Assembly: GCA_029549985.1 (NCBI GenBank) | Contig: JAKPIB010000037.1 | Location: 62,001-126,000 of the forward strand | Reading direction: 5' to 3' | DNA: 64,000 bases | Origin: Bacillota bacterium | GTDB taxonomy: Bacteria > Bacillota > Clostridia > Caldicoprobacterales > DTU083 | In this document: piece after piece, positions 1-64,000 of the stretch | How the letters are laid out: every line of letters starts with the position of its first letter | How positions within the stretch are numbered: the first letter of the stretch is position 1 | Position numbers and translations under genes: made by a program | Notes under the pieces: model-generated | Told to the model about the DNA's origin: nothing | What the model saw: the letters and a program-made list of their open reading frames with translations, nothing else | Database searches by the model: none

Positions 1-2
1 GG

Positions 3-2717
3 GAGGCTCCAAAAGGCCCGTGGAAGATGTTTTACTTTATAGAGCGCAAGGCTTCATGGTACAGCGACGTGCTGAACCCTGAGACCACAAAGGAGTTTTT
101 GAAGCTCACCCATGAAAGGTACAAGGAGTACCTGGGCAAAGATTTCAAAAACCTAAAGGGCTTTTACACCGACGAGCCAGCCATGCATTACTTTGAGGTG
201 GCCAGGGACAACTTCATCATACCCTGGTCCAGGCAGATGTTCAAAATCTTCAAGGAGCACAACGGCTACGACCTCAAGGAACACCTGCCCCACCTGTTCT
301 ACAACATCGGCGAAGAGTCGGAAAAGATCCGCTATGACTTCTATAGCGCACTGACCAAGCAGTATGAAAAAACCTTCTACAAGGAGATCGCCGACTGGTG
401 CGATGAGAACGATATGGTGTTCACCGGCCACCTCCTCTTCGAGGAATGGCTGCGCCTGCACGCCAGGACCGGCGGCAACCTCTTCAAGCACCTGCGCCAT
501 ATGGACATGACGGGTGTAGACCATCTGTACCCCAGGATAGGGACCAGGGAAATGCCTGATGAGCACGTGGCACTTAAGCTCGCCAGCTCGGCAGCCCACC
601 AGTTCGGCAGCACCAGGCTCCTTTGCGAATCCCTGGGCGGGTCATATTGGGACTGCACCATGGAGCGCATGAAATGGATCGCCGACTGGGAATATGTACT
701 GGGTGTAAACCTTTTCAACCCCCATGGCTTCCATTATTCCATAGAAGGGGAGCGCAAGCGCGACTGGCCCCCGTCCCAGTTCTATCATCACACCTGGTGG
801 GAGCAGTACAAGCTGTTCAATGACTATATGACCAGGCTGGGCTATACCTTAAGCGGCGGCAAGCATGTTGCCAAGATCGCCATGCTGTACCCCCTGAACA
901 GCATCTGGGCTACCTATACGCCCCAGGCGCGCAACAAAACAGGCAACACCATCGAGGGCGAGTTCAACTACATGACCGACCGCCTCCTCAGGCTGCACAC
1001 TGACTTTGATTACCTCGATGAAGACGTTATGACAGAATGCACTATCAAAGACGGCAAGCTCTGCATCAGGGATGAGGAGTATGAAGTCCTCATACTGCCT
1101 GCAGCTACCCACCTGAAGGCTTCGACCCTTGACATAATGGAGAAGTTCGTCAGGGAAGGCGGCAAGATCATCGCCGACACCATGCTGCCCCGCAGGTGCA
1201 TAGAAGGCCAGGCCGATGACTTCGTTGCCAGGATCGAAAACCTCTTTGGAGCCGATCCCTTGAAGGTAAACGAAGCCTATCTGAATGACGAGGCCAAGGA
1301 GTTCAAGATATTTGAGAAGGCCCACGGCGACAAGGGCGGCAAGACTGTCCTGATACAAGGGCCCTCACTGGCCAAGGCGGATGCGCTGGATGTACTGAAG
1401 CGCGCAGTTCTCTCCTGCCTGACCCCCGAGATCGAGATAGACAGCGAAGAGGTATTCTACCTGCACAGGGTCAAGGATGGACAGGACCTGTATTTCCTGA
1501 TCAACCCCACGGATGAGGAGCGGCTTATCCGGGTCAGCATAGAAGGTGAGTTCACGCCTGAGCTGTGGAACCTTGAGACCGGCGAGATCAAGGATATCAA
1601 GGTATACGAATGCAAAGACGGCAAAACGACTTTCAGCCTCCGCATGTACCCCTACGGGTCCGCCATGGTCGGCGTTTCCCCGCTCAAAGCAGGGCTTAAG
1701 GTCGCCGGATCCGATATAGAGGTCACTGAGATCTCAGGGAACACGGTCAAGGGCTACGGCCGGCTTGAGAAGGGCGGCAGCCTGACCGTACTGAAGGACG
1801 GCAGCCTGATCAGGGCCGATGTCCCTGCAGTCAAGCCCTTAGAGCCAATCAGCCTGAAGGGCACCTGGAAGATCCGGACCGACAAGCCCAATACCATATT
1901 GACGGACAACTGGAAGGTCACCTACGATACCGGCCAGTGCGCCGCTGATTTTGCAAAAGAGGATTACTCCTTCGAAGGCTTCTATGACTTCAGGATGGGT
2001 GCCTGGGAAGCCCAGCTTCCTTCTGAAAGGGACGAGGATACCTATCCCGTAAGGCTGTGGTACGTGACCAGGATAAAAGCGGAGTATGTACCGGCAGACC
2101 TGAGGCTGATGATCGACGGCTTCAAGGGCAGCGACTACAAGCTGTTCATAAACGGATCGGCCGTGACAGAAAAGCCTGTTCGCAGCTACCTCGATGCAGA
2201 GATCAAGGAAGTGCCTGTATCCACTTACTTCAAAGAAGGCACCAACACGATCGCGGTCCTGCTCACAGTCAACAAGAAGTCCGATGGTATGGTGGACCTG
2301 CTGAAGGTGATCGGTACATTCACGGTCTTTGAAAAAGACGGCGCCGATACCATCTGCGCTCCGGTCGATACCTTAAGCACCGGTGATTTTGTACCCCAGG
2401 GCTTCCCCTACTATTCGGGCACCATGGAGTACACCAGTGAATTCGAGCTCCCGGCTGATTATGCGGGCAAGCGATTGGTGCTCAAGGCCGATCCGGGACG
2501 CGACGTATTCGAAGCAGACGTGAACGGGACAAAGGCCGGGGTATGCCTGTGGAAGCCATATGAGATCGATATCACCGATCTTGTGAAGCCTGGCAGGAAC
2601 ACTATCACCGTACGGGTAGTGAATACCCTGATCAACATACTTGAGGGTGTAAAGCAGGCATCCGGGATATTCGACATAGAGCTTGTACCCTATGATATAT
2701 TTGAGCTGAACCTTTAG
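3..2717 (+). CDS. GH106-like glycoside hydrolase, 5' end cut by window edge
   Basis: The reading frame is open to the left edge, so the true start lies outside the window; an in-frame ATG at 27 has no ribosome binding site. Visible features are a barrel-like N-terminal half with the motif GFYTDEPAM, a segment on intracellular or processive sugar-hydrolase pattern (NGYDLKEHLP, IRYDFYSAL, WCDENDMVFTGH), a middle domain with GGKIIADT that looks like a beta-galactosidase trimerisation or GATase-like fold, and C-terminal beta-sandwich parts ending in TITVRVVNTLIN typical of galactose-binding domains. This order matches the large proteins grouped with GH106 alpha-L-rhamnosidases. About 900 residues are present where relatives usually exceed 1000. 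Substrate is not readable from sequence. The next genes (ribokinase, nucleoside hydrolase) suggest a carbohydrate utilisation operon. Family call fairly secure, rhamnosidase activity only a possibility. Confidence 0.72.
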   Translation, partial: EAPKGPWKMFYFIERKASWYSDVLNPETTKEFLKLTHERYKEYLGKDFKNLKGFYTDEPAMHYFEVARDNFIIPWSRQMFKIFKEHNGYDLKEHLPHLFYNIGEESEKIRYDFYSALTKQYEKTFYKEIADWCDENDMVFTGHLLFEEWLRLHARTGGNLFKHLRHMDMTGVDHLYPRIGTREMPDEHVALKLASSAAHQFGSTRLLCESLGGSYWDCTMERMKWIADWEYVLGVNLFNPHGFHYSIEGERKRDWPPSQFYHHTWWEQYKLFNDYMTRLGYTLSGGKHVAKIAMLYPLNSIWATYTPQARNKTGNTIEGEFNYMTDRLLRLHTDFDYLDEDVMTECTIKDGKLCIRDEEYEVLILPAATHLKASTLDIMEKFVREGGKIIADTMLPRRCIEGQADDFVARIENLFGADPLKVNEAYLNDEAKEFKIFEKAHGDKGGKTVLIQGPSLAKADALDVLKRAVLSCLTPEIEIDSEEVFYLHRVKDGQDLYFLINPTDEERLIRVSIEGEFTPELWNLETGEIKDIKVYECKDGKTTFSLRMYPYGSAMVGVSPLKAGLKVAGSDIEVTEISGNTVKGYGRLEKGGSLTVLKDGSLIRADVPAVKPLEPISLKGTWKIRTDKPNTILTDNWKVTYDTGQCAADFAKEDYSFEGFYDFRMGAWEAQLPSERDEDTYPVRLWYVTRIKAEYVPADLRLMIDGFKGSDYKLFINGSAVTEKPVRSYLDAEIKEVPVSTYFKEGTNTIAVLLTVNKKSDGMVDLLKVIGTFTVFEKDGADTICAPVDTLSTGDFVPQGFPYYSGTMEYTSEFELPADYAGKRLVLKADPGRDVFEADVNGTKAGVCLWKPYEIDITDLVKPGRNTITVRVVNTLINILEGVKQASGIFDIELVPYDIFELNL

Positions 2718-2739
2718 TAGGCTGAACCTTTTATAGATG

Positions 2740-2774
2740 ATACCGGAGCGGGACATAAGTCCTGTCTCCGGTAT
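2740..2774 (+). terminator. intercistronic hairpin (weak terminator or processing site)
   Basis: ATACCGGAG at 2740-2748 pairs perfectly with CTCCGGTAT at 2766-2774, with a second inner stem GGAC/GTCC around an ATAA loop. No T-run follows, so it is more likely an mRNA processing or partial termination element between the glycosidase and the ribokinase than a full terminator. Confidence 0.5.
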
Positions 2775-2810
2775 TCATGCTAAAGATTCTATCTGAGGGA
2801 AGGGGTTTAT

Positions 2811-3743
2811 ATGGATAAAAGCAGAGTTCGTATACTGGTTGTCGGCAGCATCAACATGGACCTGGTCATGAGCCTGGAGCGGGCCCCCGAGGCTGGCGAG
2901 ACCGTACTTGGAGATTCCTATACATACATACCCGGCGGCAAAGGCGCAAACCAGGCAGTGGCAGCAGCCCGCCTGGGGGCGGAAGTCACCTTCTGTGGCA
3001 GGGTCGGGGATGACGCCAACGGTGAGATCCTGCTCGAGAACCTAAGGAAAAACGGAGTAGATACAGCCTATATCACAAAGGACAAGGACTCTCAGACCGG
3101 GCTGGCTGCCATACCTGTGGATGCCACGGGCCAGAACAGGATAATCGTATTCCCGGGCGCCAACGGCAGGGTCTCAAAGGAAGACGTGGACAAAGCCCTT
3201 GAGCAAACCTATGATGCGGTGATGATGCAGCTTGAGATACCCCTGGAGACTGTATACTACACGTACAAAAAGGCTGCTGAAAAGGGGATCCCGGTCATAC
3301 TGGATGCAGGCCCGGCCATGAAAGTTGACCTCTCAAGGTTTGAAGGCATAAGCGTCATCAGCCCGAATGAGAGCGAGGCATCGGCTATAACCGGCATAAA
3401 GGTGCAGGACGAGGAAAGCGCCCTGGAGGCTGCCAGGTACCTGGCCAGGGAAACAAAGGCCGGATACGTGCTTATCAAGCTCGGGTCGAAAGGCGCCCTG
3501 CTCTATGAGGACGGCAGGCACGAAATATTCCCGGCTTTCAAGGTCAAGGCCGTTGATACGACAGCAGCAGGCGACTCCTTCACCGCTGCCATGACCCTGA
3601 AGATGATCGAATACGGAGATATTAGGAAGGCAATGCCCTACGCCAATGCAGTCGGCGCCATATGCGTCAGCCGGATGGGGGCCCAGCCCTCATTGCCCAC
3701 AGCCGAGGACGTAGCTGAGTTCATGGCCCAGAGGGGCTTATAA
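2811..3743 (+). CDS. rbsK: ribokinase (PfkB family)
   Basis: Phosphorylates D-ribose to ribose 5-phosphate in the cytosol. The 310-residue length is that of RbsK. N-terminal GSINMDLV and PGGKGANQAVAAARLGA (residues 41-57) form the sugar-binding and PfkB signature 1 region; NESEA near residue 185 and VDTTAAGDSFTAAM with catalytic Asp255 form the ATP/anion-hole region. The ATG follows GAGGGAAGGGG. It sits 12 bases before the nucleoside hydrolase start, so free ribose released by that enzyme would be its natural substrate. A related pentose or deoxyribose cannot be excluded. Confidence 0.9.
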   Translation: MDKSRVRILVVGSINMDLVMSLERAPEAGETVLGDSYTYIPGGKGANQAVAAARLGAEVTFCGRVGDDANGEILLENLRKNGVDTAYITKDKDSQTGLAAIPVDATGQNRIIVFPGANGRVSKEDVDKALEQTYDAVMMQLEIPLETVYYTYKKAAEKGIPVILDAGPAMKVDLSRFEGISVISPNESEASAITGIKVQDEESALEAARYLARETKAGYVLIKLGSKGALLYEDGRHEIFPAFKVKAVDTTAAGDSFTAAMTLKMIEYGDIRKAMPYANAVGAICVSRMGAQPSLPTAEDVAEFMAQRGL

Positions 3744-3755
3744 GGAGCCGTGCAT

Positions 3756-4619
3756 ATGAGTGATATAGCAAAAATACTGATAGACACCGATATAGGCGGG
3801 GATATAGATGATGCCCTGACGCTGGCAATGGCGCTGAACTCTCCTGAGGTAGAAATAAGGGGGATCACCTCCGTATACATTGCAGGGGAGTGGCGGGTCG
3901 GCATCATACGCCGAATGCTGGAGACTTACGGCCGTAATGATATAGAGGTAGCGATAGGGGCAGAAAAGCCCCTTTGCGGATGGTGGGATGACAAAAGGCA
4001 GCTTTCCTCCCACCTGGATGTTGAAGGCACAGTGAACATGCCTGCCTGCGACTACATCATAAAAAAGGTCAATGAAGAAAAGGATCTGACCCTTTTGGCG
4101 ATAGGGCCTCTTACCAACATTGCACTGGCTATAGCCAAGGATCCGGACCTGCCGCGAAAGACCAGGCTTGTACTCATGGGCGGACAGGTAAACAGGGCCC
4201 ATCCCGAATGGAACATAGCCTGTGATCCGGAAGCTGCCAGGATCGTGTTTGAGAGCGGCATTCCGATCAGGATGATTGGGCTTGATGTCACCAACCGGTG
4301 CAAGTTCGATTTCAGCCATATAGATAGGATAAGGGCAGGCGGCAACAAGCGGACGGACCTTCTTTCAGAGATGCTGGACAAGTTTATGAAGGACTTCAAC
4401 TTCATGCCTACCCTGCACGACCCGCTGGCGCTGGCATCGATAGTATGGCCGGAGCTGCTGACCTTTGAGGAAAAGACGATCCTCATAGAGACCAGGGGCG
4501 AATTCACCCGGGGCGTCACCGTGGACTGTGACTGGAAGCATGAGCCGAACGCCCAGGTTGCAGTAGATGTCAGGAAGGATGAGTTCATCGAGCGGGTACT
4601 TGCCCGGCTGGTCCTCTAA
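3756..4619 (+). CDS. inosine-uridine-type nucleoside hydrolase
   Basis: Hydrolyses the N-glycosidic bond of ribonucleosides to base plus ribose. The N-terminus carries the Ca2+-binding aspartate cluster IDTDIGGDIDDAL (residues 9-21). GPLTNIALA and MGGQ follow mid-protein, and LHDPLALA provides the late His-Asp of the active site. The length (287 residues) is slightly short for the family (about 310). A GTG at 3750 lies in frame, but AAGGAG at 3742-3747 is spaced 8 bases from the ATG at 3756, so that start is preferred. Next to ribokinase this makes a two-step nucleoside-to-ribose-5-phosphate route. Base specificity is not readable. Confidence 0.88.
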   Translation: MSDIAKILIDTDIGGDIDDALTLAMALNSPEVEIRGITSVYIAGEWRVGIIRRMLETYGRNDIEVAIGAEKPLCGWWDDKRQLSSHLDVEGTVNMPACDYIIKKVNEEKDLTLLAIGPLTNIALAIAKDPDLPRKTRLVLMGGQVNRAHPEWNIACDPEAARIVFESGIPIRMIGLDVTNRCKFDFSHIDRIRAGGNKRTDLLSEMLDKFMKDFNFMPTLHDPLALASIVWPELLTFEEKTILIETRGEFTRGVTVDCDWKHEPNAQVAVDVRKDEFIERVLARLVL

Positions 4620-4724
4620 GCTTCATCTGCAAACACTTGTTTATAGGAAGCAGGATCAACACCTATATAATTACCTTATTTTATATGTACACAAAATCAA
4701 AACTATCAGGGGCGGGGGTTTAAT

Positions 4725-5759
4725 ATGTTTGATTTTAAAGGCATTCCGGTGATCGATGCCCATTTCCACATCATGGGTGGCGCTGACCGCATCGAGCTTC
4801 TAAAAAAGCAAAAGGAACGCTATGGTTATGACAGGGTCAATGTATTGAGCCTTGAAGCGACCGACGGTCTGCAGAACGCAAAATGCATCACCTATAAGCT
4901 GATGTCTCCCGGAGATTATGCCTTTGCAGGTCTAAGCTACAACTCAGATGAAGATTTCCTGTCTCAGGCCAAAGCATTATATAATTTAGGATTTGATGGG
5001 TTCAAAATGATCGAGGGCAAGCCCGGCCCCAGAAAAAAGACCGGCATACCCCTGAACGACTCGGTCTATGATCCCTTTTACAGCTTTTGCGAGGAAAACG
5101 GTATACCAGTTTTGCTCCACGCAGCAGACACGGCTGTATTTTGGGATGAGTCCAAAGCGCCCTCCTTTGCCAAAGAAAGCGGATGGCTGTATACGGACGG
5201 GACTTTTCTGTCCAAGGAGGAGATAACCCGGGAAGTGATAGAGGTTCTCGAGAAGCATAGGCAGCTTAAGCTGATACTGGCCCATTTCTTCTTCATGTCC
5301 GACGACCTGAAGAGAGCAGGAGAGATGTTTGACAGGTATCCGAACCTATGCTTCGATATAACGCCAGGTACAGAGATGTACATTGACTTTGCCAGGGATA
5401 CGGCGGCTGCCAGGGCCTTCTTTGAGAAGTACCAGGACCGGATCATATTCGGTACGGACAACTATGATGTTGACCCCCAGGAAGAGAAGGAGATAAAGGA
5501 TGTCATAAACAGCCTGATGTACAGCTTCCTCTTTGAAGACAAGCCCTTCAGGGCCTGGGACCTGGAGCTTCATGGCATAGGCCTGGACCGAGAGGCCCTG
5601 GACAAAATCCTGCATAGAAACTTTGAACGGCTTACCCCCTTACAACGAGTGGACAAGGCCAATGTAATCGATTTTATAGCAAATGAGCTTGGACGGGCCC
5701 ACAAGACGGAGGAAGTAAAGGAAATCAGGGATATACTTGCCTTGATTTCAGATCTGTAG
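4725..5759 (+). CDS. amidohydrolase family 2 metal-dependent hydrolase
   Basis: TIM-barrel metal hydrolase of the PF04909 type. Visible ligands are HxH at VIDAHFHI (His13, His15), a barrel histidine in VLLHAAD, another in LILAHFFF and the terminal Asp in FGTDNYD. Members open lactones, decarboxylate or hydrolyse amides; the substrate here is not predictable. The ATG follows GGGGCGGGGG. It lies 105 bases after the nucleoside hydrolase, so it could be the last gene of that operon or separately transcribed. A TATATAAT stretch at 4664-4671 lacks a well-spaced -35. Confidence 0.75.
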   Translation: MFDFKGIPVIDAHFHIMGGADRIELLKKQKERYGYDRVNVLSLEATDGLQNAKCITYKLMSPGDYAFAGLSYNSDEDFLSQAKALYNLGFDGFKMIEGKPGPRKKTGIPLNDSVYDPFYSFCEENGIPVLLHAADTAVFWDESKAPSFAKESGWLYTDGTFLSKEEITREVIEVLEKHRQLKLILAHFFFMSDDLKRAGEMFDRYPNLCFDITPGTEMYIDFARDTAAARAFFEKYQDRIIFGTDNYDVDPQEEKEIKDVINSLMYSFLFEDKPFRAWDLELHGIGLDREALDKILHRNFERLTPLQRVDKANVIDFIANELGRAHKTEEVKEIRDILALISDL

Positions 5760-5783
5760 ATTTGCCCGGATCAAAAAATAAGG

Positions 5784-5812
5784 TTGATTTGTACAAAAAA
5801 CTATGCTATAGT
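5784..5812 (+). promoter_or_regulatory. sigma-A-type promoter for surface-protein cluster
   Basis: TTGATT (5784-5789), 17-base spacer, TATAGT (5807-5812). It lies about 137 bases upstream of the PPQTG protein start and opens the cluster. Confidence 0.65.
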
Positions 5813-5885
5813 GTATATAGTTATAACATACATGTATGGAGCTTTAGCTGAGTAAACGTTATCCCAGCATAAACCAATAACCGGG

Positions 5886-5918
5886 TATAGTCATCACGGA
5901 GAAAATTCCGTGACTATA
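5886..5918 (+). promoter_or_regulatory. 5' UTR hairpin upstream of surface protein
   Basis: TCACGGA (5894-5900) pairs with TCCGTGA (5907-5913). Outer TATAG (5886-5890) pairs with CTATA (5914-5918), leaving TCA as a bulge. No T-run follows. It is a leader structure or a dyad operator just upstream of the ribosome binding site. Confidence 0.5.
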
Positions 5919-5948
5919 AATAAAATCATTAGAGAGGGGTTATTAGTA

Positions 5949-6680
5949 ATGAAGAAACTTTTATCAGTTGCTCTGGCACTTGCTCTGGTACTGGCATTGG
6001 GTACAGTATCCGCATTTGCTGCCGTCGGTGACAAGTATGATGCATTTGAGCAGTTTGACAAGGTTAACAATGATGCATCCAATGTTCCGTGGAAGTACAT
6101 GATCACAAAGGACAAGGGAGCAACCTTTACAGAACTGACCTTATTCGAGGTCCGCAATTACGGCAAAGACTACAATGGCTGGTTCCAGGCTTCGGACAAC
6201 TATTGTGGTCTGGGTATCAACCTGGATGCTCCTGAAGGAACGCTAGAACTGAACATAGACAAAAATCAGGAGATTGCAGTTCTTGCGTTTGTAGCACCTA
6301 ACGATGGCAGCTTCAAGCTCAGCGGTAAAGTGCTGAATCCCTTCAACCAGGATGCACAGAGCTTCATGATCAAGAAGGGCTCCAATGAAGTACTGAATGC
6401 CAACATAACAGCGCTCAAAGCCGAAGGGGATATGACTGAGTATGCCTTTGTAAAAACTGTGGACTTAAAGGAAGGCGACGTAGTTTACTTCTTCGGTACT
6501 ACCAGCAATGAGGAAAGCGGCTGGTTCAGCATGATCGTTGACATCGAAGTAGAAGAAGTAGAGCCCGCTACCGAAGAGCCTCCGCAGACCGGTGACAGCT
6601 CAGTCGTTATGTTCGTAGTTCTCGGCCTTGCAGCTCTGGCTGGTATCGTTGTATTCAGCAGGAAGTTAAGGATCCAATAA
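5949..6680 (+). CDS. secreted surface protein with PPQTG sortase-type anchor
   Basis: 243 residues. N-terminal signal peptide (MKKLLSVALALALVLALG...AFA, cut near residue 23). The body is beta-rich and resembles the module of the two lipoproteins downstream: both end with a VDLKEGDVVYFF-like strand. The tail is acidic linker, PPQTG at residues 211-215, a hydrophobic span (about 219-237) and a short basic end (SRKLRIQ), the layout of a sortase substrate; clostridial class B sortases are known to use (S/P)PxTG. Start chosen at 5949 because GAGAGGGG precedes it and the signal peptide begins there; an in-frame ATG at 5910 falls inside the hairpin. Function unknown; a carbohydrate-binding role is inferred only from the module type. 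Confidence 0.72.
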   Translation: MKKLLSVALALALVLALGTVSAFAAVGDKYDAFEQFDKVNNDASNVPWKYMITKDKGATFTELTLFEVRNYGKDYNGWFQASDNYCGLGINLDAPEGTLELNIDKNQEIAVLAFVAPNDGSFKLSGKVLNPFNQDAQSFMIKKGSNEVLNANITALKAEGDMTEYAFVKTVDLKEGDVVYFFGTTSNEESGWFSMIVDIEVEEVEPATEEPPQTGDSSVVMFVVLGLAALAGIVVFSRKLRIQ

Positions 6681-6719
6681 GGTTAAAGAACCTACGTATA
6701 TCAAGGAGGAAAAATCAAA

Positions 6720-7376
6720 ATGAAAAAAATAGTATCCCTTCTGTTGGTCGGGATCATGGTACTGGCTTTCGCAGCTTGTGCAAAGAAAACACCGGAACCG
6801 CAAGTCAATAAGCCTGACTGGCTGGCTGAAGTACCTACAGTTACAGATGAAGACAAAGTAGCAAACTACAAAGATGCATACAAAGGCGACAAGGAAAACG
6901 GCCCTGTATGGTACTATCTGTGCGATGACGGCACAGGCATAAGAGAGCTCCATTATACAGAGGAGTGGGGCGACAACTGGCAGTATTCCGAGAATCCCAC
7001 TGTTGACCAGGTCTACTACTCCCTTATGGACTGGGAAGGCCTGAAGGTCAATGCTGGTATGTGGGGAGACGTCAACGTCAAGATAATCATCGGATGGCGC
7101 GCATATAAAGACGGCACTGCCAAGATCGGTGAGTGGGACTACACAGCATATGACGGATCTGCCAACCTTGAAAGCTTTGTTGCCGGCTCCAAGGTCACCA
7201 TCCTCCACAACGATACAGAGATCTGGACAGGCACATCCACAGCTGAAGGTGGAGACGTTTACGAAGGTACCGAAGTAGAAGTTAAAGAAGGCGACTTCAT
7301 CTACTTCGTATTCGACGGCAAGGATGCTTCCAATGCTCATCATGCCCTCGATACTCTGTCTGTTACTCTGGAATAA
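6720..7376 (+). CDS. lipoprotein with beta-rich module, paralogue A
   Basis: 218 residues. Lipoprotein signal peptide with lipobox AFAAC (lipid Cys20). Preceded by AAGGAGG. The mature part has GPVWYYLCDDGTG, EEWGDNWQY, VKIIIGWRAYKDGTAKIG and VEVKEGDFIYFVFDG, a pattern I associate with small beta-sandwich modules repeated in large extracellular glycoside hydrolases of Firmicutes (memory, not searched). Here the module stands alone. Clearly homologous to the next gene along its whole length. Probably surface-displayed, possibly glycan binding. No enzyme motif is visible. Confidence 0.75.
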   Translation: MKKIVSLLLVGIMVLAFAACAKKTPEPQVNKPDWLAEVPTVTDEDKVANYKDAYKGDKENGPVWYYLCDDGTGIRELHYTEEWGDNWQYSENPTVDQVYYSLMDWEGLKVNAGMWGDVNVKIIIGWRAYKDGTAKIGEWDYTAYDGSANLESFVAGSKVTILHNDTEIWTGTSTAEGGDVYEGTEVEVKEGDFIYFVFDGKDASNAHHALDTLSVTLE

Positions 7377-7394
7377 TCGACAACCTGAGCCAGG

Positions 7395-7422
7395 AGAGCT
7401 GCTGCAGCAATGCAGCAGCTCT
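7395..7422 (+). terminator. 12-bp perfect hairpin after lipoprotein A
   Basis: AGAGCTGCTGCA (7395-7406), loop GCAA, TGCAGCAGCTCT (7411-7422), followed by the weakly T-rich TATTAAATT. Likely a partial terminator or 3' stabiliser between the two lipoprotein genes. A near copy follows the second gene. Confidence 0.6.
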
Positions 7423-7501
7423 ATTAAATTGCCATGGTAATTAGCAACAAGTGTAAATCGCATATGGTCATCCTGTTTGATTCAAGAGGAGGATATTATA
7501 G

Positions 7502-8167
7502 ATGAAAAAAGCACTGGCTGCCCTATTGGCAGGTATAATGCTGCTGGCATTGGTATCCTGCAGCAAACCCTCGGAGGAGGACACTTCATCGCCATACAAG
7601 CCCCAGGTAACTGAAGTCAAGGAAGAAGACAAGATAGTATATTTCAAGGATGCGGTCAAGGGTGACACAGAGCAGGGCCCCGTCTGGTTCTATCTCTTTG
7701 ATGACGGCAGCGGGTACAAGGACCTGTATTACACCGAGGAATGGGGCGACAACTGGCAGTATTCCGACCACCCCACAGTGGACAATGTATATTACTCTAT
7801 ATTTGACCAGGACGATGCTGAAGGCGTGCATCAGAACTATGTATGGGCCGGCCCCTATGGAGATTTGAATGTCAAGATCGTCATCGGATGGAGGGCATAC
7901 AAGGACGGTACGGCCAAAATCGGCAGATGGGATTTCACAGCATATGAATATCAGGCTATGGTAAACAAGCTGGACGGCGGTATAGTAACCATCCTGAAGA
8001 ATAGGGAAGAGCTGTTCAACGCGACCACGAAAGCTGACGGAGAAAACATTTTTGAAGGTAAGGAAGTCGAAGTAAAGGAAGGCGACATGATCTTCTTCGT
8101 ATTTGATGGCAACAACCTGCCCAAGGCAAGCTTCCTAATTACCGACCTGAGCGTTGAGCTCAACTGA
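7502..8167 (+). CDS. lipoprotein with beta-rich module, paralogue B
   Basis: 221 residues. Lipobox ALVSC (lipid Cys20), strong ribosome binding site AGAGGAGGA. It matches paralogue A across the whole mature region (GPVWFYLFDDGSG, TEEWGDNWQYSD, GWRAYKDGTAKIG, VEVKEGDMIFFVFDG), with a few extra residues around the QNYVWAGPYGD segment. The pair arose by tandem duplication. The strongest conservation is at the WGDNWQY and GWRAYKDGTAKIG strands, which suggests a shared ligand face. No catalytic motif seen. Located between the PPQTG protein and the glycyl radical enzyme. Confidence 0.75.
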   Translation: MKKALAALLAGIMLLALVSCSKPSEEDTSSPYKPQVTEVKEEDKIVYFKDAVKGDTEQGPVWFYLFDDGSGYKDLYYTEEWGDNWQYSDHPTVDNVYYSIFDQDDAEGVHQNYVWAGPYGDLNVKIVIGWRAYKDGTAKIGRWDFTAYEYQAMVNKLDGGIVTILKNREELFNATTKADGENIFEGKEVEVKEGDMIFFVFDGNNLPKASFLITDLSVELN

Positions 8168-8194
8168 TCTTTCTGGCAGATAGATATGGGCATT

Positions 8195-8224
8195 AAAGCT
8201 GCTGTATGCAAATGCAGCAGCTTT
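8195..8224 (+). terminator. hairpin after lipoprotein B, similar to the one after A
   Basis: AAAGCTGCTG (8195-8204) pairs with CAGCAGCTTT (8215-8224) around a TATGCAAATG inner region. Only GATGCTTTGATT follows, so termination strength is uncertain. It shares the GCTGCTG/CAGCAGC core with the hairpin at 7395. Confidence 0.55.
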
Positions 8225-8291
8225 GATGCTTTGATTACTTGTGTGATGCGATTTGATTGAGCCGGCAGGCTTTATATTTTCATATACTTAA

Positions 8292-8320
8292 TTGAGAAAG
8301 CAATCAAGTGTTTATATATA
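8292..8320 (+). promoter_or_regulatory. putative promoter of glycyl radical enzyme gene
   Basis: TTGAGA (8292-8297), 17-base spacer, TATATA (8315-8320), 43 bases before the start codon. An imperfect inverted repeat, CTTAATTG/CAATCAAG, overlaps the -35 region and could be an operator. Confidence 0.45.
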
Positions 8321-8363
8321 TATCAAGAATAAGCCCTGATGTGGCATTGAGAGGAAGAACGAT

Positions 8364-10601
8364 ATGGCAATAGGAAAACTTACAAGGGAATTGCACTTTA
8401 CCGAAGTGTACAAGAAGTATAAGGATGAGCATATCGCCATAAGAGAGGCCATGTGCCTTAAGGCACAGTTTCCGGGCTTTCTCGGCGGCATAGAGGATAA
8501 CGACCTGTTCGCAGGCCGGCTGGACCTTCCTGCAGTAGGCATTACGCCGGATGAGTGGGGGCCGACTTCCTTCGGGTACTATTGCATAGAGCAAAGGCTC
8601 ATCGCAGAGATCGAAGATCCCTCTCTGGATGAGGACTACAGGCAGGCGGTAAAGGACATGCTCGATTTCTGGAGGGAGGAGAACACATCCACAAAGCTGC
8701 GCCGGGCTTTTCCGGAGAAGATGGCCAGAGAGCTTTACACCGACGACTGGATGAACCAGTCGGGCATATCCTTTCCCCTGTACAGGCTTTGCGGAGGCTA
8801 CATCAACTTTGACAAGCTTCTGCAGATAGGCATCCCCGGCCTGTATGAAGAGGTTGAAAGGTACAGGCAAAAGGCCGAAAGGGAAGGCGGGGACGTCAAA
8901 TTCTATGAGGGTGCCAGGATAGCCCTTGATGTCTTTGTTGATACCTGCCTGCACTTCTCCAATATGGCCTTCGAGATGGCAGAAACAGCCAGGACCAAAG
9001 AGCGGGCTGAAGAGCTCAGGCTGATGGGCACCACTCTGAAGAAAATAACAAAGGAGAAGCCGGCCCACCTCTGGGAGGCCATCCAGCTTATGTGGCTGTA
9101 CTCACTGGTTGCTGATGTAAGGAATCTGGGCAGGATGGATGTCTACCTGGGAGACTTTTATGTAAATGACCTTGAGACCGGCGCCCTGACCGAGGAGGAC
9201 GCCCTCAGGTATCTTGAATCCCTCTGGCAGCTGATTGCCGACCGCAACACCCGGGTACACGGACGGGTCATCATTGGCGGCAAGGGCAGGCGCAACGAGG
9301 AGAATGCGGACAAGTTCGCCCTCCTGGCCATGGAAGCAACAAGGAGGGTACTCGAGGTCGAGCCCCAGCTGTCCCTGCGCTTCTATGAGGGCATGAACCC
9401 GGCCCTGTTCGCAAAAGCCCTGGATGTGATCGGGGAGGGCAGGACATACCCGATCCTGTACAACGACGATGTAAACATAAAGGCAGTGGAAGAGGCATTT
9501 GGATTCACAACTGAGACGGCTGAGCAATACGTGCCCTTTGGCTGCGGGGAATATATCATCGATCATCAGAGCTTCGGCACGCCCAGCGGGGTCATAAACC
9601 TGCTCAAAGCCCTTGAGGTGACCATGCACAATGGCATCGATCCGATGACCGGCAGGAAAATGGGCCTTGCCCTGGGCAGGTTTGAGGACTTTGAAACCTT
9701 TGACGAGCTGTTTGAGGCATATAAGAAGCAGGTCGAGTATTTCGTGGAGATCATGGCCGACCATGAGGAGCTTGAGTACAAGATAGCCGGAGAGACAGCG
9801 CCATTCCTGTATATGAGCATGCTTTACGACGACTGCCTGGAGAGGGGCAAAGGCATGTTCTCCGGTGGCGTAAGGTACCTGGGAGGTACCCTGGAGACCT
9901 ATGGCAACACGAATACTGCAGACAGCCTGACTGCCATAAAGAAGCTGGTGTATGATGAGAAGGTCATCAGCAAGGAGCGGCTCCTGGCAGCATTGGATGC
10001 GGATTTCGAAGGCTACGAGGATATCCGACAGCTCCTGCTGGATGCGCCCAAGTACGGCAATGACGACGATACTGCTGATGAAATGCTCCTGAAGGTGCAT
10101 AACCATGTGTGCAACGCGGTAAGGGACCAAAGGCATCGTACAAGTCTGCATTCATACCTCGTGGTAATAATCAACAACAGCGCCAATACGCTCATGGGTC
10201 ACCAGACATCGGCCTCTGCCGACGGCAGGAGGAGCGGGCTGTACATGAACAACGGCAATGCGCCTATGAGCGGCATGGATAAAAACGGCATCACCGCCAT
10301 GCTGAACTCCATAGTCAAGCCAAGCACCCATATCCATGCAGGCGCAGTACAGAACATGAAGTTCAGCCGGGAGATGTTCACCACCCGGAGGGCGGAGCTG
10401 GAGGCGCTTCTGAAGACCTACTTCCAGAATGGCGGAGCTCAGGCCATGATCACGGTCGTAAACCGCAACGATCTGGAAAGAGCTATGGAGGAGCCGGAGA
10501 AGTACCACCATATCTTCGTACGCGTAGGCGGTTTCAGTGCAAGATTTGTTGAGCTCGGCAGGGACGTGCAGCTCGATATTCTGAACAGGACCCTGTACTG
10601 A
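8364..10601 (+). CDS. glycyl radical enzyme of unknown substrate (pyruvate formate-lyase superfamily)
   Basis: 745 residues. The C-terminal radical loop RVGGFSARF carries the glycine radical site at Gly723, and the active-site thiyl loop VPFGCGEY has Cys394 with Glu396. The C-x-E spacing is that of the dehydratase/eliminase/decarboxylase branch (glycerol dehydratase, CutC, HPAD type); pyruvate formate-lyase has Cys-Cys. The family is a 10-stranded alpha/beta barrel that acts only without oxygen and needs the radical SAM activase encoded immediately downstream. The N-terminal PFL domain (about 1-600) and the glycine radical domain (about 620-745) are both complete. Shorter than glycerol dehydratase (787) or HPAD (about 900). 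I cannot assign a substrate. Start: ATG after AGAGGAAG. Confidence 0.88.
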   Translation: MAIGKLTRELHFTEVYKKYKDEHIAIREAMCLKAQFPGFLGGIEDNDLFAGRLDLPAVGITPDEWGPTSFGYYCIEQRLIAEIEDPSLDEDYRQAVKDMLDFWREENTSTKLRRAFPEKMARELYTDDWMNQSGISFPLYRLCGGYINFDKLLQIGIPGLYEEVERYRQKAEREGGDVKFYEGARIALDVFVDTCLHFSNMAFEMAETARTKERAEELRLMGTTLKKITKEKPAHLWEAIQLMWLYSLVADVRNLGRMDVYLGDFYVNDLETGALTEEDALRYLESLWQLIADRNTRVHGRVIIGGKGRRNEENADKFALLAMEATRRVLEVEPQLSLRFYEGMNPALFAKALDVIGEGRTYPILYNDDVNIKAVEEAFGFTTETAEQYVPFGCGEYIIDHQSFGTPSGVINLLKALEVTMHNGIDPMTGRKMGLALGRFEDFETFDELFEAYKKQVEYFVEIMADHEELEYKIAGETAPFLYMSMLYDDCLERGKGMFSGGVRYLGGTLETYGNTNTADSLTAIKKLVYDEKVISKERLLAALDADFEGYEDIRQLLLDAPKYGNDDDTADEMLLKVHNHVCNAVRDQRHRTSLHSYLVVIINNSANTLMGHQTSASADGRRSGLYMNNGNAPMSGMDKNGITAMLNSIVKPSTHIHAGAVQNMKFSREMFTTRRAELEALLKTYFQNGGAQAMITVVNRNDLERAMEEPEKYHHIFVRVGGFSARFVELGRDVQLDILNRTLY

Positions 10602-10639
10602 TGCCGGTAGAGATAAATTGCTGTGAAAGGCAGGCGCAT

Positions 10640-11551
10640 ATGGATAGAGTCCAGGGAACGATATTCGATATACAGCGGTTTGCCCTGCATGACGGGCCGG
10701 GGATAAGGACTACGGTATTTCTGAAGGGCTGTCCCCTGCGCTGCATATGGTGTCATAATCCGGAATCACAGGATTTCAACCCCCAGCTTTCCTTTGACAG
10801 GGCCAAATGTACAGACTGCTTCAGGTGTGTGAAGGCCTGCCCCGCCGGTGCCCATAAAGTCGTAGACGGAAGACACGTAGCAGATCATGGCAGATGCTGC
10901 CTTAGTGCGAAATGTGTTGAAGCCTGCCCGAACGGGGCACTGAAGATAATCGGCAGGAAGCAAAGCGTACGGGAGGTCATGGATGTAGTCATCAGGGATA
11001 TCGCCTACTACAACAACTCAGGTGGCGGCATGACGATCTCAGGCGGCGAACCCATGTCCCAGTTCAGGTTCACCCTGGAGCTTTTGAAGGCTGCAAAGGA
11101 AAAGGGTATCCATACCTGTCTGGACACAAGCGGCTATGCCCCCGGGGACCTGTTTGAAAGGGTCCTGCCATACACGGACTTGTTCCTCTATGACTACAAG
11201 GCCACGGATGACAAAGAGCATCTTAGGCTCACGGGGGTTTCAAACCGGCTCATCCTGGACAACCTGGATCTCCTGTACAGGGAAGGTGCCTCCATCATAC
11301 TGCGGTGTCCCCTGGTAAAGGGGATTAACGATACGGACGAGCACTTTATGGGCATCGCAGAAATAGACAGGAAGTATCCTGGCCTTGCGGGCATCGAGCT
11401 GATGGCCTATCACAATATGGGGCACGAGAAGTATGAACGGATCGGCCGCAAGCCTGAGATGGAGATGCTGCCGACCACGGATGAGGCGACAAAGGAATCG
11501 TGGCTGGAAAGGCTGAAAGCCTTTGGCTGCGGCAAGGCGATCATAGGATGA
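10640..11551 (+). CDS. glycyl radical enzyme activase (radical SAM)
   Basis: Generates the glycyl radical on its partner using S-adenosylmethionine and a 4Fe-4S cluster. The radical SAM motif is GCPLRCIWC (CxxxCxxC), followed by two ferredoxin-like cluster segments (CTDCFRCVKAC and CVEAC). These extra clusters are typical of activases of the eliminase type and absent from PflA. ISGGEP is the SAM-binding GGE motif. The usual family start FDIQRFALHDGPGIRTT begins just after Met at 10640, preceded by AAAGGCAGG. An earlier ATG at 10601 overlaps the upstream TGA as TGATG and would add 13 atypical residues; translational coupling remains possible. Partner: the gene ending at 10601. Confidence 0.9.
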   Translation: MDRVQGTIFDIQRFALHDGPGIRTTVFLKGCPLRCIWCHNPESQDFNPQLSFDRAKCTDCFRCVKACPAGAHKVVDGRHVADHGRCCLSAKCVEACPNGALKIIGRKQSVREVMDVVIRDIAYYNNSGGGMTISGGEPMSQFRFTLELLKAAKEKGIHTCLDTSGYAPGDLFERVLPYTDLFLYDYKATDDKEHLRLTGVSNRLILDNLDLLYREGASIILRCPLVKGINDTDEHFMGIAEIDRKYPGLAGIELMAYHNMGHEKYERIGRKPEMEMLPTTDEATKESWLERLKAFGCGKAIIG

Positions 11552-11594
11552 TGCTTGTCTCAGGATAATCTGACATACTGATGAATTATTATAT

Positions 11595-11629
11595 GCTGCC
11601 CCTTCTTTGTACAGGCGGGGCAGCTTTTT
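11595..11629 (+). terminator. rho-independent terminator
   Basis: GCTGCCCC (11595-11602) pairs with GGGGCAGC (11617-11624), followed by TTTTT. It closes the glycyl radical enzyme operon. Confidence 0.85.
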
Positions 11630-11653
11630 GTTACGGAAAAAAGCCGTATGCCC

Positions 11654-11681
11654 TTTACAAGTCAGGTGAAATTGATATAAT
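11654..11681 (+). promoter_or_regulatory. promoter of arginase gene
   Basis: TTTACA (11654-11659), 16-base spacer, TATAAT (11676-11681). The downstream leader is about 100 bases. Confidence 0.65.
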
Positions 11682-11785
11682 CATAGACAATCGATAGCTG
11701 CTTGCTAAGCAGGCGCAATAATGGTTACAATGTAATTGATGTGCTGGATATACCTATCACAAATACTGTGCAAAGGATGAGAAGT

Positions 11786-12688
11786 ATGAAGGTGGATATA
11801 ATCGGTGTCCCCATCGATCTAGGCGCCAACAGAAGGGGCGTCGATATGGGCCCGAGCGCCATACGCTATGCCGGCTTGCGGCGGGAGCTTATGGCCATGG
11901 GCATAGAATACAGGGACAAGGGCAACATAGCGGTCGATGTCATAGAGTATGAGGAGCCCCAGCCCAGAAGGGCAAGGCACATCGATCAGATAAATGAAGT
12001 CAACAAGTCGCTGGCCGACCAGGTGAAGAGGAGCCTTGAGGACGGCGCTTTCCCAATCGTGCTTGGCGGCGATCACAGTATAGCGGTCGGCACCCTCTAC
12101 GGTGTACAGAGCGTGCTCAGAAACGTTGGCGTCCTTTGGATAGATGCGCACACGGATTTCAACACGCTGGAGACCACCATGACAGGCAATGTCCATGGCA
12201 TGCCCCTGGCAGCCTTGACCGGCATCGGGGCCAAGGAGATAATCCCCTTCAAAACCGATGATGTCCCCTACATAGACCCTGAAAAGGTAGTGATCATAGG
12301 GGCCAGGAGCATAGACGAGGAGGAAGCGGTCCTGCTCAGAAAATCAGGTGTCACGATCTTTACGATCAGGGACATTGACATGTACGGCATGCGCTCTGTC
12401 ATGGAGGAAGCCATCAAGCTGGTTTCCGACGGTACTGTCGGGTATCATGTCAGCTTTGACATGGATGTGCTGAATCCCAGCGAAGCACCTGGCGTCGGCA
12501 CCCCCATTTACGGCGGCCTGACCTACAGGGAAGCCCTGCTGGCAGCCGATATCATCGCCAATGACAACAAGATCAGGTCCCTGGAGCTGGTGGAAGTCAA
12601 CCCGATGCTGGACAAGCAGAATCAGACTGCGGAGATGGCTGTTTCCCTTATATGCGCCATGGTTGGCAGGAAGATAATATACTATTGA
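11786..12688 (+). CDS. rocF: arginase (ureohydrolase family)
   Basis: Hydrolyses L-arginine to ornithine and urea with a binuclear Mn2+ centre. All metal motifs are visible: GGDHS, DAHTDFN and SFDMDVLNP. GNVHGMPLAAL after the DAH motif is the arginase (not agmatinase) signature. 300 residues, as for RocF. Start placed at 11786 (MKVDIIGVPIDLG) with AAAGGA at 11772-11777 spaced 8 bases; upstream in-frame codons give unrelated residues. The convergent neighbour is an ornithine cyclodeaminase-type gene, so the pair could take arginine through ornithine to proline. Confidence 0.88.
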   Translation: MKVDIIGVPIDLGANRRGVDMGPSAIRYAGLRRELMAMGIEYRDKGNIAVDVIEYEEPQPRRARHIDQINEVNKSLADQVKRSLEDGAFPIVLGGDHSIAVGTLYGVQSVLRNVGVLWIDAHTDFNTLETTMTGNVHGMPLAALTGIGAKEIIPFKTDDVPYIDPEKVVIIGARSIDEEEAVLLRKSGVTIFTIRDIDMYGMRSVMEEAIKLVSDGTVGYHVSFDMDVLNPSEAPGVGTPIYGGLTYREALLAADIIANDNKIRSLELVEVNPMLDKQNQTAEMAVSLICAMVGRKIIYY

Positions 12689-12705
12689 CAGGCGCTTAAG
12701 AAGGA

Positions 12706-13788
12706 TCAGACGTTGTTTCTCAAATGCACCACAAAGTCCTGGATGTTGGTCACTATTGAGATCACCGACAGGCTGCCGCGGTCCTGCAGCTTGTTCACGA
12801 CAAACTCGGAAATATCTACGGTAAATATGAATACAGGCCTGACCCTGCCCTCATGCACGATGTATGAGGGCGTCATATTGCCTGAAGCAATGGTATGGAG
12901 CTGGGTGGCCAGGCAGATAAGGGTCGTAGCCTTTCTTGTCTGGTCGCGCATCCTGTCCTGGGCTTCATATGCATCAGCTATCACATCGGGCAGGGGGCCG
13001 TCATCCCTGATGGAGCCCGCCAGGACAAGGGGTATGTCCTTTCTGATGCAGGCCTGCACGATACCGGTATCAATGTTCTCACCCTCTACAAAGTCCCTGA
13101 GGCTCTTATACTTACGTGCCCTGTTGATGACATCGATATGATGATAGTGCCCCTTGGCTATTGGGACCTGGCTGTATATATCCTGGCCCAGGGCCGTCCT
13201 GTATATCGCTGCCTCAAGATCATGGGTCGCCATGGCGTTGCCTGCCAGGACCGCATCTACATAGCCTTTCTCGATAAGGGATACGAAGCCGTTCCTGCTG
13301 TCTGAATCGAAAACTACGGCGGGCCCCAGGACCCAGACGATGTAGCCATGGTCCCGTTCGTATCTCAGGAGCTCATAAAGGAAATCATAATCCTTGGAAA
13401 AGGATGTCTCCCTAGAGCGGCCTGTCCTGAACGCGAAGGGTTCCCTTATGGTATCGCTTGTCCTGAACCCATCCACATGTACTAAAATCCCCCTGCTCCC
13501 ATCCTCTTCCCGGCCGACCAGGACCTTGTCACCGGCCTTCAGCCTGCGGAATTCAACGACCTCCAGCTCATCATCATCCCTTAATACGACGGCGCAGTCC
13601 ATCCGGCTTTCCTTCAGCAACCTCCATTGGCCCTTCACTTTGACGTATTCAGGGAAGATCGTGGTCCCGTGATAGCCTTCCGGCGCTGTCCCGACCGTCT
13701 CTACAGGCCTGAACTCAGCATCGGGGCTGCTGGCCATAGGCTCCCTTGTAAAGTCCGGTTCTCTGTATACAGGCAACTCAAACTTCAT
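12706..13788 (-). CDS. ArgZ/AgrE-type ornithine cyclodeaminase (LOR/SDH conserved family)
   Basis: 360 residues. Belongs to the family first defined by a conserved region of the plant lysine-ketoglutarate reductase/saccharopine dehydrogenase (LOR/SDH) and later tied to ornithine cyclodeamination in archaea and in cyanobacterial ArgZ/AgrE C-termini. Visible signatures are the N-terminal HGTTIFPEYVKVKGQW and RMDCAVVL segment, a Rossmann-like part with VLGPAVVFDSD, DAVLAGNAMATHDLEAA, GHYHHIDVINR and the diagnostic VLAGSIRDDGPLPDVI. Converts ornithine to proline plus ammonia with NAD. AAAGGAG precedes the ATG. Its 3' end faces arginase, 17 bases apart with no terminator. Family recognised from memory; function by family and context. 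Confidence 0.75.
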   Translation of the reverse strand: MKFELPVYREPDFTREPMASSPDAEFRPVETVGTAPEGYHGTTIFPEYVKVKGQWRLLKESRMDCAVVLRDDDELEVVEFRRLKAGDKVLVGREEDGSRGILVHVDGFRTSDTIREPFAFRTGRSRETSFSKDYDFLYELLRYERDHGYIVWVLGPAVVFDSDSRNGFVSLIEKGYVDAVLAGNAMATHDLEAAIYRTALGQDIYSQVPIAKGHYHHIDVINRARKYKSLRDFVEGENIDTGIVQACIRKDIPLVLAGSIRDDGPLPDVIADAYEAQDRMRDQTRKATTLICLATQLHTIASGNMTPSYIVHEGRVRPVFIFTVDISEFVVNKLQDRGSLSVISIVTNIQDFVVHLRNNV

Positions 13789-13917
13789 TTCAGACTCCTT
13801 TCATTGACAACTCTGTCCTGGATACTACCACAGGCAGGGTATTTTTCATATGGATCTATGCTATAGTTTCCCTTGGCATAATATCGCATATGAAATTCGT
13901 AATTATCCTTATTTATG

Positions 13918-13946
13918 TTTCCATAGGCAGAGAAGAACGGTATTAT
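13918..13946 (+). promoter_or_regulatory. putative promoter of SDR gene
   Basis: TTTCCA (13918-13923), 17-base spacer, TATTAT (13941-13946), 38 bases before the SDR start. Confidence 0.4.
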
Positions 13947-13983
13947 ATATGTAATACTGTACCAATCTGCAAGGAGGGACCTT

Positions 13984-14709
13984 ATGAAGAAAAAAGCATT
14001 TGTCACCGGAGCGGACAGGGGCCTCGGCTATTGCCTGACCGAGGTGCTCCTGGTGAACGATTATCGCGTGTTTGCCGGCCGGTACATGAAGGACTGGCCC
14101 TGGCTCGACCGGCTGAAAGCAAAATACGGGGATGACCTTATCCTGGTGGACCTTGACATATCGAGCAGCGACAGCGTAGAAAAGGCTGCACGGCTTATCA
14201 AAAGCGAAACCGACAGCCTCGATCTTTTGATCAACAATGCAGCCATATTGGGACCGGATGAAAACAACCTTGCCATCTTTGAACCGCTGGATTTTGACAG
14301 GCTCCTCAGGGTCTATAACGTGAACACCCTTGGCGCGCTGAGGGTGACCAAAGCCCTGATCGACCTGGTCCTGAACAGTCAGGACAAGCTCATAGTGAAC
14401 ATCTCGTCGGAGGCCGGGAGCATAGAGCGGTGCTGGCGCACGGGCGAGTATGGGTACTGCATGTCCAAGGCGGCCCTGAACATGCAGTCTGCGATCTTAC
14501 ACAACAGCATCCGCGACAAGGGCGGCCAGGTGCTTGTGGTGCAACCGGGCTGGATGCAGACCTACATGCATGGCATGCGGAATGACAAGGCTGATTTTCC
14601 CCCTGAAAAGTCCGCTGCGGATATTTATGAGCTCATCCGGAGAAAGGATGAATTTAAAGGGAATAAGCCCGTATTCGTCGATCACCTGGGGAACCTGTGG
14701 CCCTGGTAG
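13984..14709 (+). CDS. short-chain dehydrogenase/reductase
   Basis: Classical SDR of 241 residues. The nucleotide-binding motif is TGADRGLG (residues 8-15), followed by INNAAILG, the catalytic Ser in NISSEAG and YxxxK in YCMSKAA. An acidic residue after the second strand (VDLDIS) does not decide NAD versus NADP. Strong ribosome binding site AAGGAGGGA. The 3' end overlaps the convergent GH18 gene by 28 bases. Substrate unknown. Confidence 0.85.
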   Translation: MKKKAFVTGADRGLGYCLTEVLLVNDYRVFAGRYMKDWPWLDRLKAKYGDDLILVDLDISSSDSVEKAARLIKSETDSLDLLINNAAILGPDENNLAIFEPLDFDRLLRVYNVNTLGALRVTKALIDLVLNSQDKLIVNISSEAGSIERCWRTGEYGYCMSKAALNMQSAILHNSIRDKGGQVLVVQPGWMQTYMHGMRNDKADFPPEKSAADIYELIRRKDEFKGNKPVFVDHLGNLWPW

Positions 14710-15707
14710 GTCTCGTATATGGCGGTCAGCAGCTCGTTGTCCTCATCCTGGGACCATTCCCAGAACATGATGCCGGCCAGGTCCCTGCTTACTACAAAAC
14801 TTACCTTGTGGTAAAGGGATTCGGGGTCGTCATAGCCAACAAAGGTATCCCCGTCCCACAGGTAGGGGGCTTTGGCCTCATCGTCCCAGCAGCGCTTCTG
14901 GCTGCCTTCAGCTATGGCCTTTGCGCAGGCAGGATATCTGAATGAGACTCCGGGCTTGCCGGTCTGGCCGACCGGGTGCCTGCTGCTGTCAAGGCCTGAC
15001 CAGCCCCGGCCGTAGAATGCGGCGCCAAGCACCAGCTTTTCAGCGGGTACGCCTGCTGCCATGAAGACTTCCACCGCCCTGGAAGCGCTGATCGTCTGTC
15101 CGGCCATAGGATACAGGCATGTGTGGTGGGTCACGATATCGGGACCGCTGCTGAAATCATAGGTCATAAGGTTGATATGATCAAAGCAGGGCACCAGCTC
15201 ATCGAGCTCCAGGTCATTTGCAAATATCTCGGCTGCCCCGGCTGCCATGGACAGAAGGTACGGCCTGCCCGTCTTTTTGGTCAGGTCATCGAGCCTGGCG
15301 CGCAGGAGCTTGACCAGCAGGGTATAGTTGGGCTTGTCTTCAGGCCGGGCTTTTATATTTGCCCAATCCCGGCAGGGATACTCCCAGTCCAAGTCGATCC
15401 CGTCCAGTTCGTGCTCGAGCATGAGATCTATCGCCGTGTCGGCGAACAGCTGCCGTGACTCCTCAGTGAAAACGGCATCTGAAAACCCGTCCGCCCCCCA
15501 GCCCCCAATTGAGATGATGAGCTTCAGGTCCTTGTTTTTCTGCTTGAGCTCCTTGAGCAAATGCAGCTTTTTGAGATGGTCGCCGCTGACCCGGCCGTCC
15601 TTGATGAGCGCAAAGGCATAGTTGATATGGGTGAGCTTTGCGGCATCCATCCTGTCCGGCTCCCAATCGGTCCAGTCAGCAAGATAGGCTATAATATGCT
15701 TTCTCAT
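14682..15707 (-). CDS. cytoplasmic GH18 chitinase-like glycosidase
   Basis: 341 residues from the chosen start. The GH18 catalytic motif DGIDLDWEYP is present with acid/base Glu109 (DxxDxDxE complete). KLIISIGGWG matches the SxGG strand, MTYDF the sixth-strand motif and IMFWEWSQD the C-terminal strand with the substrate-stacking Trp. Hydrolyses beta-1,4-linked GlcNAc polymers or oligomers. No signal peptide is visible, so it likely acts on imported oligosaccharides. Start: AGGTG is spaced 5 bases from the ATG at 15707 and only 2 from the one at 15710. Longer in-frame versions would begin inside the hairpin at 15791. nagA, encoded at 33378, could take a downstream product. Confidence 0.87.
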   Translation of the reverse strand: MRKHIIAYLADWTDWEPDRMDAAKLTHINYAFALIKDGRVSGDHLKKLHLLKELKQKNKDLKLIISIGGWGADGFSDAVFTEESRQLFADTAIDLMLEHELDGIDLDWEYPCRDWANIKARPEDKPNYTLLVKLLRARLDDLTKKTGRPYLLSMAAGAAEIFANDLELDELVPCFDHINLMTYDFSSGPDIVTHHTCLYPMAGQTISASRAVEVFMAAGVPAEKLVLGAAFYGRGWSGLDSSRHPVGQTGKPGVSFRYPACAKAIAEGSQKRCWDDEAKAPYLWDGDTFVGYDDPESLYHKVSFVVSRDLAGIMFWEWSQDEDNELLTAIYETYQGHRFPR

Positions 15708-15790
15708 CATGACACCTGCTTTCGTTCGATTTATCAAGGCAATATGCCTTACATAATGATTCGCTGGGGTGCCGCAGAATTCCTTCCAAA

Positions 15791-15824
15791 TTGAAAAACC
15801 CTTCCATACGGAAGGGTTTTTCAA
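15791..15824 (-). terminator. 15-bp perfect hairpin, attenuator-like, upstream of GH18
   Basis: TTGAAAAACCCTTCC (15791-15805), loop ATAC, exact complement at 15810-15824. The A5/T5 arms make it a possible terminator on both strands. It lies 84 bases upstream of the GH18 start, with TATAAT on the minus strand further out, so it may attenuate GH18 transcription. No antiterminator partner was identified. Confidence 0.6.
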
Positions 15825-16040
15825 ATCACCAATCTATATATAATTATAGAGGAGAGCTTATTTAATATATATATTTTTATTCAGGAGCATACAGAATGTT
15901 AAAATATTAACGATTTAGTTAATTCTATAACATTTGTGCTATAATTGCAAGAGGTATCAGCAAAATTATGCGATTTTCATAAAAAATAAGCTTTGCAAGA
16001 GGATCATCCCACATCCAGGCCGGTGTTCGGTGTCAGATGG

Positions 16041-16069
16041 TTGACTTTGCAAAGGGATAGCAATATAAT
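16041..16069 (+). promoter_or_regulatory. strong promoter of GH4-PfkB operon
   Basis: TTGACT (16041-16046), 17-base spacer, TATAAT (16064-16069). A CTTTGCAAAG palindrome occupies the spacer start (16045-16054) and repeats as CTTTGCAA at 15991. Confidence 0.75.
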
Positions 16070-16077
16070 CAGACATA

Positions 16078-16093
16078 GGTTAATCGTTTAACC
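16078..16093 (+). promoter_or_regulatory. LacI/GalR-type operator
   Basis: GGTTAATCGTTTAACC is a 16-bp palindrome with one mismatched pair and a central CG, the standard LacI-family operator form. It sits at the expected transcription start, 9 bases after the -10, so a bound repressor would block the GH4 operon. The cognate repressor is not encoded in this window. Confidence 0.6.
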
Positions 16094-16114
16094 TCACTGA
16101 CTGGAGGTATGCAG

Positions 16115-17530
16115 ATGAAACTAGCATTGATAGGCGGCGGCAGTGTAAGGACGATATACTTTGCCCGTTCCTTTGCGGCCTATGCCCAAAGCCTGGGCTT
16201 CGACGAGCTGTATATAATGGACATGGACAGGGAAAAGCTGCGCATATTCGGGAGCCTGGCCAGGTACGAGGCTGAAAAAAAGGCTGATGCCCTGGGGGTC
16301 AGGCTGGAGATAGTGCTGACGACCAGCCTGGATGAGGCGGTCAGGGGTGCGGACTATGTGGTCACCACCATCAGGTCGGGCGGTGATGAAGCCAGGGTGC
16401 TCGATGAGCGCATAGCCCTGAAGCATGGCCTGATCGGCCAGGAGACCACAGGAGCAGGAGGCTTTGTCTATGCCTTGAGGTCCATTCCCGACCTGATCGG
16501 GATCATGGACAGGGTGAAGGCCTTGAGCAACAATGCCACGGTCTTCAATTTCACCAATCCTTCCGGCCTTGTGACCCAGGCACTATACGATGCGGGCTTT
16601 GACAATATAGTAGGCATTTGCGACAACGCTACCGAGACCAAGATAAGCCTGGGCAGGACCCTCAGGCTCAACGCCTCGGAGTTCAATGTACGTACCTATG
16701 GGCTGAACCACCTTACCTGGTCCGACCAGGTGGTCATAAATGGCAGGGATATACTGCCGAAGCTGTTTGAACACGATGAATTCATCGAGAACTTCCATGA
16801 ATTCAGGTACTTTGACTCCGACCTTGTAAAGCGGCTCAGGTCCATACCGAACGGTTACCTGTACTACTATTATCACAGGGAGCGGGCCCTGGCCAATATG
16901 CTGGCATCCCCCAGGACCAGGGGCGAGAGCATAAAGGAGATAAACGACCAGATGCTCGATTCCCTGCGCCATGTGGATGTGGAAGCAAGCCCGGAAGAAG
17001 CGCTGGATATTTACAAGTACTATATGCAGAAACGGGAAGGCTCCTATATGCAGATGGAGCTGGGCGGCAGCGGCAAGGAGATGAAGCCCATCGACATAAG
17101 GCAGTTCGGCATAGAGGAGCTCAAAGGGGACAATGACGATATCGAACTGCTGGAAGGTTATGCCGGGGTTGCCTTCAACTATATACAAGCCCGGAAGAAC
17201 GACCGCAGGGTCGAGATAGCTGTAAACGTGCAAAACAAGGGGGCCGTGCAGGGTATGGATGACGATGATGTGGTGGAGATATCCTGCATAGTTGACAAGG
17301 ATGGCCTGCACAGGGCCAAAGTAGACAAGGTACCGGGATCCAGCCTCCTGCTCATGAAGACCATAAAGCGCTATGAGAAGCTTACGATCGAGGCTTGCAT
17401 GCACAAGTCAAGGGATCTTGCGATCGAGGCCCTTATGATCCATCCACTGGTGAACAGCTATTCCATAGCCAGGGACCTGTTCGATGACTACCAAAGGGCC
17501 CACAGCCGGTATCTGGGGGACTACAGATGA
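16115..17530 (+). CDS. family 4 glycosidase (6-phospho-beta-glucosidase-like)
   Basis: NAD+ and Mn2+-dependent glycosidase using a redox-elimination mechanism. Rossmann motif IGGGSVR (residues 6-12), FNFTNPSG, metal-ligand Cys169 (GICDNATETK) and His199 (YGLNHLTW), positions close to those of known 6-phospho-beta-glucosidases (about 171 and 200). The usual CNxP after the Cys is CDNA here, a visible deviation. GLNH favours the phospho-beta-glucosidase branch over alpha-glucosidase/galactosidase. Start: GGAGG (16103-16107) is 7 bases from ATG 16115 but only 1 from ATG 16109. Stop overlaps the next start as ATGA, so the two are translationally coupled. Natural substrate unproven. Confidence 0.83.
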   Translation: MKLALIGGGSVRTIYFARSFAAYAQSLGFDELYIMDMDREKLRIFGSLARYEAEKKADALGVRLEIVLTTSLDEAVRGADYVVTTIRSGGDEARVLDERIALKHGLIGQETTGAGGFVYALRSIPDLIGIMDRVKALSNNATVFNFTNPSGLVTQALYDAGFDNIVGICDNATETKISLGRTLRLNASEFNVRTYGLNHLTWSDQVVINGRDILPKLFEHDEFIENFHEFRYFDSDLVKRLRSIPNGYLYYYYHRERALANMLASPRTRGESIKEINDQMLDSLRHVDVEASPEEALDIYKYYMQKREGSYMQMELGGSGKEMKPIDIRQFGIEELKGDNDDIELLEGYAGVAFNYIQARKNDRRVEIAVNVQNKGAVQGMDDDDVVEISCIVDKDGLHRAKVDKVPGSSLLLMKTIKRYEKLTIEACMHKSRDLAIEALMIHPLVNSYSIARDLFDDYQRAHSRYLGDYR

Positions 17531-18435
17531 AAAACGACCTTTTGTGTATAGCTTCATCCTGCCTGGATCTGATCTTCACAGGCATGAAAAGGCTGCCCGC
17601 ACCGGGTACCGAAGAGTTTTCCGAGGATTTTGTGATCAAGGGCGGAGGTGGGGCCAATACCCCTGTCGCAGCATCCAGGCTCGGGCTCAGGACTGCCTTC
17701 ATCACCCAGCTAGGCAAGGACCTGATGGGGGAGATAATGCTCAGGTTTTTCAGGGATTCGGGCATGAACACGGAGGCTGTCATCCAATCAAGGAAAAAAA
17801 GGACATCTGTCACCGCAGTCATGTCCTTGGGCCACGAGCGGGGTTTTGCGAGCTTTGACAAAAATGACTTGTCGGATGTCGACCTTAGGTTTCTGGAAGA
17901 CCATATAAAATGCTCAAGGCATGTCCATTCCCATATAGCCTATGTGAGCACCCTGCCTATCATCGAGCTGGCAGAAAAGCATGGGTGTACGATATCCATT
18001 GACACCTCCTGGTCGGCTGACCGTAAGGCGGACGGCATCAAGGATATATTGAGGCGAATAGATATCTTTACACCAAATGAGGTGGAGGCCTGCACCCTGA
18101 CCGGGACAGAGGATGCATGGGAAGCTGCCCGTATCCTGTCACAATATGTGAAGGTCCTGGTCGTCAAGCTCGGGGCGAAGGGCTGCCTGGTGGCAAAAGG
18201 CGGGGAGTTGATAGAAGTCCCACCGGTCATGGGCATCACGCCGGTAGATACGACAGGGGCGGGAGACCTCTTCAATGCGGGCTTCCTGTATGGCTTCCTA
18301 AGCGGTTTCAGCCTTGATGAATGCGCCCGGTGGGGCAACGCCAGCGGAGCCCTGGCAGTCACCTTTCCCGGGGGCATGGATGATTCCTTTACCTATGAGG
18401 CTGTAAAAAGAATCTACGAAAACAATTATGCATAA
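17527..18435 (+). CDS. PfkB-family carbohydrate kinase
   Basis: 302 residues. Signature 1 region KGGGGANTPVAASRLGL and C-terminal VDTTGAGDLFNAGF with catalytic Asp247. NEVEACTLTG fits the family NxxE Mg2+ motif. Coupled by ATGA to the GH4 glycosidase, so it probably phosphorylates the sugar that enzyme releases. The sugar specificity (fructose, ketogluconate, nucleoside and others are possible) is not readable. The same LacI-type operator should control it. Confidence 0.83.
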   Translation: MKNDLLCIASSCLDLIFTGMKRLPAPGTEEFSEDFVIKGGGGANTPVAASRLGLRTAFITQLGKDLMGEIMLRFFRDSGMNTEAVIQSRKKRTSVTAVMSLGHERGFASFDKNDLSDVDLRFLEDHIKCSRHVHSHIAYVSTLPIIELAEKHGCTISIDTSWSADRKADGIKDILRRIDIFTPNEVEACTLTGTEDAWEAARILSQYVKVLVVKLGAKGCLVAKGGELIEVPPVMGITPVDTTGAGDLFNAGFLYGFLSGFSLDECARWGNASGALAVTFPGGMDDSFTYEAVKRIYENNYA

Positions 18436-18436
18436 G

Positions 18437-18465
18437 TTGTAATACTCCCGGCTTTTTGCTATAAT
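18437..18465 (+). promoter_or_regulatory. promoter of leuS T-box transcript
   Basis: TTGTAA (18437-18442), 17-base spacer, TATAAT (18460-18465). The -35 abuts the stop codon of the PfkB kinase gene. Confidence 0.65.
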
Positions 18466-18471
18466 ATGTGG

Positions 18472-18770
18472 CAATAGTATGTAAATGCCGGTAACGATAT
18501 GAGCTGGTGCATATACAGGTGATGAAGGGAAGTAGTAGGCTTTTACGTTTTTCAAAGAGAGCCGCCGCTTGTGGTGAAAGGCGTGCAAAAACGGGAGCCG
18601 AACTCGTCCCGGAGCTGCCAGGGTGAACCGTAGTAGCCCCGGCCGGTAAAGCCGTTATCTTTTCAAGGGGCCGCATCATGGCAAAAAGCATTCATGCTGA
18701 GCCGGAAACGGCAAATAGAGTGGTACCGCGGGCTTTCGTCTCTATGGAGGATGAAGGCCTTTTTCTATTA
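18472..18770 (+). promoter_or_regulatory. T-box riboswitch leader, leucine specific
   Basis: Senses uncharged tRNA-Leu and lets transcription read into leuS. Seen: AGAGAGCC stem I base, GGTGAAA (18573 area, GGUGNRA loop), specifier region GAACTC with CTC (Leu) at 18603-18605, and the T-box AGAGTGGTACCGCGG at 18717-18731 whose TGGT pairs with the tRNA ACCA end. The terminator stem GGGCTTTCGTC/GATGAAGGCC runs into CTTTTT at about 18730-18768. Specifier, discriminator pairing and the downstream gene all agree. Confidence 0.92.
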
Positions 18771-18810
18771 AATGAAATTACGCATATCAGGAAAAAGGAA
18801 GTGACTCAGT

Positions 18811-21219
18811 ATGCATGAATACGATCCGAAAGCAATCGAAAAGAAGTGGCAGGATATATGGGACAGGGAAGGTACGTTCCGTGCATCCGAGGACAAAAGC
18901 AAGCCGAAATTTTACGCCCTGGTAGAGTTTCCATACCCCTCGGGCCAGGGGCTCCATGTAGGGCATCCGAGGCCGTATACGGCGCTTGATATCGTTGCCC
19001 GCAAGCGCAGGCTCCAGGGGTACAACGTGCTCTACCCCATGGGCTGGGATGCCTTCGGCCTGCCTACGGAGAACTATGCCATACAGAACAAGATCCACCC
19101 CAGGATCGTCACTGAAAACAACGTAGCCAGGTTCAAGGCCCAGCTGAAGGCCCTCGGCTATTCCTTCGACTGGTCCCGGGAGATCAACACCACGGATCCG
19201 GGCTATTATAAATGGACCCAGTGGATATTCCTGAAGCTCTTTGAAAAGGGGCTTGCCTATAAAAGCGAATCACCCATCAACTGGTGCACCTCCTGTAAGG
19301 TCGGCCTGGCCAACGAAGAGGTGGTGAACGGGGTCTGCGAACGATGTGGCAGCGAGGTCGTGAGAAAGGTCAAGAACCAATGGATGCTGAAGATCACCGA
19401 GTATGCCGAGCGGCTGCTCAATGACCTTGCCACCGTTGACTACATCGAAAGGGTCAAGATACAGCAGGAGAACTGGATCGGCCGTTCGACCGGCGCCGAA
19501 GTGGAGTTCGAGGTCACCGGCGGGCATAAGCTGAAGGTGTTCACCACACGGCCTGATACCCTCTTTGGAGCCACCTACATGGTCATATCCCCGGAGCACC
19601 CCCTGATCGACAAGCTCCAGGACAGGATCGAAAACATGGACGAGATCAGGAGCTACAGGGAGTATGCCAATAAGAAGTCCGATTTTGAGCGCACGGAGCT
19701 TTCAAAGGAAAAGACAGGAGTCGAGCTGAAGGGGATAAAGGCTGTTAACCCCGCAACAGGCAAGGAAATCCCGGTCTTCACATCCGACTATGTGCTGATG
19801 TCCTACGGGACGGGTGCGATCATGGCCGTACCGGGGCATGACACCCGTGACTGGGAGTTTGCAAAGAAGTTCAACCTGCCGATAGTAGAGGTCGTAGCAG
19901 GGGGCAATGTGGAGGAAGAGGCCTATACCGACACCGAGAAAGGGGTAATGGTCAACTCAGGCTTCCTGAACGGCCTTGAGGTGGCAGAAGCCAAGGCAGC
20001 GATCATAAAATGGCTGGAGGAAAAGGGCCTGGGCAGGGCAAAGGTCAACTACAAGCTGCGGGACTGGGTATTCTCCCGCCAGAGGTATTGGGGCGAGCCT
20101 ATACCGCTGGTCCACTGCGACCAATGCGGCTGGGTGCCGATCCCGGAGGAGGAGCTCCCGCTCCTGCTGCCTGAGGTCGAGAGCTACGAGCCGACCGACA
20201 CCGGGGAGTCGCCCCTGGCCAACATGCCCGACTGGGTCAACACAAAATGTCCCAGGTGCGGAGGGCCCGCCAAACGCGAGACGGATACCATGCCCCAGTG
20301 GGCAGGTTCGTCCTGGTATTTCCTAAGGTATCTCGATCCCCACAACGACAAGGAGCTGGCCTCCAGGGAGAGCCTCGAATACTGGCTGCCTGTCGACTGG
20401 TACAACGGAGGCATGGAGCATACGACCCTGCACCTTTTGTACTCAAGGTTCTGGCACAAGTTCCTGTATGACATCGGCGTAGTGCCGACGCCTGAGCCTT
20501 ATAGGAAGCGTACCTCCCACGGCATGATCCTGGGGGAGAACAACGAGAAGATGTCCAAATCCAGGGGCAATGTGGTCAACCCTGACGACATAGTCAATGA
20601 GTTCGGGGCCGATACGCTCAGGATGTACGAAATGTTCATCGGCGACTTCGAAAAGAGCGCGCCCTGGTCGCAAAACGGCGTCAGAGGCTGCAGGAGGTTC
20701 CTGGACAGGGTATGGAGGCTTGCCGAGTTCCTGACCGATGATGAAAACTACTCGCCGGAGCTTGAGACCAGTGTCCACCGCACCATAAAGAAGGTGAGCG
20801 AAGACTTTGAGACCCTGAAGTTCAACACGGCGATCGCAGCCATGATGTCCCTGGTCAACGAATTCTATGCGGCAGGCAGGATAACCAGGGGCGAGTTCAA
20901 GACCCTGATGATACTCCTGAACCCCGTAGCGCCTCACATAACCGAGGAGCTCTGGTCGATCTACGGCAGCGGAACCAGGATCACTGACGAAGAATGGCCC
21001 AAATGGGATGAGTCCAAAACAGTGGATGAGGTGGTCGAGATAGCTGTCCAGGTCAACGGCAAGGTAAAGGGCAAGATCATGGTGGCAGCCGGTGCGGCCC
21101 AGGAGGAGGTACAGCAAAAGGCCTTTGAGGACGAGAAGCTGAAAGCCGTGTTCCAGGACAAGACGATCGTAAAGGTCATCTATGTACCGGGCCGTATACT
21201 GAACGTGGTTGTAAAATAA
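18811..21219 (+). CDS. leuS: leucyl-tRNA synthetase
   Basis: Class I synthetase charging tRNA-Leu. 802 residues, normal for bacterial LeuRS. HIGH motif as HVGH in [17 protein letters not shown] (about residues 44-60), CP1 editing domain mid-protein ([25 protein letters not shown]), zinc-type Cys pairs (CTSC, CERC), KMSKS as [15 protein letters not shown], and the C-terminal anticodon-binding and LeuRS-specific domain. Controlled by the T-box leader directly upstream and closed by a terminator at 21229. Confidence 0.97.
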
Positions 21220-21228
21220 GCTGATATA

Positions 21229-21265
21229 CCTCCCTGTATCCAGCGATCATACAGGGAGGTTTTTT
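21229..21265 (+). terminator. rho-independent terminator of leuS
   Basis: CCTCCCTGTAT (21229-21239) pairs with ATACAGGGAGG (21249-21259), followed by six T. Confidence 0.9.
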
Positions 21266-21359
21266 ATGCCGCTTTTACAGTCAGATGATATTAATGTTTA
21301 CTCAGATATGATAAAATGTGACAGTAGACCCAAGATGAAAATACGGAGGTTTTGAATCG

Positions 21360-22829
21360 ATGCAGGAAAGCAGCAGCAAAGACAGGCTTCACCGTACCAA
21401 TGGATCCGTAATACCCTTGCTTGACAAGGTAGGATATGGCAGCGGAAATCTGACCTATGGCATAGTATTCCAGCTGGTTGCCACATATGTGGTTTTCTAT
21501 TCCACTGCGATACTGGGCGTACCCGGCAGCATAATAGGGACCGTTGTGGGCTTGAGCGTCATCTGGGACGGAGTCTCGGACCCCCTGATGGGCTATATAT
21601 CGGACTACACCAGGTTCAGGAGATTCGGAAGGCGGCATTTTTACCTGCTTAGCGGCTGCATGCTCATAGCGGTTTCCAACTACTTCCTGTGGGTCATTGA
21701 TCCGGGCCTGTCTACAGGGCTGAAGACGGCATATCTTGCCATACTGCTTTTTGTGATCAAAACAGCCATGACCATATACTCAGTGCCCCATACAGCCTTG
21801 GGAGCGGAGCTCTCCGATGACTACAACGAAAGGAGCTCGATCCAGGGCATAAAAACCATATTCTTCATACTCGGCCTCTTTGGCGCTACTGTCATGGGCA
21901 TGTTCCTGTTTTTCAACCCGACGCCGGAGTACCCCCAGGGCCAGCTCAACCCTGCGGCTTACAGGAACATGGGCCTGACTTCCTCGGTCATTGCCCTGGT
22001 ATTCGGCCTTGTATGCTTTTTCAGCACAAAGAAGTATATCCAATACCTGCCGATGCCAGACGATAAGGGTGGCAGTGATCACGAAAAGAAGGGCAGCATT
22101 CTCAATGATGTGAAGCAGGCTTTTTCCAATGCAGACTATAGGCTTGTGGTAACAGGCTACCTGCTAACCAATATAGCCTCGGCGCTGATTAGCTCCATTG
22201 GCATGCACGTTTTCACCTATACCTTCCAGTTCAATAATACCGCCATTGCAGTCATATTCGGTGTCCTGTTCGGCATGTGCGTGCTGTCCCAGCTGGTCTG
22301 GGTAAAGATATCGACCATGCTGGACAAAAAACGTACCGTTGTATCGGGCCTATCAGCGTCCCTGCTGGGAGCCCTGTACTTCCTCGTGCTGGTTTTCTTT
22401 AGAGACGCTGTGACGGGAAAGGTATTGTATTTCATTCCATTTGCAGCCCTGTCGGGCTTTGGCATGGGCGGACTTTTCTCTCTCCCTCTGTCCATGATCG
22501 CCGATACGATCGATGTGGAGGAGCTGTCCACCGGATTCAGAAACGAAGGCGTGTTCTACGGGTGCATGACCCTCTGCTACAAGCTGTCCCAGGCAGTAGC
22601 CATATTCCTGCTGGGCATATTGCTGGATTTGGTAGGGTTTGACGCAGAAGCGGTTTCTCAGCCCAGAGCCACACTAATGACCCTGGGCCTGATACTTGCG
22701 ATCGGCTGCATTGTGAGCCTGGTTGCCGCCATGCTGGCATATTCGGGCTACTCGCTGAACAAGCAAAAGGTTGAGTCGATACAGCGGCAGATCCAGGAGA
22801 GGCAGCAGAAAACAAACAGTAAAAACTAG
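21360..22829 (+). CDS. GPH-family sugar:cation symporter
   Basis: 489 residues, about 12 hydrophobic spans, integral membrane. Family signatures are YGSGNLTYG near the N-terminus, WDGVSDPLMGYISDYTR (the loop 2-3 motif of glycoside-pentoside-hexuronide symporters, MelB-like) and FGRRHFYLL. Imports glycosides, pentosides or hexuronides with Na+ or H+. ATG after ACGGAGG. Followed by an acetyltransferase and a Gfo/Idh/MocA dehydrogenase on the same strand; the dehydrogenase may act on the imported sugar. Substrate unknown. Confidence 0.83.
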   Translation: MQESSSKDRLHRTNGSVIPLLDKVGYGSGNLTYGIVFQLVATYVVFYSTAILGVPGSIIGTVVGLSVIWDGVSDPLMGYISDYTRFRRFGRRHFYLLSGCMLIAVSNYFLWVIDPGLSTGLKTAYLAILLFVIKTAMTIYSVPHTALGAELSDDYNERSSIQGIKTIFFILGLFGATVMGMFLFFNPTPEYPQGQLNPAAYRNMGLTSSVIALVFGLVCFFSTKKYIQYLPMPDDKGGSDHEKKGSILNDVKQAFSNADYRLVVTGYLLTNIASALISSIGMHVFTYTFQFNNTAIAVIFGVLFGMCVLSQLVWVKISTMLDKKRTVVSGLSASLLGALYFLVLVFFRDAVTGKVLYFIPFAALSGFGMGGLFSLPLSMIADTIDVEELSTGFRNEGVFYGCMTLCYKLSQAVAIFLLGILLDLVGFDAEAVSQPRATLMTLGLILAIGCIVSLVAAMLAYSGYSLNKQKVESIQRQIQERQQKTNSKN

Positions 22830-22942
22830 TACGCCATCGTATCAAAAAGCTTCAGATGTTGAACCGGGCAGGTAAAGGTGTACTTTACTATCCTTCGGGT
22901 ATCAATGCGATCAGGCGAAATAAAAGTATAGGGGTGTACGCT

Positions 22943-24106
22943 ATGGAGGGGCCAAGGCCGGTCAAAAAGGAGGAGCTCTCCCAGGTGTTGGAGCTTATCA
23001 ACTCGGTCTTTCGAACCAACGAGGGATTGGCGCCCACGATGGGTGAAGAATTCCCCCTGCTGCTATGTGAAAAAAACGCACCGAACATGCGGGTTATATT
23101 GGAGGACGGACGCCCGGTGTCCAGCGTGAACTATTATCCCGCCACCGTAAGCATCCGGGGCGCAAGGGTCAGGGTGGCATCAGTTGGTTCTGTATGCACA
23201 CACCCGGATCACAGGGGGAGGAACTACGCATCCATACTGCTTGAAGACGCTGAAAGCTCCATGGTCCGGGAAGGCATTGAGATCATGCTGGTGTCCGGTT
23301 CCCGCAGTCTTTACTTGCGCAGAAGCTGCGTAAAGACAGGTGGATTTTTCGAATGTACCATATCTTCTGATGATACCAAGGCATGGGATTGGGCAGATGA
23401 TGTTGATCTATTGGAGATCAATGAAGGAAATATCATAGAAGCAGCCAATATATACAGCAATGAGCCCGTAAGGTTTGACAGGACCTTTGATGAGTATAAA
23501 GGCTTTTTCAAGGGCGCGATGACACCCTGGGGCAGGTACTCCTTCATATCATACCTCATAAGAATCAGGCAAAGGCCGGCGGCTTATATCTTTGCAAGGC
23601 TGGAGGAAGGCAAAGGCTCTGCTTATGTCAGGGAGTTCGCCGGCGACAGGTCCCTGGTGTTGCAAGGCATGGGCAGGCTGTTGAAACGGCACGGGCTGGG
23701 TGAGATCAAGCTGGTGGTGCATAAGCAGGATGTGCTGGCTGCCCTCCTTGAGGCATCGGATATCGAGCTTAAGGATATAAATCAGCAGGGCACGGTAAAA
23801 ATACTGAACTTCCCATCCTTGATGAACAGCCTGAAACCCTATATGCGCCTGTATTTACCGGAGAAAACGGTCGATGGCTTAAGGTTCGGCACCAGTGGTG
23901 ACACCTATATATTTGAAGCAGGAGACGAAAGGATCGCGATCAACGGCATGAACGCTTTGTGCCGGCTTGTATTCGGCGAAGCAGAGCAAGAAGTGGGCCT
24001 TGAAGGGCTTAAGGCTGAGCTGGCCCGTAAACCAAGGCTCGAGGAGATCCTTGGATCGGTATTTCCGATTCCATTTCCATGGACTCAGAATATGAACTAT
24101 ATATAA
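22943..24106 (+). CDS. GNAT-family N-acetyltransferase
   Basis: 387 residues. N-terminal GNAT domain with VGSVCTHPDHRGRNYASILLE (V-x-P-x-x-R/Q-G-x-G/N acetyl-CoA loop, about residues 83-103). A second GNAT-like half and C-terminal part follow (PYMRLYLPE..., a sterol-carrier-like layout), reminiscent of the Eis-type two-domain acetyltransferases. Start placed at 22943 (MEGPRPVKKEEL) after AGGGGTG; an upstream ATG at 22856 would add 29 atypical residues. The target is unknown. Its 3' end is followed after 41 bases by a dehydrogenase. Confidence 0.75.
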   Translation: MEGPRPVKKEELSQVLELINSVFRTNEGLAPTMGEEFPLLLCEKNAPNMRVILEDGRPVSSVNYYPATVSIRGARVRVASVGSVCTHPDHRGRNYASILLEDAESSMVREGIEIMLVSGSRSLYLRRSCVKTGGFFECTISSDDTKAWDWADDVDLLEINEGNIIEAANIYSNEPVRFDRTFDEYKGFFKGAMTPWGRYSFISYLIRIRQRPAAYIFARLEEGKGSAYVREFAGDRSLVLQGMGRLLKRHGLGEIKLVVHKQDVLAALLEASDIELKDINQQGTVKILNFPSLMNSLKPYMRLYLPEKTVDGLRFGTSGDTYIFEAGDERIAINGMNALCRLVFGEAEQEVGLEGLKAELARKPRLEEILGSVFPIPFPWTQNMNYI

Positions 24107-24147
24107 ACACAAGAAATGGAGAACAAAATCACGGGGAGGTCTTCAAT

Positions 24148-25173
24148 ATGCTAAAAACCGGATTGGTTGGATTGGGATTCATGGGCAGAGGTCACCTGGA
24201 CAATCTTATCAGGCTGACACAGGAGGGGTATCCAGTCAGGCTGACTGCTGTCTGCGACATCGATGAAGAGAAGTTCAGCGGCAAGACGATAGCGGGCAAT
24301 CTCCAGATAGGCCTGAAGGAATATGACTTCTCACAATATGCCCTCTATACAGACTTTGACGAAATGCTTCAAAAGGAAGAGCTAGACTGTGTGATCATCG
24401 CACTGCCTACATATCTGCACAAGGAGACGACGATCAAAGCGCTGAAGAGGGGCATCAACGTGTTGTGCGAAAAGCCGATGGCCTTGAGCTCAGCAGATTG
24501 TGAGGAGATGATAAGCACGGCGGAGGAAAGCGGCAGGAAGCTCATGATAGGCCAATGCCTCCGCTTCTGGCCTGCATACGAGTACCTCAAGCACTGTGTG
24601 GACACAGGCAAGTTCGGCAAGGCCGTAGGCGGCTATTTCTTCCGCGGCGGCGGCACTCCCCAATGGTCATACCAGGGATGGATGATGAAAAAGGACCTGT
24701 GCGGCGGCTGCCTGATGGACCAGCACATACACGATATAGATATGATAAACTGGCTGTTCGGGAAACCCCTGTATGTATCGACTCTGGGCAAGAATGTGAT
24801 ACCGGGCAGCGGCTATGACATTGTTTCGACCAACTATTACTACGATGACGGCAAGGTCATAAATGCCCAGGACGACTGGACCCTGAACGGTGACTTCGGC
24901 TATGAGATGCTCTTTCGTGTAAACTTTGAAAGGGGCAATCTGGAGTTCAAAAACGGAAGGCTAAAGGTAAATCCGAATGACGGTAAAAGCTATACCCCCG
25001 ATTTGTCCGCAGAGGATGGCTATTACCGGGAGCTCATATACTTCCTTGATGCAGTCATGAACGACAAGCCGATCCTTATATCCACTCCTGAGAGCACGGC
25101 CGATACGATACGGATCGCCGAGGCAGAGGCCAGGTCTGCCGACAAGGGTGGGGAAAAGGAAGCAGTACTCTGA
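24148..25173 (+). CDS. Gfo/Idh/MocA-family oxidoreductase
   Basis: 341 residues. N-terminal Rossmann domain GLVGLGFMGRGH (residues 4-15), EKPMAL with the conserved Lys, then the alpha/beta domain with GGCLMDQHIHDIDMINWLFG supplying the conserved Asp/His active-site segment. Oxidises or reduces a sugar or inositol carbon with NAD(P). Start at 24148 because GGGGAGG is spaced 8 bases; the frame extends upstream into the GNAT 3' end but without a ribosome binding site. The third gene of the symporter group. Confidence 0.85.
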   Translation: MLKTGLVGLGFMGRGHLDNLIRLTQEGYPVRLTAVCDIDEEKFSGKTIAGNLQIGLKEYDFSQYALYTDFDEMLQKEELDCVIIALPTYLHKETTIKALKRGINVLCEKPMALSSADCEEMISTAEESGRKLMIGQCLRFWPAYEYLKHCVDTGKFGKAVGGYFFRGGGTPQWSYQGWMMKKDLCGGCLMDQHIHDIDMINWLFGKPLYVSTLGKNVIPGSGYDIVSTNYYYDDGKVINAQDDWTLNGDFGYEMLFRVNFERGNLEFKNGRLKVNPNDGKSYTPDLSAEDGYYRELIYFLDAVMNDKPILISTPESTADTIRIAEAEARSADKGGEKEAVL

Positions 25174-25277
25174 TCACAAGCATCCATATCTGATGTTTCA
25201 CCCTGATTGTCCTTATTTCTTTCAGCCTGCCTAAAACGGACGCTCCCTGCATACCATGTACTAAGGGGGTGTGGTGA

Positions 25278-25373
25278 ATGAAGATATTCTTCTTCCGCAA
25301 AAAACATCTAAAGTGGGCTGCAGCGCTTATTGTTGCTGTGATCGTACTTATCATCCTGCTCAAGGTGCTTTGA
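25278..25373 (+). CDS. 31-residue single-pass membrane peptide
   Basis: A short frame with ATG after AAGGGGGTG. It encodes a basic N-terminus (MKIFFFRKKHLK), then one hydrophobic helix (AAALIVAVIVLIILL) and the end KVL. The charge pattern predicts a cytoplasmic N-terminus and a single membrane span. It resembles the first residues of clostridial sporulation or cell-wall proteins that begin with a basic cap and one anchor, so it may be a genuine small protein or the remnant of a longer gene; the frame after the TGA shows no continuation I recognise. Flanked by non-coding sequence. Confidence 0.45.
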   Translation: MKIFFFRKKHLKWAAALIVAVIVLIILLKVL

Positions 25374-25590
25374 GCTCTCTGGACCCTTATGTACATAGAC
25401 AGGATTTCCTGCGTCATGAAGCAATCGGGACTATAATGATGCTGCCATACGGACGTCATGATCGTCCCGAACTGTCTTAGGTCGGACAAGCAGCGAACCT
25501 ATAGATAATCCACCTTTATAGTTTGCCGGATATATGCTACAATTGAAAACAAAAGGGACAAGCAAAACGTTCATACCGGGCGGTGATATC
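25374..25590. other. intergenic region without recognised elements
   Basis: Nothing I can support beyond a TATGCTACAAT-like -10 (about 25531-25541) without a clear -35. It may be degraded coding sequence following the 31-residue peptide. Confidence 0.3.
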
Positions 25591-26262
25591 ATGAAGTACA
25601 CCCCGAACATAAAAGGGACCTTGCGCAAGCATATGATAGAGGTCCCTGAGGTGATCCAGGAGGCCAGCGGCATACGGATCTTCGGAAAGCTTATCCGGTC
25701 TCTGGCTTTTACAACGGATGTGGCGGTCATCAAAAACATAAACGCAGATGCCATAATCGCGGTCTATCCCTTTACACCCCAGCCCGCCATCACTAGCGCC
25801 ATCACAAGCGCGGCTGACGTGCCGGTGTTCTGCGGTGTTGGCGGAGGGCGTACTACAGGCAAGCGAGTGGTGAACCTGGCCCTTGACGCTGAGTTTGAAG
25901 GCGCCATAGGCGTGGTGCTCAACGCACCTACATCCAATGAAACCATCAGGGCAGTGCGGGATACCATAGATATCCCAATAGTGATAACCGTCGTTTCCGA
26001 GCATACCAATGTGAAAGAGAGGCTGGATGCAGGCGCTACCATCATAAATGTTTCCGGTGCTGCGAAGACGCCGGATATAGTGAAGAAGATCCGGGATGAA
26101 TTTCCCCTGGTGCCGATCATAGCAACGGGAGGCCCGACGGACGAGACCATCTATGCAACTATCCAGGCGGGCGCCAATGCCATAACCTATACGCCGCCGA
26201 CCCCTGCAGAGCTGTTTCATGACCTTATGAAAAAATACCGCGAAGAGCTGGCGGACGGATAA
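25591..26262 (+). CDS. TIM-barrel protein of unknown function
   Basis: 223 residues. Repeated beta/alpha units: DAIIAVYPFTPQP, VPVFCGVGGG, IPIVITVVSEHT, GATIINVSGAAKT, VPIIATGGPTDETI, GANAITYTPP. The late GG and TP segments look like a phosphate-binding site as in HisF or NanE-like barrels. I recall similar clostridial proteins annotated loosely as hydrolase, without a demonstrated reaction. Start at MKYTPNIKG (25591) after GGGCGGTGAT; the earlier ATG at 25534 gives unrelated residues. Stands alone between the symporter group and the aro operon. Confidence 0.6.
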   Translation: MKYTPNIKGTLRKHMIEVPEVIQEASGIRIFGKLIRSLAFTTDVAVIKNINADAIIAVYPFTPQPAITSAITSAADVPVFCGVGGGRTTGKRVVNLALDAEFEGAIGVVLNAPTSNETIRAVRDTIDIPIVITVVSEHTNVKERLDAGATIINVSGAAKTPDIVKKIRDEFPLVPIIATGGPTDETIYATIQAGANAITYTPPTPAELFHDLMKKYREELADG

Positions 26263-26298
26263 GAGTTGAATGCAGACACGGTAAAAAACATACTGATA

Positions 26299-26324
26299 AA
26301 GCTCAGGCCTTATGACCTGAGCTT
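26299..26324 (+). terminator. bidirectional hairpin between TIM-barrel gene and aroA
   Basis: AAGCTCAGG (26299-26307) pairs with CCTGAGCTT (26316-26324), followed on the plus strand by GTTTATTTCTTC. The right arm encodes the last aroA residues. Confidence 0.65.
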
Positions 26325-27590
26325 GTTTATTTCTTCAAAGTATCCGGGGAAGGAGATGTCCGCCCATTCGGCTCCGGCGATCACCGTTTCGCCCCTTGCG
26401 ACAAGGCCGGCAACGGCTGCCGTCATAGCGATGCGGTGGTCCATGGTGGAGGCTGCCATGCATCCGTTTAGGTTTGCAGGCCCTTTAATGACCATCCCGT
26501 CGTCCGTTGCTGTTATGTCGGCACCGAAGCCTTTCAGCATTTCCACTACGGTTTTGATCCTGTCTGATTCCTTTACTTTGAGCTCCTTGGCATCCCGTAT
26601 CACGGTAGTGCCCTTGGCCTGGGTGGCGGCCAGGGCGATCACTGGGATCTCGTCTATGAGCCGGGGGATGTCATAACCTTCGATAACGGTCCCTTTAAGA
26701 TTGGAAGAGTAAACGATGATATCCGCCACAGGCTCGGCTTCCGTATTCCTGACATTTTCTATCCCGATTGAAGCCCCCATGCGCCGGTATACGTCAAGGA
26801 TCCCTGTGCGGGTCGGGTTGATGCCCACATTTGTGATTCTGATGTAGGAGCCTGGCACCAGGAGGGCAGCCGTGATGAAGAAGGCGGCGGAGGAGATGTC
26901 GCCCGGCACTGTTATATCCTGTCCATATAGTTCCGGTACGGGAGTCAGGGTGATACTATGCTGGCTGACATCTATATTGCAGCCAAACTGCTTCAGCATA
27001 AGCTCAGTATGGTCCCTGGATGCTACCGGCTGATGTATAGTACCCGGGCCGTCAGCGTAGAGCAGGGCAAGCAGGATAGCGGACTTGACCTGGGCACTGG
27101 CGACGGGGAGGGTGTACTCGATCCCCCTGAGTTTTCCGCCAGAGATGTGCAGGGGTAGGAACCCTCCATCCCGGGCTGTTATTTCTGCTCCCATCATGCT
27201 GAGAGGCTCGATCACCCGTCTCATAGGCCGCTTCCTGAGGGACGCATCGCCGTCAACAATGGACTCAAAGCCCTGGCCTGCGAGGATACCGGACAGCAAG
27301 CGGGCGGTGGTGCCTGAGTTGCCCGCGTCGATTGCTCCTGATGGCGCAGAAAGCCCCCGAAGCCCTTTGCCATGCACCAGGACCTCACCGTTGCCTGAGC
27401 GTATATCAATACCCATCTGCTCAAAGGCTTTGATCGTGCTCATACAGTCCTGGTTTGCAGGGAAGCCTTTCACCCTGGTTACGCCCCGGGAAATCGCGCC
27501 GAGCATTATAGCCCTGTGGGATATTGACTTGTCGCCGGGTACACTTATTTCTCCTGAGAGCCTGGCTGCAGGCGTCATCGTTATATTCAC
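26310..27590 (-). CDS. aroA: 3-phosphoshikimate 1-carboxyvinyltransferase (EPSP synthase)
   Basis: Sixth shikimate-pathway step: joins phosphoenolpyruvate to shikimate 3-phosphate. About 426 residues, two-domain inside-out barrel. Motifs: GDKSISHRAIMLGA (residues 20-33 area), DAGNSGTTARLLSG, the KRPMRR segment and KESDRI near the C-terminus. An ATG at 27596 is only 1 base from AAGGAG (27598-27603) whereas the in-frame GTG at 27590 is 7 bases away, so GTG is preferred; the difference is two residues. Last gene of the minus-strand operon, 24 bases after tyrA. Confidence 0.95.
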   Translation of the reverse strand: MNITMTPAARLSGEISVPGDKSISHRAIMLGAISRGVTRVKGFPANQDCMSTIKAFEQMGIDIRSGNGEVLVHGKGLRGLSAPSGAIDAGNSGTTARLLSGILAGQGFESIVDGDASLRKRPMRRVIEPLSMMGAEITARDGGFLPLHISGGKLRGIEYTLPVASAQVKSAILLALLYADGPGTIHQPVASRDHTELMLKQFGCNIDVSQHSITLTPVPELYGQDITVPGDISSAAFFITAALLVPGSYIRITNVGINPTRTGILDVYRRMGASIGIENVRNTEAEPVADIIVYSSNLKGTVIEGYDIPRLIDEIPVIALAATQAKGTTVIRDAKELKVKESDRIKTVVEMLKGFGADITATDDGMVIKGPANLNGCMAASTMDHRIAMTAAVAGLVARGETVIAGAEWADISFPGYFEEINKLRS

Positions 27591-27614
27591 GGCCATTCTC
27601 CTTAATTCTCGCAG

Positions 27615-28715
27615 CTATTTGGCATATGCCTTCAGCCCGTGGCTTATCAGCAGGCCGCGGGCTTGTGCCAGAGAGGGCCCGTCAGGGATGGACAGCAACA
27701 GGCAGCCGGGCTCATTCTCACGGCTGTTTATCACCCTGATGTTCTTGATGTTGATGCCATTCGTGCCAAGGATCGTAGCGACCTGACCGATGGCGCCGGG
27801 CTTGTCCTCAACATCGACATAGAGCTCAAAAAACCGGGTTTGGTACAGGTTTTCCCTGAGGGGCAGGCTGTCGCGATAGGATTTTGCCCTTTGGAAGTAA
27901 TCCCTGACAGCCTGGGTGTCACCCTGGTCCAGCATGGATCTAAAGTGCTGCAGGTTGTGTATAAGGCCTGACAGGAGCGGGATCAGGTGGTCCCTGTTCG
28001 CGAGGGTTATCTCCTGCCACATTTGCGGGTTTGAGGAGGCTATACGGGTGATATCCCTAAAGCCGCCTGCGGCCAGCCCGGGGATCAGCGATTCCTTATC
28101 CTCCATGTCGATAACTGCATTCACGAGAGCAGCCGCTGCACAATGGGGAAGATGGCTGACTCCGCCTACCAGCCGGTCATGGGTCTCCGGGTCCATCACA
28201 AGGGGCAGGGCCCCTGTGGACGATATAAGGCGGGACAGCATGTCCATTGCTGCTTCATCAGCATTCTGCCCCGGCGTCAGGATATAATAGGCATTTTCAA
28301 AAAGGTGGGCCCTGGCTGAGGCATACCCGCTCATTTCAGCCCCGGCCATGGGGTGGCCTCCCACAAAGGAGGCCTTTTCGGGCAGATATTCCGCTGCTGC
28401 CTGCATGATTGGAGTTTTTACGCTGCATGTATCGGTTATCACCGTATCAGGCCTGATGGCTGGGCCTATGGCCTTCAGCGTCTCTGTGACCTGGCCCATA
28501 GGGGTGCACAGGAAAACCACATCCGAGGCAGCGGCAGCCTCATCAAAGCATTCTGAAGTGTGATCGACCACACCTTCTGCAAAGGCAGCAGACAGGTTGT
28601 CCTTGTTCAGGTCGATGCCGGTCATGTAAAGGTCAGGATTGGTCCGGCGCAGGGCTTTGGCCAATGAGCCGCCGATCAGCCCCAGGCCGATGATCGTTAT
28701 TCTCACAGGCGTCAT
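27615..28715 (-). CDS. tyrA: prephenate dehydrogenase with ACT domain
   Basis: Converts prephenate to 4-hydroxyphenylpyruvate on the way to tyrosine. 366 residues. Rossmann motif IIGLGLIGGSLAKAL (residues 7-21), VFLCTPMG, a GGHPMAGAE active-site segment and C-terminal ACT domain (about 295-366: FELYVDVEDKPGAIGQV, INIKNIRVINSRE), which suggests feedback control by an amino acid. Start at 28715 (MTPVRITIIG), just after the aroF stop, with AGGGAG within the aroF end as ribosome binding site. A longer upstream frame overlaps aroF and is rejected. Confidence 0.93.
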   Translation of the reverse strand: MTPVRITIIGLGLIGGSLAKALRRTNPDLYMTGIDLNKDNLSAAFAEGVVDHTSECFDEAAAASDVVFLCTPMGQVTETLKAIGPAIRPDTVITDTCSVKTPIMQAAAEYLPEKASFVGGHPMAGAEMSGYASARAHLFENAYYILTPGQNADEAAMDMLSRLISSTGALPLVMDPETHDRLVGGVSHLPHCAAAALVNAVIDMEDKESLIPGLAAGGFRDITRIASSNPQMWQEITLANRDHLIPLLSGLIHNLQHFRSMLDQGDTQAVRDYFQRAKSYRDSLPLRENLYQTRFFELYVDVEDKPGAIGQVATILGTNGINIKNIRVINSRENEPGCLLLSIPDGPSLAQARGLLISHGLKAYAK

Positions 28716-28717
28716 AC

Positions 28718-29731
28718 TCACAGCTCCCTGCCGAGGATGCCGGCTATGCTTTTGATCTCCGTCATCAGCCCGGAAAAGGATTCGAAGTTCAGCGACTGAG
28801 GCCCGTCGGACATGGCGGCGTTCGGACACGGATGCACCTCAACGATCACTCCGTCTGCACCTGCCGCTATGGCAGCCCTGCTCATGGGCGTGACCAGCTT
28901 CCACTTGCCTGTGCCGTGGCTGGGATCAGCGATGACCGGCAGGTGGCTCAGCTCCTTGACAGCAGGTATGCTACTCAGATCCAGCGTGTTGCGGGTATAG
29001 GTCTCGAAGGTGCGGATGCCCCTTTCGCACAGGATTATGTTGTAGTTGCCCTCGTTCATCAGATACTCCGCTGCATTGAGCCATTCCTCAATCGTGGCGG
29101 ACAGGCCGCGCTTCAGTATGACGGGGATCCTGGACCTGCCGACCTCCTTGAGCAGGTGGAAGTTCTGCATGTTGCGGGCGCCGATCTGGATCATGTCGAC
29201 ATACTTTTCCGCCAGGTGGAGGGACTCGGCAGATACGATCTCGGATACGGTGATAAGGCCGGTCTCCTTTCCGGCAGCTGCCAGTATCTTAAGCCCGTCC
29301 TCCTCAAGGCCCTGGAAGGAGTAGGGGGAGGTCCTGGGCTTATAGGCTCCGCCCCGCAGGAACCTGACGCCCAGGCTCTTTAAAAACCGGGCAGTCGACA
29401 AGACCTGGTCTTCGGATTCGACCGCACAGGGGCCTGCTATGACCGCGATCTGCTTTCCGCCGATCTCCACGCCCTTGATATTGAGTACCGTGTTCTCAGG
29501 CTTGAAGGCCCTGCTGACCAGCTTGTAGGGCTCGACGATAGGAATGAGCCTGTCGACCCCGGGCATGAGCTCAAGAGGCGTATCGGCCAGCAGGCGCTTG
29601 TCGCCGATGACTCCAATGATCGTCCGCTCTGAGCCTGACGATATGTGGACTCCCAGATTCAGGCTCCTGAGCAGGTCTTCCACACCTTTGATGTCTTCCT
29701 TCGTCGCTTTGGGTTTCATCACTATTACCAT
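28718..29731 (-). CDS. aroF: 3-deoxy-7-phosphoheptulonate (DAHP) synthase, type I-beta
   Basis: First step of aromatic biosynthesis, condensing phosphoenolpyruvate and erythrose 4-phosphate. 337 residues. Residues 1-70 form the ferredoxin-like regulatory domain of the B. subtilis/Thermotoga-type enzymes (VGDK... GVDRLIPI). The barrel follows with [25 protein letters not shown] and [19 protein letters not shown] is 7 bases before the ATG. The regulatory domain implies allosteric feedback. Confidence 0.94.
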
Positions 29732-29773
29732 AGGTTTTACCTCCTGTTATGCCATACCATATCCCTTATCCCT

Positions 29774-30859
29774 TCAGGCCTGCCTTGCCATATCCAGGGC
29801 CACGCTGATGATCTCAGGCTTTACATCCTTGTATATGCAGGCCTGTCCCGGGCCTTTCGGCAGTGCAAATACGAACCTGCTGCCTGTGGTCTTTTTGTCA
29901 TGCTGCATGAGGCGGACAAGGCTTTCATTGCTGAAGTCCGGCAGCCTGACCGGCAGGCCTGCCCTGCGAAGCAGGTCTCTGATCCTGTCTGCAAGGCTGC
30001 TGTCTATGAGGCCCAGTAGGAGGGCTATGTTCGCTTCGGCGACCATGCCTATCGCCACGGCTTCACCGTGGGTATAGGCCGACATCCCTCCCAGGGCTTC
30101 TATGGCATGTCCCACAGTATGGCCGAAATTCAGGACAGCCCTGATACCCTGGTCTCTTTCGTCCTTTGATACGATCTCAGCCTTTATGGAGCAGGAACGG
30201 CCGATCGCATGGACAAGCGCCTGGCTGTCCAATGCAACGATGCTGTTGATGTTGGCTTCAAGGAATTTAAGGAAGCTTTCGTCGGCTATGATGCCGTACT
30301 TGATTATTTCCGCCAGGCCCGACAGGACCTGCCTTTCCGGCAGGGTCTTGAGCGTATCCGTGTTTATGATCACAGAGGCAGGCTGATAAAAGGTGCCCAC
30401 GATGTTTTTCATTCCGGCGAAATCCACACCGGTCTTGCCCCCTACGCTGCTGTCCACCTGGGCCAGCAGGGTGGTGGGCATCTGGATAAACTTAACGCCC
30501 CGCATATAGGTAGAAGCTGCAAAACCGGTCAGGTCGCCGGTGACACCCCCGCCGAGGGCAATAAAGGCCGATTCCCTGTCCAGGCCGGATTCCAGGGCCG
30601 CTGCATAAAGGCCGGCAACAGTATCCAGGTTCTTGGCACCTTCTCCTGCCGGCACTGAAACCAGTCTTGCAGCAATATCCCCCGAGGCGATCAGGTCCTG
30701 CACCATTCTGCCGTACAGGGGCCCGGTATTGGTGTCGGCCACGATCAGGGCTTTGTTAATATTTATGCGGGCGCATTCGCTGATAAGGATCCCGTCCCAG
30801 CCTGTGCCTATATGTATCGGGTATGAGGATAAGCCAAGGTCTACAGCTATCGTTTGCAT
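29774..30859 (-). CDS. aroB: 3-dehydroquinate synthase
   Basis: Second step: closes DAHP to 3-dehydroquinate using NAD and a divalent metal. 361 residues from the chosen start. GGGVTGDLTGFAASTYMRGV and FNFGHTVGHAIE supply NAD, phosphate and metal ligands. Start at 30859 (MQTIAVDLGLSSYPIHIG), AGGAG spaced 7 bases. Upstream in-frame codons run into the promoter and are rejected. First gene of the aroB-aroF-tyrA-aroA operon. Confidence 0.94.
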   Translation of the reverse strand: MQTIAVDLGLSSYPIHIGTGWDGILISECARININKALIVADTNTGPLYGRMVQDLIASGDIAARLVSVPAGEGAKNLDTVAGLYAAALESGLDRESAFIALGGGVTGDLTGFAASTYMRGVKFIQMPTTLLAQVDSSVGGKTGVDFAGMKNIVGTFYQPASVIINTDTLKTLPERQVLSGLAEIIKYGIIADESFLKFLEANINSIVALDSQALVHAIGRSCSIKAEIVSKDERDQGIRAVLNFGHTVGHAIEALGGMSAYTHGEAVAIGMVAEANIALLLGLIDSSLADRIRDLLRRAGLPVRLPDFSNESLVRLMQHDKKTTGSRFVFALPKGPGQACIYKDVKPEIISVALDMARQA

Positions 30860-30902
30860 GCCAGACTCCTGTCGTTCGACTCGATCTTTCGTAATTTTAA
30901 AA

Positions 30903-30931
30903 ATTGTATTCCGCAGCATGACAAAAGTCAA
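30903..30931 (-). promoter_or_regulatory. promoter of aro operon
   Basis: On the minus strand TTGACT (30931-30926), 17-base spacer, TACAAT (30908-30903), about 44 bases before aroB. Confidence 0.7.
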
Positions 30932-31148
30932 TAGAAGCAAGCCTGCCGGCATGGTATAATATAACATGGAAATCCGTAAAATAAACACTGGAGTTTGAAC
31001 ATTTTTGTTTTTAAATATGTTACAATTAAAGAAGGGAATTTGAGATTCTTATCGAATTTGTACTAAGTATGTGCGTCAGTATACCCGTTTTTGATCTCAG
31101 CTTAACTGAATCAGTGATTATGTTAATAAAACCATAGGGGGAATGTTA

Positions 31149-33230
31149 ATGAAGAGTTACACGACCGACAAACTGCGCAATATCGGAATAATAGGCCACG
31201 GCGGCGAAGGAAAGACCACCCTTACCGAGGCAATGCTTTTCAATGCGGGAGCTATTGACCGCTTGGGCAAAGTTGAGGATGGTACCGCAACCACCGATTA
31301 TGACCCGGAAGAGATTAAGCGTCATATATCCATCAGCGCTGCGCTCGCACCGTTTGAATGGAATAATCATAAGGTCAACGTGATTGATATTCCTGGGTAC
31401 TTCGATTTCATCGGTGAAATGGTTGGAAGTCTCAGGGTTACTGATAGCGCTTGCATAGTAGTGGGTGCCGTTTCCGGCGTGACTGTCGGTACAGAAAAGG
31501 CCTGGGATTATTGCAGTGAGCACAATATACCCAAGCTGATATTCGTAAACCAGATGGATCGTGAAAATGCCAACTTCACCAAGGTCCTGGATCAGCTCAA
31601 GGAAATGTACGGGACAGCCATCGCACCCTTCCAGGTCCCGATTATGAGCAAGGAGCAGTTTACCGGTTACGTGGATGTGATCTCCATGAAGGCATACACC
31701 TACAAGGGCAAGGATGTTACCGAAGTGCCGGTGCCCGATGACATGAAGGATGTCATTGAGCCTATCCGGACCATGCTTGTAGAAGCAGCGGCAGAGACCA
31801 GCGAAGAGCTTATGGAAAAATACTTCGAGGGCGAAGAGCTCACAGAGGAAGAGATAAGGGGAGCAGTACGCCAGGGCGTCGTTTGCGGTGACATAGTGCC
31901 CGTATTGTGCGGGTCTGCTGTCAACAATCAGGGCGTTGTGCAGCTTATGAACGTCATTACCCAGTATATGCCCGCTCCCGGTGAATGCGGCAGCGTAAAA
32001 GGCGTCAATCCCAAGACCGGAGAGACAGTCGAGCGCCACTACAAGGCCGACGAGCCCTTCTCCGCATTCGTGTTCAAGACGGTCGTCGACCCCTTCGTGG
32101 GCAAGATGAACCTGTTCAAGGTGATGTCAGGCGAGCTGGCAGCAGGGACCGGCTTCTACAACGTAAACAAGGAAAAGGCTGAGAAGGTCGGTACTATTTA
32201 CCTGCTCAGAGGCAAGAAGCAGATCACCGTCGACAAGGTCACAGCCGGCGATATAGCTGCGGTAGCCAAGCTCCAGTATACCGTGACCGGCGATACCCTG
32301 AGCGATCAGAACAACCAGATAAAATACAGTGAGATCCAGTTCCCCGAGCCTTCCATATCCCTTGCTATAGCAGCAGAGAAGGAAGGGGACGAGGACAAGA
32401 TCTTTGCAGGCCTCAACAGACTGACCGAAGAGGATCCCACCTTTACGGTCTCTAAAAACCTTGAGACCAACCAGATGCTCATATCGGGTATCGGTGAAAT
32501 GCACCTGGAGATCATTGCGAAGCGCCTGCAGAACAAGTTCGGAGTCACAGCCGTGTTCAAGGATCCCAAGGTCCCCTACAGGGAGACCATACGCAAGTCG
32601 ATCAAGGCCGAAGGCAAGCACAAAAAGCAGAGCGGCGGCCATGGCCAGTATGGGCATGTCTGGATCGAGTTTGAGCCCCTTGAGACCACGGATAAGGACT
32701 TTGAGTTTGTTGACAAGATCGTAGGCGGCGTCGTACCCAGGCAGTATATCCCCGCAGTCGAAAAGGGCCTGAGAGAATGCCTGTCCAACGGTGTCCTGGC
32801 CGGATATCCCACTGTCGGACTCAGGGCCACCTTGTATGACGGTTCCTATCACAGCGTCGACTCTTCAGAAATGGCCTTCAAGGTAGCGGCCTCCCTGGCC
32901 TTCAAGAAGCTTGACCAGGCATCTCCGGTGCTCCTGGAGCCCATCATGAAGGCGGAAGTCGTGGTTCCCGATGAATACATGGGAGATATCATCGGTGACC
33001 TGAACAGGCGCAGGGGCAGGATACTGGGCATGAACCCGGCCGGCCACGGGCTGCAGAAGGTCGAGGCGGAAGTGCCTCAGGCTGAAATGTTCAAGTATGC
33101 TACCGATCTCAGGTCAATGACCCAGGCAAGAGGCAGCTTCAAGCTCACCTTTGTCAGGTACGAGGAGGTTCCTGCCAACATCAGCGCCAAGATAATCGAG
33201 CAGGCAAGGCAGGAAGCCGCCCAGGAATAA
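31149..33230 (+). CDS. elongation factor G paralogue (EF-G2 type translational GTPase)
   Basis: 693 residues with complete EF-G domain order: G domain, beta-barrel, domains III-V (KSIKAEGKHKKQSGGHGQYG, ...EMFKYATDLRSMTQARGSF). The G1 loop reads GHGGEGKTTL, where standard EF-G has AHIDAGKTT, and switch I lacks the RGITI motif (RHISI here). NQMD replaces NKMD at G4. This is the pattern of the second EF-G found in Thermotoga and many Clostridia, whose job is not well defined (possibly recycling or stress). Start: GGGGG at 31137-31141 is 7 bases from ATG 31149, 1 base from ATG 31143. A canonical fusA should exist elsewhere. Confidence 0.85.
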   Translation: MKSYTTDKLRNIGIIGHGGEGKTTLTEAMLFNAGAIDRLGKVEDGTATTDYDPEEIKRHISISAALAPFEWNNHKVNVIDIPGYFDFIGEMVGSLRVTDSACIVVGAVSGVTVGTEKAWDYCSEHNIPKLIFVNQMDRENANFTKVLDQLKEMYGTAIAPFQVPIMSKEQFTGYVDVISMKAYTYKGKDVTEVPVPDDMKDVIEPIRTMLVEAAAETSEELMEKYFEGEELTEEEIRGAVRQGVVCGDIVPVLCGSAVNNQGVVQLMNVITQYMPAPGECGSVKGVNPKTGETVERHYKADEPFSAFVFKTVVDPFVGKMNLFKVMSGELAAGTGFYNVNKEKAEKVGTIYLLRGKKQITVDKVTAGDIAAVAKLQYTVTGDTLSDQNNQIKYSEIQFPEPSISLAIAAEKEGDEDKIFAGLNRLTEEDPTFTVSKNLETNQMLISGIGEMHLEIIAKRLQNKFGVTAVFKDPKVPYRETIRKSIKAEGKHKKQSGGHGQYGHVWIEFEPLETTDKDFEFVDKIVGGVVPRQYIPAVEKGLRECLSNGVLAGYPTVGLRATLYDGSYHSVDSSEMAFKVAASLAFKKLDQASPVLLEPIMKAEVVVPDEYMGDIIGDLNRRRGRILGMNPAGHGLQKVEAEVPQAEMFKYATDLRSMTQARGSFKLTFVRYEEVPANISAKIIEQARQEAAQE

Positions 33231-33277
33231 CCTGAAAGATGAGGCTTATGAGCCTGAGCAAAATAAATTAAAGGATA

Positions 33278-33313
33278 ACTCCCCGATACATCTTGTCGGG
33301 GAGTGATTTTTTT
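33278..33313 (+). terminator. rho-independent terminator
   Basis: ACTCCCCGA (33278-33286) pairs with TCGGGGAGT (33296-33304), then GA and seven T. Confidence 0.9.
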
Positions 33314-33377
33314 GATTCAATATATCCATAAAGTCAGATAATGCACAAGCGGCACAGGATGCCAGGGGGGAGTAGCT

Positions 33378-34520
33378 ATGACCATATTCGGAAACGGCCT
33401 GATATTTCTGGAAGGCAGGTTCGAGGATGGCCTGGACCTGGTAGTGGATAATGGAAGGATAGCAGACATCATACCACGGGGGACGAGAAAGGACGGGGAC
33501 TTTGTTGATGCCAAAGGCAGTTATATCGTGCCCGGCTTCATCGATATCCACATCCACGGGTCCGTGGGCTGTGACGTGATGGATGCGAGGTTCGATTCCC
33601 TTGAAAGAATAGCCGCATTTCTTGCAAAGAACGGGACCACGTCATTCTTGGCCACCACCATGACCTTGAGTGCCGATGCCATAAGAAGCAGCATCAGGGC
33701 AGCAGCGGATTTCATGAAGCGGGACAGGGCTGCAGGCGCGCAGTGCCTGGGTATACACCTGGAGGGGCCCTTCCTCAACCCCGATGCAAAAGGTGCCCAT
33801 GATGCAGCCTATCTCGCTGAGCCCTCAGTGGAAGGCTTCAATGAGATCGCCGGAGAGGATATCGATATTATCCGCCTGGTCACCATAGCGCCGGAGCTGC
33901 CTGGCGCAGCCGAGCTGACATCATACCTCAGGGCCAGGGGCATCAAGGTTTCCATAGGGCATACAAGGGCGGACTATGACACGGCCTGCAGGGCGATCGA
34001 CCTTGGCATGGATCATACCTGCCACTTTTACAACGCCATGACACCGTTTAGGCACAGGGAGCCCGGAGTCGTGGGCGCTGTGCTGGATCACGGCGACAAT
34101 ACCATTGAGCTTATCTCAGACCTTGTACATATCCATCCGGCAGCTTTAAGGCTTGCCGTAAAGCTGAAAGGGTGCAGCAGCTGCGCCCTGATCACAGATG
34201 CGATGGCGGCAGCAGGCCTGGGGGACGGCATATACAGCCTAGGAGGGCTTGATGTACATGTTGAGAAGGGTGTTGCCCGCCTGAAGGACGGGACCCTTGC
34301 CGGCAGCACGCTGACCCAGGGCATGGCCTTGAAAAACATGGTCGGCATCGGAGTGCCTTTGGAAGACACCATTACGATGCTGACTTCCACTCCGGCTTCG
34401 ATAATCGGTGTATCAGCCTTCAAGGGTTATCTTAAGGCAGGCTATGACGCCGATGTGGTCATACTTGACCGTGACCTCAGTGTTGCTTCTACATATGTGA
34501 AAGGTATAAAACAACTTTGA
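33378..34520 (+). CDS. nagA: N-acetylglucosamine-6-phosphate deacetylase
   Basis: Deacetylates GlcNAc 6-phosphate to glucosamine 6-phosphate. 380 residues, amidohydrolase barrel. PGFIDIHIHG gives the HxH site, HLEGPFLNP the conserved Glu, GHTRADYD and HFYNAMTPF the further histidines, and ITDAMAAAG the catalytic Asp. ATG after AGGGGGGAG. No glucosamine-6-phosphate deaminase is adjacent. Followed after 48 bases by an MFS transporter. With the cytoplasmic GH18 at 14682 it suggests intake of chitin or cell-wall sugars, though the loci are far apart. Confidence 0.92.
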   Translation: MTIFGNGLIFLEGRFEDGLDLVVDNGRIADIIPRGTRKDGDFVDAKGSYIVPGFIDIHIHGSVGCDVMDARFDSLERIAAFLAKNGTTSFLATTMTLSADAIRSSIRAAADFMKRDRAAGAQCLGIHLEGPFLNPDAKGAHDAAYLAEPSVEGFNEIAGEDIDIIRLVTIAPELPGAAELTSYLRARGIKVSIGHTRADYDTACRAIDLGMDHTCHFYNAMTPFRHREPGVVGAVLDHGDNTIELISDLVHIHPAALRLAVKLKGCSSCALITDAMAAAGLGDGIYSLGGLDVHVEKGVARLKDGTLAGSTLTQGMALKNMVGIGVPLEDTITMLTSTPASIIGVSAFKGYLKAGYDADVVILDRDLSVASTYVKGIKQL

Positions 34521-34568
34521 TCCAAAGATAAGTGCTTTTGATAAACGGCTGACCGGGGGTTTGGTTGC

Positions 34569-35948
34569 TTGAAAAACGACAAGTATTTGCTTTTCAAAAA
34601 CTACAGTATAGATCGCGGCCTTATGCTCGACCTGAACCGGGTCATACTCGGGTCCGGGCTGGGCATGGTATTTTTCAGTACGTACAATGGCGCACCTTTT
34701 TCAGGCTTTGTACGCAGCCTGGGTGTCGGAGATTTCATGTACGGCGTGCTTATGGCCTTTCCCGTGATGGGTGGCCTGTTTCAGGTACTTGCAGCCTACG
34801 TGCTGGAGCGCACGGGGCTGCGAAAGAAGCTGTTCCTGATAAGCGGTGTGATGCAGCGCATCGTGATCATACCCATAGTTTTGATTGCATACATCATGCC
34901 GCAGGAATACAAGCCCTTCACGATAGGGTTCATAATGCTGATGCTGCTGATCTCAGCCATTGGCGGTTCATTCAACGGCGTGACGTTTTTTTCATGGATG
35001 GCTTCTATCGTTCCCATCAACATACGGGGCAGGTTTTTCGGCCAAAGGCAGCTGTTTTTTACGATAACGAGCCTACTTGGCGGATTGGCCCTGGGCTTCC
35101 TCCTGGACCTTATCGGAGGCAGCCTGGGCTATATCGTGGTGCTTATCATAGCGGCCATATTCGGCTTGCTGGATGTGGCTTGCTTTATAAGGATCGGTGA
35201 CCCGCCTATGGACATACCGGACAGGAACATAAGCCTGCTCAAGGTATGGAAGGAGGCCCTGGGCCACCGCAACTTCAGGAAATACCTGATCTTCTGGTCG
35301 GTATGGACCTTTGCGGTCAACCTGTCCGCCCCCTTTTTCAATGACTACATGCTGAACTTCCTCAATATGAAGTTCCTGCAGATAACCCTTCTGGCAAGCA
35401 CCGTATACAGCATAGCCACCGTCTTCTCCGTCCGCAGATGGGGAAACATGATAGACAAGTACGGCAACAAGCCCGTCATGCAGATCTGTGGCCTTGGTGT
35501 CGTCCTTCTTCCGTTTCTGTGGATCTTCGTGACGCCTGCCACGATCGGTATGATAGCTCTTATAAACATGCTGTCAGGCCTGTTCTGGTGCGGAGTGGAG
35601 CTTACGGCAAACAATATGATGATCGGCTTGTCGCCTGAGAAAAACCGGTCCTTCTACATAGGCAGCTTTTCTATGGTGACAGCCATAATGGGCAGCATAG
35701 TGGCCTATTTCACCGGGGGCATACTGATGGAGTCCACCCATGCCCTGTTCGACCGGCTCAATATCATGCTCCTCGGTTATCCTATCAGAAATTACCACCT
35801 GCTGTTCGTGATCACATCATTCTTAAGGGGCCTGGCCGTGATCTGCCTCCTGCCCGCAGTGGAAGAGGAGAACTCATCCTCCTCCGGCAAGCTCGTAAGG
35901 GACACGATGAACTCCATAAAGCGCAAAATAATGGGCTCTCTGACCTAG
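34569..35948 (+). CDS. major facilitator superfamily transporter
   Basis: 459 residues, about 12 hydrophobic spans. NIRGRFFGQRQ after the fourth span resembles the MFS loop signature; the transporter class is the sugar/drug type seen beside carbohydrate genes. Start is TTG at 34569, 9 bases after GGGGG; no in-frame ATG with a ribosome binding site exists nearby. It follows nagA, so an amino sugar is a plausible substrate (inference). Its stop codon lies in a hairpin shared with the convergent transglutaminase gene. Confidence 0.75.
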   Translation: MKNDKYLLFKNYSIDRGLMLDLNRVILGSGLGMVFFSTYNGAPFSGFVRSLGVGDFMYGVLMAFPVMGGLFQVLAAYVLERTGLRKKLFLISGVMQRIVIIPIVLIAYIMPQEYKPFTIGFIMLMLLISAIGGSFNGVTFFSWMASIVPINIRGRFFGQRQLFFTITSLLGGLALGFLLDLIGGSLGYIVVLIIAAIFGLLDVACFIRIGDPPMDIPDRNISLLKVWKEALGHRNFRKYLIFWSVWTFAVNLSAPFFNDYMLNFLNMKFLQITLLASTVYSIATVFSVRRWGNMIDKYGNKPVMQICGLGVVLLPFLWIFVTPATIGMIALINMLSGLFWCGVELTANNMMIGLSPEKNRSFYIGSFSMVTAIMGSIVAYFTGGILMESTHALFDRLNIMLLGYPIRNYHLLFVITSFLRGLAVICLLPAVEEENSSSSGKLVRDTMNSIKRKIMGSLT

Positions 35949-35957
35949 AGAGCCCAT
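35931..35957. terminator. hairpin spanning both convergent stop codons
   Basis: ATGGGCTCTC (35931-35940), loop TGACCTA, GAGAGCCCAT (35948-35957), a perfect 10-bp stem. The palindrome CTAG at 35945-35948 gives TAG to the MFS gene on the plus strand and TAG to the transglutaminase gene on the minus strand. No T-run follows on either strand. Confidence 0.7.
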
Positions 35958-38275
35958 GGTTCGAATCTGCGCCTGAGCGTACATACAATGAAGCGGGGGT
36001 AGCCTAGAACCTTGCGGACGGAATGCAGCAAATGGCTGTAAAATGCTTTCATGTGTTCTATATCATCCATTTGCAGCTGCCTATGGCCAAACTCGCTTTC
36101 CACCAACAGCTTCGATATGTCCGTCATAGTGCCTTCAGGGTTGACCAGCCATGTGTCGACCCTTTCTGCATATCTATAGGGGGTTTCACCGGTTTTTATC
36201 GGCTTTTCGTAGAGCTTGAGCAGCCACAGTATCTCACGGTAATAGTAATGCAGTTGCTTGTTGAGCGGCATACGGAGGATCCGCCGGTGCCTGAGGCTGC
36301 TGATGATCAGTATGAGGAGCATGACAGCGACTATCCCGGACAGGGCCAGGGATGCCGCCAGGCCTATATCGTACCAGGACAGGGGCCTGTTTACCTGGGG
36401 AGGCTTGGCGGGCTGGGGAGGCTTGTTGGTTTCCTCCCTATGCTTTTGCTCATAATAATGCCTCCAGTATTCCTCCCAGTACCGGTCGTAATAGGGATCA
36501 CCGCCGCTGGGTGAAGACGGGTCGCCCGATGAACCGGATGGCGTGGGATCGAAGGTGAGCCAGCCGATCTCCGGGAAATATACCTCTACCCAGGCATGGC
36601 CGTTAGTGTTGCGGACCTCGTACAATCCGTCCTTGTTCTGCTTTGAAGGCATCAGGTATCCTTCGATATATCGGGTCGGCACTCCGGCCACCCGTCCCAT
36701 GACAGCCAGGGCAGAGGCAAAGTAGGTGCAGTATCCCCGCTGCAGATCAAACAGGAAATAATCCACGAAATCCTTTCCTGAGGGCGTGGCCTGCGGGGCA
36801 AGCGTATAATCGTAATTGGCTTTCAGGTATTCCTGTATGGCAACGATCTTGTCATAGGCCGTATCCTTGCCTTCGGTTATCAATTCTACGAGCTGTTTGG
36901 TCCTCTCTGTCACTGATTCAGGCACCCTGGTGTAATTCTCCCGGATATACTTCAGCTTCTCAGCATAAGCAGGATTGTTGTAGTATGAGTTTACAGGCCG
37001 GCTCCAGTCAAGGGTAGGGGAGGATTCCCTAATATAGGCGGTAAACTCCGAGCTTATGCCGGTGTTGGGTATCATAGCGGTGATCGTATAGGGCTCATCC
37101 GGTGATATATCACGGGTCGTGAACATCTCGCCCCTCGTGTTGTAGTAAGGGGTCGATGCCCCTTTCACGGTTTCAAGGCCTGTAGGATGCATGGGATGGA
37201 AGATGGTTGAGATCTTTATGCCTGCATGGATTATAACGGCCTTTGCGGTGCGATAATACAGGACGTTCAGGAGCTTTTCATCAACCTCTCTCCATATGGG
37301 CTCATCCAGGTCATAGGCCAGGGACCTTGCCTGTTTCCAGGCGTTGTCCCTGTACTTGTAGCGCAGGTCCTCTACGGTGTCAAGCCACGCAGACCCTGTG
37401 TATTCGTTCAATATGGATCCCCTTAGGTAAAGCGGGAAGGGGGCGTCGACCAGCAGGGCAAGATCGGTGTTTTGCATAACCGGGCCGCCAAGCTGGCTGG
37501 ATGAGGAGGGGAACCCGGTCTGGGACAGGCGGAAGGGCTGCCTGGGCTCATTGAATCCAAAGGCGTCATTCACCCTCTCCTCAAAACGGTCGACCTGCTC
37601 AACAAGGTACTTCCATTTCAGGTTTTTGGATTTCTGGCTTGGTATGAGAAAGCCGGATGTGATCACTATCGCGGCAGCCAGTAGGAGGGTACAGGCCTGC
37701 CAGTAGCCGCGGGGGGGCATCCTGAACTTCTTTGAAAGGCTTTCGTGATAGCTTGAGCCCCACATAAGGATGCTTCCCAGGGCATATAGGCGGATATAGG
37801 TGCTTATCTCCTCATTGCCCATGAACCACAGGCCGATATAGGAGGCAGTGCCTATGATGAAAGGGATGGTGAACAGGCGCAGCCTTACGGCAAGGACATG
37901 GAAAATCGCTCCTGTAGCGATCGTTATGAAGAGCAGGGAAGCAAGCCTGTAATCCGGATCGTAATGGGTATAGCGCATGGCATACTGCCAGAGCCAGTTG
38001 AAAAAGGCTATGGCATCTGTAACCATATCCCCGCCGCTGACTGCCAGTAATATCAACAGCATGCCTATAACCAGAAGGGGTATGCACAGAAGAGCTGTCA
38101 GCCTGTTGTACAGGGCAGCCTTCAGTACGAAAAACACTGCTGTGGTTATGACGAGCACCTCAATAATGCTGAACACTACACGGAGCGAGTACAAAATAGC
38201 TGAGCTTAAGCTGCCGGCCAGCAGACACAGCAGTATGCACTCGGTAAGTATCGATGCAAAAGCGGCTTTTTTCAT
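35945..38275 (-). CDS. transglutaminase-like membrane protein (TgpA type)
   Basis: 776 residues. N-terminal multi-span membrane region (about 1-210, DUF3488-like), an extracytoplasmic transglutaminase core with catalytic Cys516 (RGYCTYFASA), His560 (NGHAWVEVY) and Asp576 (FDPTP), a proline-rich linker (about 600-640), another membrane span, and a C-terminal DUF4129-like cytoplasmic part. Partner of the DUF58 and MoxR proteins with which it overlaps by ATGA. The trio is common in bacteria and linked to envelope or protease functions, without a settled role. The 3' end overlaps the convergent MFS gene by 4 bases. Confidence 0.85.
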   Translation of the reverse strand: MKKAAFASILTECILLCLLAGSLSSAILYSLRVVFSIIEVLVITTAVFFVLKAALYNRLTALLCIPLLVIGMLLILLAVSGGDMVTDAIAFFNWLWQYAMRYTHYDPDYRLASLLFITIATGAIFHVLAVRLRLFTIPFIIGTASYIGLWFMGNEEISTYIRLYALGSILMWGSSYHESLSKKFRMPPRGYWQACTLLLAAAIVITSGFLIPSQKSKNLKWKYLVEQVDRFEERVNDAFGFNEPRQPFRLSQTGFPSSSSQLGGPVMQNTDLALLVDAPFPLYLRGSILNEYTGSAWLDTVEDLRYKYRDNAWKQARSLAYDLDEPIWREVDEKLLNVLYYRTAKAVIIHAGIKISTIFHPMHPTGLETVKGASTPYYNTRGEMFTTRDISPDEPYTITAMIPNTGISSEFTAYIRESSPTLDWSRPVNSYYNNPAYAEKLKYIRENYTRVPESVTERTKQLVELITEGKDTAYDKIVAIQEYLKANYDYTLAPQATPSGKDFVDYFLFDLQRGYCTYFASALAVMGRVAGVPTRYIEGYLMPSKQNKDGLYEVRNTNGHAWVEVYFPEIGWLTFDPTPSGSSGDPSSPSGGDPYYDRYWEEYWRHYYEQKHREETNKPPQPAKPPQVNRPLSWYDIGLAASLALSGIVAVMLLILIISSLRHRRILRMPLNKQLHYYYREILWLLKLYEKPIKTGETPYRYAERVDTWLVNPEGTMTDISKLLVESEFGHRQLQMDDIEHMKAFYSHLLHSVRKVLGYPRFIVCTLRRRFEPWAL

Positions 38276-39489
38276 AATATCGCCTCCAGTGCCTGATCCA
38301 CTCGCTGGTCGGTATATATGAGAAAGGCTGGTATATCCTTCAGCCTGAGCTCTTCAAGCATCTTGAACTGGTTATCGCTTATATGTTCCCGGTGCTGGAC
38401 CAGAAAGACCATGGGGTACACCCCGGTCTGTTTCAGGATGCACAGGCTGTTGTAGAGGATAAACTCAAGCTTTTGGACGATCAGGATTATGCTGCCCTGC
38501 CTGTGGAAGGAGGGTGACTCTATTTTCATTATGTCTGACATGGAAAAGGGGCTGTCAAAGGCCATACCTGACAGGTATTCGTAAAAGGCATGAAAATCCT
38601 GGGGGTCCTTCCCCGTGATATCATGACGCTCACTGTTGTATACGATAAGCTTCAGGGGCAGCCACCTGTTCAGTATGTAATGGATAAGGGCAGTAGCCGT
38701 CTCCACTATCTGATCCTCCAGCTGATATCCGGCTATGCCCGGTATGGTGCCTGGCGTTGTCTCGATAAAGAGTAGGGTCTGCGGCTGGGTAGTCATTTCA
38801 TAGTTCATCACATAAAGCTCCTGGAGCTTGGATGAGATCTTCCAGTGGATCTTTTTCATGGGATCGCTGTACTGATACTGCCTTATGTCGGATATATTGG
38901 CTGCTTCATCGGTCTTGCTGAGTTGGGTGTTGTGCATGCCCTCCATGGGTATATGGGGCAGGGGGAGATCGATCAGCCTGATTATCCTTGGGTATACCTT
39001 CAGGACAGGCAGCTTGTGATATATCTTTTTGGTCAGGTCCATACTGAATCTGAACAGGCCGAACATGTCACTCACCTCGACGCGGACCATGCCCAGCGGA
39101 TAGGTGCCCCGCAGTGAGCATACGAAGCTGTTGGTGATCTCGCCATGCTGAAAGGGAAGGATCGACAGGTAGCCGACCTCCTCATCGCCGGTGAGGCAGG
39201 ACATGGGGGTACGGTAGTATACCTTTATGAGCGGGTAGATGAAAGGCTTGTCATTGTGGATCTGCAGCCTGAGCTCAGCCCTTTCGCCCTTCTGCACACA
39301 GTCCGGAGTGACGGTCTGCAGGTACTTGAAGCCAAACAGCACCCAGATGTTGGTAATGACCGCGTAAAGTGTTATGGCAAGCAGGATCCCAAAGCATATG
39401 TAGTAGATATATTCACCGGTATAAAGGCCTGCAAACAGTGTGAAAAGGGCAGCCGCTCCAAACACGATCCTTTTCAGCCAGTCCTTCAT
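38272..39489 (-). CDS. DUF58 domain protein
   Basis: 405 residues. Two N-terminal hydrophobic spans (about 8-50), a beta-rich middle, then the DUF58 core with HKLPVLKVYPRI and DIRQYQYSDPMKKIHWKISSKL (the DUF58 signature) and a VWA-like end. Usually works with a MoxR ATPase. Overlaps the genes on both sides by ATGA, so the three are translationally coupled. Confidence 0.88.
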   Translation of the reverse strand: MKDWLKRIVFGAAALFTLFAGLYTGEYIYYICFGILLAITLYAVITNIWVLFGFKYLQTVTPDCVQKGERAELRLQIHNDKPFIYPLIKVYYRTPMSCLTGDEEVGYLSILPFQHGEITNSFVCSLRGTYPLGMVRVEVSDMFGLFRFSMDLTKKIYHKLPVLKVYPRIIRLIDLPLPHIPMEGMHNTQLSKTDEAANISDIRQYQYSDPMKKIHWKISSKLQELYVMNYEMTTQPQTLLFIETTPGTIPGIAGYQLEDQIVETATALIHYILNRWLPLKLIVYNSERHDITGKDPQDFHAFYEYLSGMAFDSPFSMSDIMKIESPSFHRQGSIILIVQKLEFILYNSLCILKQTGVYPMVFLVQHREHISDNQFKMLEELRLKDIPAFLIYTDQRVDQALEAIL

Positions 39490-40430
39490 GATGATGTCAC
39501 CGGCACATGCAGGGTATTGATAATGGACCTGAGGACTCGTTCCGCGGTCATCTGGTTGAGCCTGGCCTCAGGCTTCAGGATCAGGCGGTGGGCCAGAACC
39601 GGCTCCGTCATCCTTTGTACGTCATCGGGGATCACATAATCCCTGCCCTGGAGCAGGGCGTATCCCTGGGAGGCCCTCATCAGGTACAATGCGCCCCTCG
39701 GGCTTGCCCCGAGGCTTAAGTCCTTGTGTTCACGGGTCAGGGCCACAATGTCCGATATGTATTCCTTGACAGGCTCTGCAACCTTGATAGTGGCGACCAG
39801 CTCCTGCAGCCGGCTTATATCCTCTGCCGATGCTACCGGCTTTAGGTCCGTGAGGGGGTTCTCAGTCTGGAACCTGGACAGGATATGCATTTCTTCACGT
39901 TTGGTGGGATAGCCCATGGTCACCTTGATCATAAACCGGTCCAGCTGGGCTTCCGGCAGGGGGAAGGTGCCTATGTATTCGACAGGGTTCTGGGTGGCGA
40001 GCACCATGAAGGGCTGGGGCACCTTATAGGTCGTACCGTCTACGGTCACCTGGCCCTCTTCCATGACCTCCAGCATGCTGGACTGGGTTTTAGGCGAAGT
40101 CCTGTTTATCTCATCCGCCAGGATTATCTGGTTCATCACCATGCCCGGCCGGAATTCCATCTGGCCTGTTTTGAAATTGTATATGGAAAAGCCGGTAATG
40201 TCCGATGGGAGCACATCAGGTGTGAACTGGATCCGCTTGAAGCTCAGGTTGAGCGATTTTGCCAGGGAGGACACCAGCATGGTCTTGCCCACCCCGGGCA
40301 CATCTTCAATGAGCACATGGCCACGGCTGAGCAAGGCTATCAGGATGAGCCTGATGGGCTCGCTTTTTCCGACAATGACCTGCTCGATGTTTTCCTGGAT
40401 CTTCTTCAGGAGCATGACTGCTTTCTCCAT
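39486..40430 (-). CDS. MoxR-family AAA+ ATPase
   Basis: 314 residues. Walker A GVGKTMLVSSLAKSL (about 45-60), Walker B ILADEINR, ATQNPVEY sensor 1 segment, and a C-terminal lid with SPRGALYLMRAS sensor 2. Chaperone-like ATPase thought to mature or regulate DUF58/VWA partners. First gene of the operon, start after AAGGAAGTG. Confidence 0.92.
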   Translation of the reverse strand: MEKAVMLLKKIQENIEQVIVGKSEPIRLILIALLSRGHVLIEDVPGVGKTMLVSSLAKSLNLSFKRIQFTPDVLPSDITGFSIYNFKTGQMEFRPGMVMNQIILADEINRTSPKTQSSMLEVMEEGQVTVDGTTYKVPQPFMVLATQNPVEYIGTFPLPEAQLDRFMIKVTMGYPTKREEMHILSRFQTENPLTDLKPVASAEDISRLQELVATIKVAEPVKEYISDIVALTREHKDLSLGASPRGALYLMRASQGYALLQGRDYVIPDDVQRMTEPVLAHRLILKPEARLNQMTAERVLRSIINTLHVPVTSS

Positions 40431-40500
40431 AGCAACACTTCCTTCCTCGCATAGTTGAATAAGTAAATCCTGTATATACTAAATATGTATATCTACCTAT

Positions 40501-40529
40501 ATATTAATATGTTACTAAAAACTTGGCAA
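40501..40529 (-). promoter_or_regulatory. promoter of moxR operon
   Basis: On the minus strand TTGCCA (40529-40524), 17-base spacer, TAATAT (40506-40501). Confidence 0.55.
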
Positions 40530-40677
40530 CGTGGACTGTCGATTTGTAACGGATATTTAAAGTTTATTTAATGTTTTTTGTAGAAAAAATCCCGGTACTG
40601 AAGTATGATGTAAATGGCAGAAAGCGAAAGCAGCGTGCTTTTGGACCATATCAGACTACAGTAAGGAAGGGTCTTGC

Positions 40678-41487
40678 ATGACAGACTTGGACAGGCAAGT
40701 CATCTCCGATTGGCTGGATACCAGGGCATTCGGCAGAAACATCGAGGTGCATGAAACGATAGGCTCAACCAACAAAAGGGCCAGGGACCTGGCCCTGGCG
40801 GGCGCTCCCAACGGGACAGTGGTGGTTGCCGATGAACAGGTCGATGGCAGGGGCAGGCGGGGCAGGTCCTGGCTATCTCCCAAGGGGACCGGCATCTGGA
40901 TGTCGGTGGTCATAAGGCCGGGGTTTGAGGCAAGCTTAGCCCCCAGGATAACGGTGATAGCCGCCTTGAGCATATCCGAGGCCGTGTATGTGGCAACAGG
41001 CTGCAGGCCGTCGATAAAATGGCCCAATGACCTGATCATGGGCAATAAGAAGGTATGCGGCATACTGACGGAGATCAAGGCGGATGACTCATATACAGAC
41101 TATGTGATAGCCGGCATAGGGCTTAATGTGAGCACACGCACCGACCAGTTCCCCGGTGACCTTGCTATGTCAGCCACATCCATATACGAGGAGACCGGTA
41201 CACTGCCGGACCGGAACCGGCTTATTGCAGACATTTTGAACTCCTTTGAATATATGTATGAGAGCCTTACCCAACCCGGCGGATTTGACAGGCTCAGGAT
41301 GCAGTACCGGGACCTTTGCCTGACCCTGGGCAGGAGAGTGCGGATCAGCGGCGTAAATGAGGAGTTTGAGGCCATTGCCAAGGATATATCGGATGACTGC
41401 GCGCTTGTTGTGGAGCTGGATGACGGCACGAAAAGAGAAATCCTTTCGGGGGATGTTTCAGTACGCGGGATCGCGGGTTATATATAG
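40678..41487 (+). CDS. birA: biotin-[acetyl-CoA-carboxylase] ligase, catalytic form without HTH
   Basis: Attaches biotin to carboxyl carrier proteins. 269 residues. HETIGSTNKRARDLA, GRGRRGRSWLSPKGTGIW (biotinyl-AMP loop) and IKWPNDL with GILTE and GIGLNV are all present, then the C-terminal SH3-like domain (GRRVRISGVNEEFEA...). The helix-turn-helix that would make it a repressor is missing, so this is a class I ligase without DNA binding. ATG after GGAAGGG. Confidence 0.93.
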   Translation: MTDLDRQVISDWLDTRAFGRNIEVHETIGSTNKRARDLALAGAPNGTVVVADEQVDGRGRRGRSWLSPKGTGIWMSVVIRPGFEASLAPRITVIAALSISEAVYVATGCRPSIKWPNDLIMGNKKVCGILTEIKADDSYTDYVIAGIGLNVSTRTDQFPGDLAMSATSIYEETGTLPDRNRLIADILNSFEYMYESLTQPGGFDRLRMQYRDLCLTLGRRVRISGVNEEFEAIAKDISDDCALVVELDDGTKREILSGDVSVRGIAGYI

Positions 41488-41639
41488 ACCGGTGGCCGGA
41501 CAAGGCGGGGCTTATGGCAGATGCAATTTATACGTATAAGAAATGCAGTAAATACATATAAATTCAGAAGGTTTGTTTGCTGCAGAGACACATATGCAAA
41601 TGAAGGCTGATTTTCAGCCGATATGATTGCTAGAAGCCT

Positions 41640-41668
41640 TTGCTTTTATCAAAGTTGTAGACTAATAT
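41640..41668 (+). promoter_or_regulatory. promoter of heterodimeric ABC exporter
   Basis: TTGCTT (41640-41645), 17-base spacer, TAATAT (41663-41668). Confidence 0.55.
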
Positions 41669-41731
41669 AAAGGAAACTCCCATGTATTTTAGTAGAAATC
41701 GGGGTACATACCTGCAATACGGAGGTTCATC

Positions 41732-43483
41732 TTGGACATCATACATCGCATACTCAAATATAGCTCAAAGCATATCGGCAAGGCTGTCTTTGCAGTCATC
41801 TGCCTGATGCTGAACATCGGCATCAACCTGATATCACCACAGATAAGCAAGATCATAGTTAACGATGTCATAAAGGGGGGCCTGCGGGACCTGCTGCTTC
41901 CGCTGCTGCTCCTGCTTTTATTTGCGTCCGTTATCAAGGCAGCTGTCATATACCTGCGGAGCCGCTATTTTGAGCAGTTTTCCCAGGACTGCCTGTATGA
42001 CCTGCGCAACCATATGTACACACACCTCCAGGGCCTGCCCTATTCCTTTTATGACAAGAACCGGGTAGGAGAGCTCATGTCCCGGATGACGGGCGACCTG
42101 GAGGGCATCAGGGTCTTCCTGGCCGTAGGGATCTCCACTTTGCTTGAAAATGCCGTATATTTCATAGGCACGACTGCGATCGTGCTCACCATGAACTTCG
42201 AGCTGGGTATTGTCACGATGGCGGCGACTCCTTTCATAGCCTGGTGTGCATACCGGTTCAACAAGATAGTCAAGCCGGTGTTCAGTGAGATAAGGGAGCA
42301 GCAGGCGGTACTGAACACCGTCACCCAGGAAAACATCTCAGGGGTCAGGGTGGTCAAGGCCTTTGCCCGTGAGGCCTTCGAAATCAGGAAGTTCGAAAAG
42401 GAGAACCTTCTGAACCAGGAAAAAAATATAGAAGCCAGCCGTACTTGGGCCAAGTATTTCCCCATCATGGACTTTTTGTCAAGCATATGCCTTGTGGCCG
42501 TGATCTGGTACGGGGGCAGCATGGTGGCTGCGGGCAGGATAGACCTGGGCACGGTCGTTGCATTCAACGGCTACCTCTGGATGCTGATCATGCCTATGAA
42601 CATGCTCGGCTGGATGATCAACCTGGCAGCCCAGGCCATAACCTCGGGGCAAAGGGTCTTTGAGATCCTGGATACAGGCTCTTCCATAAGGGAGAAGGAG
42701 GACCCGTACAGGCCGGAAGAGTGCCGGGGCGAGGTGACCTTTGACCATGTTTCCTTTGCCTATCGTGACCAGAAGATACTAAAGGACCTGAACTTCCATG
42801 TCTCGGCTGGAAGCACTATAGCGATCATGGGTGCTACGGGCTCGGGCAAGACCTCGATCATAAACCTTATAGGCCGCTTCTATGATGTCACCTCGGGCAG
42901 CGTCAAAGTAGACGGGGTGGACGTAAGGGACTGGAGCATGCAGAGCCTGCGGTCCCAGTTGGGCATCATAATGCAGGAGACCTTCCTGTTCTCCGATACC
43001 ATCGAGGGCAACATACTTTACGGCAATCCGGGCGCCACCAGGGAGGACGTCGAAAGGGCAGCCAGGATCGCCAACGCCCATGAGTTCATCATGGAGATGC
43101 CCATGGGCTATGAGACCATAATCGGTGAGAGGGGCATGGGCCTGTCCGGCGGGCAGAAGCAGCGCATAGCCATTGCCAGGGCGATAGTCAGGAACCCCAG
43201 GATACTCATCATGGATGACTGTACCTCTGCCGTTGATATGGAGACCGAGCATGAGATACAGGAAGCATTGAAGGAAGTCATGAAGAACAGGACTACATTT
43301 ATAATCGCCCACCGGGTATCCTCCGTCAGGAATGCGGACCAGATCATCATCATAGACGACGGGCAGATAATCGAGCATGGCGACCATGAGTCCCTGATGG
43401 AGAAACGAGGCAGGTATTACGAGATGGTGAAATTGCAGTACAAGGATATTGATACTCCTGAATTCCAAAGGCAGGTGATATGA
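41732..43483 (+). CDS. ABC exporter half-transporter with degenerate ATPase site
   Basis: 583 residues: six-span membrane domain (about 1-320) and nucleotide-binding domain. Walker A GATGSGKTS, signature LSGGQKQR, and Walker B ILIMDDCTSAVD, in which Asp496 stands where the catalytic Glu normally is. This is the degenerate subunit of a heterodimeric exporter (TM287/288 or BmrCD type). Start is TTG at 41732 with GGAGGT 5 bases upstream. Its stop overlaps the next start (ATG at 43480). Confidence 0.9.
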   Translation: MDIIHRILKYSSKHIGKAVFAVICLMLNIGINLISPQISKIIVNDVIKGGLRDLLLPLLLLLLFASVIKAAVIYLRSRYFEQFSQDCLYDLRNHMYTHLQGLPYSFYDKNRVGELMSRMTGDLEGIRVFLAVGISTLLENAVYFIGTTAIVLTMNFELGIVTMAATPFIAWCAYRFNKIVKPVFSEIREQQAVLNTVTQENISGVRVVKAFAREAFEIRKFEKENLLNQEKNIEASRTWAKYFPIMDFLSSICLVAVIWYGGSMVAAGRIDLGTVVAFNGYLWMLIMPMNMLGWMINLAAQAITSGQRVFEILDTGSSIREKEDPYRPEECRGEVTFDHVSFAYRDQKILKDLNFHVSAGSTIAIMGATGSGKTSIINLIGRFYDVTSGSVKVDGVDVRDWSMQSLRSQLGIIMQETFLFSDTIEGNILYGNPGATREDVERAARIANAHEFIMEMPMGYETIIGERGMGLSGGQKQRIAIARAIVRNPRILIMDDCTSAVDMETEHEIQEALKEVMKNRTTFIIAHRVSSVRNADQIIIIDDGQIIEHGDHESLMEKRGRYYEMVKLQYKDIDTPEFQRQVI

Positions 43484-45255
43484 TGCTCCGCCAGCGACCA
43501 ACCGACGACGAGATCCTTGAAAGACCATTCAATATGGCCCAGTTCAGGCGCCTGCTGGCTTACCTCAGGCCTTACAGGAAGCAGGTCATCGTTACGGTGA
43601 TCCTGATGTTCGTTGCAGCCCTGGCAGGGCTGTCCGGCCCGAAGCTGCTGCAGGTGGCCATAGACGACTACATGGAGCAGACAAACTACCTGGCCCTCGC
43701 GGTCATAGGAGTGCTCTATATCCTTATCAATATCATAAAACTGCTGTGCACCAGGCAGAGGGTGTACACCATGTCAAAGGTCGGGCAGGAGGTATTGAGC
43801 ACGATCAGGCATGATATGTTCGTCCATATCCAAAAGCTTTCCTTCGCCTACTATGACAGCCGGCCTGCCGGCAAGATCCTGGTCCGGATCATAAACGATG
43901 TCAACTCACTGGGCGACCTGATCACCAACGGCATTATAAATGTGCTGACGGATGCGGCCACCCTTGTGTTCGTATTCATATTCCTCTTTACCCTGGATGT
44001 CCGGCTTGCGCTGATAACGACTGCCACCATGCCTCTTATGGTGCTGGTCATACTGTCACTGAAAAAGGTCATGCGGCTCAGGTGGCAGACGGTGCGCCGC
44101 AAGTCCTCCAATATGAATGCCTACCTCCACGAGACCCTGGCAGGCATGAGGGTCACCCAGGCCTATACCAGGGAACCGGAAACCGCCGAGATCTTTGAAC
44201 AGCTCAGCGGCGACCTGCGCAAATCCTGGATGGATGCCATCAAGATGAATATCCTGATGGGCCCGTCCATAGAAATAATAGCAGCTATCGCATCATTCCT
44301 GGTGTACTTTTTCGGCGTGGACATGGTAGGAGATGTTGGCGTGCTCATAGCCTTCGGCGCATATGTCTGGAGATTCTGGCAGCCCATTTCGAACCTGGCC
44401 AACTTCTACAACTCCGTGCTGACCGCCATGGCTTCAACGGAGAGGATATTTGAGCTCCTTGACACCCCGGTAGACATCTATGACCGGGAGGGTGCGATCG
44501 ACCTGCCCAAGATCAAGGGCGAAGTAAGGTTCGACAATGTGTCCTTCTATTACGAGCCGGAAAAGCCGGTACTGAAAAATGTAAGCTTCACAGTAAGGCC
44601 GGGCGAGACCATTGCCCTGGTCGGGCCGACAGGGGCGGGCAAGAGCACCCTGGTGAACCTGTTGAGCAGGTTCTATGAGCCTGTTGAGGGCAGGATCCTG
44701 ATCGACGGCAACGACATAAACGAGGTGACCCTTGATTCCCTGAGGACCCAGATGGGGGTCATGATGCAGGATTCCTTCATATTCTCCGGCACCATCATGG
44801 ACAATATCCGTTATGGCAGGCTGGACGCCACCGACGAGGAGGTAATGGCTGCAGCCAGAATAGTCCATGCCGACGGCTTTATACGGGAAATGGAGAAGGG
44901 TTATTACACGGAGGTGAACGAAAGGGGGTCCCGCCTGTCCCAGGGGCAGCGCCAGCTCATATCCTTTGCCAGGGCCTTGCTGGCCGACCCCAGGATCCTG
45001 ATACTCGACGAGGCCACCTCCAGCATCGACACGGAGACCGAGATACTGGTGCAAAAAGGCCTGGAGCAGCTGCTTAAAGGACGTACCTCCTTTGTCATCG
45101 CCCACAGGCTGTCGACCATACGGAACGCTACCCGCATCATGGTGGTGGATAACGGCACGATAATCGAATGCGGAAACCATGATGAGCTTATGAAGCTGAA
45201 GGGGGCATACTATAACCTGTATACCGCCCAGTACCGCTTCCTTCAGGCCGTATAG
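43480..45255 (+). CDS. ABC exporter half-transporter, catalytic partner
   Basis: 591 residues, membrane domain (about 25-330) then ATPase domain. Walker A GPTGAGKST, Walker B ILILDEATSSID with catalytic Glu511, but the signature is LSQGQRQL where LSGGQ is usual. The non-standard signature pairs across the dimer with the partner's degenerate Walker site, as known for asymmetric exporters. Coupled to the upstream gene by a 4-base overlap. Exports a drug, lipid or peptide; substrate unknown. Confidence 0.9.
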   Translation: MMLRQRPTDDEILERPFNMAQFRRLLAYLRPYRKQVIVTVILMFVAALAGLSGPKLLQVAIDDYMEQTNYLALAVIGVLYILINIIKLLCTRQRVYTMSKVGQEVLSTIRHDMFVHIQKLSFAYYDSRPAGKILVRIINDVNSLGDLITNGIINVLTDAATLVFVFIFLFTLDVRLALITTATMPLMVLVILSLKKVMRLRWQTVRRKSSNMNAYLHETLAGMRVTQAYTREPETAEIFEQLSGDLRKSWMDAIKMNILMGPSIEIIAAIASFLVYFFGVDMVGDVGVLIAFGAYVWRFWQPISNLANFYNSVLTAMASTERIFELLDTPVDIYDREGAIDLPKIKGEVRFDNVSFYYEPEKPVLKNVSFTVRPGETIALVGPTGAGKSTLVNLLSRFYEPVEGRILIDGNDINEVTLDSLRTQMGVMMQDSFIFSGTIMDNIRYGRLDATDEEVMAAARIVHADGFIREMEKGYYTEVNERGSRLSQGQRQLISFARALLADPRILILDEATSSIDTETEILVQKGLEQLLKGRTSFVIAHRLSTIRNATRIMVVDNGTIIECGNHDELMKLKGAYYNLYTAQYRFLQAV

Positions 45256-45340
45256 CAGGTGGAAAAAACAAATAAAATTAAATAAGGCGGACAATACTCC
45301 TTAAAAAATTGTAAAGGAATTTAAGCTGAGGCGTCGAAAT

Positions 45341-45360
45341 AAGAAATGATTTCATTTCTT
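45341..45360 (+). promoter_or_regulatory. 20-bp near-perfect palindrome upstream of dehydrogenase
   Basis: AAGAAATGA (45341-45349), TT, TCATTTCTT (45352-45360). A candidate operator, or a short hairpin, 38 bases before the start codon. Confidence 0.45.
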
Positions 45361-45398
45361 TATTATCTATAAGTAAAGTAATAAGGAGGATGTGCTTT

Positions 45399-46490
45399 AT
45401 GGGAAATGACAGGAAAGTCAGGGTTGGTATCATCGGCTGCGGCGGTATAGCCAACGGCAAGCATATGCCAAGCTTGTCCAAGCTGAAGAATGTAGAGCTG
45501 GTCGCTTTCTGCGACATCATCGAAGAAAGGGCCGTTGCTGCAGCAAAGAAGTTCGGCGTACCCGATGCAGGGGTTTACGTTGATTACAGAGACCTTCTTA
45601 AGGACGAATCCATTGAAGTAGTCCATGTCTGCACCCCCAACAAGTCCCATGCCGACATTACTGTTGCTGCGCTGGAGGCCGGCAAGCATGTCATGTGCGA
45701 AAAGCCCATGGCCAAGACAGCCGCTGATGCCCGCAGGATGGTGGAAGCCGCCAGGAGGACCGGCAAAAAGCTGACTATCGGCTATCAGAACAGGCACAGG
45801 GCAGACTCAATATACCTGTACAACGAATGCAGGGAAGGTACCCTGGGCGAGATCTATTTTGCCAAGGCTCATGCCGTGAGACGGCGCGGCGTACCGACCT
45901 GGGGAGTGTTCCTCAATGAAGAGGAGCAGGGCGGCGGGCCCCTTATCGATATCGGCACTCATGCCCTTGACCTGACCCTTTGGATGATGGACAACTACAA
46001 GCCCAAATATGTAGTAGGTACTGTCTACCACAAGCTCAGCGGCAATAGGAATGCTGCCAATGCCTTCGGCCCCTGGGATCCGGAGAAGTTCACCGTTGAA
46101 GATTCCGCCTTTGGCTTTATCGTGATGGAAAACGGAGCCACGATAGTCCTTGAGTCTAGCTGGGCCCTGAACACCCTCCAGGAGGGCGAGGCCCGTACGA
46201 CCCTGTGCGGGACCAAGGCCGGCGCTGACATGATGGACGGCCTCAGGATAAACGGTGAGAAGTTCAGCAAACTCTATACGACAAAGCCCACCCTTGGCCC
46301 CGGTGGCGTAGCCTTCTTCGAGGGTGAATCCGAGAGCGAGGCGGACAGGGAAGCAAGGCTGTGGATAGAGAACATCCTGAACGATACCGAGCCTGTTGTC
46401 AAGCCGGAGCAAGCCCTTGTGGTCACTGAGATACTGGAGGCCATATACACCTCCGCCAAGACAGGCAAGCCTGTCTACTTTGACAAGTAA
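45399..46490 (+). CDS. Gfo/Idh/MocA-family oxidoreductase
   Basis: 363 residues. Rossmann motif VGIIGCGGIANGKHMPS (residues 9-25), CEKPMAK with the conserved Lys, and GGGPLIDIGTHALDLTLWMM with the Asp/His active-site segment. Sugar, aminosugar or inositol dehydrogenase. Start at 45399 because the SD AAGGAGG (45383-45389) abuts the earlier ATG at 45390 and is spaced 9 bases from this one. Monocistronic, between a palindrome and a terminator-like hairpin. Substrate unknown. Confidence 0.87.
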   Translation: MGNDRKVRVGIIGCGGIANGKHMPSLSKLKNVELVAFCDIIEERAVAAAKKFGVPDAGVYVDYRDLLKDESIEVVHVCTPNKSHADITVAALEAGKHVMCEKPMAKTAADARRMVEAARRTGKKLTIGYQNRHRADSIYLYNECREGTLGEIYFAKAHAVRRRGVPTWGVFLNEEEQGGGPLIDIGTHALDLTLWMMDNYKPKYVVGTVYHKLSGNRNAANAFGPWDPEKFTVEDSAFGFIVMENGATIVLESSWALNTLQEGEARTTLCGTKAGADMMDGLRINGEKFSKLYTTKPTLGPGGVAFFEGESESEADREARLWIENILNDTEPVVKPEQALVVTEILEAIYTSAKTGKPVYFDK

Positions 46491-46541
46491 ACGGCCTATT
46501 TTTACACCCACGAAGCAAAACCATCATACATAGCAAAGAGG

Positions 46542-46593
46542 GATGCACCCCGGATGCCACTATTCAGGCATCACAGCGGTGCATCTTCTTATT
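46542..46593 (+). terminator. probable terminator
   Basis: GATGCACC (46542-46549) with GGTGCATC (46578-46585), inner stem GATGCC (46553-46558) with GGCATC (46567-46572), followed by TTCTTATTT. Confidence 0.65.
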
Positions 46594-46687
46594 TCGGGTT
46601 TCTTGACTGATAAAAATGAGAATGATAATATTGACAAAGAATCAGGGCAACTTTCTTAGCATGTTGAAAAGCGAGGTAGATAGGATC

Positions 46688-48415
46688 ATGGACTATATGG
46701 AAAAGTACAGGCTGTGGCTGGACAGCCCGGTGATCGATGAGGAAACGAAAAATGAGCTGCGCGCCCTGGAGGGCAACAGCAAGGAGATCGAGGACCGGTT
46801 TTACAAGGACCTGGAGTTTGGCACCGGAGGCCTGAGGGGGGTCATCGGAGCCGGCTCGAACCGGATGAATGCCTATACTGTCGGAAAGGCCACCCAGGGC
46901 CTGGCCAATTATATAAAAAAAGCAGGCAGCGAAGCTGTCAGCAGGGGTGTAGTAATAGCATATGATTCCAGGAGGAGGTCATCGGAGTTTGCCCTTCGAG
47001 CCGCCCTGGTACTATGTGCCAACGGCGTCAGGGCATACCTTTTCGAGGAGCTGGAGCCGACGCCGGTCCTGTCCTTTGCAGTGAGGGACCTCGGGGCAAC
47101 GGCAGGCATAGTGATCACGGCCAGCCACAATCCGCCCCAGTACAACGGGTACAAGGTCTACTGGAGCGACGGGGGGCAGGTCACTCCACCCTATGATGTC
47201 GATATAATCAAAGAGGTCAACAAGGTTAATGACTTTGCCGATATAAAGCTGATCTCAAGGGAAGAGGCTGAAGGCAGCGGGCTGCTCAGGATGATCGGGG
47301 AGGATGTGCTCTCCAGATACGTAAAGCGCGTAACGGAGCTTTGCTTTGACAAGGACCTGGTGCAAAGGATGGGCAGCAAGCTGAGGATCATATATACGCC
47401 CATTCATGGCTCGGGCAACAAGCCTGTGCGCAGGGTCCTGAAGGAAGTCGGGTTCACCAATGTGACCGTTGTAAAGGAGCAGGAGCTGCCAGACAGCGAT
47501 TTCCCCACTGTCAGGTACCCCAACCCCGAGGAAAAGGAGGTATTTGACCTGGCGATAAAGCTGGCTGCAGCAGAGGGTGCCGATGTCATCATAGGTACTG
47601 ACCCTGACTGTGACCGGGTAGGCGTAGTCGTCAAGAACAGGATGGGCGAGTACGTCACCCTGACCGGCAACCAGACCGGGGCCTTGCTGGTCCATTACTG
47701 CCTGAGCGCCCTCAAGTCCAGGGGAGAGCTGCCGGAAAACGGCTGTATCATAAAGACCATAGTCACCAGCGAGATAGGCCGGAAGATAGCTGAGTCCTTT
47801 GGCATAGAGACCCTGGACACCCTGACGGGCTTCAAATATATAGGCGAGAAAATAAGGGAGTTTGAGACCACGAAGAGCCATACCTTCATTATGGGCTATG
47901 AGGAGAGCTATGGCTACCTTGCAGGTGATTTTGTAAGGGACAAGGATGCTGTGATCGCTTCCATGCTTGTTTGCGAAATGGCCGCATATTACAAGGAAAA
48001 GGGGATGTCCCTGTATGAGGGGCTGGAGTCCTTGTGGGAAAGGTATGGCTATTTCAGGGAAAGCCTTGAGTCGATCCAGATGGAAGGCAAGGAGGGCATG
48101 GAAAAGATCACTGCCTTGATGAACGGCCTGAGGCACAGCAGCCCGAAGACTATCGGCGGCAGGAAAGTAACCCGCATCGAGGATTATCTGCAAAGCAGGG
48201 CGGTAGACCTTGAAACCGGAGAAGAGGTTCCTGTCACGCTGCCGGTGTCAAATGTGATGAAATTCGTACTGGAGGACGAATCATGGTTTACGATCCGGCC
48301 CTCAGGCACAGAGCCGAAGGTGAAACTGTACTTTTCCGTAGTCGGCACAGACCCGGATGATGCCGAGCGCCGGATCCGGACCCTCATGGACTCCGTGCAT
48401 GAGATGATCGCCTGA
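46688..48415 (+). CDS. phosphoglucomutase/phosphomannomutase, alpha-D-phosphohexomutase family
   Basis: Interconverts glucose 1- and 6-phosphate (or the mannose pair). 575 residues, like Bacillus PgcA. FGTGGLRG near the N-terminus, phosphoserine loop TASHNP with Ser146, metal loop DPDCDR and C-terminal phosphate-binding RPSGTEPK. Start at 46688 (MDYMEKYRLWLDS), matching the family N-terminus; the ribosome binding site GAGGTAGATAGG is loose, so the ATG at 46697 is also possible. The longer frame from 46616 is not supported. Confidence 0.92.
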   Translation: MDYMEKYRLWLDSPVIDEETKNELRALEGNSKEIEDRFYKDLEFGTGGLRGVIGAGSNRMNAYTVGKATQGLANYIKKAGSEAVSRGVVIAYDSRRRSSEFALRAALVLCANGVRAYLFEELEPTPVLSFAVRDLGATAGIVITASHNPPQYNGYKVYWSDGGQVTPPYDVDIIKEVNKVNDFADIKLISREEAEGSGLLRMIGEDVLSRYVKRVTELCFDKDLVQRMGSKLRIIYTPIHGSGNKPVRRVLKEVGFTNVTVVKEQELPDSDFPTVRYPNPEEKEVFDLAIKLAAAEGADVIIGTDPDCDRVGVVVKNRMGEYVTLTGNQTGALLVHYCLSALKSRGELPENGCIIKTIVTSEIGRKIAESFGIETLDTLTGFKYIGEKIREFETTKSHTFIMGYEESYGYLAGDFVRDKDAVIASMLVCEMAAYYKEKGMSLYEGLESLWERYGYFRESLESIQMEGKEGMEKITALMNGLRHSSPKTIGGRKVTRIEDYLQSRAVDLETGEEVPVTLPVSNVMKFVLEDESWFTIRPSGTEPKVKLYFSVVGTDPDDAERRIRTLMDSVHEMIA

Positions 48416-48529
48416 TATAGGGATAGCAGGTTAACATAATATATGATAGAATAGTACTTGAGAAAGCGGCATCATAGAGTCGCATCGATCGGGTACACAT
48501 CGGATAATGCATGAGGTTGGGGGGTTTGG

Positions 48530-49714
48530 ATGAGAAAGCTTCGCTGGGCATCTGCTGCCTGCGTCATAGTAGCCTTACTGTGCTTTGGCTCTGCCTTGGC
48601 AGAGGAAAATACGGAGCTGGTAACGGTACCGGTATCGGTATATGAAAGCAATGACGGTATCAGGATCATAAGCTACACGGATACATGGGCAGATGACGGA
48701 CTCAAAAGGGTATACGAGGAGCTCAAGAACAATATGCACGGGGTCGATATGGAATATCTTGACAGGATAGAGATACACCAGGGCCCGGGACCGGACAGCG
48801 GCCCAAGCGTCTCAGCCACCTATGAGAAGGAGGCTCATGTGGTCAGGCTGCCGGTAAACCTTGAGGGTTTTCTGCCTGCAGGCTACGAGCTGCCGGTAAG
48901 CCTTGACAAGGGTGTCATCAAGCTGTACAACGGCGATACCAGGGCGGCGCTTGAGGACCTGGCAGTGGACATCTCCCATGAATACGGCCATCACTTCACC
49001 CTCTTCCACTTCGGGGACAAGTTCAAAAGCCCCGAGAAATTCAGAGACAGCGGCTATTACAAGGCAAGAGGACTTGATGCTTTCAGCCAGGTGAATGCAG
49101 ATGCCTCATACGTGGAGGAAATACACAGGTGGGGCATATATGAGATTGCAGCCGAGGACTACAGGCAGCTCCTGGGTTCCGCGACCGGCAGGTCCATAAC
49201 GGCCTTCAGCGATATCCAGCAGAAGTCGGGCCAGGACGTATACAACCCTGTTAACAGCATCAGCCGGAGGGACTACAATGCCCTTCCCCAGGAAAACTGG
49301 GAACTGCCGACGGCTTTTGAAGTAAGCGGGCTCTCGGATTATTTCCGCTCCTTTTTGAACGATGTGGTTGCCGCCGGTCACCTGGAGGAGTACAGAGTGC
49401 CTGGTCTTGTGTACCATAGGGAAAAGATATACGGCTTCGACCGGGTGGTTTTCAGCTGGCTGCCCCAGGAGGGTCCTGAGGGCGCGGTCTATACCCTGGT
49501 AGCTTATAGCGAGGACGCCGGCCTGATACCGATTAAAACCGTATTTCCAGGAGATGAGCCTGTCGCCGTTGTAGGAACTGCGGCCTTAGAGAAGAATGCC
49601 TATGTGTACTATTACCAGGACGGACTTGATGTTGAAAAGCTGAAATTCAAGCTTTACATGCTGCTGCCCGGCGGCATGGTCTTATCCGGAGAGCCTGTCT
49701 GCATAGATCCGTGA
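48530..49714 (+). CDS. secreted protein with HExxH zincin motif, family unknown
   Basis: 394 residues. Signal peptide (MRKLRWASAACVIVALLCFGSALA, cut near 24). DISHEYGHHFTLF carries HExxH (His150, Glu151, His154), and 51 residues after it EIAAEDYRQL offers Glu205 or Glu209 as a third metal ligand, the spacing pattern of gluzincin-type metallopeptidases. The C-terminal third (about 290-394) is beta-rich and looks like a fibronectin-type or Ig-like domain. I do not recognise a named family. Probably an extracellular zinc peptidase; activity is inferred from the motif only. Convergent with a lipoprotein gene 10 bases away. ATG after TTGGGGGG. Confidence 0.65.
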   Translation: MRKLRWASAACVIVALLCFGSALAEENTELVTVPVSVYESNDGIRIISYTDTWADDGLKRVYEELKNNMHGVDMEYLDRIEIHQGPGPDSGPSVSATYEKEAHVVRLPVNLEGFLPAGYELPVSLDKGVIKLYNGDTRAALEDLAVDISHEYGHHFTLFHFGDKFKSPEKFRDSGYYKARGLDAFSQVNADASYVEEIHRWGIYEIAAEDYRQLLGSATGRSITAFSDIQQKSGQDVYNPVNSISRRDYNALPQENWELPTAFEVSGLSDYFRSFLNDVVAAGHLEEYRVPGLVYHREKIYGFDRVVFSWLPQEGPEGAVYTLVAYSEDAGLIPIKTVFPGDEPVAVVGTAALEKNAYVYYYQDGLDVEKLKFKLYMLLPGGMVLSGEPVCIDP

Positions 49715-49723
49715 ATGCAGACC

Positions 49724-50458
49724 TTATCGGCGCTTTCTGTTCAAATATACGAACGCTGCAGCGGCCAGGGCCGTCAGCAGCAAGGCGGATACTGACGCGG
49801 TGATATAGGCCATGCTGCGCGCAGACTGCTTATCATGGACCGATACGGCCGAGAGCGTCCTGACCTGTCCCGGGCTCAGCTTCCATGTGTAGGTCGCATT
49901 GCCGCGGCCTTCGCTTATCTTGTCGGCGTTGGAGCTTCTGACCTTGCCCGGCATAGTGAGGCTGAGTATGAGCTCGCTGCTTTCGAGGGCTTCGAAAGCA
50001 GCTTTTCTTATATCACCCGGCAGGCTTTCAAGCATTGCAGAGTCTATTATGCCTCTCAGATCGGCAGCAAGCTCTGCTGAATACCTGTCTTCAAACATCC
50101 CGGAGGTACGCTCTATTTCAACCATATCGAATACCGATGGCATGGTATCAAAGCCTAACAGCTCATGTCCCTGCCTGTTGAGATCAGTATTTTCGATCCT
50201 CTTGGATGCCTTGAACCCCTTGTAGCCCTCCTGGCTGTATGGCTGGGTCCTGAAGCCGTTGTCCCTGGCCGTATTCTCGGCAGCCTCCATGAGGCCTTCA
50301 ATGTCGGCCCCATAGGAGCCCTCCTGCCTGACAGCGAAAATATAGGCAGAGTATATGGTGCCGTTATTTTCTATGACGATATCCATTTCCAGTCTGACAC
50401 AGCCTGCCAGCAGCGCTGTGCAGACCAGAGCGAGGAAAGCAGCGATTCGTTTGAGTAT
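49724..50458 (-). CDS. membrane-anchored lipoprotein, LppM-like, with apparent ATA start
   Basis: From 50458 the product is 244 residues: a lipoprotein signal peptide (LKRIAAFLALVCTALLAGC, lipid Cys at residue 20), a beta-rich domain starting RLEMDIVIENNGT that resembles LppM/DUF3153 proteins, and a C-terminal membrane span with basic end (YLNRKRR). GGAGG at 50472-50468 is spaced 9 bases from ATA at 50458, and the signal peptide begins exactly there. In-frame TTG (50542) and GTG (50509) lie at or before the promoter -35 and expected transcript start, and would add Cys-rich residues ahead of the signal peptide. Function unknown. Confidence 0.6.
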   Translation of the reverse strand: MLKRIAAFLALVCTALLAGCVRLEMDIVIENNGTIYSAYIFAVRQEGSYGADIEGLMEAAENTARDNGFRTQPYSQEGYKGFKASKRIENTDLNRQGHELLGFDTMPSVFDMVEIERTSGMFEDRYSAELAADLRGIIDSAMLESLPGDIRKAAFEALESSELILSLTMPGKVRSSNADKISEGRGNATYTWKLSPGQVRTLSAVSVHDKQSARSMAYITASVSALLLTALAAAAFVYLNRKRR

Positions 50459-50513
50459 TTGGCTACACCTCCGACAGTTTGATAGGTAGCAGGTACAGCA
50501 GGCGTACACTATA

Positions 50514-50542
50514 ATTGTATCATCATAAGAGTCCGGACCCAA
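50514..50542 (-). promoter_or_regulatory. promoter of lipoprotein gene
   Basis: On the minus strand TTGGGT (50542-50537), 17-base spacer, TACAAT (50519-50514). Transcription should begin near 50507, which argues against translation starts upstream of that. Confidence 0.55.
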
Positions 50543-50621
50543 GTTACATATTATCCCTGTACCGGTGCTGCCTGGGTGAAAACAGACCCGAATGAAGGTG
50601 CCAGACTTTGCCTCTGGCGGC

Positions 50622-50650
50622 TTGATTTATGATGTATGCATGTTTATAAT
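50622..50650 (+). promoter_or_regulatory. promoter of ABC exporter
   Basis: TTGATT (50622-50627), 17-base spacer, TATAAT (50645-50650). The expected transcript start is near 50657. Confidence 0.7.
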
Positions 50651-50692
50651 TAATCTATGCTGCATGTCAGGCAGCGGAAGGAGATAGGCATT

Positions 50693-52462
50693 TTGCAGAC
50701 CAAAAAGATACTGAAGCATTTCATAAACTATTACAGGCCTCACAAGGGTTTGTTCATCCTGGATATGGTCTGTGCTTTCACGATTGCTGCCATAGATCTG
50801 TTTTTCCCTATGCTTACCCGCGAGGCGGCCAGCACCATGATACCCGCCGGTGAAATAGAGACCTTCTTCATATTCATAGGAGCCCTGTTTGTTTTGTACA
50901 TAATCCGCACGATACTGCAGTATATAGTGCATTACTGGGGGCATGTGCTGGGGGTCCGCATGGAATACGACATGCGCCGCGACCTGTTTTCCCATCTTCA
51001 GACCCTGTCCTTCAGGTTTTATGACAAGAACCGGACCGGCCATATCATGTCCAGGATGGTGAACGATCTGAACGAGATCACGGAGCTGGCCCACCACGGC
51101 CCTGAGGACCTGTTCCTGTCCCTTGTCATGCTCATAGGCTCGTTTTTCCTCCTGCTGACCGTCCAATGGCAGCTGGCCCTGATCGTATATGCCCTCGTGC
51201 CCTTTATGATGTGGTTTGCCTTCAAGTACCGCAGGCAGATGAACGAATCCTTCAAAAAGCTCAGGGTCAGCCTGGCTGACGTGAACGCCCGGCTGGAGTC
51301 AAGCATCTCAGGCATACGGGTGGCCAAATCCTTTTCAAACGAGGAATACGAAAAAAGCAAGTTCGATGAGGGAAATCTAAGGTTCAAGGAATCAAAATAC
51401 GCTGCATACAAGGACATGGCCGTTTTCCAGACAGGCATCGAATATTTCGCCAACATACTCAATATCGTAGTGGTAGCGGTGGGCGGATTTTTCGTATACA
51501 AAAAGCTTATGGACATCTATGACCTGCTGGCTTTCATAATGTATGTGGGGATCTTCCTGCAGCCCATAAGGCGGCTCAGCAACTTCATGCAGCAGTTTGA
51601 ATCCGGAGTGACAGGGGTAGAGCGCTTCCTTGAGATAATGGAGGTCGAGCCTGATATAACGGACGCGCCGGACGCCATAGAGCTCAAGGATGTCAAAGGC
51701 GATATCGAATTCAGGAACGTCAGCTTTTCCTATGACGGCAATGAAAAGGTGCTTCACGATATAAACCTCAAGGTCCCGGCCGGCAAGACCATAGCCCTCG
51801 TAGGGCCTTCCGGCGGCGGCAAGACCACGCTCTGCCACCTCATACCCAGGTTCTATGAGGTAAAGAGCGGAGAGATCCTGATCGACGGCCAGGACATCAG
51901 GAGATACACCCTCAGGTCCCTGCGCAGCAACATAGGCCTGGTCCAGCAGGATATATTCCTGTTCGCAGGCACCATAGGGGAGAACATCCGGTACGGCAAT
52001 ATCGAGGCAGGGATGGATGAGGTCATCGAAGCGGCAAAGAAAGCGAATATCCATGACTTCATTACAAGCCTGCCTGACGGTTATGACACCCAGGTGGGGG
52101 AGCGTGGCATAAAGCTGTCCGGGGGCCAGAAGCAGCGGATATCGATAGCCCGTGTGTTCCTGAAGAATCCGCCCATACTCCTGCTGGATGAGGCGACCTC
52201 CGCCCTGGACAAAGAAACGGAGATAAAGATCCAGAAGGCGCTCGAAGACCTGTCAGCAGGCCGTACGACCCTGGTGATCGCCCACAGGCTCTCTACCATC
52301 AAAAATGCGGATGAAATCATAGTCCTGACCGAAGACGGCATCGTTGAAAGGGGCACCCATGAAGACCTGATGGCCCTTGACGGGGCATATTCAAGCCTGT
52401 ACCGGGCCCAGTTCAAGGACCTTGATGCCCTATGCGAGGATGCTGCCCCAGGGTTGTCGTAG
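50693..52462 (+). CDS. ABC exporter, homodimer type (MsbA/LmrA-like)
   Basis: 589 residues: six-span membrane domain (about 1-320), then ATPase domain with GPSGGGKTT, LSGGQKQR and ILLLDEATSALD, all canonical, so it can work as a homodimer. Start is TTG at 50693 (MQTKKILKHF) with AAGGAG 9 bases upstream; the ATG at 50657 sits at the expected transcript start without a ribosome binding site. Exports an unidentified drug, lipid or peptide. Confidence 0.9.
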   Translation: MQTKKILKHFINYYRPHKGLFILDMVCAFTIAAIDLFFPMLTREAASTMIPAGEIETFFIFIGALFVLYIIRTILQYIVHYWGHVLGVRMEYDMRRDLFSHLQTLSFRFYDKNRTGHIMSRMVNDLNEITELAHHGPEDLFLSLVMLIGSFFLLLTVQWQLALIVYALVPFMMWFAFKYRRQMNESFKKLRVSLADVNARLESSISGIRVAKSFSNEEYEKSKFDEGNLRFKESKYAAYKDMAVFQTGIEYFANILNIVVVAVGGFFVYKKLMDIYDLLAFIMYVGIFLQPIRRLSNFMQQFESGVTGVERFLEIMEVEPDITDAPDAIELKDVKGDIEFRNVSFSYDGNEKVLHDINLKVPAGKTIALVGPSGGGKTTLCHLIPRFYEVKSGEILIDGQDIRRYTLRSLRSNIGLVQQDIFLFAGTIGENIRYGNIEAGMDEVIEAAKKANIHDFITSLPDGYDTQVGERGIKLSGGQKQRISIARVFLKNPPILLLDEATSALDKETEIKIQKALEDLSAGRTTLVIAHRLSTIKNADEIIVLTEDGIVERGTHEDLMALDGAYSSLYRAQFKDLDALCEDAAPGLS

Positions 52463-52510
52463 TACGGGCAGGCTTAGGATATCACCTCATGTCCGACAGG
52501 AGGGTAGGGT

Positions 52511-53143
52511 TTGAAAACATATCTGACGGTAGGCAGCCAGGCTGCCCATGAAATAACAATAAACAAGTCGAGGTTCATCGGTCTGGCCTTTAGCATAGAA
52601 GATGAGAGTGATATCGCCCTGTGCCTGGACAGGGCGAGGGTAGAATACCCTGCCGCGACCCATTACTGCTATGGGGCAGTCATCGGCCAGGACGGGCTTA
52701 TCCAGCGGTTTTCCGATGACGGCGAACCGGGGGGCACTGCGGGCATGCCCATACTCCAGGTGCTTGTCCAGAAGGAGCTCAGGAACGTCCTGGTAGTGGT
52801 GGTCAGGTACTTCGGGGGTATAAAGCTCGGGGCAGGCAGCCTGGTGAGGGCTTATACGCAATCGGCCGTCGAGGTCATCGATAAAGCCGGTATCGTCAGG
52901 ATGGTGCCGGGCAGCAGGGGCCTGCTGACCCTTGGCTATACCCAGCTGGGAAGTGTGGAATACCTGCTCAGGCAATGGGGGATAGGGATCGAGGATATAG
53001 CTTACAGCGACAAGGTCAGCATCAGGGTCACAACGGATATGCCCTGGGATGAGCTTTGCGGGCGGATAAGGGACGCCTGCAGCGGAAACGTTCAAATAAT
53101 ACGGCTGGACGATATCTATCTTGCAAAGCATCCCGGGCCCTGA
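52511..53143 (+). CDS. YigZ/IMPACT-family protein
   Basis: 210 residues. N-terminal IMPACT domain with [34 protein letters not shown] and [19 protein letters not shown] (family signature), then a C-terminal DUF1949 ferredoxin-like domain. Widespread; E. coli YigZ and yeast Yih1 relate to translation control, bacterial role unsettled. TTG start after AGGAGGG. Separate from the ABC gene by 48 bases, possibly co-transcribed. Confidence 0.9.
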
Positions 53144-53196
53144 TATATTTGCCGCAACCAGAGTATAGCAATAGAAAGCAGGAGGGTGATCAAGCT

Positions 53197-53886
53197 GTGT
53201 TGGAAAAACTCAAAGAGCAGGTTTTACACGCCAACCTGGAGCTTCCCGGGAGAGGCCTGGTGATATACACCTGGGGCAATGTGAGCGGCATCGACCGCGA
53301 ACAGGGCCTGGTGGTGATCAAGCCGAGCGGCGTGCCCTATGAGCAGCTTGAAGCGCGGGACATGGTCGTTACGGACCTTGAAGGCAACGTAGTGGAAGGG
53401 AGCTTAAGGCCATCATCGGACCTGAAGACCCATCTGGTGCTGTATCGCGCCTTTGAAAGCATAGGAGGCATAGTGCATACCCATTCGACCTGGGCAACGG
53501 TCTGGGCCCAGGCCGGGCTCTCCATACCGCCGCTGGGGACCACCCACGCCGATTACTTCTATGGAGAGGTCCCGTGTACGCGGAGGATGACCCTGGATGA
53601 GATCCAGGGGGACTATGAGCAGCTTACAGGTACTGTCATCCTTGAGGCATTTGCCGGGCTGGATCCTGGATTCGTGCCCGGAGTCCTGGTCAACAACCAC
53701 GGGCCCTTCAGCTGGGGCAAGGATCCGGCTGAGGCCGTACACAATGCCGTTGTACTGGAGCAGCTGGCCTGTATGGCATATCATACTCTGAACCTGAACC
53801 CCGAGGTGAAGCCGATAAGCCAGGGCCTGCTTGACAGGCATTTCCTGCGCAAGCATGGCAAAAATGCTTATTACGGCCAGGGCTGA
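53197..53886 (+). CDS. araD: L-ribulose-5-phosphate 4-epimerase (class II aldolase family)
   Basis: 229 residues, as for AraD. Interconverts L-ribulose 5-phosphate and D-xylulose 5-phosphate with Zn2+. TWGNVSGID and [10 protein letters not shown] phosphate-binding segments, [12 protein letters not shown] (zinc His pair), THADYFYG, and [15 protein letters not shown] with another ligand His. Start is GTG at 53197 with GGAGGG 10 bases before; a long frame running back into yigZ is not real. L-fuculose phosphate aldolase is excluded by the AraD-type motifs. The other ara genes are not in the window. Confidence 0.88.
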
Positions 53887-53936
53887 TACATACAATAACC
53901 TAGATGTTTAAAGGGAAATGCGGCGGAGGTGATTCG

Positions 53937-54593
53937 ATGGAATGGGAAGCATTGCTCAGGGTCTTCCTCGCCATGGTTTTCGGCGGCATCATTGGCCTTG
54001 AACGGGAAATAGGCAACCGGCCTGCCGGCTTTCGTACCCATACGCTGGTATGCATGGGCTCCGCCCTTGTGATGCTGACCTCAGAGTATCTTATAAACAC
54101 ATACAGCGATTTGTCCATACCCGACCCTGCCCGGCTGGGGGCTCAGGTCATAAGCGGCATAGGCTTTTTAGGTGCCGGTACGATCATAAAGGACGGTTCC
54201 AGGGTAAGAGGGCTGACGACTGCAGCAAGTCTCTGGGTCACAGCCTGCATAGGTATTGCGATCGGGGCAGGCTTTTACTGGGGTGCCCTCATTGCTGCGG
54301 TGTTTTCCTACATAACCCTGTTCCTGCTCAAAAAGTTCGAAGGCTTTATGACGGGCCTAAGGGGATATGACCTCCAGGTAGAGCTGTTGAACAAACCGGG
54401 CCAGATAGCCAGGGTGACGGAGGTACTGGGCTCACTCGACATCAGTATCAGGGACATAAAAATCATGCCCGGTGAGGACGAATGGGCGATAATATGGTTC
54501 AAGATCATTATGCCGAAGGGCTTGTCTGAAGCTGCGCTTTTGGCAGAGCTTGACCGGCTTGAAGGCGTCAGGGTCTGCGATGAGCCGGAATGA
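53937..54593 (+). CDS. MgtC/SapB-family membrane protein
   Basis: 218 residues. Four to five N-terminal membrane spans with GGIIGLEREIGNRPAGFRTHTLVCMGSAL and QVISGIGFLGAGTIIKDG, the MgtC signature; a C-terminal ACT-like domain (about 145-218, LLNKPGQIARVTEVLGSLDIS). Related proteins affect Mg2+ homeostasis and F-ATPase in pathogens; function in Clostridia is unclear. Start at 53937 with GGAGG 8 bases upstream; an ATG at 53904 lacks a ribosome binding site. Confidence 0.88.
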   Translation: MEWEALLRVFLAMVFGGIIGLEREIGNRPAGFRTHTLVCMGSALVMLTSEYLINTYSDLSIPDPARLGAQVISGIGFLGAGTIIKDGSRVRGLTTAASLWVTACIGIAIGAGFYWGALIAAVFSYITLFLLKKFEGFMTGLRGYDLQVELLNKPGQIARVTEVLGSLDISIRDIKIMPGEDEWAIIWFKIIMPKGLSEAALLAELDRLEGVRVCDEPE

Positions 54594-54674
54594 CCGGCGG
54601 TCATTGACAGCGTGCTGCGGTGTCATAACACAGGCCTTGGATGCTTTATATAGATGAAAGGAGGAATCGTGGAT

Positions 54675-55721
54675 TTGAAGGACTTTCTTAAAGAGCTCAT
54701 AGAGATACCGGGTGTGTCCGGCTATGAAGCAGAGATAGCAGGATACATTGCCAATGAATTCAGACAGCATTGTGATGAAGTAGTTACAGACCCCTTTTAC
54801 AACGTATACGGTATAAAACGGGGAGCGGGGGACAAGTCAAATCCGAAGGTCATGCTGGCGGCCCATATGGATGAGATAGCCCTCATGGTAAAGGATATCG
54901 ACAAATCCGGATTTTTAAGGTTCACCAATATAGGCGGGGTCGATCAGAGGATCCTTCTGGCCCAGGAGGTCATAGTCCACGGCAGGGATAAGCTGACGGG
55001 CATAGTGGCAGTGATGCCGCCTCACCTGCTTTCGCCGGAGGATGCATCCAGGGCGATCGAGATGAAGGACATGTACATAGACCTGGGGCTTCCCTGTGAA
55101 AGGGTTAAGGAGCTCGTCCAGGTAGGTGACCTTATAACCTTCAAAAGCCCCCTGGTCTCGATGCTGGGCTCCTTTGTGAACGGCAAGTCCATAGACGACA
55201 GGGCCGGGGTCGTGATCCTGAATGAGGTCATGAAGGAGCTGGACAAGCTGGTATACCAGGCCGAGGTATGCTGTGTGGCTACCGTCCAGGAGGAGGTAGG
55301 CACAAGGGGCGCCATAATCAGTACATACAGGGCTGAGCCGGATATAGGGATCGCCATAGACGTCACCCATGGGGACACACCGGATGCCTCAAAGGACGAT
55401 ACCTATGCCATGGACAAGGGGATCGTCGTCTGCAAGGGCCCCAATATGCACCCCGGGCTGACTGAGAGATTTCTGGAGATTGCAAGAGAGTACCGCATGG
55501 ATTGCCAGGTGGCCGTCTCGCCAAGGCCTACGGGGACCGACGCCCGTTCCATGCAGATATCCAGGGCAGGAGTACCGACCATCCTGGTTGAGATCCCCTT
55601 GAGATACATGCATACCACGGTGGAGACGCTCAACCTGGATCATATCAAATCGGCTGCAAGGCTGATCGCGCTCTTTATCGCATCGCTGAAGGAGGGATGG
55701 CAGGAATGGTTGAGGTATTGA
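54675..55721 (+). CDS. M42 aminopeptidase, paralogue 1
   Basis: 348 residues. Binuclear metal aminopeptidase of the TET type: AAHMDEIALMV (HxD), DDRAG, VQEEVGTRG with catalytic Glu pair, IAIDVTHGDTPD with metal Asp, and RYMHTTVETL with the last His ligand. A regulatory PDZ-like insertion lies after residue 70. Start: AAGGAGG (54658-54664) is 10 bases from TTG 54675 but only 4 from GTG 54669 and inside a frame starting at ATG 54654. First of three tandem paralogues. Probably cytoplasmic peptide breakdown. Confidence 0.88.
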   Translation: MKDFLKELIEIPGVSGYEAEIAGYIANEFRQHCDEVVTDPFYNVYGIKRGAGDKSNPKVMLAAHMDEIALMVKDIDKSGFLRFTNIGGVDQRILLAQEVIVHGRDKLTGIVAVMPPHLLSPEDASRAIEMKDMYIDLGLPCERVKELVQVGDLITFKSPLVSMLGSFVNGKSIDDRAGVVILNEVMKELDKLVYQAEVCCVATVQEEVGTRGAIISTYRAEPDIGIAIDVTHGDTPDASKDDTYAMDKGIVVCKGPNMHPGLTERFLEIAREYRMDCQVAVSPRPTGTDARSMQISRAGVPTILVEIPLRYMHTTVETLNLDHIKSAARLIALFIASLKEGWQEWLRY

Positions 55722-56722
55722 AAAGGCTGGCAGAAGCCAGAGGCGTCACAGGCAACGAGAATGAGGTAAGAGATATCATACTGGAGCTTGCAAGGCCCCT
55801 GGCGGATGAATGCTATGTGGACCGCATCGGCAATGTGATAGCGAAGAAGAAGGGCTCAAAGGGCGGCAGAAAAGTCATGATAGCCGCCCACATGGACGAG
55901 ATCGGGTTCATTATCTCCAGGATCTCCGACAACGGCATGCTTAGATTTCTGCCCGTTGGCGGCATAGACCAGCGTATCCTGGTGTCGAAGCGGGTGCTAG
56001 TGGGCAAGGACCGGGTGCCGGGGGTCATAGGAGTAAAGGCCATCCATCTACAGGAGCCTGATGAGCGCAGAAAGGTGATCAATCAAAAGCAGATGTACAT
56101 AGACATAGGGGCAAGATCAAGGGAAGAGGCGGAAAAGGTAGTCAAAATAGGCGATTATGCATCCTTTGACAGCGACTTTGTCTGCTTTGGCGACAACAAG
56201 GTGAAGTCCAAGGCCCTGGATGACCGTGCAGGCTGCAGCATATTGCTTGAGCTGCTGAAAGATACCTATGAATGTGACCTGTATGCATGCTTTACCGTCC
56301 AGGAGGAGATAGGCCTTAGGGGGGCTGAGGTCGCTGCCTACCACATCGAGCCTGATCTGGGCCTGGTGGTCGAGGGGACTACCTGCGCAGACCTGCCCGA
56401 TGTCCCTGACCACCTGCATACGACCAGGATGGGCAAGGGGCCTGCCATTTCCTTTATGGACAACAGCTCAATTGCCAATAAGGACCTGTTCAAGCGGATG
56501 GTGAAGACTGCGGAGGACAACTCCATCCCCTATCAGATCAAGGAAAATGTGGCCGGAGGCAACGATGCGGGCAGAATACAGACCTCCCGCTCCGGCGTGC
56601 CGACTGTAGTAGTATCTGTTCCATGCAGGTACATACATTCACCGTCTTCGGTAATGGACCTGGATGATTTCAAAAACACCCATCTCTTGATACAGAAATT
56701 CTTGAAAGGAGTTGAAGGCTGA
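55706..56722 (+). CDS. M42 aminopeptidase, paralogue 2
   Basis: 338 residues. AAHMDEIGFII, LDDRAGCSILL, VQEEIGLRGAEV and RYIHSPSSVMD are all present. The segment aligned with the metal Asp of its neighbours reads LVVEGTTCADLPD, so that ligand is Glu here. SD AAGGAGG at 55689-55695 abuts ATG 55697 and is spaced 10 bases from ATG 55706, so the second is preferred; either start overlaps the upstream gene. TGATG coupling to the third gene. Confidence 0.88.
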   Translation: MVEVLKRLAEARGVTGNENEVRDIILELARPLADECYVDRIGNVIAKKKGSKGGRKVMIAAHMDEIGFIISRISDNGMLRFLPVGGIDQRILVSKRVLVGKDRVPGVIGVKAIHLQEPDERRKVINQKQMYIDIGARSREEAEKVVKIGDYASFDSDFVCFGDNKVKSKALDDRAGCSILLELLKDTYECDLYACFTVQEEIGLRGAEVAAYHIEPDLGLVVEGTTCADLPDVPDHLHTTRMGKGPAISFMDNSSIANKDLFKRMVKTAEDNSIPYQIKENVAGGNDAGRIQTSRSGVPTVVVSVPCRYIHSPSSVMDLDDFKNTHLLIQKFLKGVEG

Positions 56723-57714
56723 TGAAAAGGCTGCTTGAACTCTTGACCGGTACTTACGGCCCCTCCGGCAGTGAGGAGGACATAAGGGAGGTCATTGAAA
56801 AGGAAGTCAGGGAATATGCAGATGAAGTCTATACCGATGCCCTGGGCAGCTTGATCGCAGTGAAGAAGGGCAAGGGCAGGAAGGTGATGCTGGCCGCCCA
56901 TATGGACCAGATCGGCCTGATAGTGACCGGTATAGACGATAATGGTTTCCTAAGGTTTTCCAATGTAGGCGGCATATCCCCCTTCAACGTGATCCACAGG
57001 AAGGTCAGGTTCCAAAACGGAGTGACCGGTGTAGTCAGCTATGAAACCGAGCTGGAGGATATAAGGAATCTCAAGCTCGGCAAGATGTACATAGACATCG
57101 GAGCGAAATCAAAGGATGAAGCCAAAGCCCTTGTCAATATCGGCGACGTAGCCGTCTATGACGCGCCTATGGCTGTATGCGGCGACAGGGTCACCGGCTG
57201 CGCCATGGACGACAGGGCAGGCTGTGCGGTGCTGGTCGAAACCTTGAAGAGAGTCAGGAATACTGACCATGAGCTTTACTTCGTGTTCACCGTGCAGGAG
57301 GAGGTAGGCCTGCGCGGAGCCAGGACCTCAGCCTACGGCATCATGCCGGATATAGGCATATCCGTTGACGTCACCCTGACAGGCGACACACCAAAGTCAA
57401 GGCCGATGGCCATAAATCTGGGAGAAGGCCCTGCGATAAAGGTAAAGGATGCCTCCGTCATAGCCCATCCGAAGGTAAAGGAGCTTATGATCCAAAGGGC
57501 CAGGGAAGCCGGCATCCCCTATCAGCTTGAGGTCCTTGAGGCCGGCGGCACGGATTCAGGCGCCATCCACCTGACCGGCGCAGGGGTGCCTTCGGGCGTT
57601 ATATCAATACCCTGCCGTTATGTGCACAGCGCCCAGGAAATGGTGGACCTGAAGGATTTGACCCAAGCCGTTGAACTCCTGGTGACGATCCTGGAAAAGG
57701 AAATAGAGATATGA
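56722..57714 (+). CDS. M42 aminopeptidase, paralogue 3
   Basis: 330 residues. AAHMDQIGLIV, MDDRAGCAVLV, VQEEVGLRGARTS, SVDVTLTGDTP with metal Asp and RYVHSAQEMVD. The start overlaps the preceding stop as TGATG. The three paralogues share a frame order that suggests a hetero-oligomeric TET particle, or separate specificities as in Pyrococcus (inference). A terminator follows. Confidence 0.88.
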   Translation: MKRLLELLTGTYGPSGSEEDIREVIEKEVREYADEVYTDALGSLIAVKKGKGRKVMLAAHMDQIGLIVTGIDDNGFLRFSNVGGISPFNVIHRKVRFQNGVTGVVSYETELEDIRNLKLGKMYIDIGAKSKDEAKALVNIGDVAVYDAPMAVCGDRVTGCAMDDRAGCAVLVETLKRVRNTDHELYFVFTVQEEVGLRGARTSAYGIMPDIGISVDVTLTGDTPKSRPMAINLGEGPAIKVKDASVIAHPKVKELMIQRAREAGIPYQLEVLEAGGTDSGAIHLTGAGVPSGVISIPCRYVHSAQEMVDLKDLTQAVELLVTILEKEIEI

Positions 57715-57718
57715 ACAT

Positions 57719-57758
57719 AGCCCCCTGGACCAGGCTGAGCCTGTACAGGGGGCTTTTT
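57719..57758 (+). terminator. rho-independent terminator of M42 operon
   Basis: AGCCCCCTG (57719-57727) pairs with CAGGGGGCT (57746-57754), then TTTTT. Confidence 0.88.
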
Positions 57759-57908
57759 ACCTGCCGAGTCTGTTTCATGCGATCCGTCTGTCGACTAATT
57801 GTAATATATAAAATTATGTTTGCCATCATATACAAGCAAATCTAATAATGAAATAAATTTACTCAAAAACCATTTGAGGACCGGCGGTGAACATTTTGCC
57901 AGTTTATA

Positions 57909-57937
57909 TTGACGGAGGCCGTGGAATATCTTAAAAT
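57909..57937 (+). promoter_or_regulatory. promoter of riboswitch/P-type ATPase transcript
   Basis: TTGACG (57909-57914), 17-base spacer, TAAAAT (57932-57937). Confidence 0.7.
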
Positions 57938-57944
57938 ATAACTG

Positions 57945-58081
57945 AACCAATAAAGGGGAGTAATCCATTGCTTAAGGCAAGCGCTCCTGATCGTCATTAC
58001 GGCGGCAGCCCGGTCAGGAGGCAGAGTTACTCTGGGGATGAGACCTTTATCCGGCTTTTGATGCTGGATAAAGGTTTTTTT
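57945..58081 (+). promoter_or_regulatory. yybP-ykoY (Mn2+-sensing) riboswitch with terminator
   Basis: Starts with AAAGGGGAGTAA (57952-57963), contains the conserved GATCGTCATTACGGC loop and GCCCGGT, and ends with GGGGATGAGACC (58034-58045), the standard yybP-ykoY core. The 3' side overlaps a terminator: ACCTTTATCC (58043-58052) with GGATAAAGGT (58066-58075) and a run of T. Mn2+ binding is expected to stop the terminator and switch the ATPase gene on. Confidence 0.9.
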
Positions 58082-58121
58082 GTTACAAACAATAATAAAA
58101 GACACTAACAGGGGTGGTTGA

Positions 58122-60824
58122 ATGACAAGCAATCAATGGCACACGCTCGACATCGAGGAAACGGCGAAAAGGCTGGAGACATCTCTGACTGAGGGCTTGA
58201 GCAGTACACAAGCCGGTGAAAGACTGAAGCAGTTCGGCCCGAATGAGCTTCAATCAAGGGGCAGGAAAACGATCCTCTCCATGTTGCTTGAGCAGCTTTC
58301 GGACTTCATGGTGATCATACTCATCGCAGCAGCGGTCATATCCGGTCTGCGGGGAGAGTTTACCGATGCCGTCATCATCCTGCTGGTAGTCGTCATAAAT
58401 GCCGTGCTCGGCGTGGTTCAGGAAAACAAGGCTGAAAACTCACTTGCAGCGCTAAAAAAAATAGCGGCCCCCCACGCCAAGGTGAAAAGGGACGGCACCA
58501 TCGATGTCATACCGGCTTCAGGGCTGGTGCCCGGCGACCTGGTCGTGCTGGACACCGGTGACTTCGTGCCTGCCGACCTCAGGCTCATCGAATCATCCAA
58601 TCTGAAGATCCAGGAGGCTGCCCTTACGGGTGAATCAGTGCCTGTTGAAAAGGATACCGCAGCCCTTGAGGATGTGGAGATCCCCCTTGGCGACCGGGTC
58701 AATATGGCTTATACCAGCAGCCTCGTTACATACGGCAGGGGCAGCGGCATAGTCGTCGGTACCGGGATGAACACTGAGATAGGCAAGATCGCTGAGATGA
58801 TCCAGACCGAGGAGGAGATGAAAACGCCCCTCCAGAAGAAGCTCGAGGCCCTGGGCAAGACCCTTGCCATAGCTGCCCTGGCGGTATGCGCCGTCATTTT
58901 TCTGGTAGGCATCCTGTACGGCAAGGAAATACACCGGATGTTCCTGACTTCGGTAAGCCTTGCTGTCGCGGTCATACCCGAAGGCCTGCCTGCGATAGTC
59001 ACCATCGTCCTGGCCATAGGGGTCCAAAGGATGGCCGCGCGAAATGCTATAATCAGGAAACTCCCCTCTGTCGAGACCCTGGGGAGCGCGACGGTAATAT
59101 GCTCCGACAAAACCGGGACCCTGACTCAGAACAGGATGACCGTGGAAAAGGTCTATGTTGACGGAAGGCTGGTCGGTTTACAGGAGCTGGCCGGATATGA
59201 TGAGCAGCCTCGGAATATCGAATTGCTCGTAACCATTGGGGCGCTCTGCAATGACACAAAGGTCAGGAATGAAAACGGGAAAACCGTGCTGGTGGGCGAC
59301 CCGACGGAGACAGCCCTGGTCGACCTGGGTCTAAAGCTCAAGCTCTCCAAGGAAAGCCTGGAGCAAAGGTTTCCCCGGGTCGATGAAATACCCTTTGACT
59401 CAGACAGAAAGCTCATGACCACCATCCATAGCTGCGATACAGGATACAGAGCCCTTACCAAGGGGGCTCCCGATGAGCTTTTGAAAAGGTGTGACCGCAT
59501 CCTTCATAACGGCCAGGTCATGGAGCTGACCCAGGAGATAAGGGACGAGATACTTAAGGCCAACACCGATATGGCTTCCAGCGCCCTGAGGGTCCTGGGT
59601 ATGGCTTACAAGCATATGCCTTCTGATACCAGCCCGGCCGCTGCCAGGAACGAAGCGGAGAAGGGCCTGGTGTTCACCGGACTGGTGGGCATGATAGATC
59701 CACCCAGAGAAGAGGCAAAAGAAGCAGTCAGGCTGTGCAAGCGTGCCGGCATCAAGCCTGTCATGATCACCGGAGATCATAAGGTCACTGCTGCAGCAAT
59801 AGCCAGACAGCTCGGTATGCTTGAGGCGGAAGACGAGATCATGACCGGCTCCGAGCTTGACAATATCAGCGACGAGGAGCTGACTCAAAATATCATGCGG
59901 TACTCGGTATATGCCCGGGTATCACCGGAGCACAAGGTCAGGATCGTGAAAGCCTGGCAGGCCCACGACGAGATCGTCGCCATGACCGGTGACGGGGTGA
60001 ACGATGCACCGGCCCTGAAGCGGGCCAATATAGGCGCAGCTATGGGCGTAGTCGGTACTGATGTGGCCAAGGAGGCCTCTGACATGGTGCTGGCGGATGA
60101 CAACTTTGCCACGGTAGTCGCTGCGGTCGAAGAGGGCAGGGTCATATTTTCCAACATCCTTAAGTCGATTCAATTCCTGCTCTCCTGCAATGTAGGCGAA
60201 ATACTGGTGCTCTTCATAGCCACGATGTTCAACTGGGAGGAACCCCTGCTTCCCATACACATATTGTGGGTCAACCTGGTGACGGACAGCCTGCCTGCCC
60301 TGGCCCTGGGGGTGGACCCGCCTGAGGAAGGGATCATGGACAGAAAGCCCAGGTCGCCAAAGGGCCGCGTATTTGACAAGGGCATGGTTTCAAGGATAGT
60401 CTACCAGGGACTGATGATCGGCACCCTGACCCTGGCTGCCTTCTGGCTGGGCCATAACGGAAGCGCGGCTGCCGGCCTTGGGAGGGAAGAGAGCATAGCT
60501 GCAGGCAGGACCATGGCCTTTGCAGTCCTTGCCCTGAGCCAGCTGGTCCATGCATTCAACGTACGTTCGAACCGCTATTCGGTATTTAAGACAGGCATGC
60601 TGAGAAACCGCAGCCTGGTCGGGGCAGCAGCCCTGTCCGCAGCCCTGCAGCTTGGCGTCATATTGATCCCGCCCCTGGCCGGGGTGTTCAAGGCAGCTCC
60701 CTTGAGCGCCGGAGAGTGGATCACCGTACTGGTCCTGTCCCTGGCCCCGATCCCCATAGTCGAGCTTGTGAAGGCCTTCGGGCTCAACACGGCGGGGGAT
60801 GACGCCCGGGAAAAGCGGCATTAG
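58122..60824 (+). CDS. P-type cation ATPase (Ca2+ type), probable Mn2+ exporter
   Basis: 900 residues, 10 membrane spans expected. N-terminal cation ATPase domain, LTGESVPVEK actuator loop (TGES), DKTGTLTQNRM with phospho-Asp329, PEGLPAIVTIVLAIGVQRMA in the fourth span (SERCA-type Ca2+ site), MTGDGVNDAPALK hinge, and a C-terminal cation ATPase domain. By sequence alone a Ca2+ or Mn2+ pump; the Mn2+ riboswitch in front points to Mn2+ efflux, as for Lactococcus YoaB. GGGGTGG precedes the ATG. Confidence 0.9.
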   Translation: MTSNQWHTLDIEETAKRLETSLTEGLSSTQAGERLKQFGPNELQSRGRKTILSMLLEQLSDFMVIILIAAAVISGLRGEFTDAVIILLVVVINAVLGVVQENKAENSLAALKKIAAPHAKVKRDGTIDVIPASGLVPGDLVVLDTGDFVPADLRLIESSNLKIQEAALTGESVPVEKDTAALEDVEIPLGDRVNMAYTSSLVTYGRGSGIVVGTGMNTEIGKIAEMIQTEEEMKTPLQKKLEALGKTLAIAALAVCAVIFLVGILYGKEIHRMFLTSVSLAVAVIPEGLPAIVTIVLAIGVQRMAARNAIIRKLPSVETLGSATVICSDKTGTLTQNRMTVEKVYVDGRLVGLQELAGYDEQPRNIELLVTIGALCNDTKVRNENGKTVLVGDPTETALVDLGLKLKLSKESLEQRFPRVDEIPFDSDRKLMTTIHSCDTGYRALTKGAPDELLKRCDRILHNGQVMELTQEIRDEILKANTDMASSALRVLGMAYKHMPSDTSPAAARNEAEKGLVFTGLVGMIDPPREEAKEAVRLCKRAGIKPVMITGDHKVTAAAIARQLGMLEAEDEIMTGSELDNISDEELTQNIMRYSVYARVSPEHKVRIVKAWQAHDEIVAMTGDGVNDAPALKRANIGAAMGVVGTDVAKEASDMVLADDNFATVVAAVEEGRVIFSNILKSIQFLLSCNVGEILVLFIATMFNWEEPLLPIHILWVNLVTDSLPALALGVDPPEEGIMDRKPRSPKGRVFDKGMVSRIVYQGLMIGTLTLAAFWLGHNGSAAAGLGREESIAAGRTMAFAVLALSQLVHAFNVRSNRYSVFKTGMLRNRSLVGAAALSAALQLGVILIPPLAGVFKAAPLSAGEWITVLVLSLAPIPIVELVKAFGLNTAGDDAREKRH

Positions 60825-60845
60825 CATAGGCTGACATAAAGGCGG

Positions 60846-60878
60846 CAGCATGGGTATTAAGCCCATGCTGTTTTTTTT
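60846..60878 (+). terminator. rho-independent terminator
   Basis: CAGCATGGG (60846-60854) pairs with CCCATGCTG (60862-60870), followed by eight T. Confidence 0.92.
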
Positions 60879-60937
60879 GCATAGATACGGTTAATAATTA
60901 TTTAATACAGTTTTAACGGATTAGTCATGTTTTATAT

Positions 60938-60965
60938 TTGTATATACACGTATTGATGGTATAAT
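60938..60965 (+). promoter_or_regulatory. promoter of surface protein/ABC system
   Basis: TTGTAT (60938-60943), 16-base spacer, TATAAT (60960-60965), 82 bases before the start codon. Confidence 0.55.
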
Positions 60966-61047
60966 CAGTTAAGGCTACAAAAAAACACATGACGAATCAA
61001 GGGAGCGTCCAGGCATAATTTCAAGCTCATGCGGAAGGAGATTTTGG

Positions 61048-63471
61048 ATGAAGAGGGTTAGGCTTATCGCTGCTCTGTGCATTTCCATGCTGATCCTGAC
61101 TGCATTCCCCGGCAGGGCAGACGCGGCAGATATCATCACCCGGATAGAGGTCGGGTTTAACAGCGCATACAAGATGGAAAACTGGACCCCTGTCAGGGTC
61201 AGGCTGGAGAACACCGGCCCTGATATCGAGGGCAGCCTCGAGGTGGTTGTGCCCCATTACAACAGCAGCATATCATACTCCGTGCCCGTGGTCATACCCG
61301 GCGATACGACCAAGGAATATACCGTAATGGTAAAGATCCATGGGATAATACGGTCACTGGATGTCATGCTCAAAAATAAAAGCGGCAGGGTACTGGAAAA
61401 GCAGACTGTAAGGGATATCAACACCAATATGAACGATGTCAGCCTGCTCGGCATCGTGACCGATGACGGCTCATCCCTTGGTTATTTCAGGGATAAGGTC
61501 AGCGGCTTTGTCTTCAGTTATTTCAGTCCCGTGACCATGTCCGCAGGGACCTTCCCTGATAAGAAGGAGATCCTGGACAATTTCGGGATCCTTATCATAA
61601 ACAACCTGGAATCCGACAGCCTGACCAAGGATCAGAAGGCAGCCCTCAATGCCTGGCTGAAAGGGGGCGGGGTCCTGATAATCGGGACCGGGATAAACGG
61701 CTCGCGTACCCTGTCAGGCCTGAATCCTTCGGTCGTGCCTGTAAGCGCAGGCGATCTCCTGACCCTTGATGACCTGTCTGCATTGGAGGATATGTCCGGG
61801 CTTGATGCTCCCGCCGGCAAGCTGACAGTCATGGACCTTGGCAATAGCACCGGAGAGCCAGTGCTGGCCCAGGAGGACCAGGTGCTTGTAAAGCGCATGG
61901 CTTCCGGCAAGGGATATATCTATATATCAGCCTTTGATCTGGGCACTGAGCCCTATCTTAGCTGGGAAGGCAACCTCAGGCTATGGGACAACCTGCTCAA
62001 CCTGACGCTGCCACAGCAAAAGCTATCGGAAATGACCAGACCGAACGTATACAAGGAAACACCCGTAAATCTGCTGGCAGCCATTCCGGCCATGGACCTG
62101 CCCCCGATCACCTATATACTCTTCATTTTCCTCCTGTACCTGGGCATGGCCGGGCCGCTCAACTACCTTGTGCTTAAGAAGATCGACAGGCGGGAGTGGT
62201 CCTGGTTCACCATACCGGCCTTGTCGATAGTGTTTGCGGTCCTTATCTATGCGATAGGCTTCGGCACCAAGGGCAATGAAGTGGTACTGAGCACCATCTC
62301 CGTCATTGAGATGGATAAGGATTCCGGCCAAGGCACCCTGACCAGGTATATGGGCGTTTTCATGCCCACCAGGGGGGATTACAAGATCGATATCGACAGC
62401 GACGGCCTGATCTCGCTGGTGGAAGAGAACAGCATGTCACACTATCCGCAGGCGGCCCAGGGCGGCGACATAAGTACCAGGATAATCCAGGGAAGGCCTT
62501 CGCAGATAGTGTTTGAGGACGTCAATGTTTGGATGATGAAGACCTTCATGTTAGATGGGCACCAGGTCGATGCAGGCACCATAGACTCAGATCTGAAATA
62601 TGAAAACGGCAAGATCACAGGGACCGTGACGAACAACACAGGGCTCCCCCTGGAGGACTTTATAGTCTATACGCCCTATTCCTATAAAAAGATAGGCAAT
62701 ATAGCAGCAGGCGAATCGAAAAGCGTGGAGCTTGATTCCCCCGTGGCCATCCAGCCGGGCTTTGACAGCAACTACTACATGATGCTGGAAGATCTGTTCC
62801 CCTACTATGGCAGGTACGGGGGCAGTCCGGAGGAAAGAGACCAGTATGTACGCCGCCGGCTTTTCAGCCAACTGGTGGTCAACGAAGGCGAATATGTCAA
62901 GGCGCCCATAGGTGAAAGCAAACCAAGAGGATTTACCGTAGAATTTTTCGCCTTCTATGATCCGGATGATATGGACGTGGTGAAGATCAATGACCGCCGG
63001 CCTGAAAGCATCGTCAGCTGGGGTGTGGTGAAAGGCACTCTGGACGCCGACCTGGAGACGGAGGGTCAGGTATTCATCCCACCGGGATATATATACGGTG
63101 AATACGATCATGCGATGTCGAACAACACCAGCTTTGAAGGCAGCCATGTCGTCCTGATCGACCGGCAGAGCTATGCGGTGTTTTCCGTGGACCTGTCACC
63201 CTACAAGGACCTGAAGGACCTTAAGGCCCTGATCAGCGTCCTGCCGGACTGGGGCAATATATCCATAATGGTCTACGACCAGGCTGCTGACAGATATGTG
63301 CCGATAAGCGATTATGCAGTCTACAATGATTATACGCTGGAGATCAATGACGAAAACAAGCACTTGCTGACAGATGAAAGAGGCATGGTATATCTGCGGG
63401 TTTCACAGACAAACCAGGAGTTTCTAAGGGTAAGCCTGCCCAATGTATCCGTTGAAGGGAGGACGGAGTGA
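61048..63471 (+). CDS. large membrane-anchored extracytoplasmic protein of an ABC system
   Basis: 807 residues. Signal peptide (about 1-26, ending ADA), beta-sandwich domains (about 27-120), an alpha/beta region with FGILIINNLESDSLT and WLKGGGVLIIGTG that looks like a GATase1-like/DUF4350 fold (about 180-240), then two membrane spans (about 354-374 and 388-408) around AGPLNYLVLKKIDRREWSWF, and a C-terminal beta-rich extracytoplasmic part. The GPLNY...R..W..F/P feature recurs in membrane partners of gliding-like ABC systems. Overlaps the next ATPase gene as TGATG. Function unknown; the ABC partnership is from context. Confidence 0.65.
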   Translation: MKRVRLIAALCISMLILTAFPGRADAADIITRIEVGFNSAYKMENWTPVRVRLENTGPDIEGSLEVVVPHYNSSISYSVPVVIPGDTTKEYTVMVKIHGIIRSLDVMLKNKSGRVLEKQTVRDINTNMNDVSLLGIVTDDGSSLGYFRDKVSGFVFSYFSPVTMSAGTFPDKKEILDNFGILIINNLESDSLTKDQKAALNAWLKGGGVLIIGTGINGSRTLSGLNPSVVPVSAGDLLTLDDLSALEDMSGLDAPAGKLTVMDLGNSTGEPVLAQEDQVLVKRMASGKGYIYISAFDLGTEPYLSWEGNLRLWDNLLNLTLPQQKLSEMTRPNVYKETPVNLLAAIPAMDLPPITYILFIFLLYLGMAGPLNYLVLKKIDRREWSWFTIPALSIVFAVLIYAIGFGTKGNEVVLSTISVIEMDKDSGQGTLTRYMGVFMPTRGDYKIDIDSDGLISLVEENSMSHYPQAAQGGDISTRIIQGRPSQIVFEDVNVWMMKTFMLDGHQVDAGTIDSDLKYENGKITGTVTNNTGLPLEDFIVYTPYSYKKIGNIAAGESKSVELDSPVAIQPGFDSNYYMMLEDLFPYYGRYGGSPEERDQYVRRRLFSQLVVNEGEYVKAPIGESKPRGFTVEFFAFYDPDDMDVVKINDRRPESIVSWGVVKGTLDADLETEGQVFIPPGYIYGEYDHAMSNNTSFEGSHVVLIDRQSYAVFSVDLSPYKDLKDLKALISVLPDWGNISIMVYDQAADRYVPISDYAVYNDYTLEINDENKHLLTDERGMVYLRVSQTNQEFLRVSLPNVSVEGRTE

Positions 63472-64000
63472 TGCTTGTGATCGAAAACCTGGTGAAGAAG
63501 TACGGCTCCTTCACAGCAGTGGACAAACTCAGCCTCAGGCTTGATACCGGCGATATATATGGTTTCGTCGGACCCAACGGGGCAGGCAAGACCACTACCA
63601 TGCGGATCGTAGCCACCCTGATGAGAGCCACCAGCGGCACCGTCAAGGTGGCGGGCATCGATGTCGCTGAAGACCCGATGGCGGTAAGGGGCAAGCTGGG
63701 CTATATGCCGGACTTTTTCGGTGTATACGACAACCTCAAGGTACATGAGTACCTGGATTTTTACGGCAGCTGCTACGGGCTCAGCGTAAACGAGCGTAAG
63801 AAACGGACAGACGAGCTGCTGGAGCTGGTCGAGCTGAGCGACAAAAAGGACAGCTATGTAGATGCGCTTTCACGAGGCATGAAGCAGCGCCTTTGCCTGG
63901 CCAGGAGCCTGATGCACAACCCCGAGCTCCTGATCCTGGATGAACCGGCATCCGGTATGGACCCCAGGGCCCGCATAGAAATGAAGGGCATACTGAAGGC
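63471..64000 (+). CDS. ABC transporter ATP-binding protein, 3' end cut by window
   Basis: 176 residues seen; the frame runs off the right edge. Walker A GPNGAGKTTTMR (about 36-47), Q-loop region YMPDFFG, signature LSRGMKQR, Walker B LLILDEP. The ABC-2/CcmA-like ATPase family (short, DRA-type). The start overlaps the stop of the large surface protein (TGATG), so they form one operon; the ABC-2 permease is expected further right. Confidence 0.88.
   Translation, partial: MLVIENLVKKYGSFTAVDKLSLRLDTGDIYGFVGPNGAGKTTTMRIVATLMRATSGTVKVAGIDVAEDPMAVRGKLGYMPDFFGVYDNLKVHEYLDFYGSCYGLSVNERKKRTDELLELVELSDKKDSYVDALSRGMKQRLCLARSLMHNPELLILDEPASGMDPRARIEMKGILK

Follow-up and report, generated by a model that had tools for sequence, protein, structure and literature searches.

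The window, meaning the whole 64,000-nt stretch of DNA analysed here, carries the gene of a glycyl radical enzyme (GRE) followed directly by that of a radical SAM activase. The features of the locus are:

8188..8231, +, 20-bp hairpin separating the lipoprotein gene upstream from the GRE gene (-31.1 kcal/mol, z -7), also present in the sister genome
8350..8357, +, AGAGGAAG, resembling a Shine-Dalgarno site, ahead of the GRE gene, read from the sequence
8364..10601, +, GRE of the CGE clade, 745 aa, ATG start (ORF, Pfam, alignment and tree)
9543..9551, +, codons of Cys394-Gly395-Glu396, the CxE loop (computed from the ORF start; alignment)
10530..10532, +, codon of Gly723, the glycyl radical site in RVGGFSARF (computed from the ORF start; alignment)
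10601..11551, +, GRE activase, radical SAM, with a two-cluster ferredoxin insert, up to 316 aa (TIGR02494, Pfam and sequence)
11595..11629, +, terminator-like GCTGCCCC...GGGGCAGC-TTTTT after the activase gene, found by eye in the alignment and missed by the pattern scan

Gene Neighbourhood in the Window

The GRE and activase genes seem to form a transcription unit of their own. The hairpin at 8188–8231, which has a weak T tail, is likely the end of the upstream transcript. The pair lies between hairpins, and its neighbours in the window therefore say little about its function. A ribokinase, a nucleoside hydrolase and an amidohydrolase are encoded upstream (2811–5759) on the strand of the GRE gene, in an order kept in the sister genome; a GH106 protein and two ABC clusters also lie upstream, and an arginase lies downstream. 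Because the hairpin and the terminator-like element bound the GRE–activase pair, all of these genes probably belong to separate units. The ribokinase, nucleoside hydrolase and amidohydrolase genes would suit a substrate tied to nucleosides or ribose, but the strong hairpin stands between them and the GRE gene, and in genome G251, from the same family, and elsewhere they do not accompany the GRE gene. We regard such a substrate as very improbable, and an assignment from the window neighbours was rejected.

Other observations were made around the locus. A surface protein of the LPXTG type and a pair of paralogous lipoproteins (6720–7376 and 7502–8167), which share a YTEEWGDNWQYS..PTVD motif, are encoded in a row at 5910–8167, and none of the three had a Pfam match. 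At 11702–13788 the arginase gene (TIGR01229, over cut-off) faces a gene for a protein with the C-terminal ArgZ-like domains only, lacking the dihydrolase part. A T-box leader (18513–18746) precedes leuS (18811). Just before the window (L045) there are two sets of sugar ABC transporter genes whose binding or DUF5696 proteins are very large, along with one GH13-like and one GH106-like enzyme.

The GRE and Its Activase

The 745-aa protein matched the PFL-like (413 bits) and Gly_radical (80 bits) domains of Pfam. It has the catalytic Cys, the radical Gly and the adjoining radical SAM partner that mark the GRE superfamily, and its Cys-Gly-Glu fits the CxE motif of the eliminase branch (dehydratase/CutC). 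Cys394, Gly395, Glu396 and Gly723 were invariant in a first alignment of six sequences, which confirmed the positions and the completeness of the motifs given in the preliminary description. Judging from the intact residues and the activase, the GRE is a complete and probably active, oxygen-sensitive radical enzyme. The locus is reproduced in a sister genome of the same genus at 95% identity. In the window's genome the GRE was the sole PFL-type (PF02901) protein found; no PFL was seen in that search, and a class III ribonucleotide reductase is present. A role as PFL substitute was rejected, the PFL match reaching 67 bits and covering the C-terminal part only.

The protein had also been called shorter than the named enzymes. 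This holds against most solved members (759–897 aa), but shortness alone is a weak argument because E. coli PflD (765 aa) and PflB (760 aa) are only slightly longer. In the alignment, a real part of the difference appears as a 6–8 residue deletion before the GRMD motif.

The first ATG of the activase overlaps the GRE stop codon (TGATG), and the ATG at 10640, preceded by a AAAGGCAGG-like ribosome binding site, is a plausible alternative start. The activase scored 347 bits with TIGR02494 (cut-off 174) and matched Fer4_12, Radical_SAM and Fer4 in Pfam, with the Fer4-type match over residues 65–113. Its sequence contains the radical SAM motif CPLRCIWC (CxxxCxxC) and eight further Cys for two clusters in CTDCFRCVKAC and CCLSAKCVEAC. 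The best equivalog was the HypD activase, at 334 of the 425 bits needed. The two extra clusters had been noted as a sign of the eliminase branch; they are present in the sequence, but many GRE activases have them. What supports the eliminase assignment is the Glu of the CxE loop together with the profile scores, and not these clusters.

The CGE Clade

Relatives were sought in some 1,600 genomes (about 1,630), comprising class, phylum, family and order samples. Some 25 further members with 39–95% identity were found in several families of the same class: 60% within the family, 53% in two genomes and 39–48% across several families of the class. No additional member came from the sample of the whole phylum, so the clade is narrow, and the viral contigs searched contained no relative. 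In a maximum-likelihood tree of 51 GREs, which included E. coli YbiW, PflD and PflB and one HypD and covered only a few of the characterised families, the 18 sampled members formed one group with SH-aLRT 100 on a long stem. Identity was at least 31% within the clade (median 39%) and 18–33% with other GREs (median 26%).

We define the CGE clade as a single clade with the GC(G/T)E loop, Arg141, Gly144, Arg301, Asn604, Asn632 and a short beta2 segment, and the GRE of the window has all of these marks. The Gly in the middle of the loop, described earlier for this protein, is real; it is not private to the protein and marks a clade of about 25, in which one sub-branch has Thr. The suggestion of a new subclass stands in the sense of an undescribed subfamily; its members share the known GRE eliminase fold, and further branches without an assignment stand alongside it. 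Literature searches, in which subscription journals were little covered, turned up no publication describing a CGE subfamily. The clade is new as a subfamily and ordinary in its fold and general chemistry. Overall, we think it fairly likely that the GRE belongs to a subfamily of glycyl radical eliminases that is monophyletic and not yet described.

Other unusual GREs were observed in the same searches. GREs of ~700–820 aa with GCNQ, GCSQ or GCQE loops (L008, L011, L015, L018, L021 and L022) are neighbours of the CGE clade in the tree, and their beta2 segment is shortened too. A second GRE stands beside the CGE GRE at two loci: one combines a GCQE loop with an unusual glycyl motif, RIHGTFVNF (L098:16967–19534), and the other has GCNW in place of CxE (L102:9900–12242). 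In genome G387 (L039:10893–12140), a CGE GRE without its N-terminal two thirds abuts a cut AraC gene, which would reflect a deletion or an assembly fault.

Distance from Named Enzymes

The best phmmer match in the PDB was glycerol dehydratase (1r8w, 266 bits). It was followed by 8iof, annotated as benzylsuccinate synthase, and by HypD, archaeal PFL2, CutC and YbiW; IslA chains scored 177–179 bits. In NCBIfam, the GRE reached 376.9 bits with TIGR01774 (PFL2/glycerol dehydratase subfamily), below the cut-off of 678.2, in contrast to the canonical-eliminase clostridial GREs at L009, L012, L014 and L025, which pass this model. The equivalogs tried were HypD, CutC, sulfopropanediol dehydratase, indoleacetate and hydroxyphenylacetate decarboxylase, the PflD model NF007437 and PFL. 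None reached its cut-off, and all scores were below 30% of it (HypD 314 vs. 1100 bits; CutC 282 vs. 1050 bits). The GRE at locus L029 is a true HypD, with 1447 bits. Neither NCBIfam nor a sequence search of the PDB yielded a named CGE member.

A profile built from 21 members of the clade ranked glycerol dehydratase 1r8w, CutC, YbiW and diol dehydratase at the top, with HypD close behind. Glycerol dehydratase and diol dehydratase (5i2a) share the CxE loop and the Gly radical domain with the clade and are its best profile match, but they are distant; their beta1 His, NGHSIS segment and CVE loop are absent from the CGE clade. No microcompartment or diol genes were noted near the CGE loci.

The Reaction Pocket

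Pocket positions were compared by aligning 26 members of the clade with 34 other GREs. The middle residue of the CxE loop is Gly in 24 and Thr in two of the 26 members; the other GREs have V (15), I (8), Q (4), N (3), S (2) and L (2), which bears out the earlier remark that this position is usually bulkier. Glu396 is kept in all 26 members. At position 144, 23 of 25 members have Gly and 33 of the 34 other GREs have His; the register at Gly144 could be off by one residue, and no conserved polar residue is seen at position 145 either. Arg141, just before Gly144, is present in 25/25 members.

The His column would correspond to the beta1 contact site, as read from the HypD alignment and with an uncertainty of one residue. 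The solved eliminases generally have a polar residue (His, Asp or Gln) at this site, which depends on the substrate and is not a strict mark of the branch. This site commonly contacts the substrate, as with Gln193 of IslA, Asp216 of CutC and His160 of HypD; upstream of it, Arg189 of IslA binds the sulfonate and Arg156 of HypD acts through water (PMC8473560). By analogy with these two residues, Arg141 may serve to hold a charged group. The alignment is poor in the N-terminal half, and Arg141 coincides with the Arg of IslA and HypD only when the register is moved by one residue.

The beta2 segment, which holds Asp278 of HypD and what we take to be His281/Ser282 of glycerol dehydratase, is 6–8 residues shorter in the clade. 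Asn301 and Asn316 of canonical GREs are replaced by Arg301 and Asp316, which may be a mere structural swap of the Asn pair. Asn604 and Asn632 are invariant in the clade, and Asn605 aligns with Thr645 of HypD in the phmmer alignment. The beta3 Phe/Tyr/Trp of GREs (PMC8473560) is seemingly replaced by Asp, Asn or His, a weak observation as the column is gapped in many other GREs. A structure prediction from four sequences gave pLDDT 47 and pTM 0.39.

HypD (6vxc) resembles the clade as a CxE eliminase with an Arg upstream on beta1, and its activase is the best activase equivalog. It differs in identity (28% with a HypD locus), in His160, lost in the clade, in Asp278, whose position holds Asp in only 12 of the 26 members, and in Thr645, whose position is Asn. 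CutC and IslA share the GRE eliminase fold and the CxE motif, but they score low and their contact residues are not shared with the CGE clade. As far as the alignments tell, the pocket is rebuilt relative to known eliminases throughout the clade. The preliminary description had named clear grouping with a characterised enzyme, with shared contact residues, as what would overturn it; what we found is a separate clade with changed contact positions and no close enzyme in the PDB or NCBIfam.

Gene Context of the Relatives

The activase gene lies downstream of the GRE gene in most relatives' loci, and a cupin-type AraC regulator directly adjoins in about half of them. Across the clade, no neighbour besides these two is conserved. 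A ROK kinase and a NanE-like epimerase are encoded at L070 and L077, in two families, and beta-glucan-type enzymes (GH16, GH94 and GH1) at L070. Gfo/Idh and xylose-isomerase-like proteins with ABC transporter genes occur at L069, L073 and L077, a xylulokinase at L098 and a fructose-type PTS EIIBC at L103. The case for a dedicated PTS at L103 was weakened, since it lies with 1-phosphofructokinase and is apparently an ordinary fructose system. Kinases and glycosidases are common in such genomes generally. The context of the relatives suggests sugar metabolism.

Proposed Function

A radical elimination is suggested by the Glu of the CxE loop and by the highest-ranking profile matches (glycerol dehydratase, CutC and YbiW). 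By family inference, the activase would put a radical on Gly723, which would generate a thiyl radical on Cys394. This radical would take H from a hydroxyl-bearing carbon of the substrate; with Glu396 as acid/base, the neighbouring C–O bond (less likely C–N) would be broken to give a carbonyl product, and H would be returned in the last step, as in established GRE chemistry. The substrate might be a carbohydrate-derived polyol, cyclic ether, sugar or sugar phosphate/acid. Because the relatives often stand beside AraC regulators, sugar transporters, kinases and glycosidases, a hydroxylated, perhaps anionic, sugar derivative appears likeliest.

IslA and CutC cleave C–S and C–N bonds with CxE loops, and the pocket of the clade is strongly unlike those of other GREs. 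Both points would fit another GRE chemistry (C–C cleavage, decarboxylation, C–S or C–N cleavage) that merely keeps the loop. Against this, PFL, HPAD and benzylsuccinate synthase gave the lowest scores with the clade profile, and the neighbours are sugar-related and not aromatic, sulfonate or amine genes. We hold such a chemistry to be unlikely.

The GRE could also be an outlying representative of an eliminase family already known, in particular of the YbiW/PflD type. These are CxE eliminases with an adjacent activase and a sugar context, which open 1,5-anhydrohexitol-6-phosphates, sugar-derived cyclic ethers, to 1-deoxyfructose-6-phosphate (PMC12441222). YbiW is among the best profile matches, and sugar kinases or PTS genes lie near some relatives, as E. 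coli pflD lies with a fructose-like PTS. However, identity is 28% to YbiW and 25% to PflD, both stand elsewhere in the tree, their loops are CIE and CVE, and both keep the beta1 His that the clade has lost. In anhydroglycolysis an FSA-type aldolase acts next. No TAL_FSA (PF00923) member was found in the window's genome (96.7% complete), and this route misfits that genome because the family is absent; it is also absent from 17 of the 24 other clade-bearing genomes, although a different aldolase could replace FSA. We consider membership in such a family distinctly unlikely.

An elimination of a sugar derivative by a separate subfamily remains our preferred reading. We tentatively entertain, at low probability, that the clade carries out a GRE radical reaction not yet described, such as a sugar dehydration or ring opening, and thereby serves a new anaerobic sugar route of Clostridia. 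One example would be abstraction of the anomeric C–H of a free or phosphorylated sugar, in which the C2 substituent would leave and a 2-deoxy-lactone would form.

Significance of the Clade

The GRE subfamilies assigned so far have each brought an anaerobic pathway to light: choline to TMA, hydroxyproline, isethionate and 1,5-anhydroglucitol. An uncharacterised GRE branch is not rare in itself, and several other unassigned branches were met in the same searches. The CGE clade, compact and well marked, combines a specific signature in the pocket with a minimal system of two genes, and its value lies in this clean signature and its simple testability.
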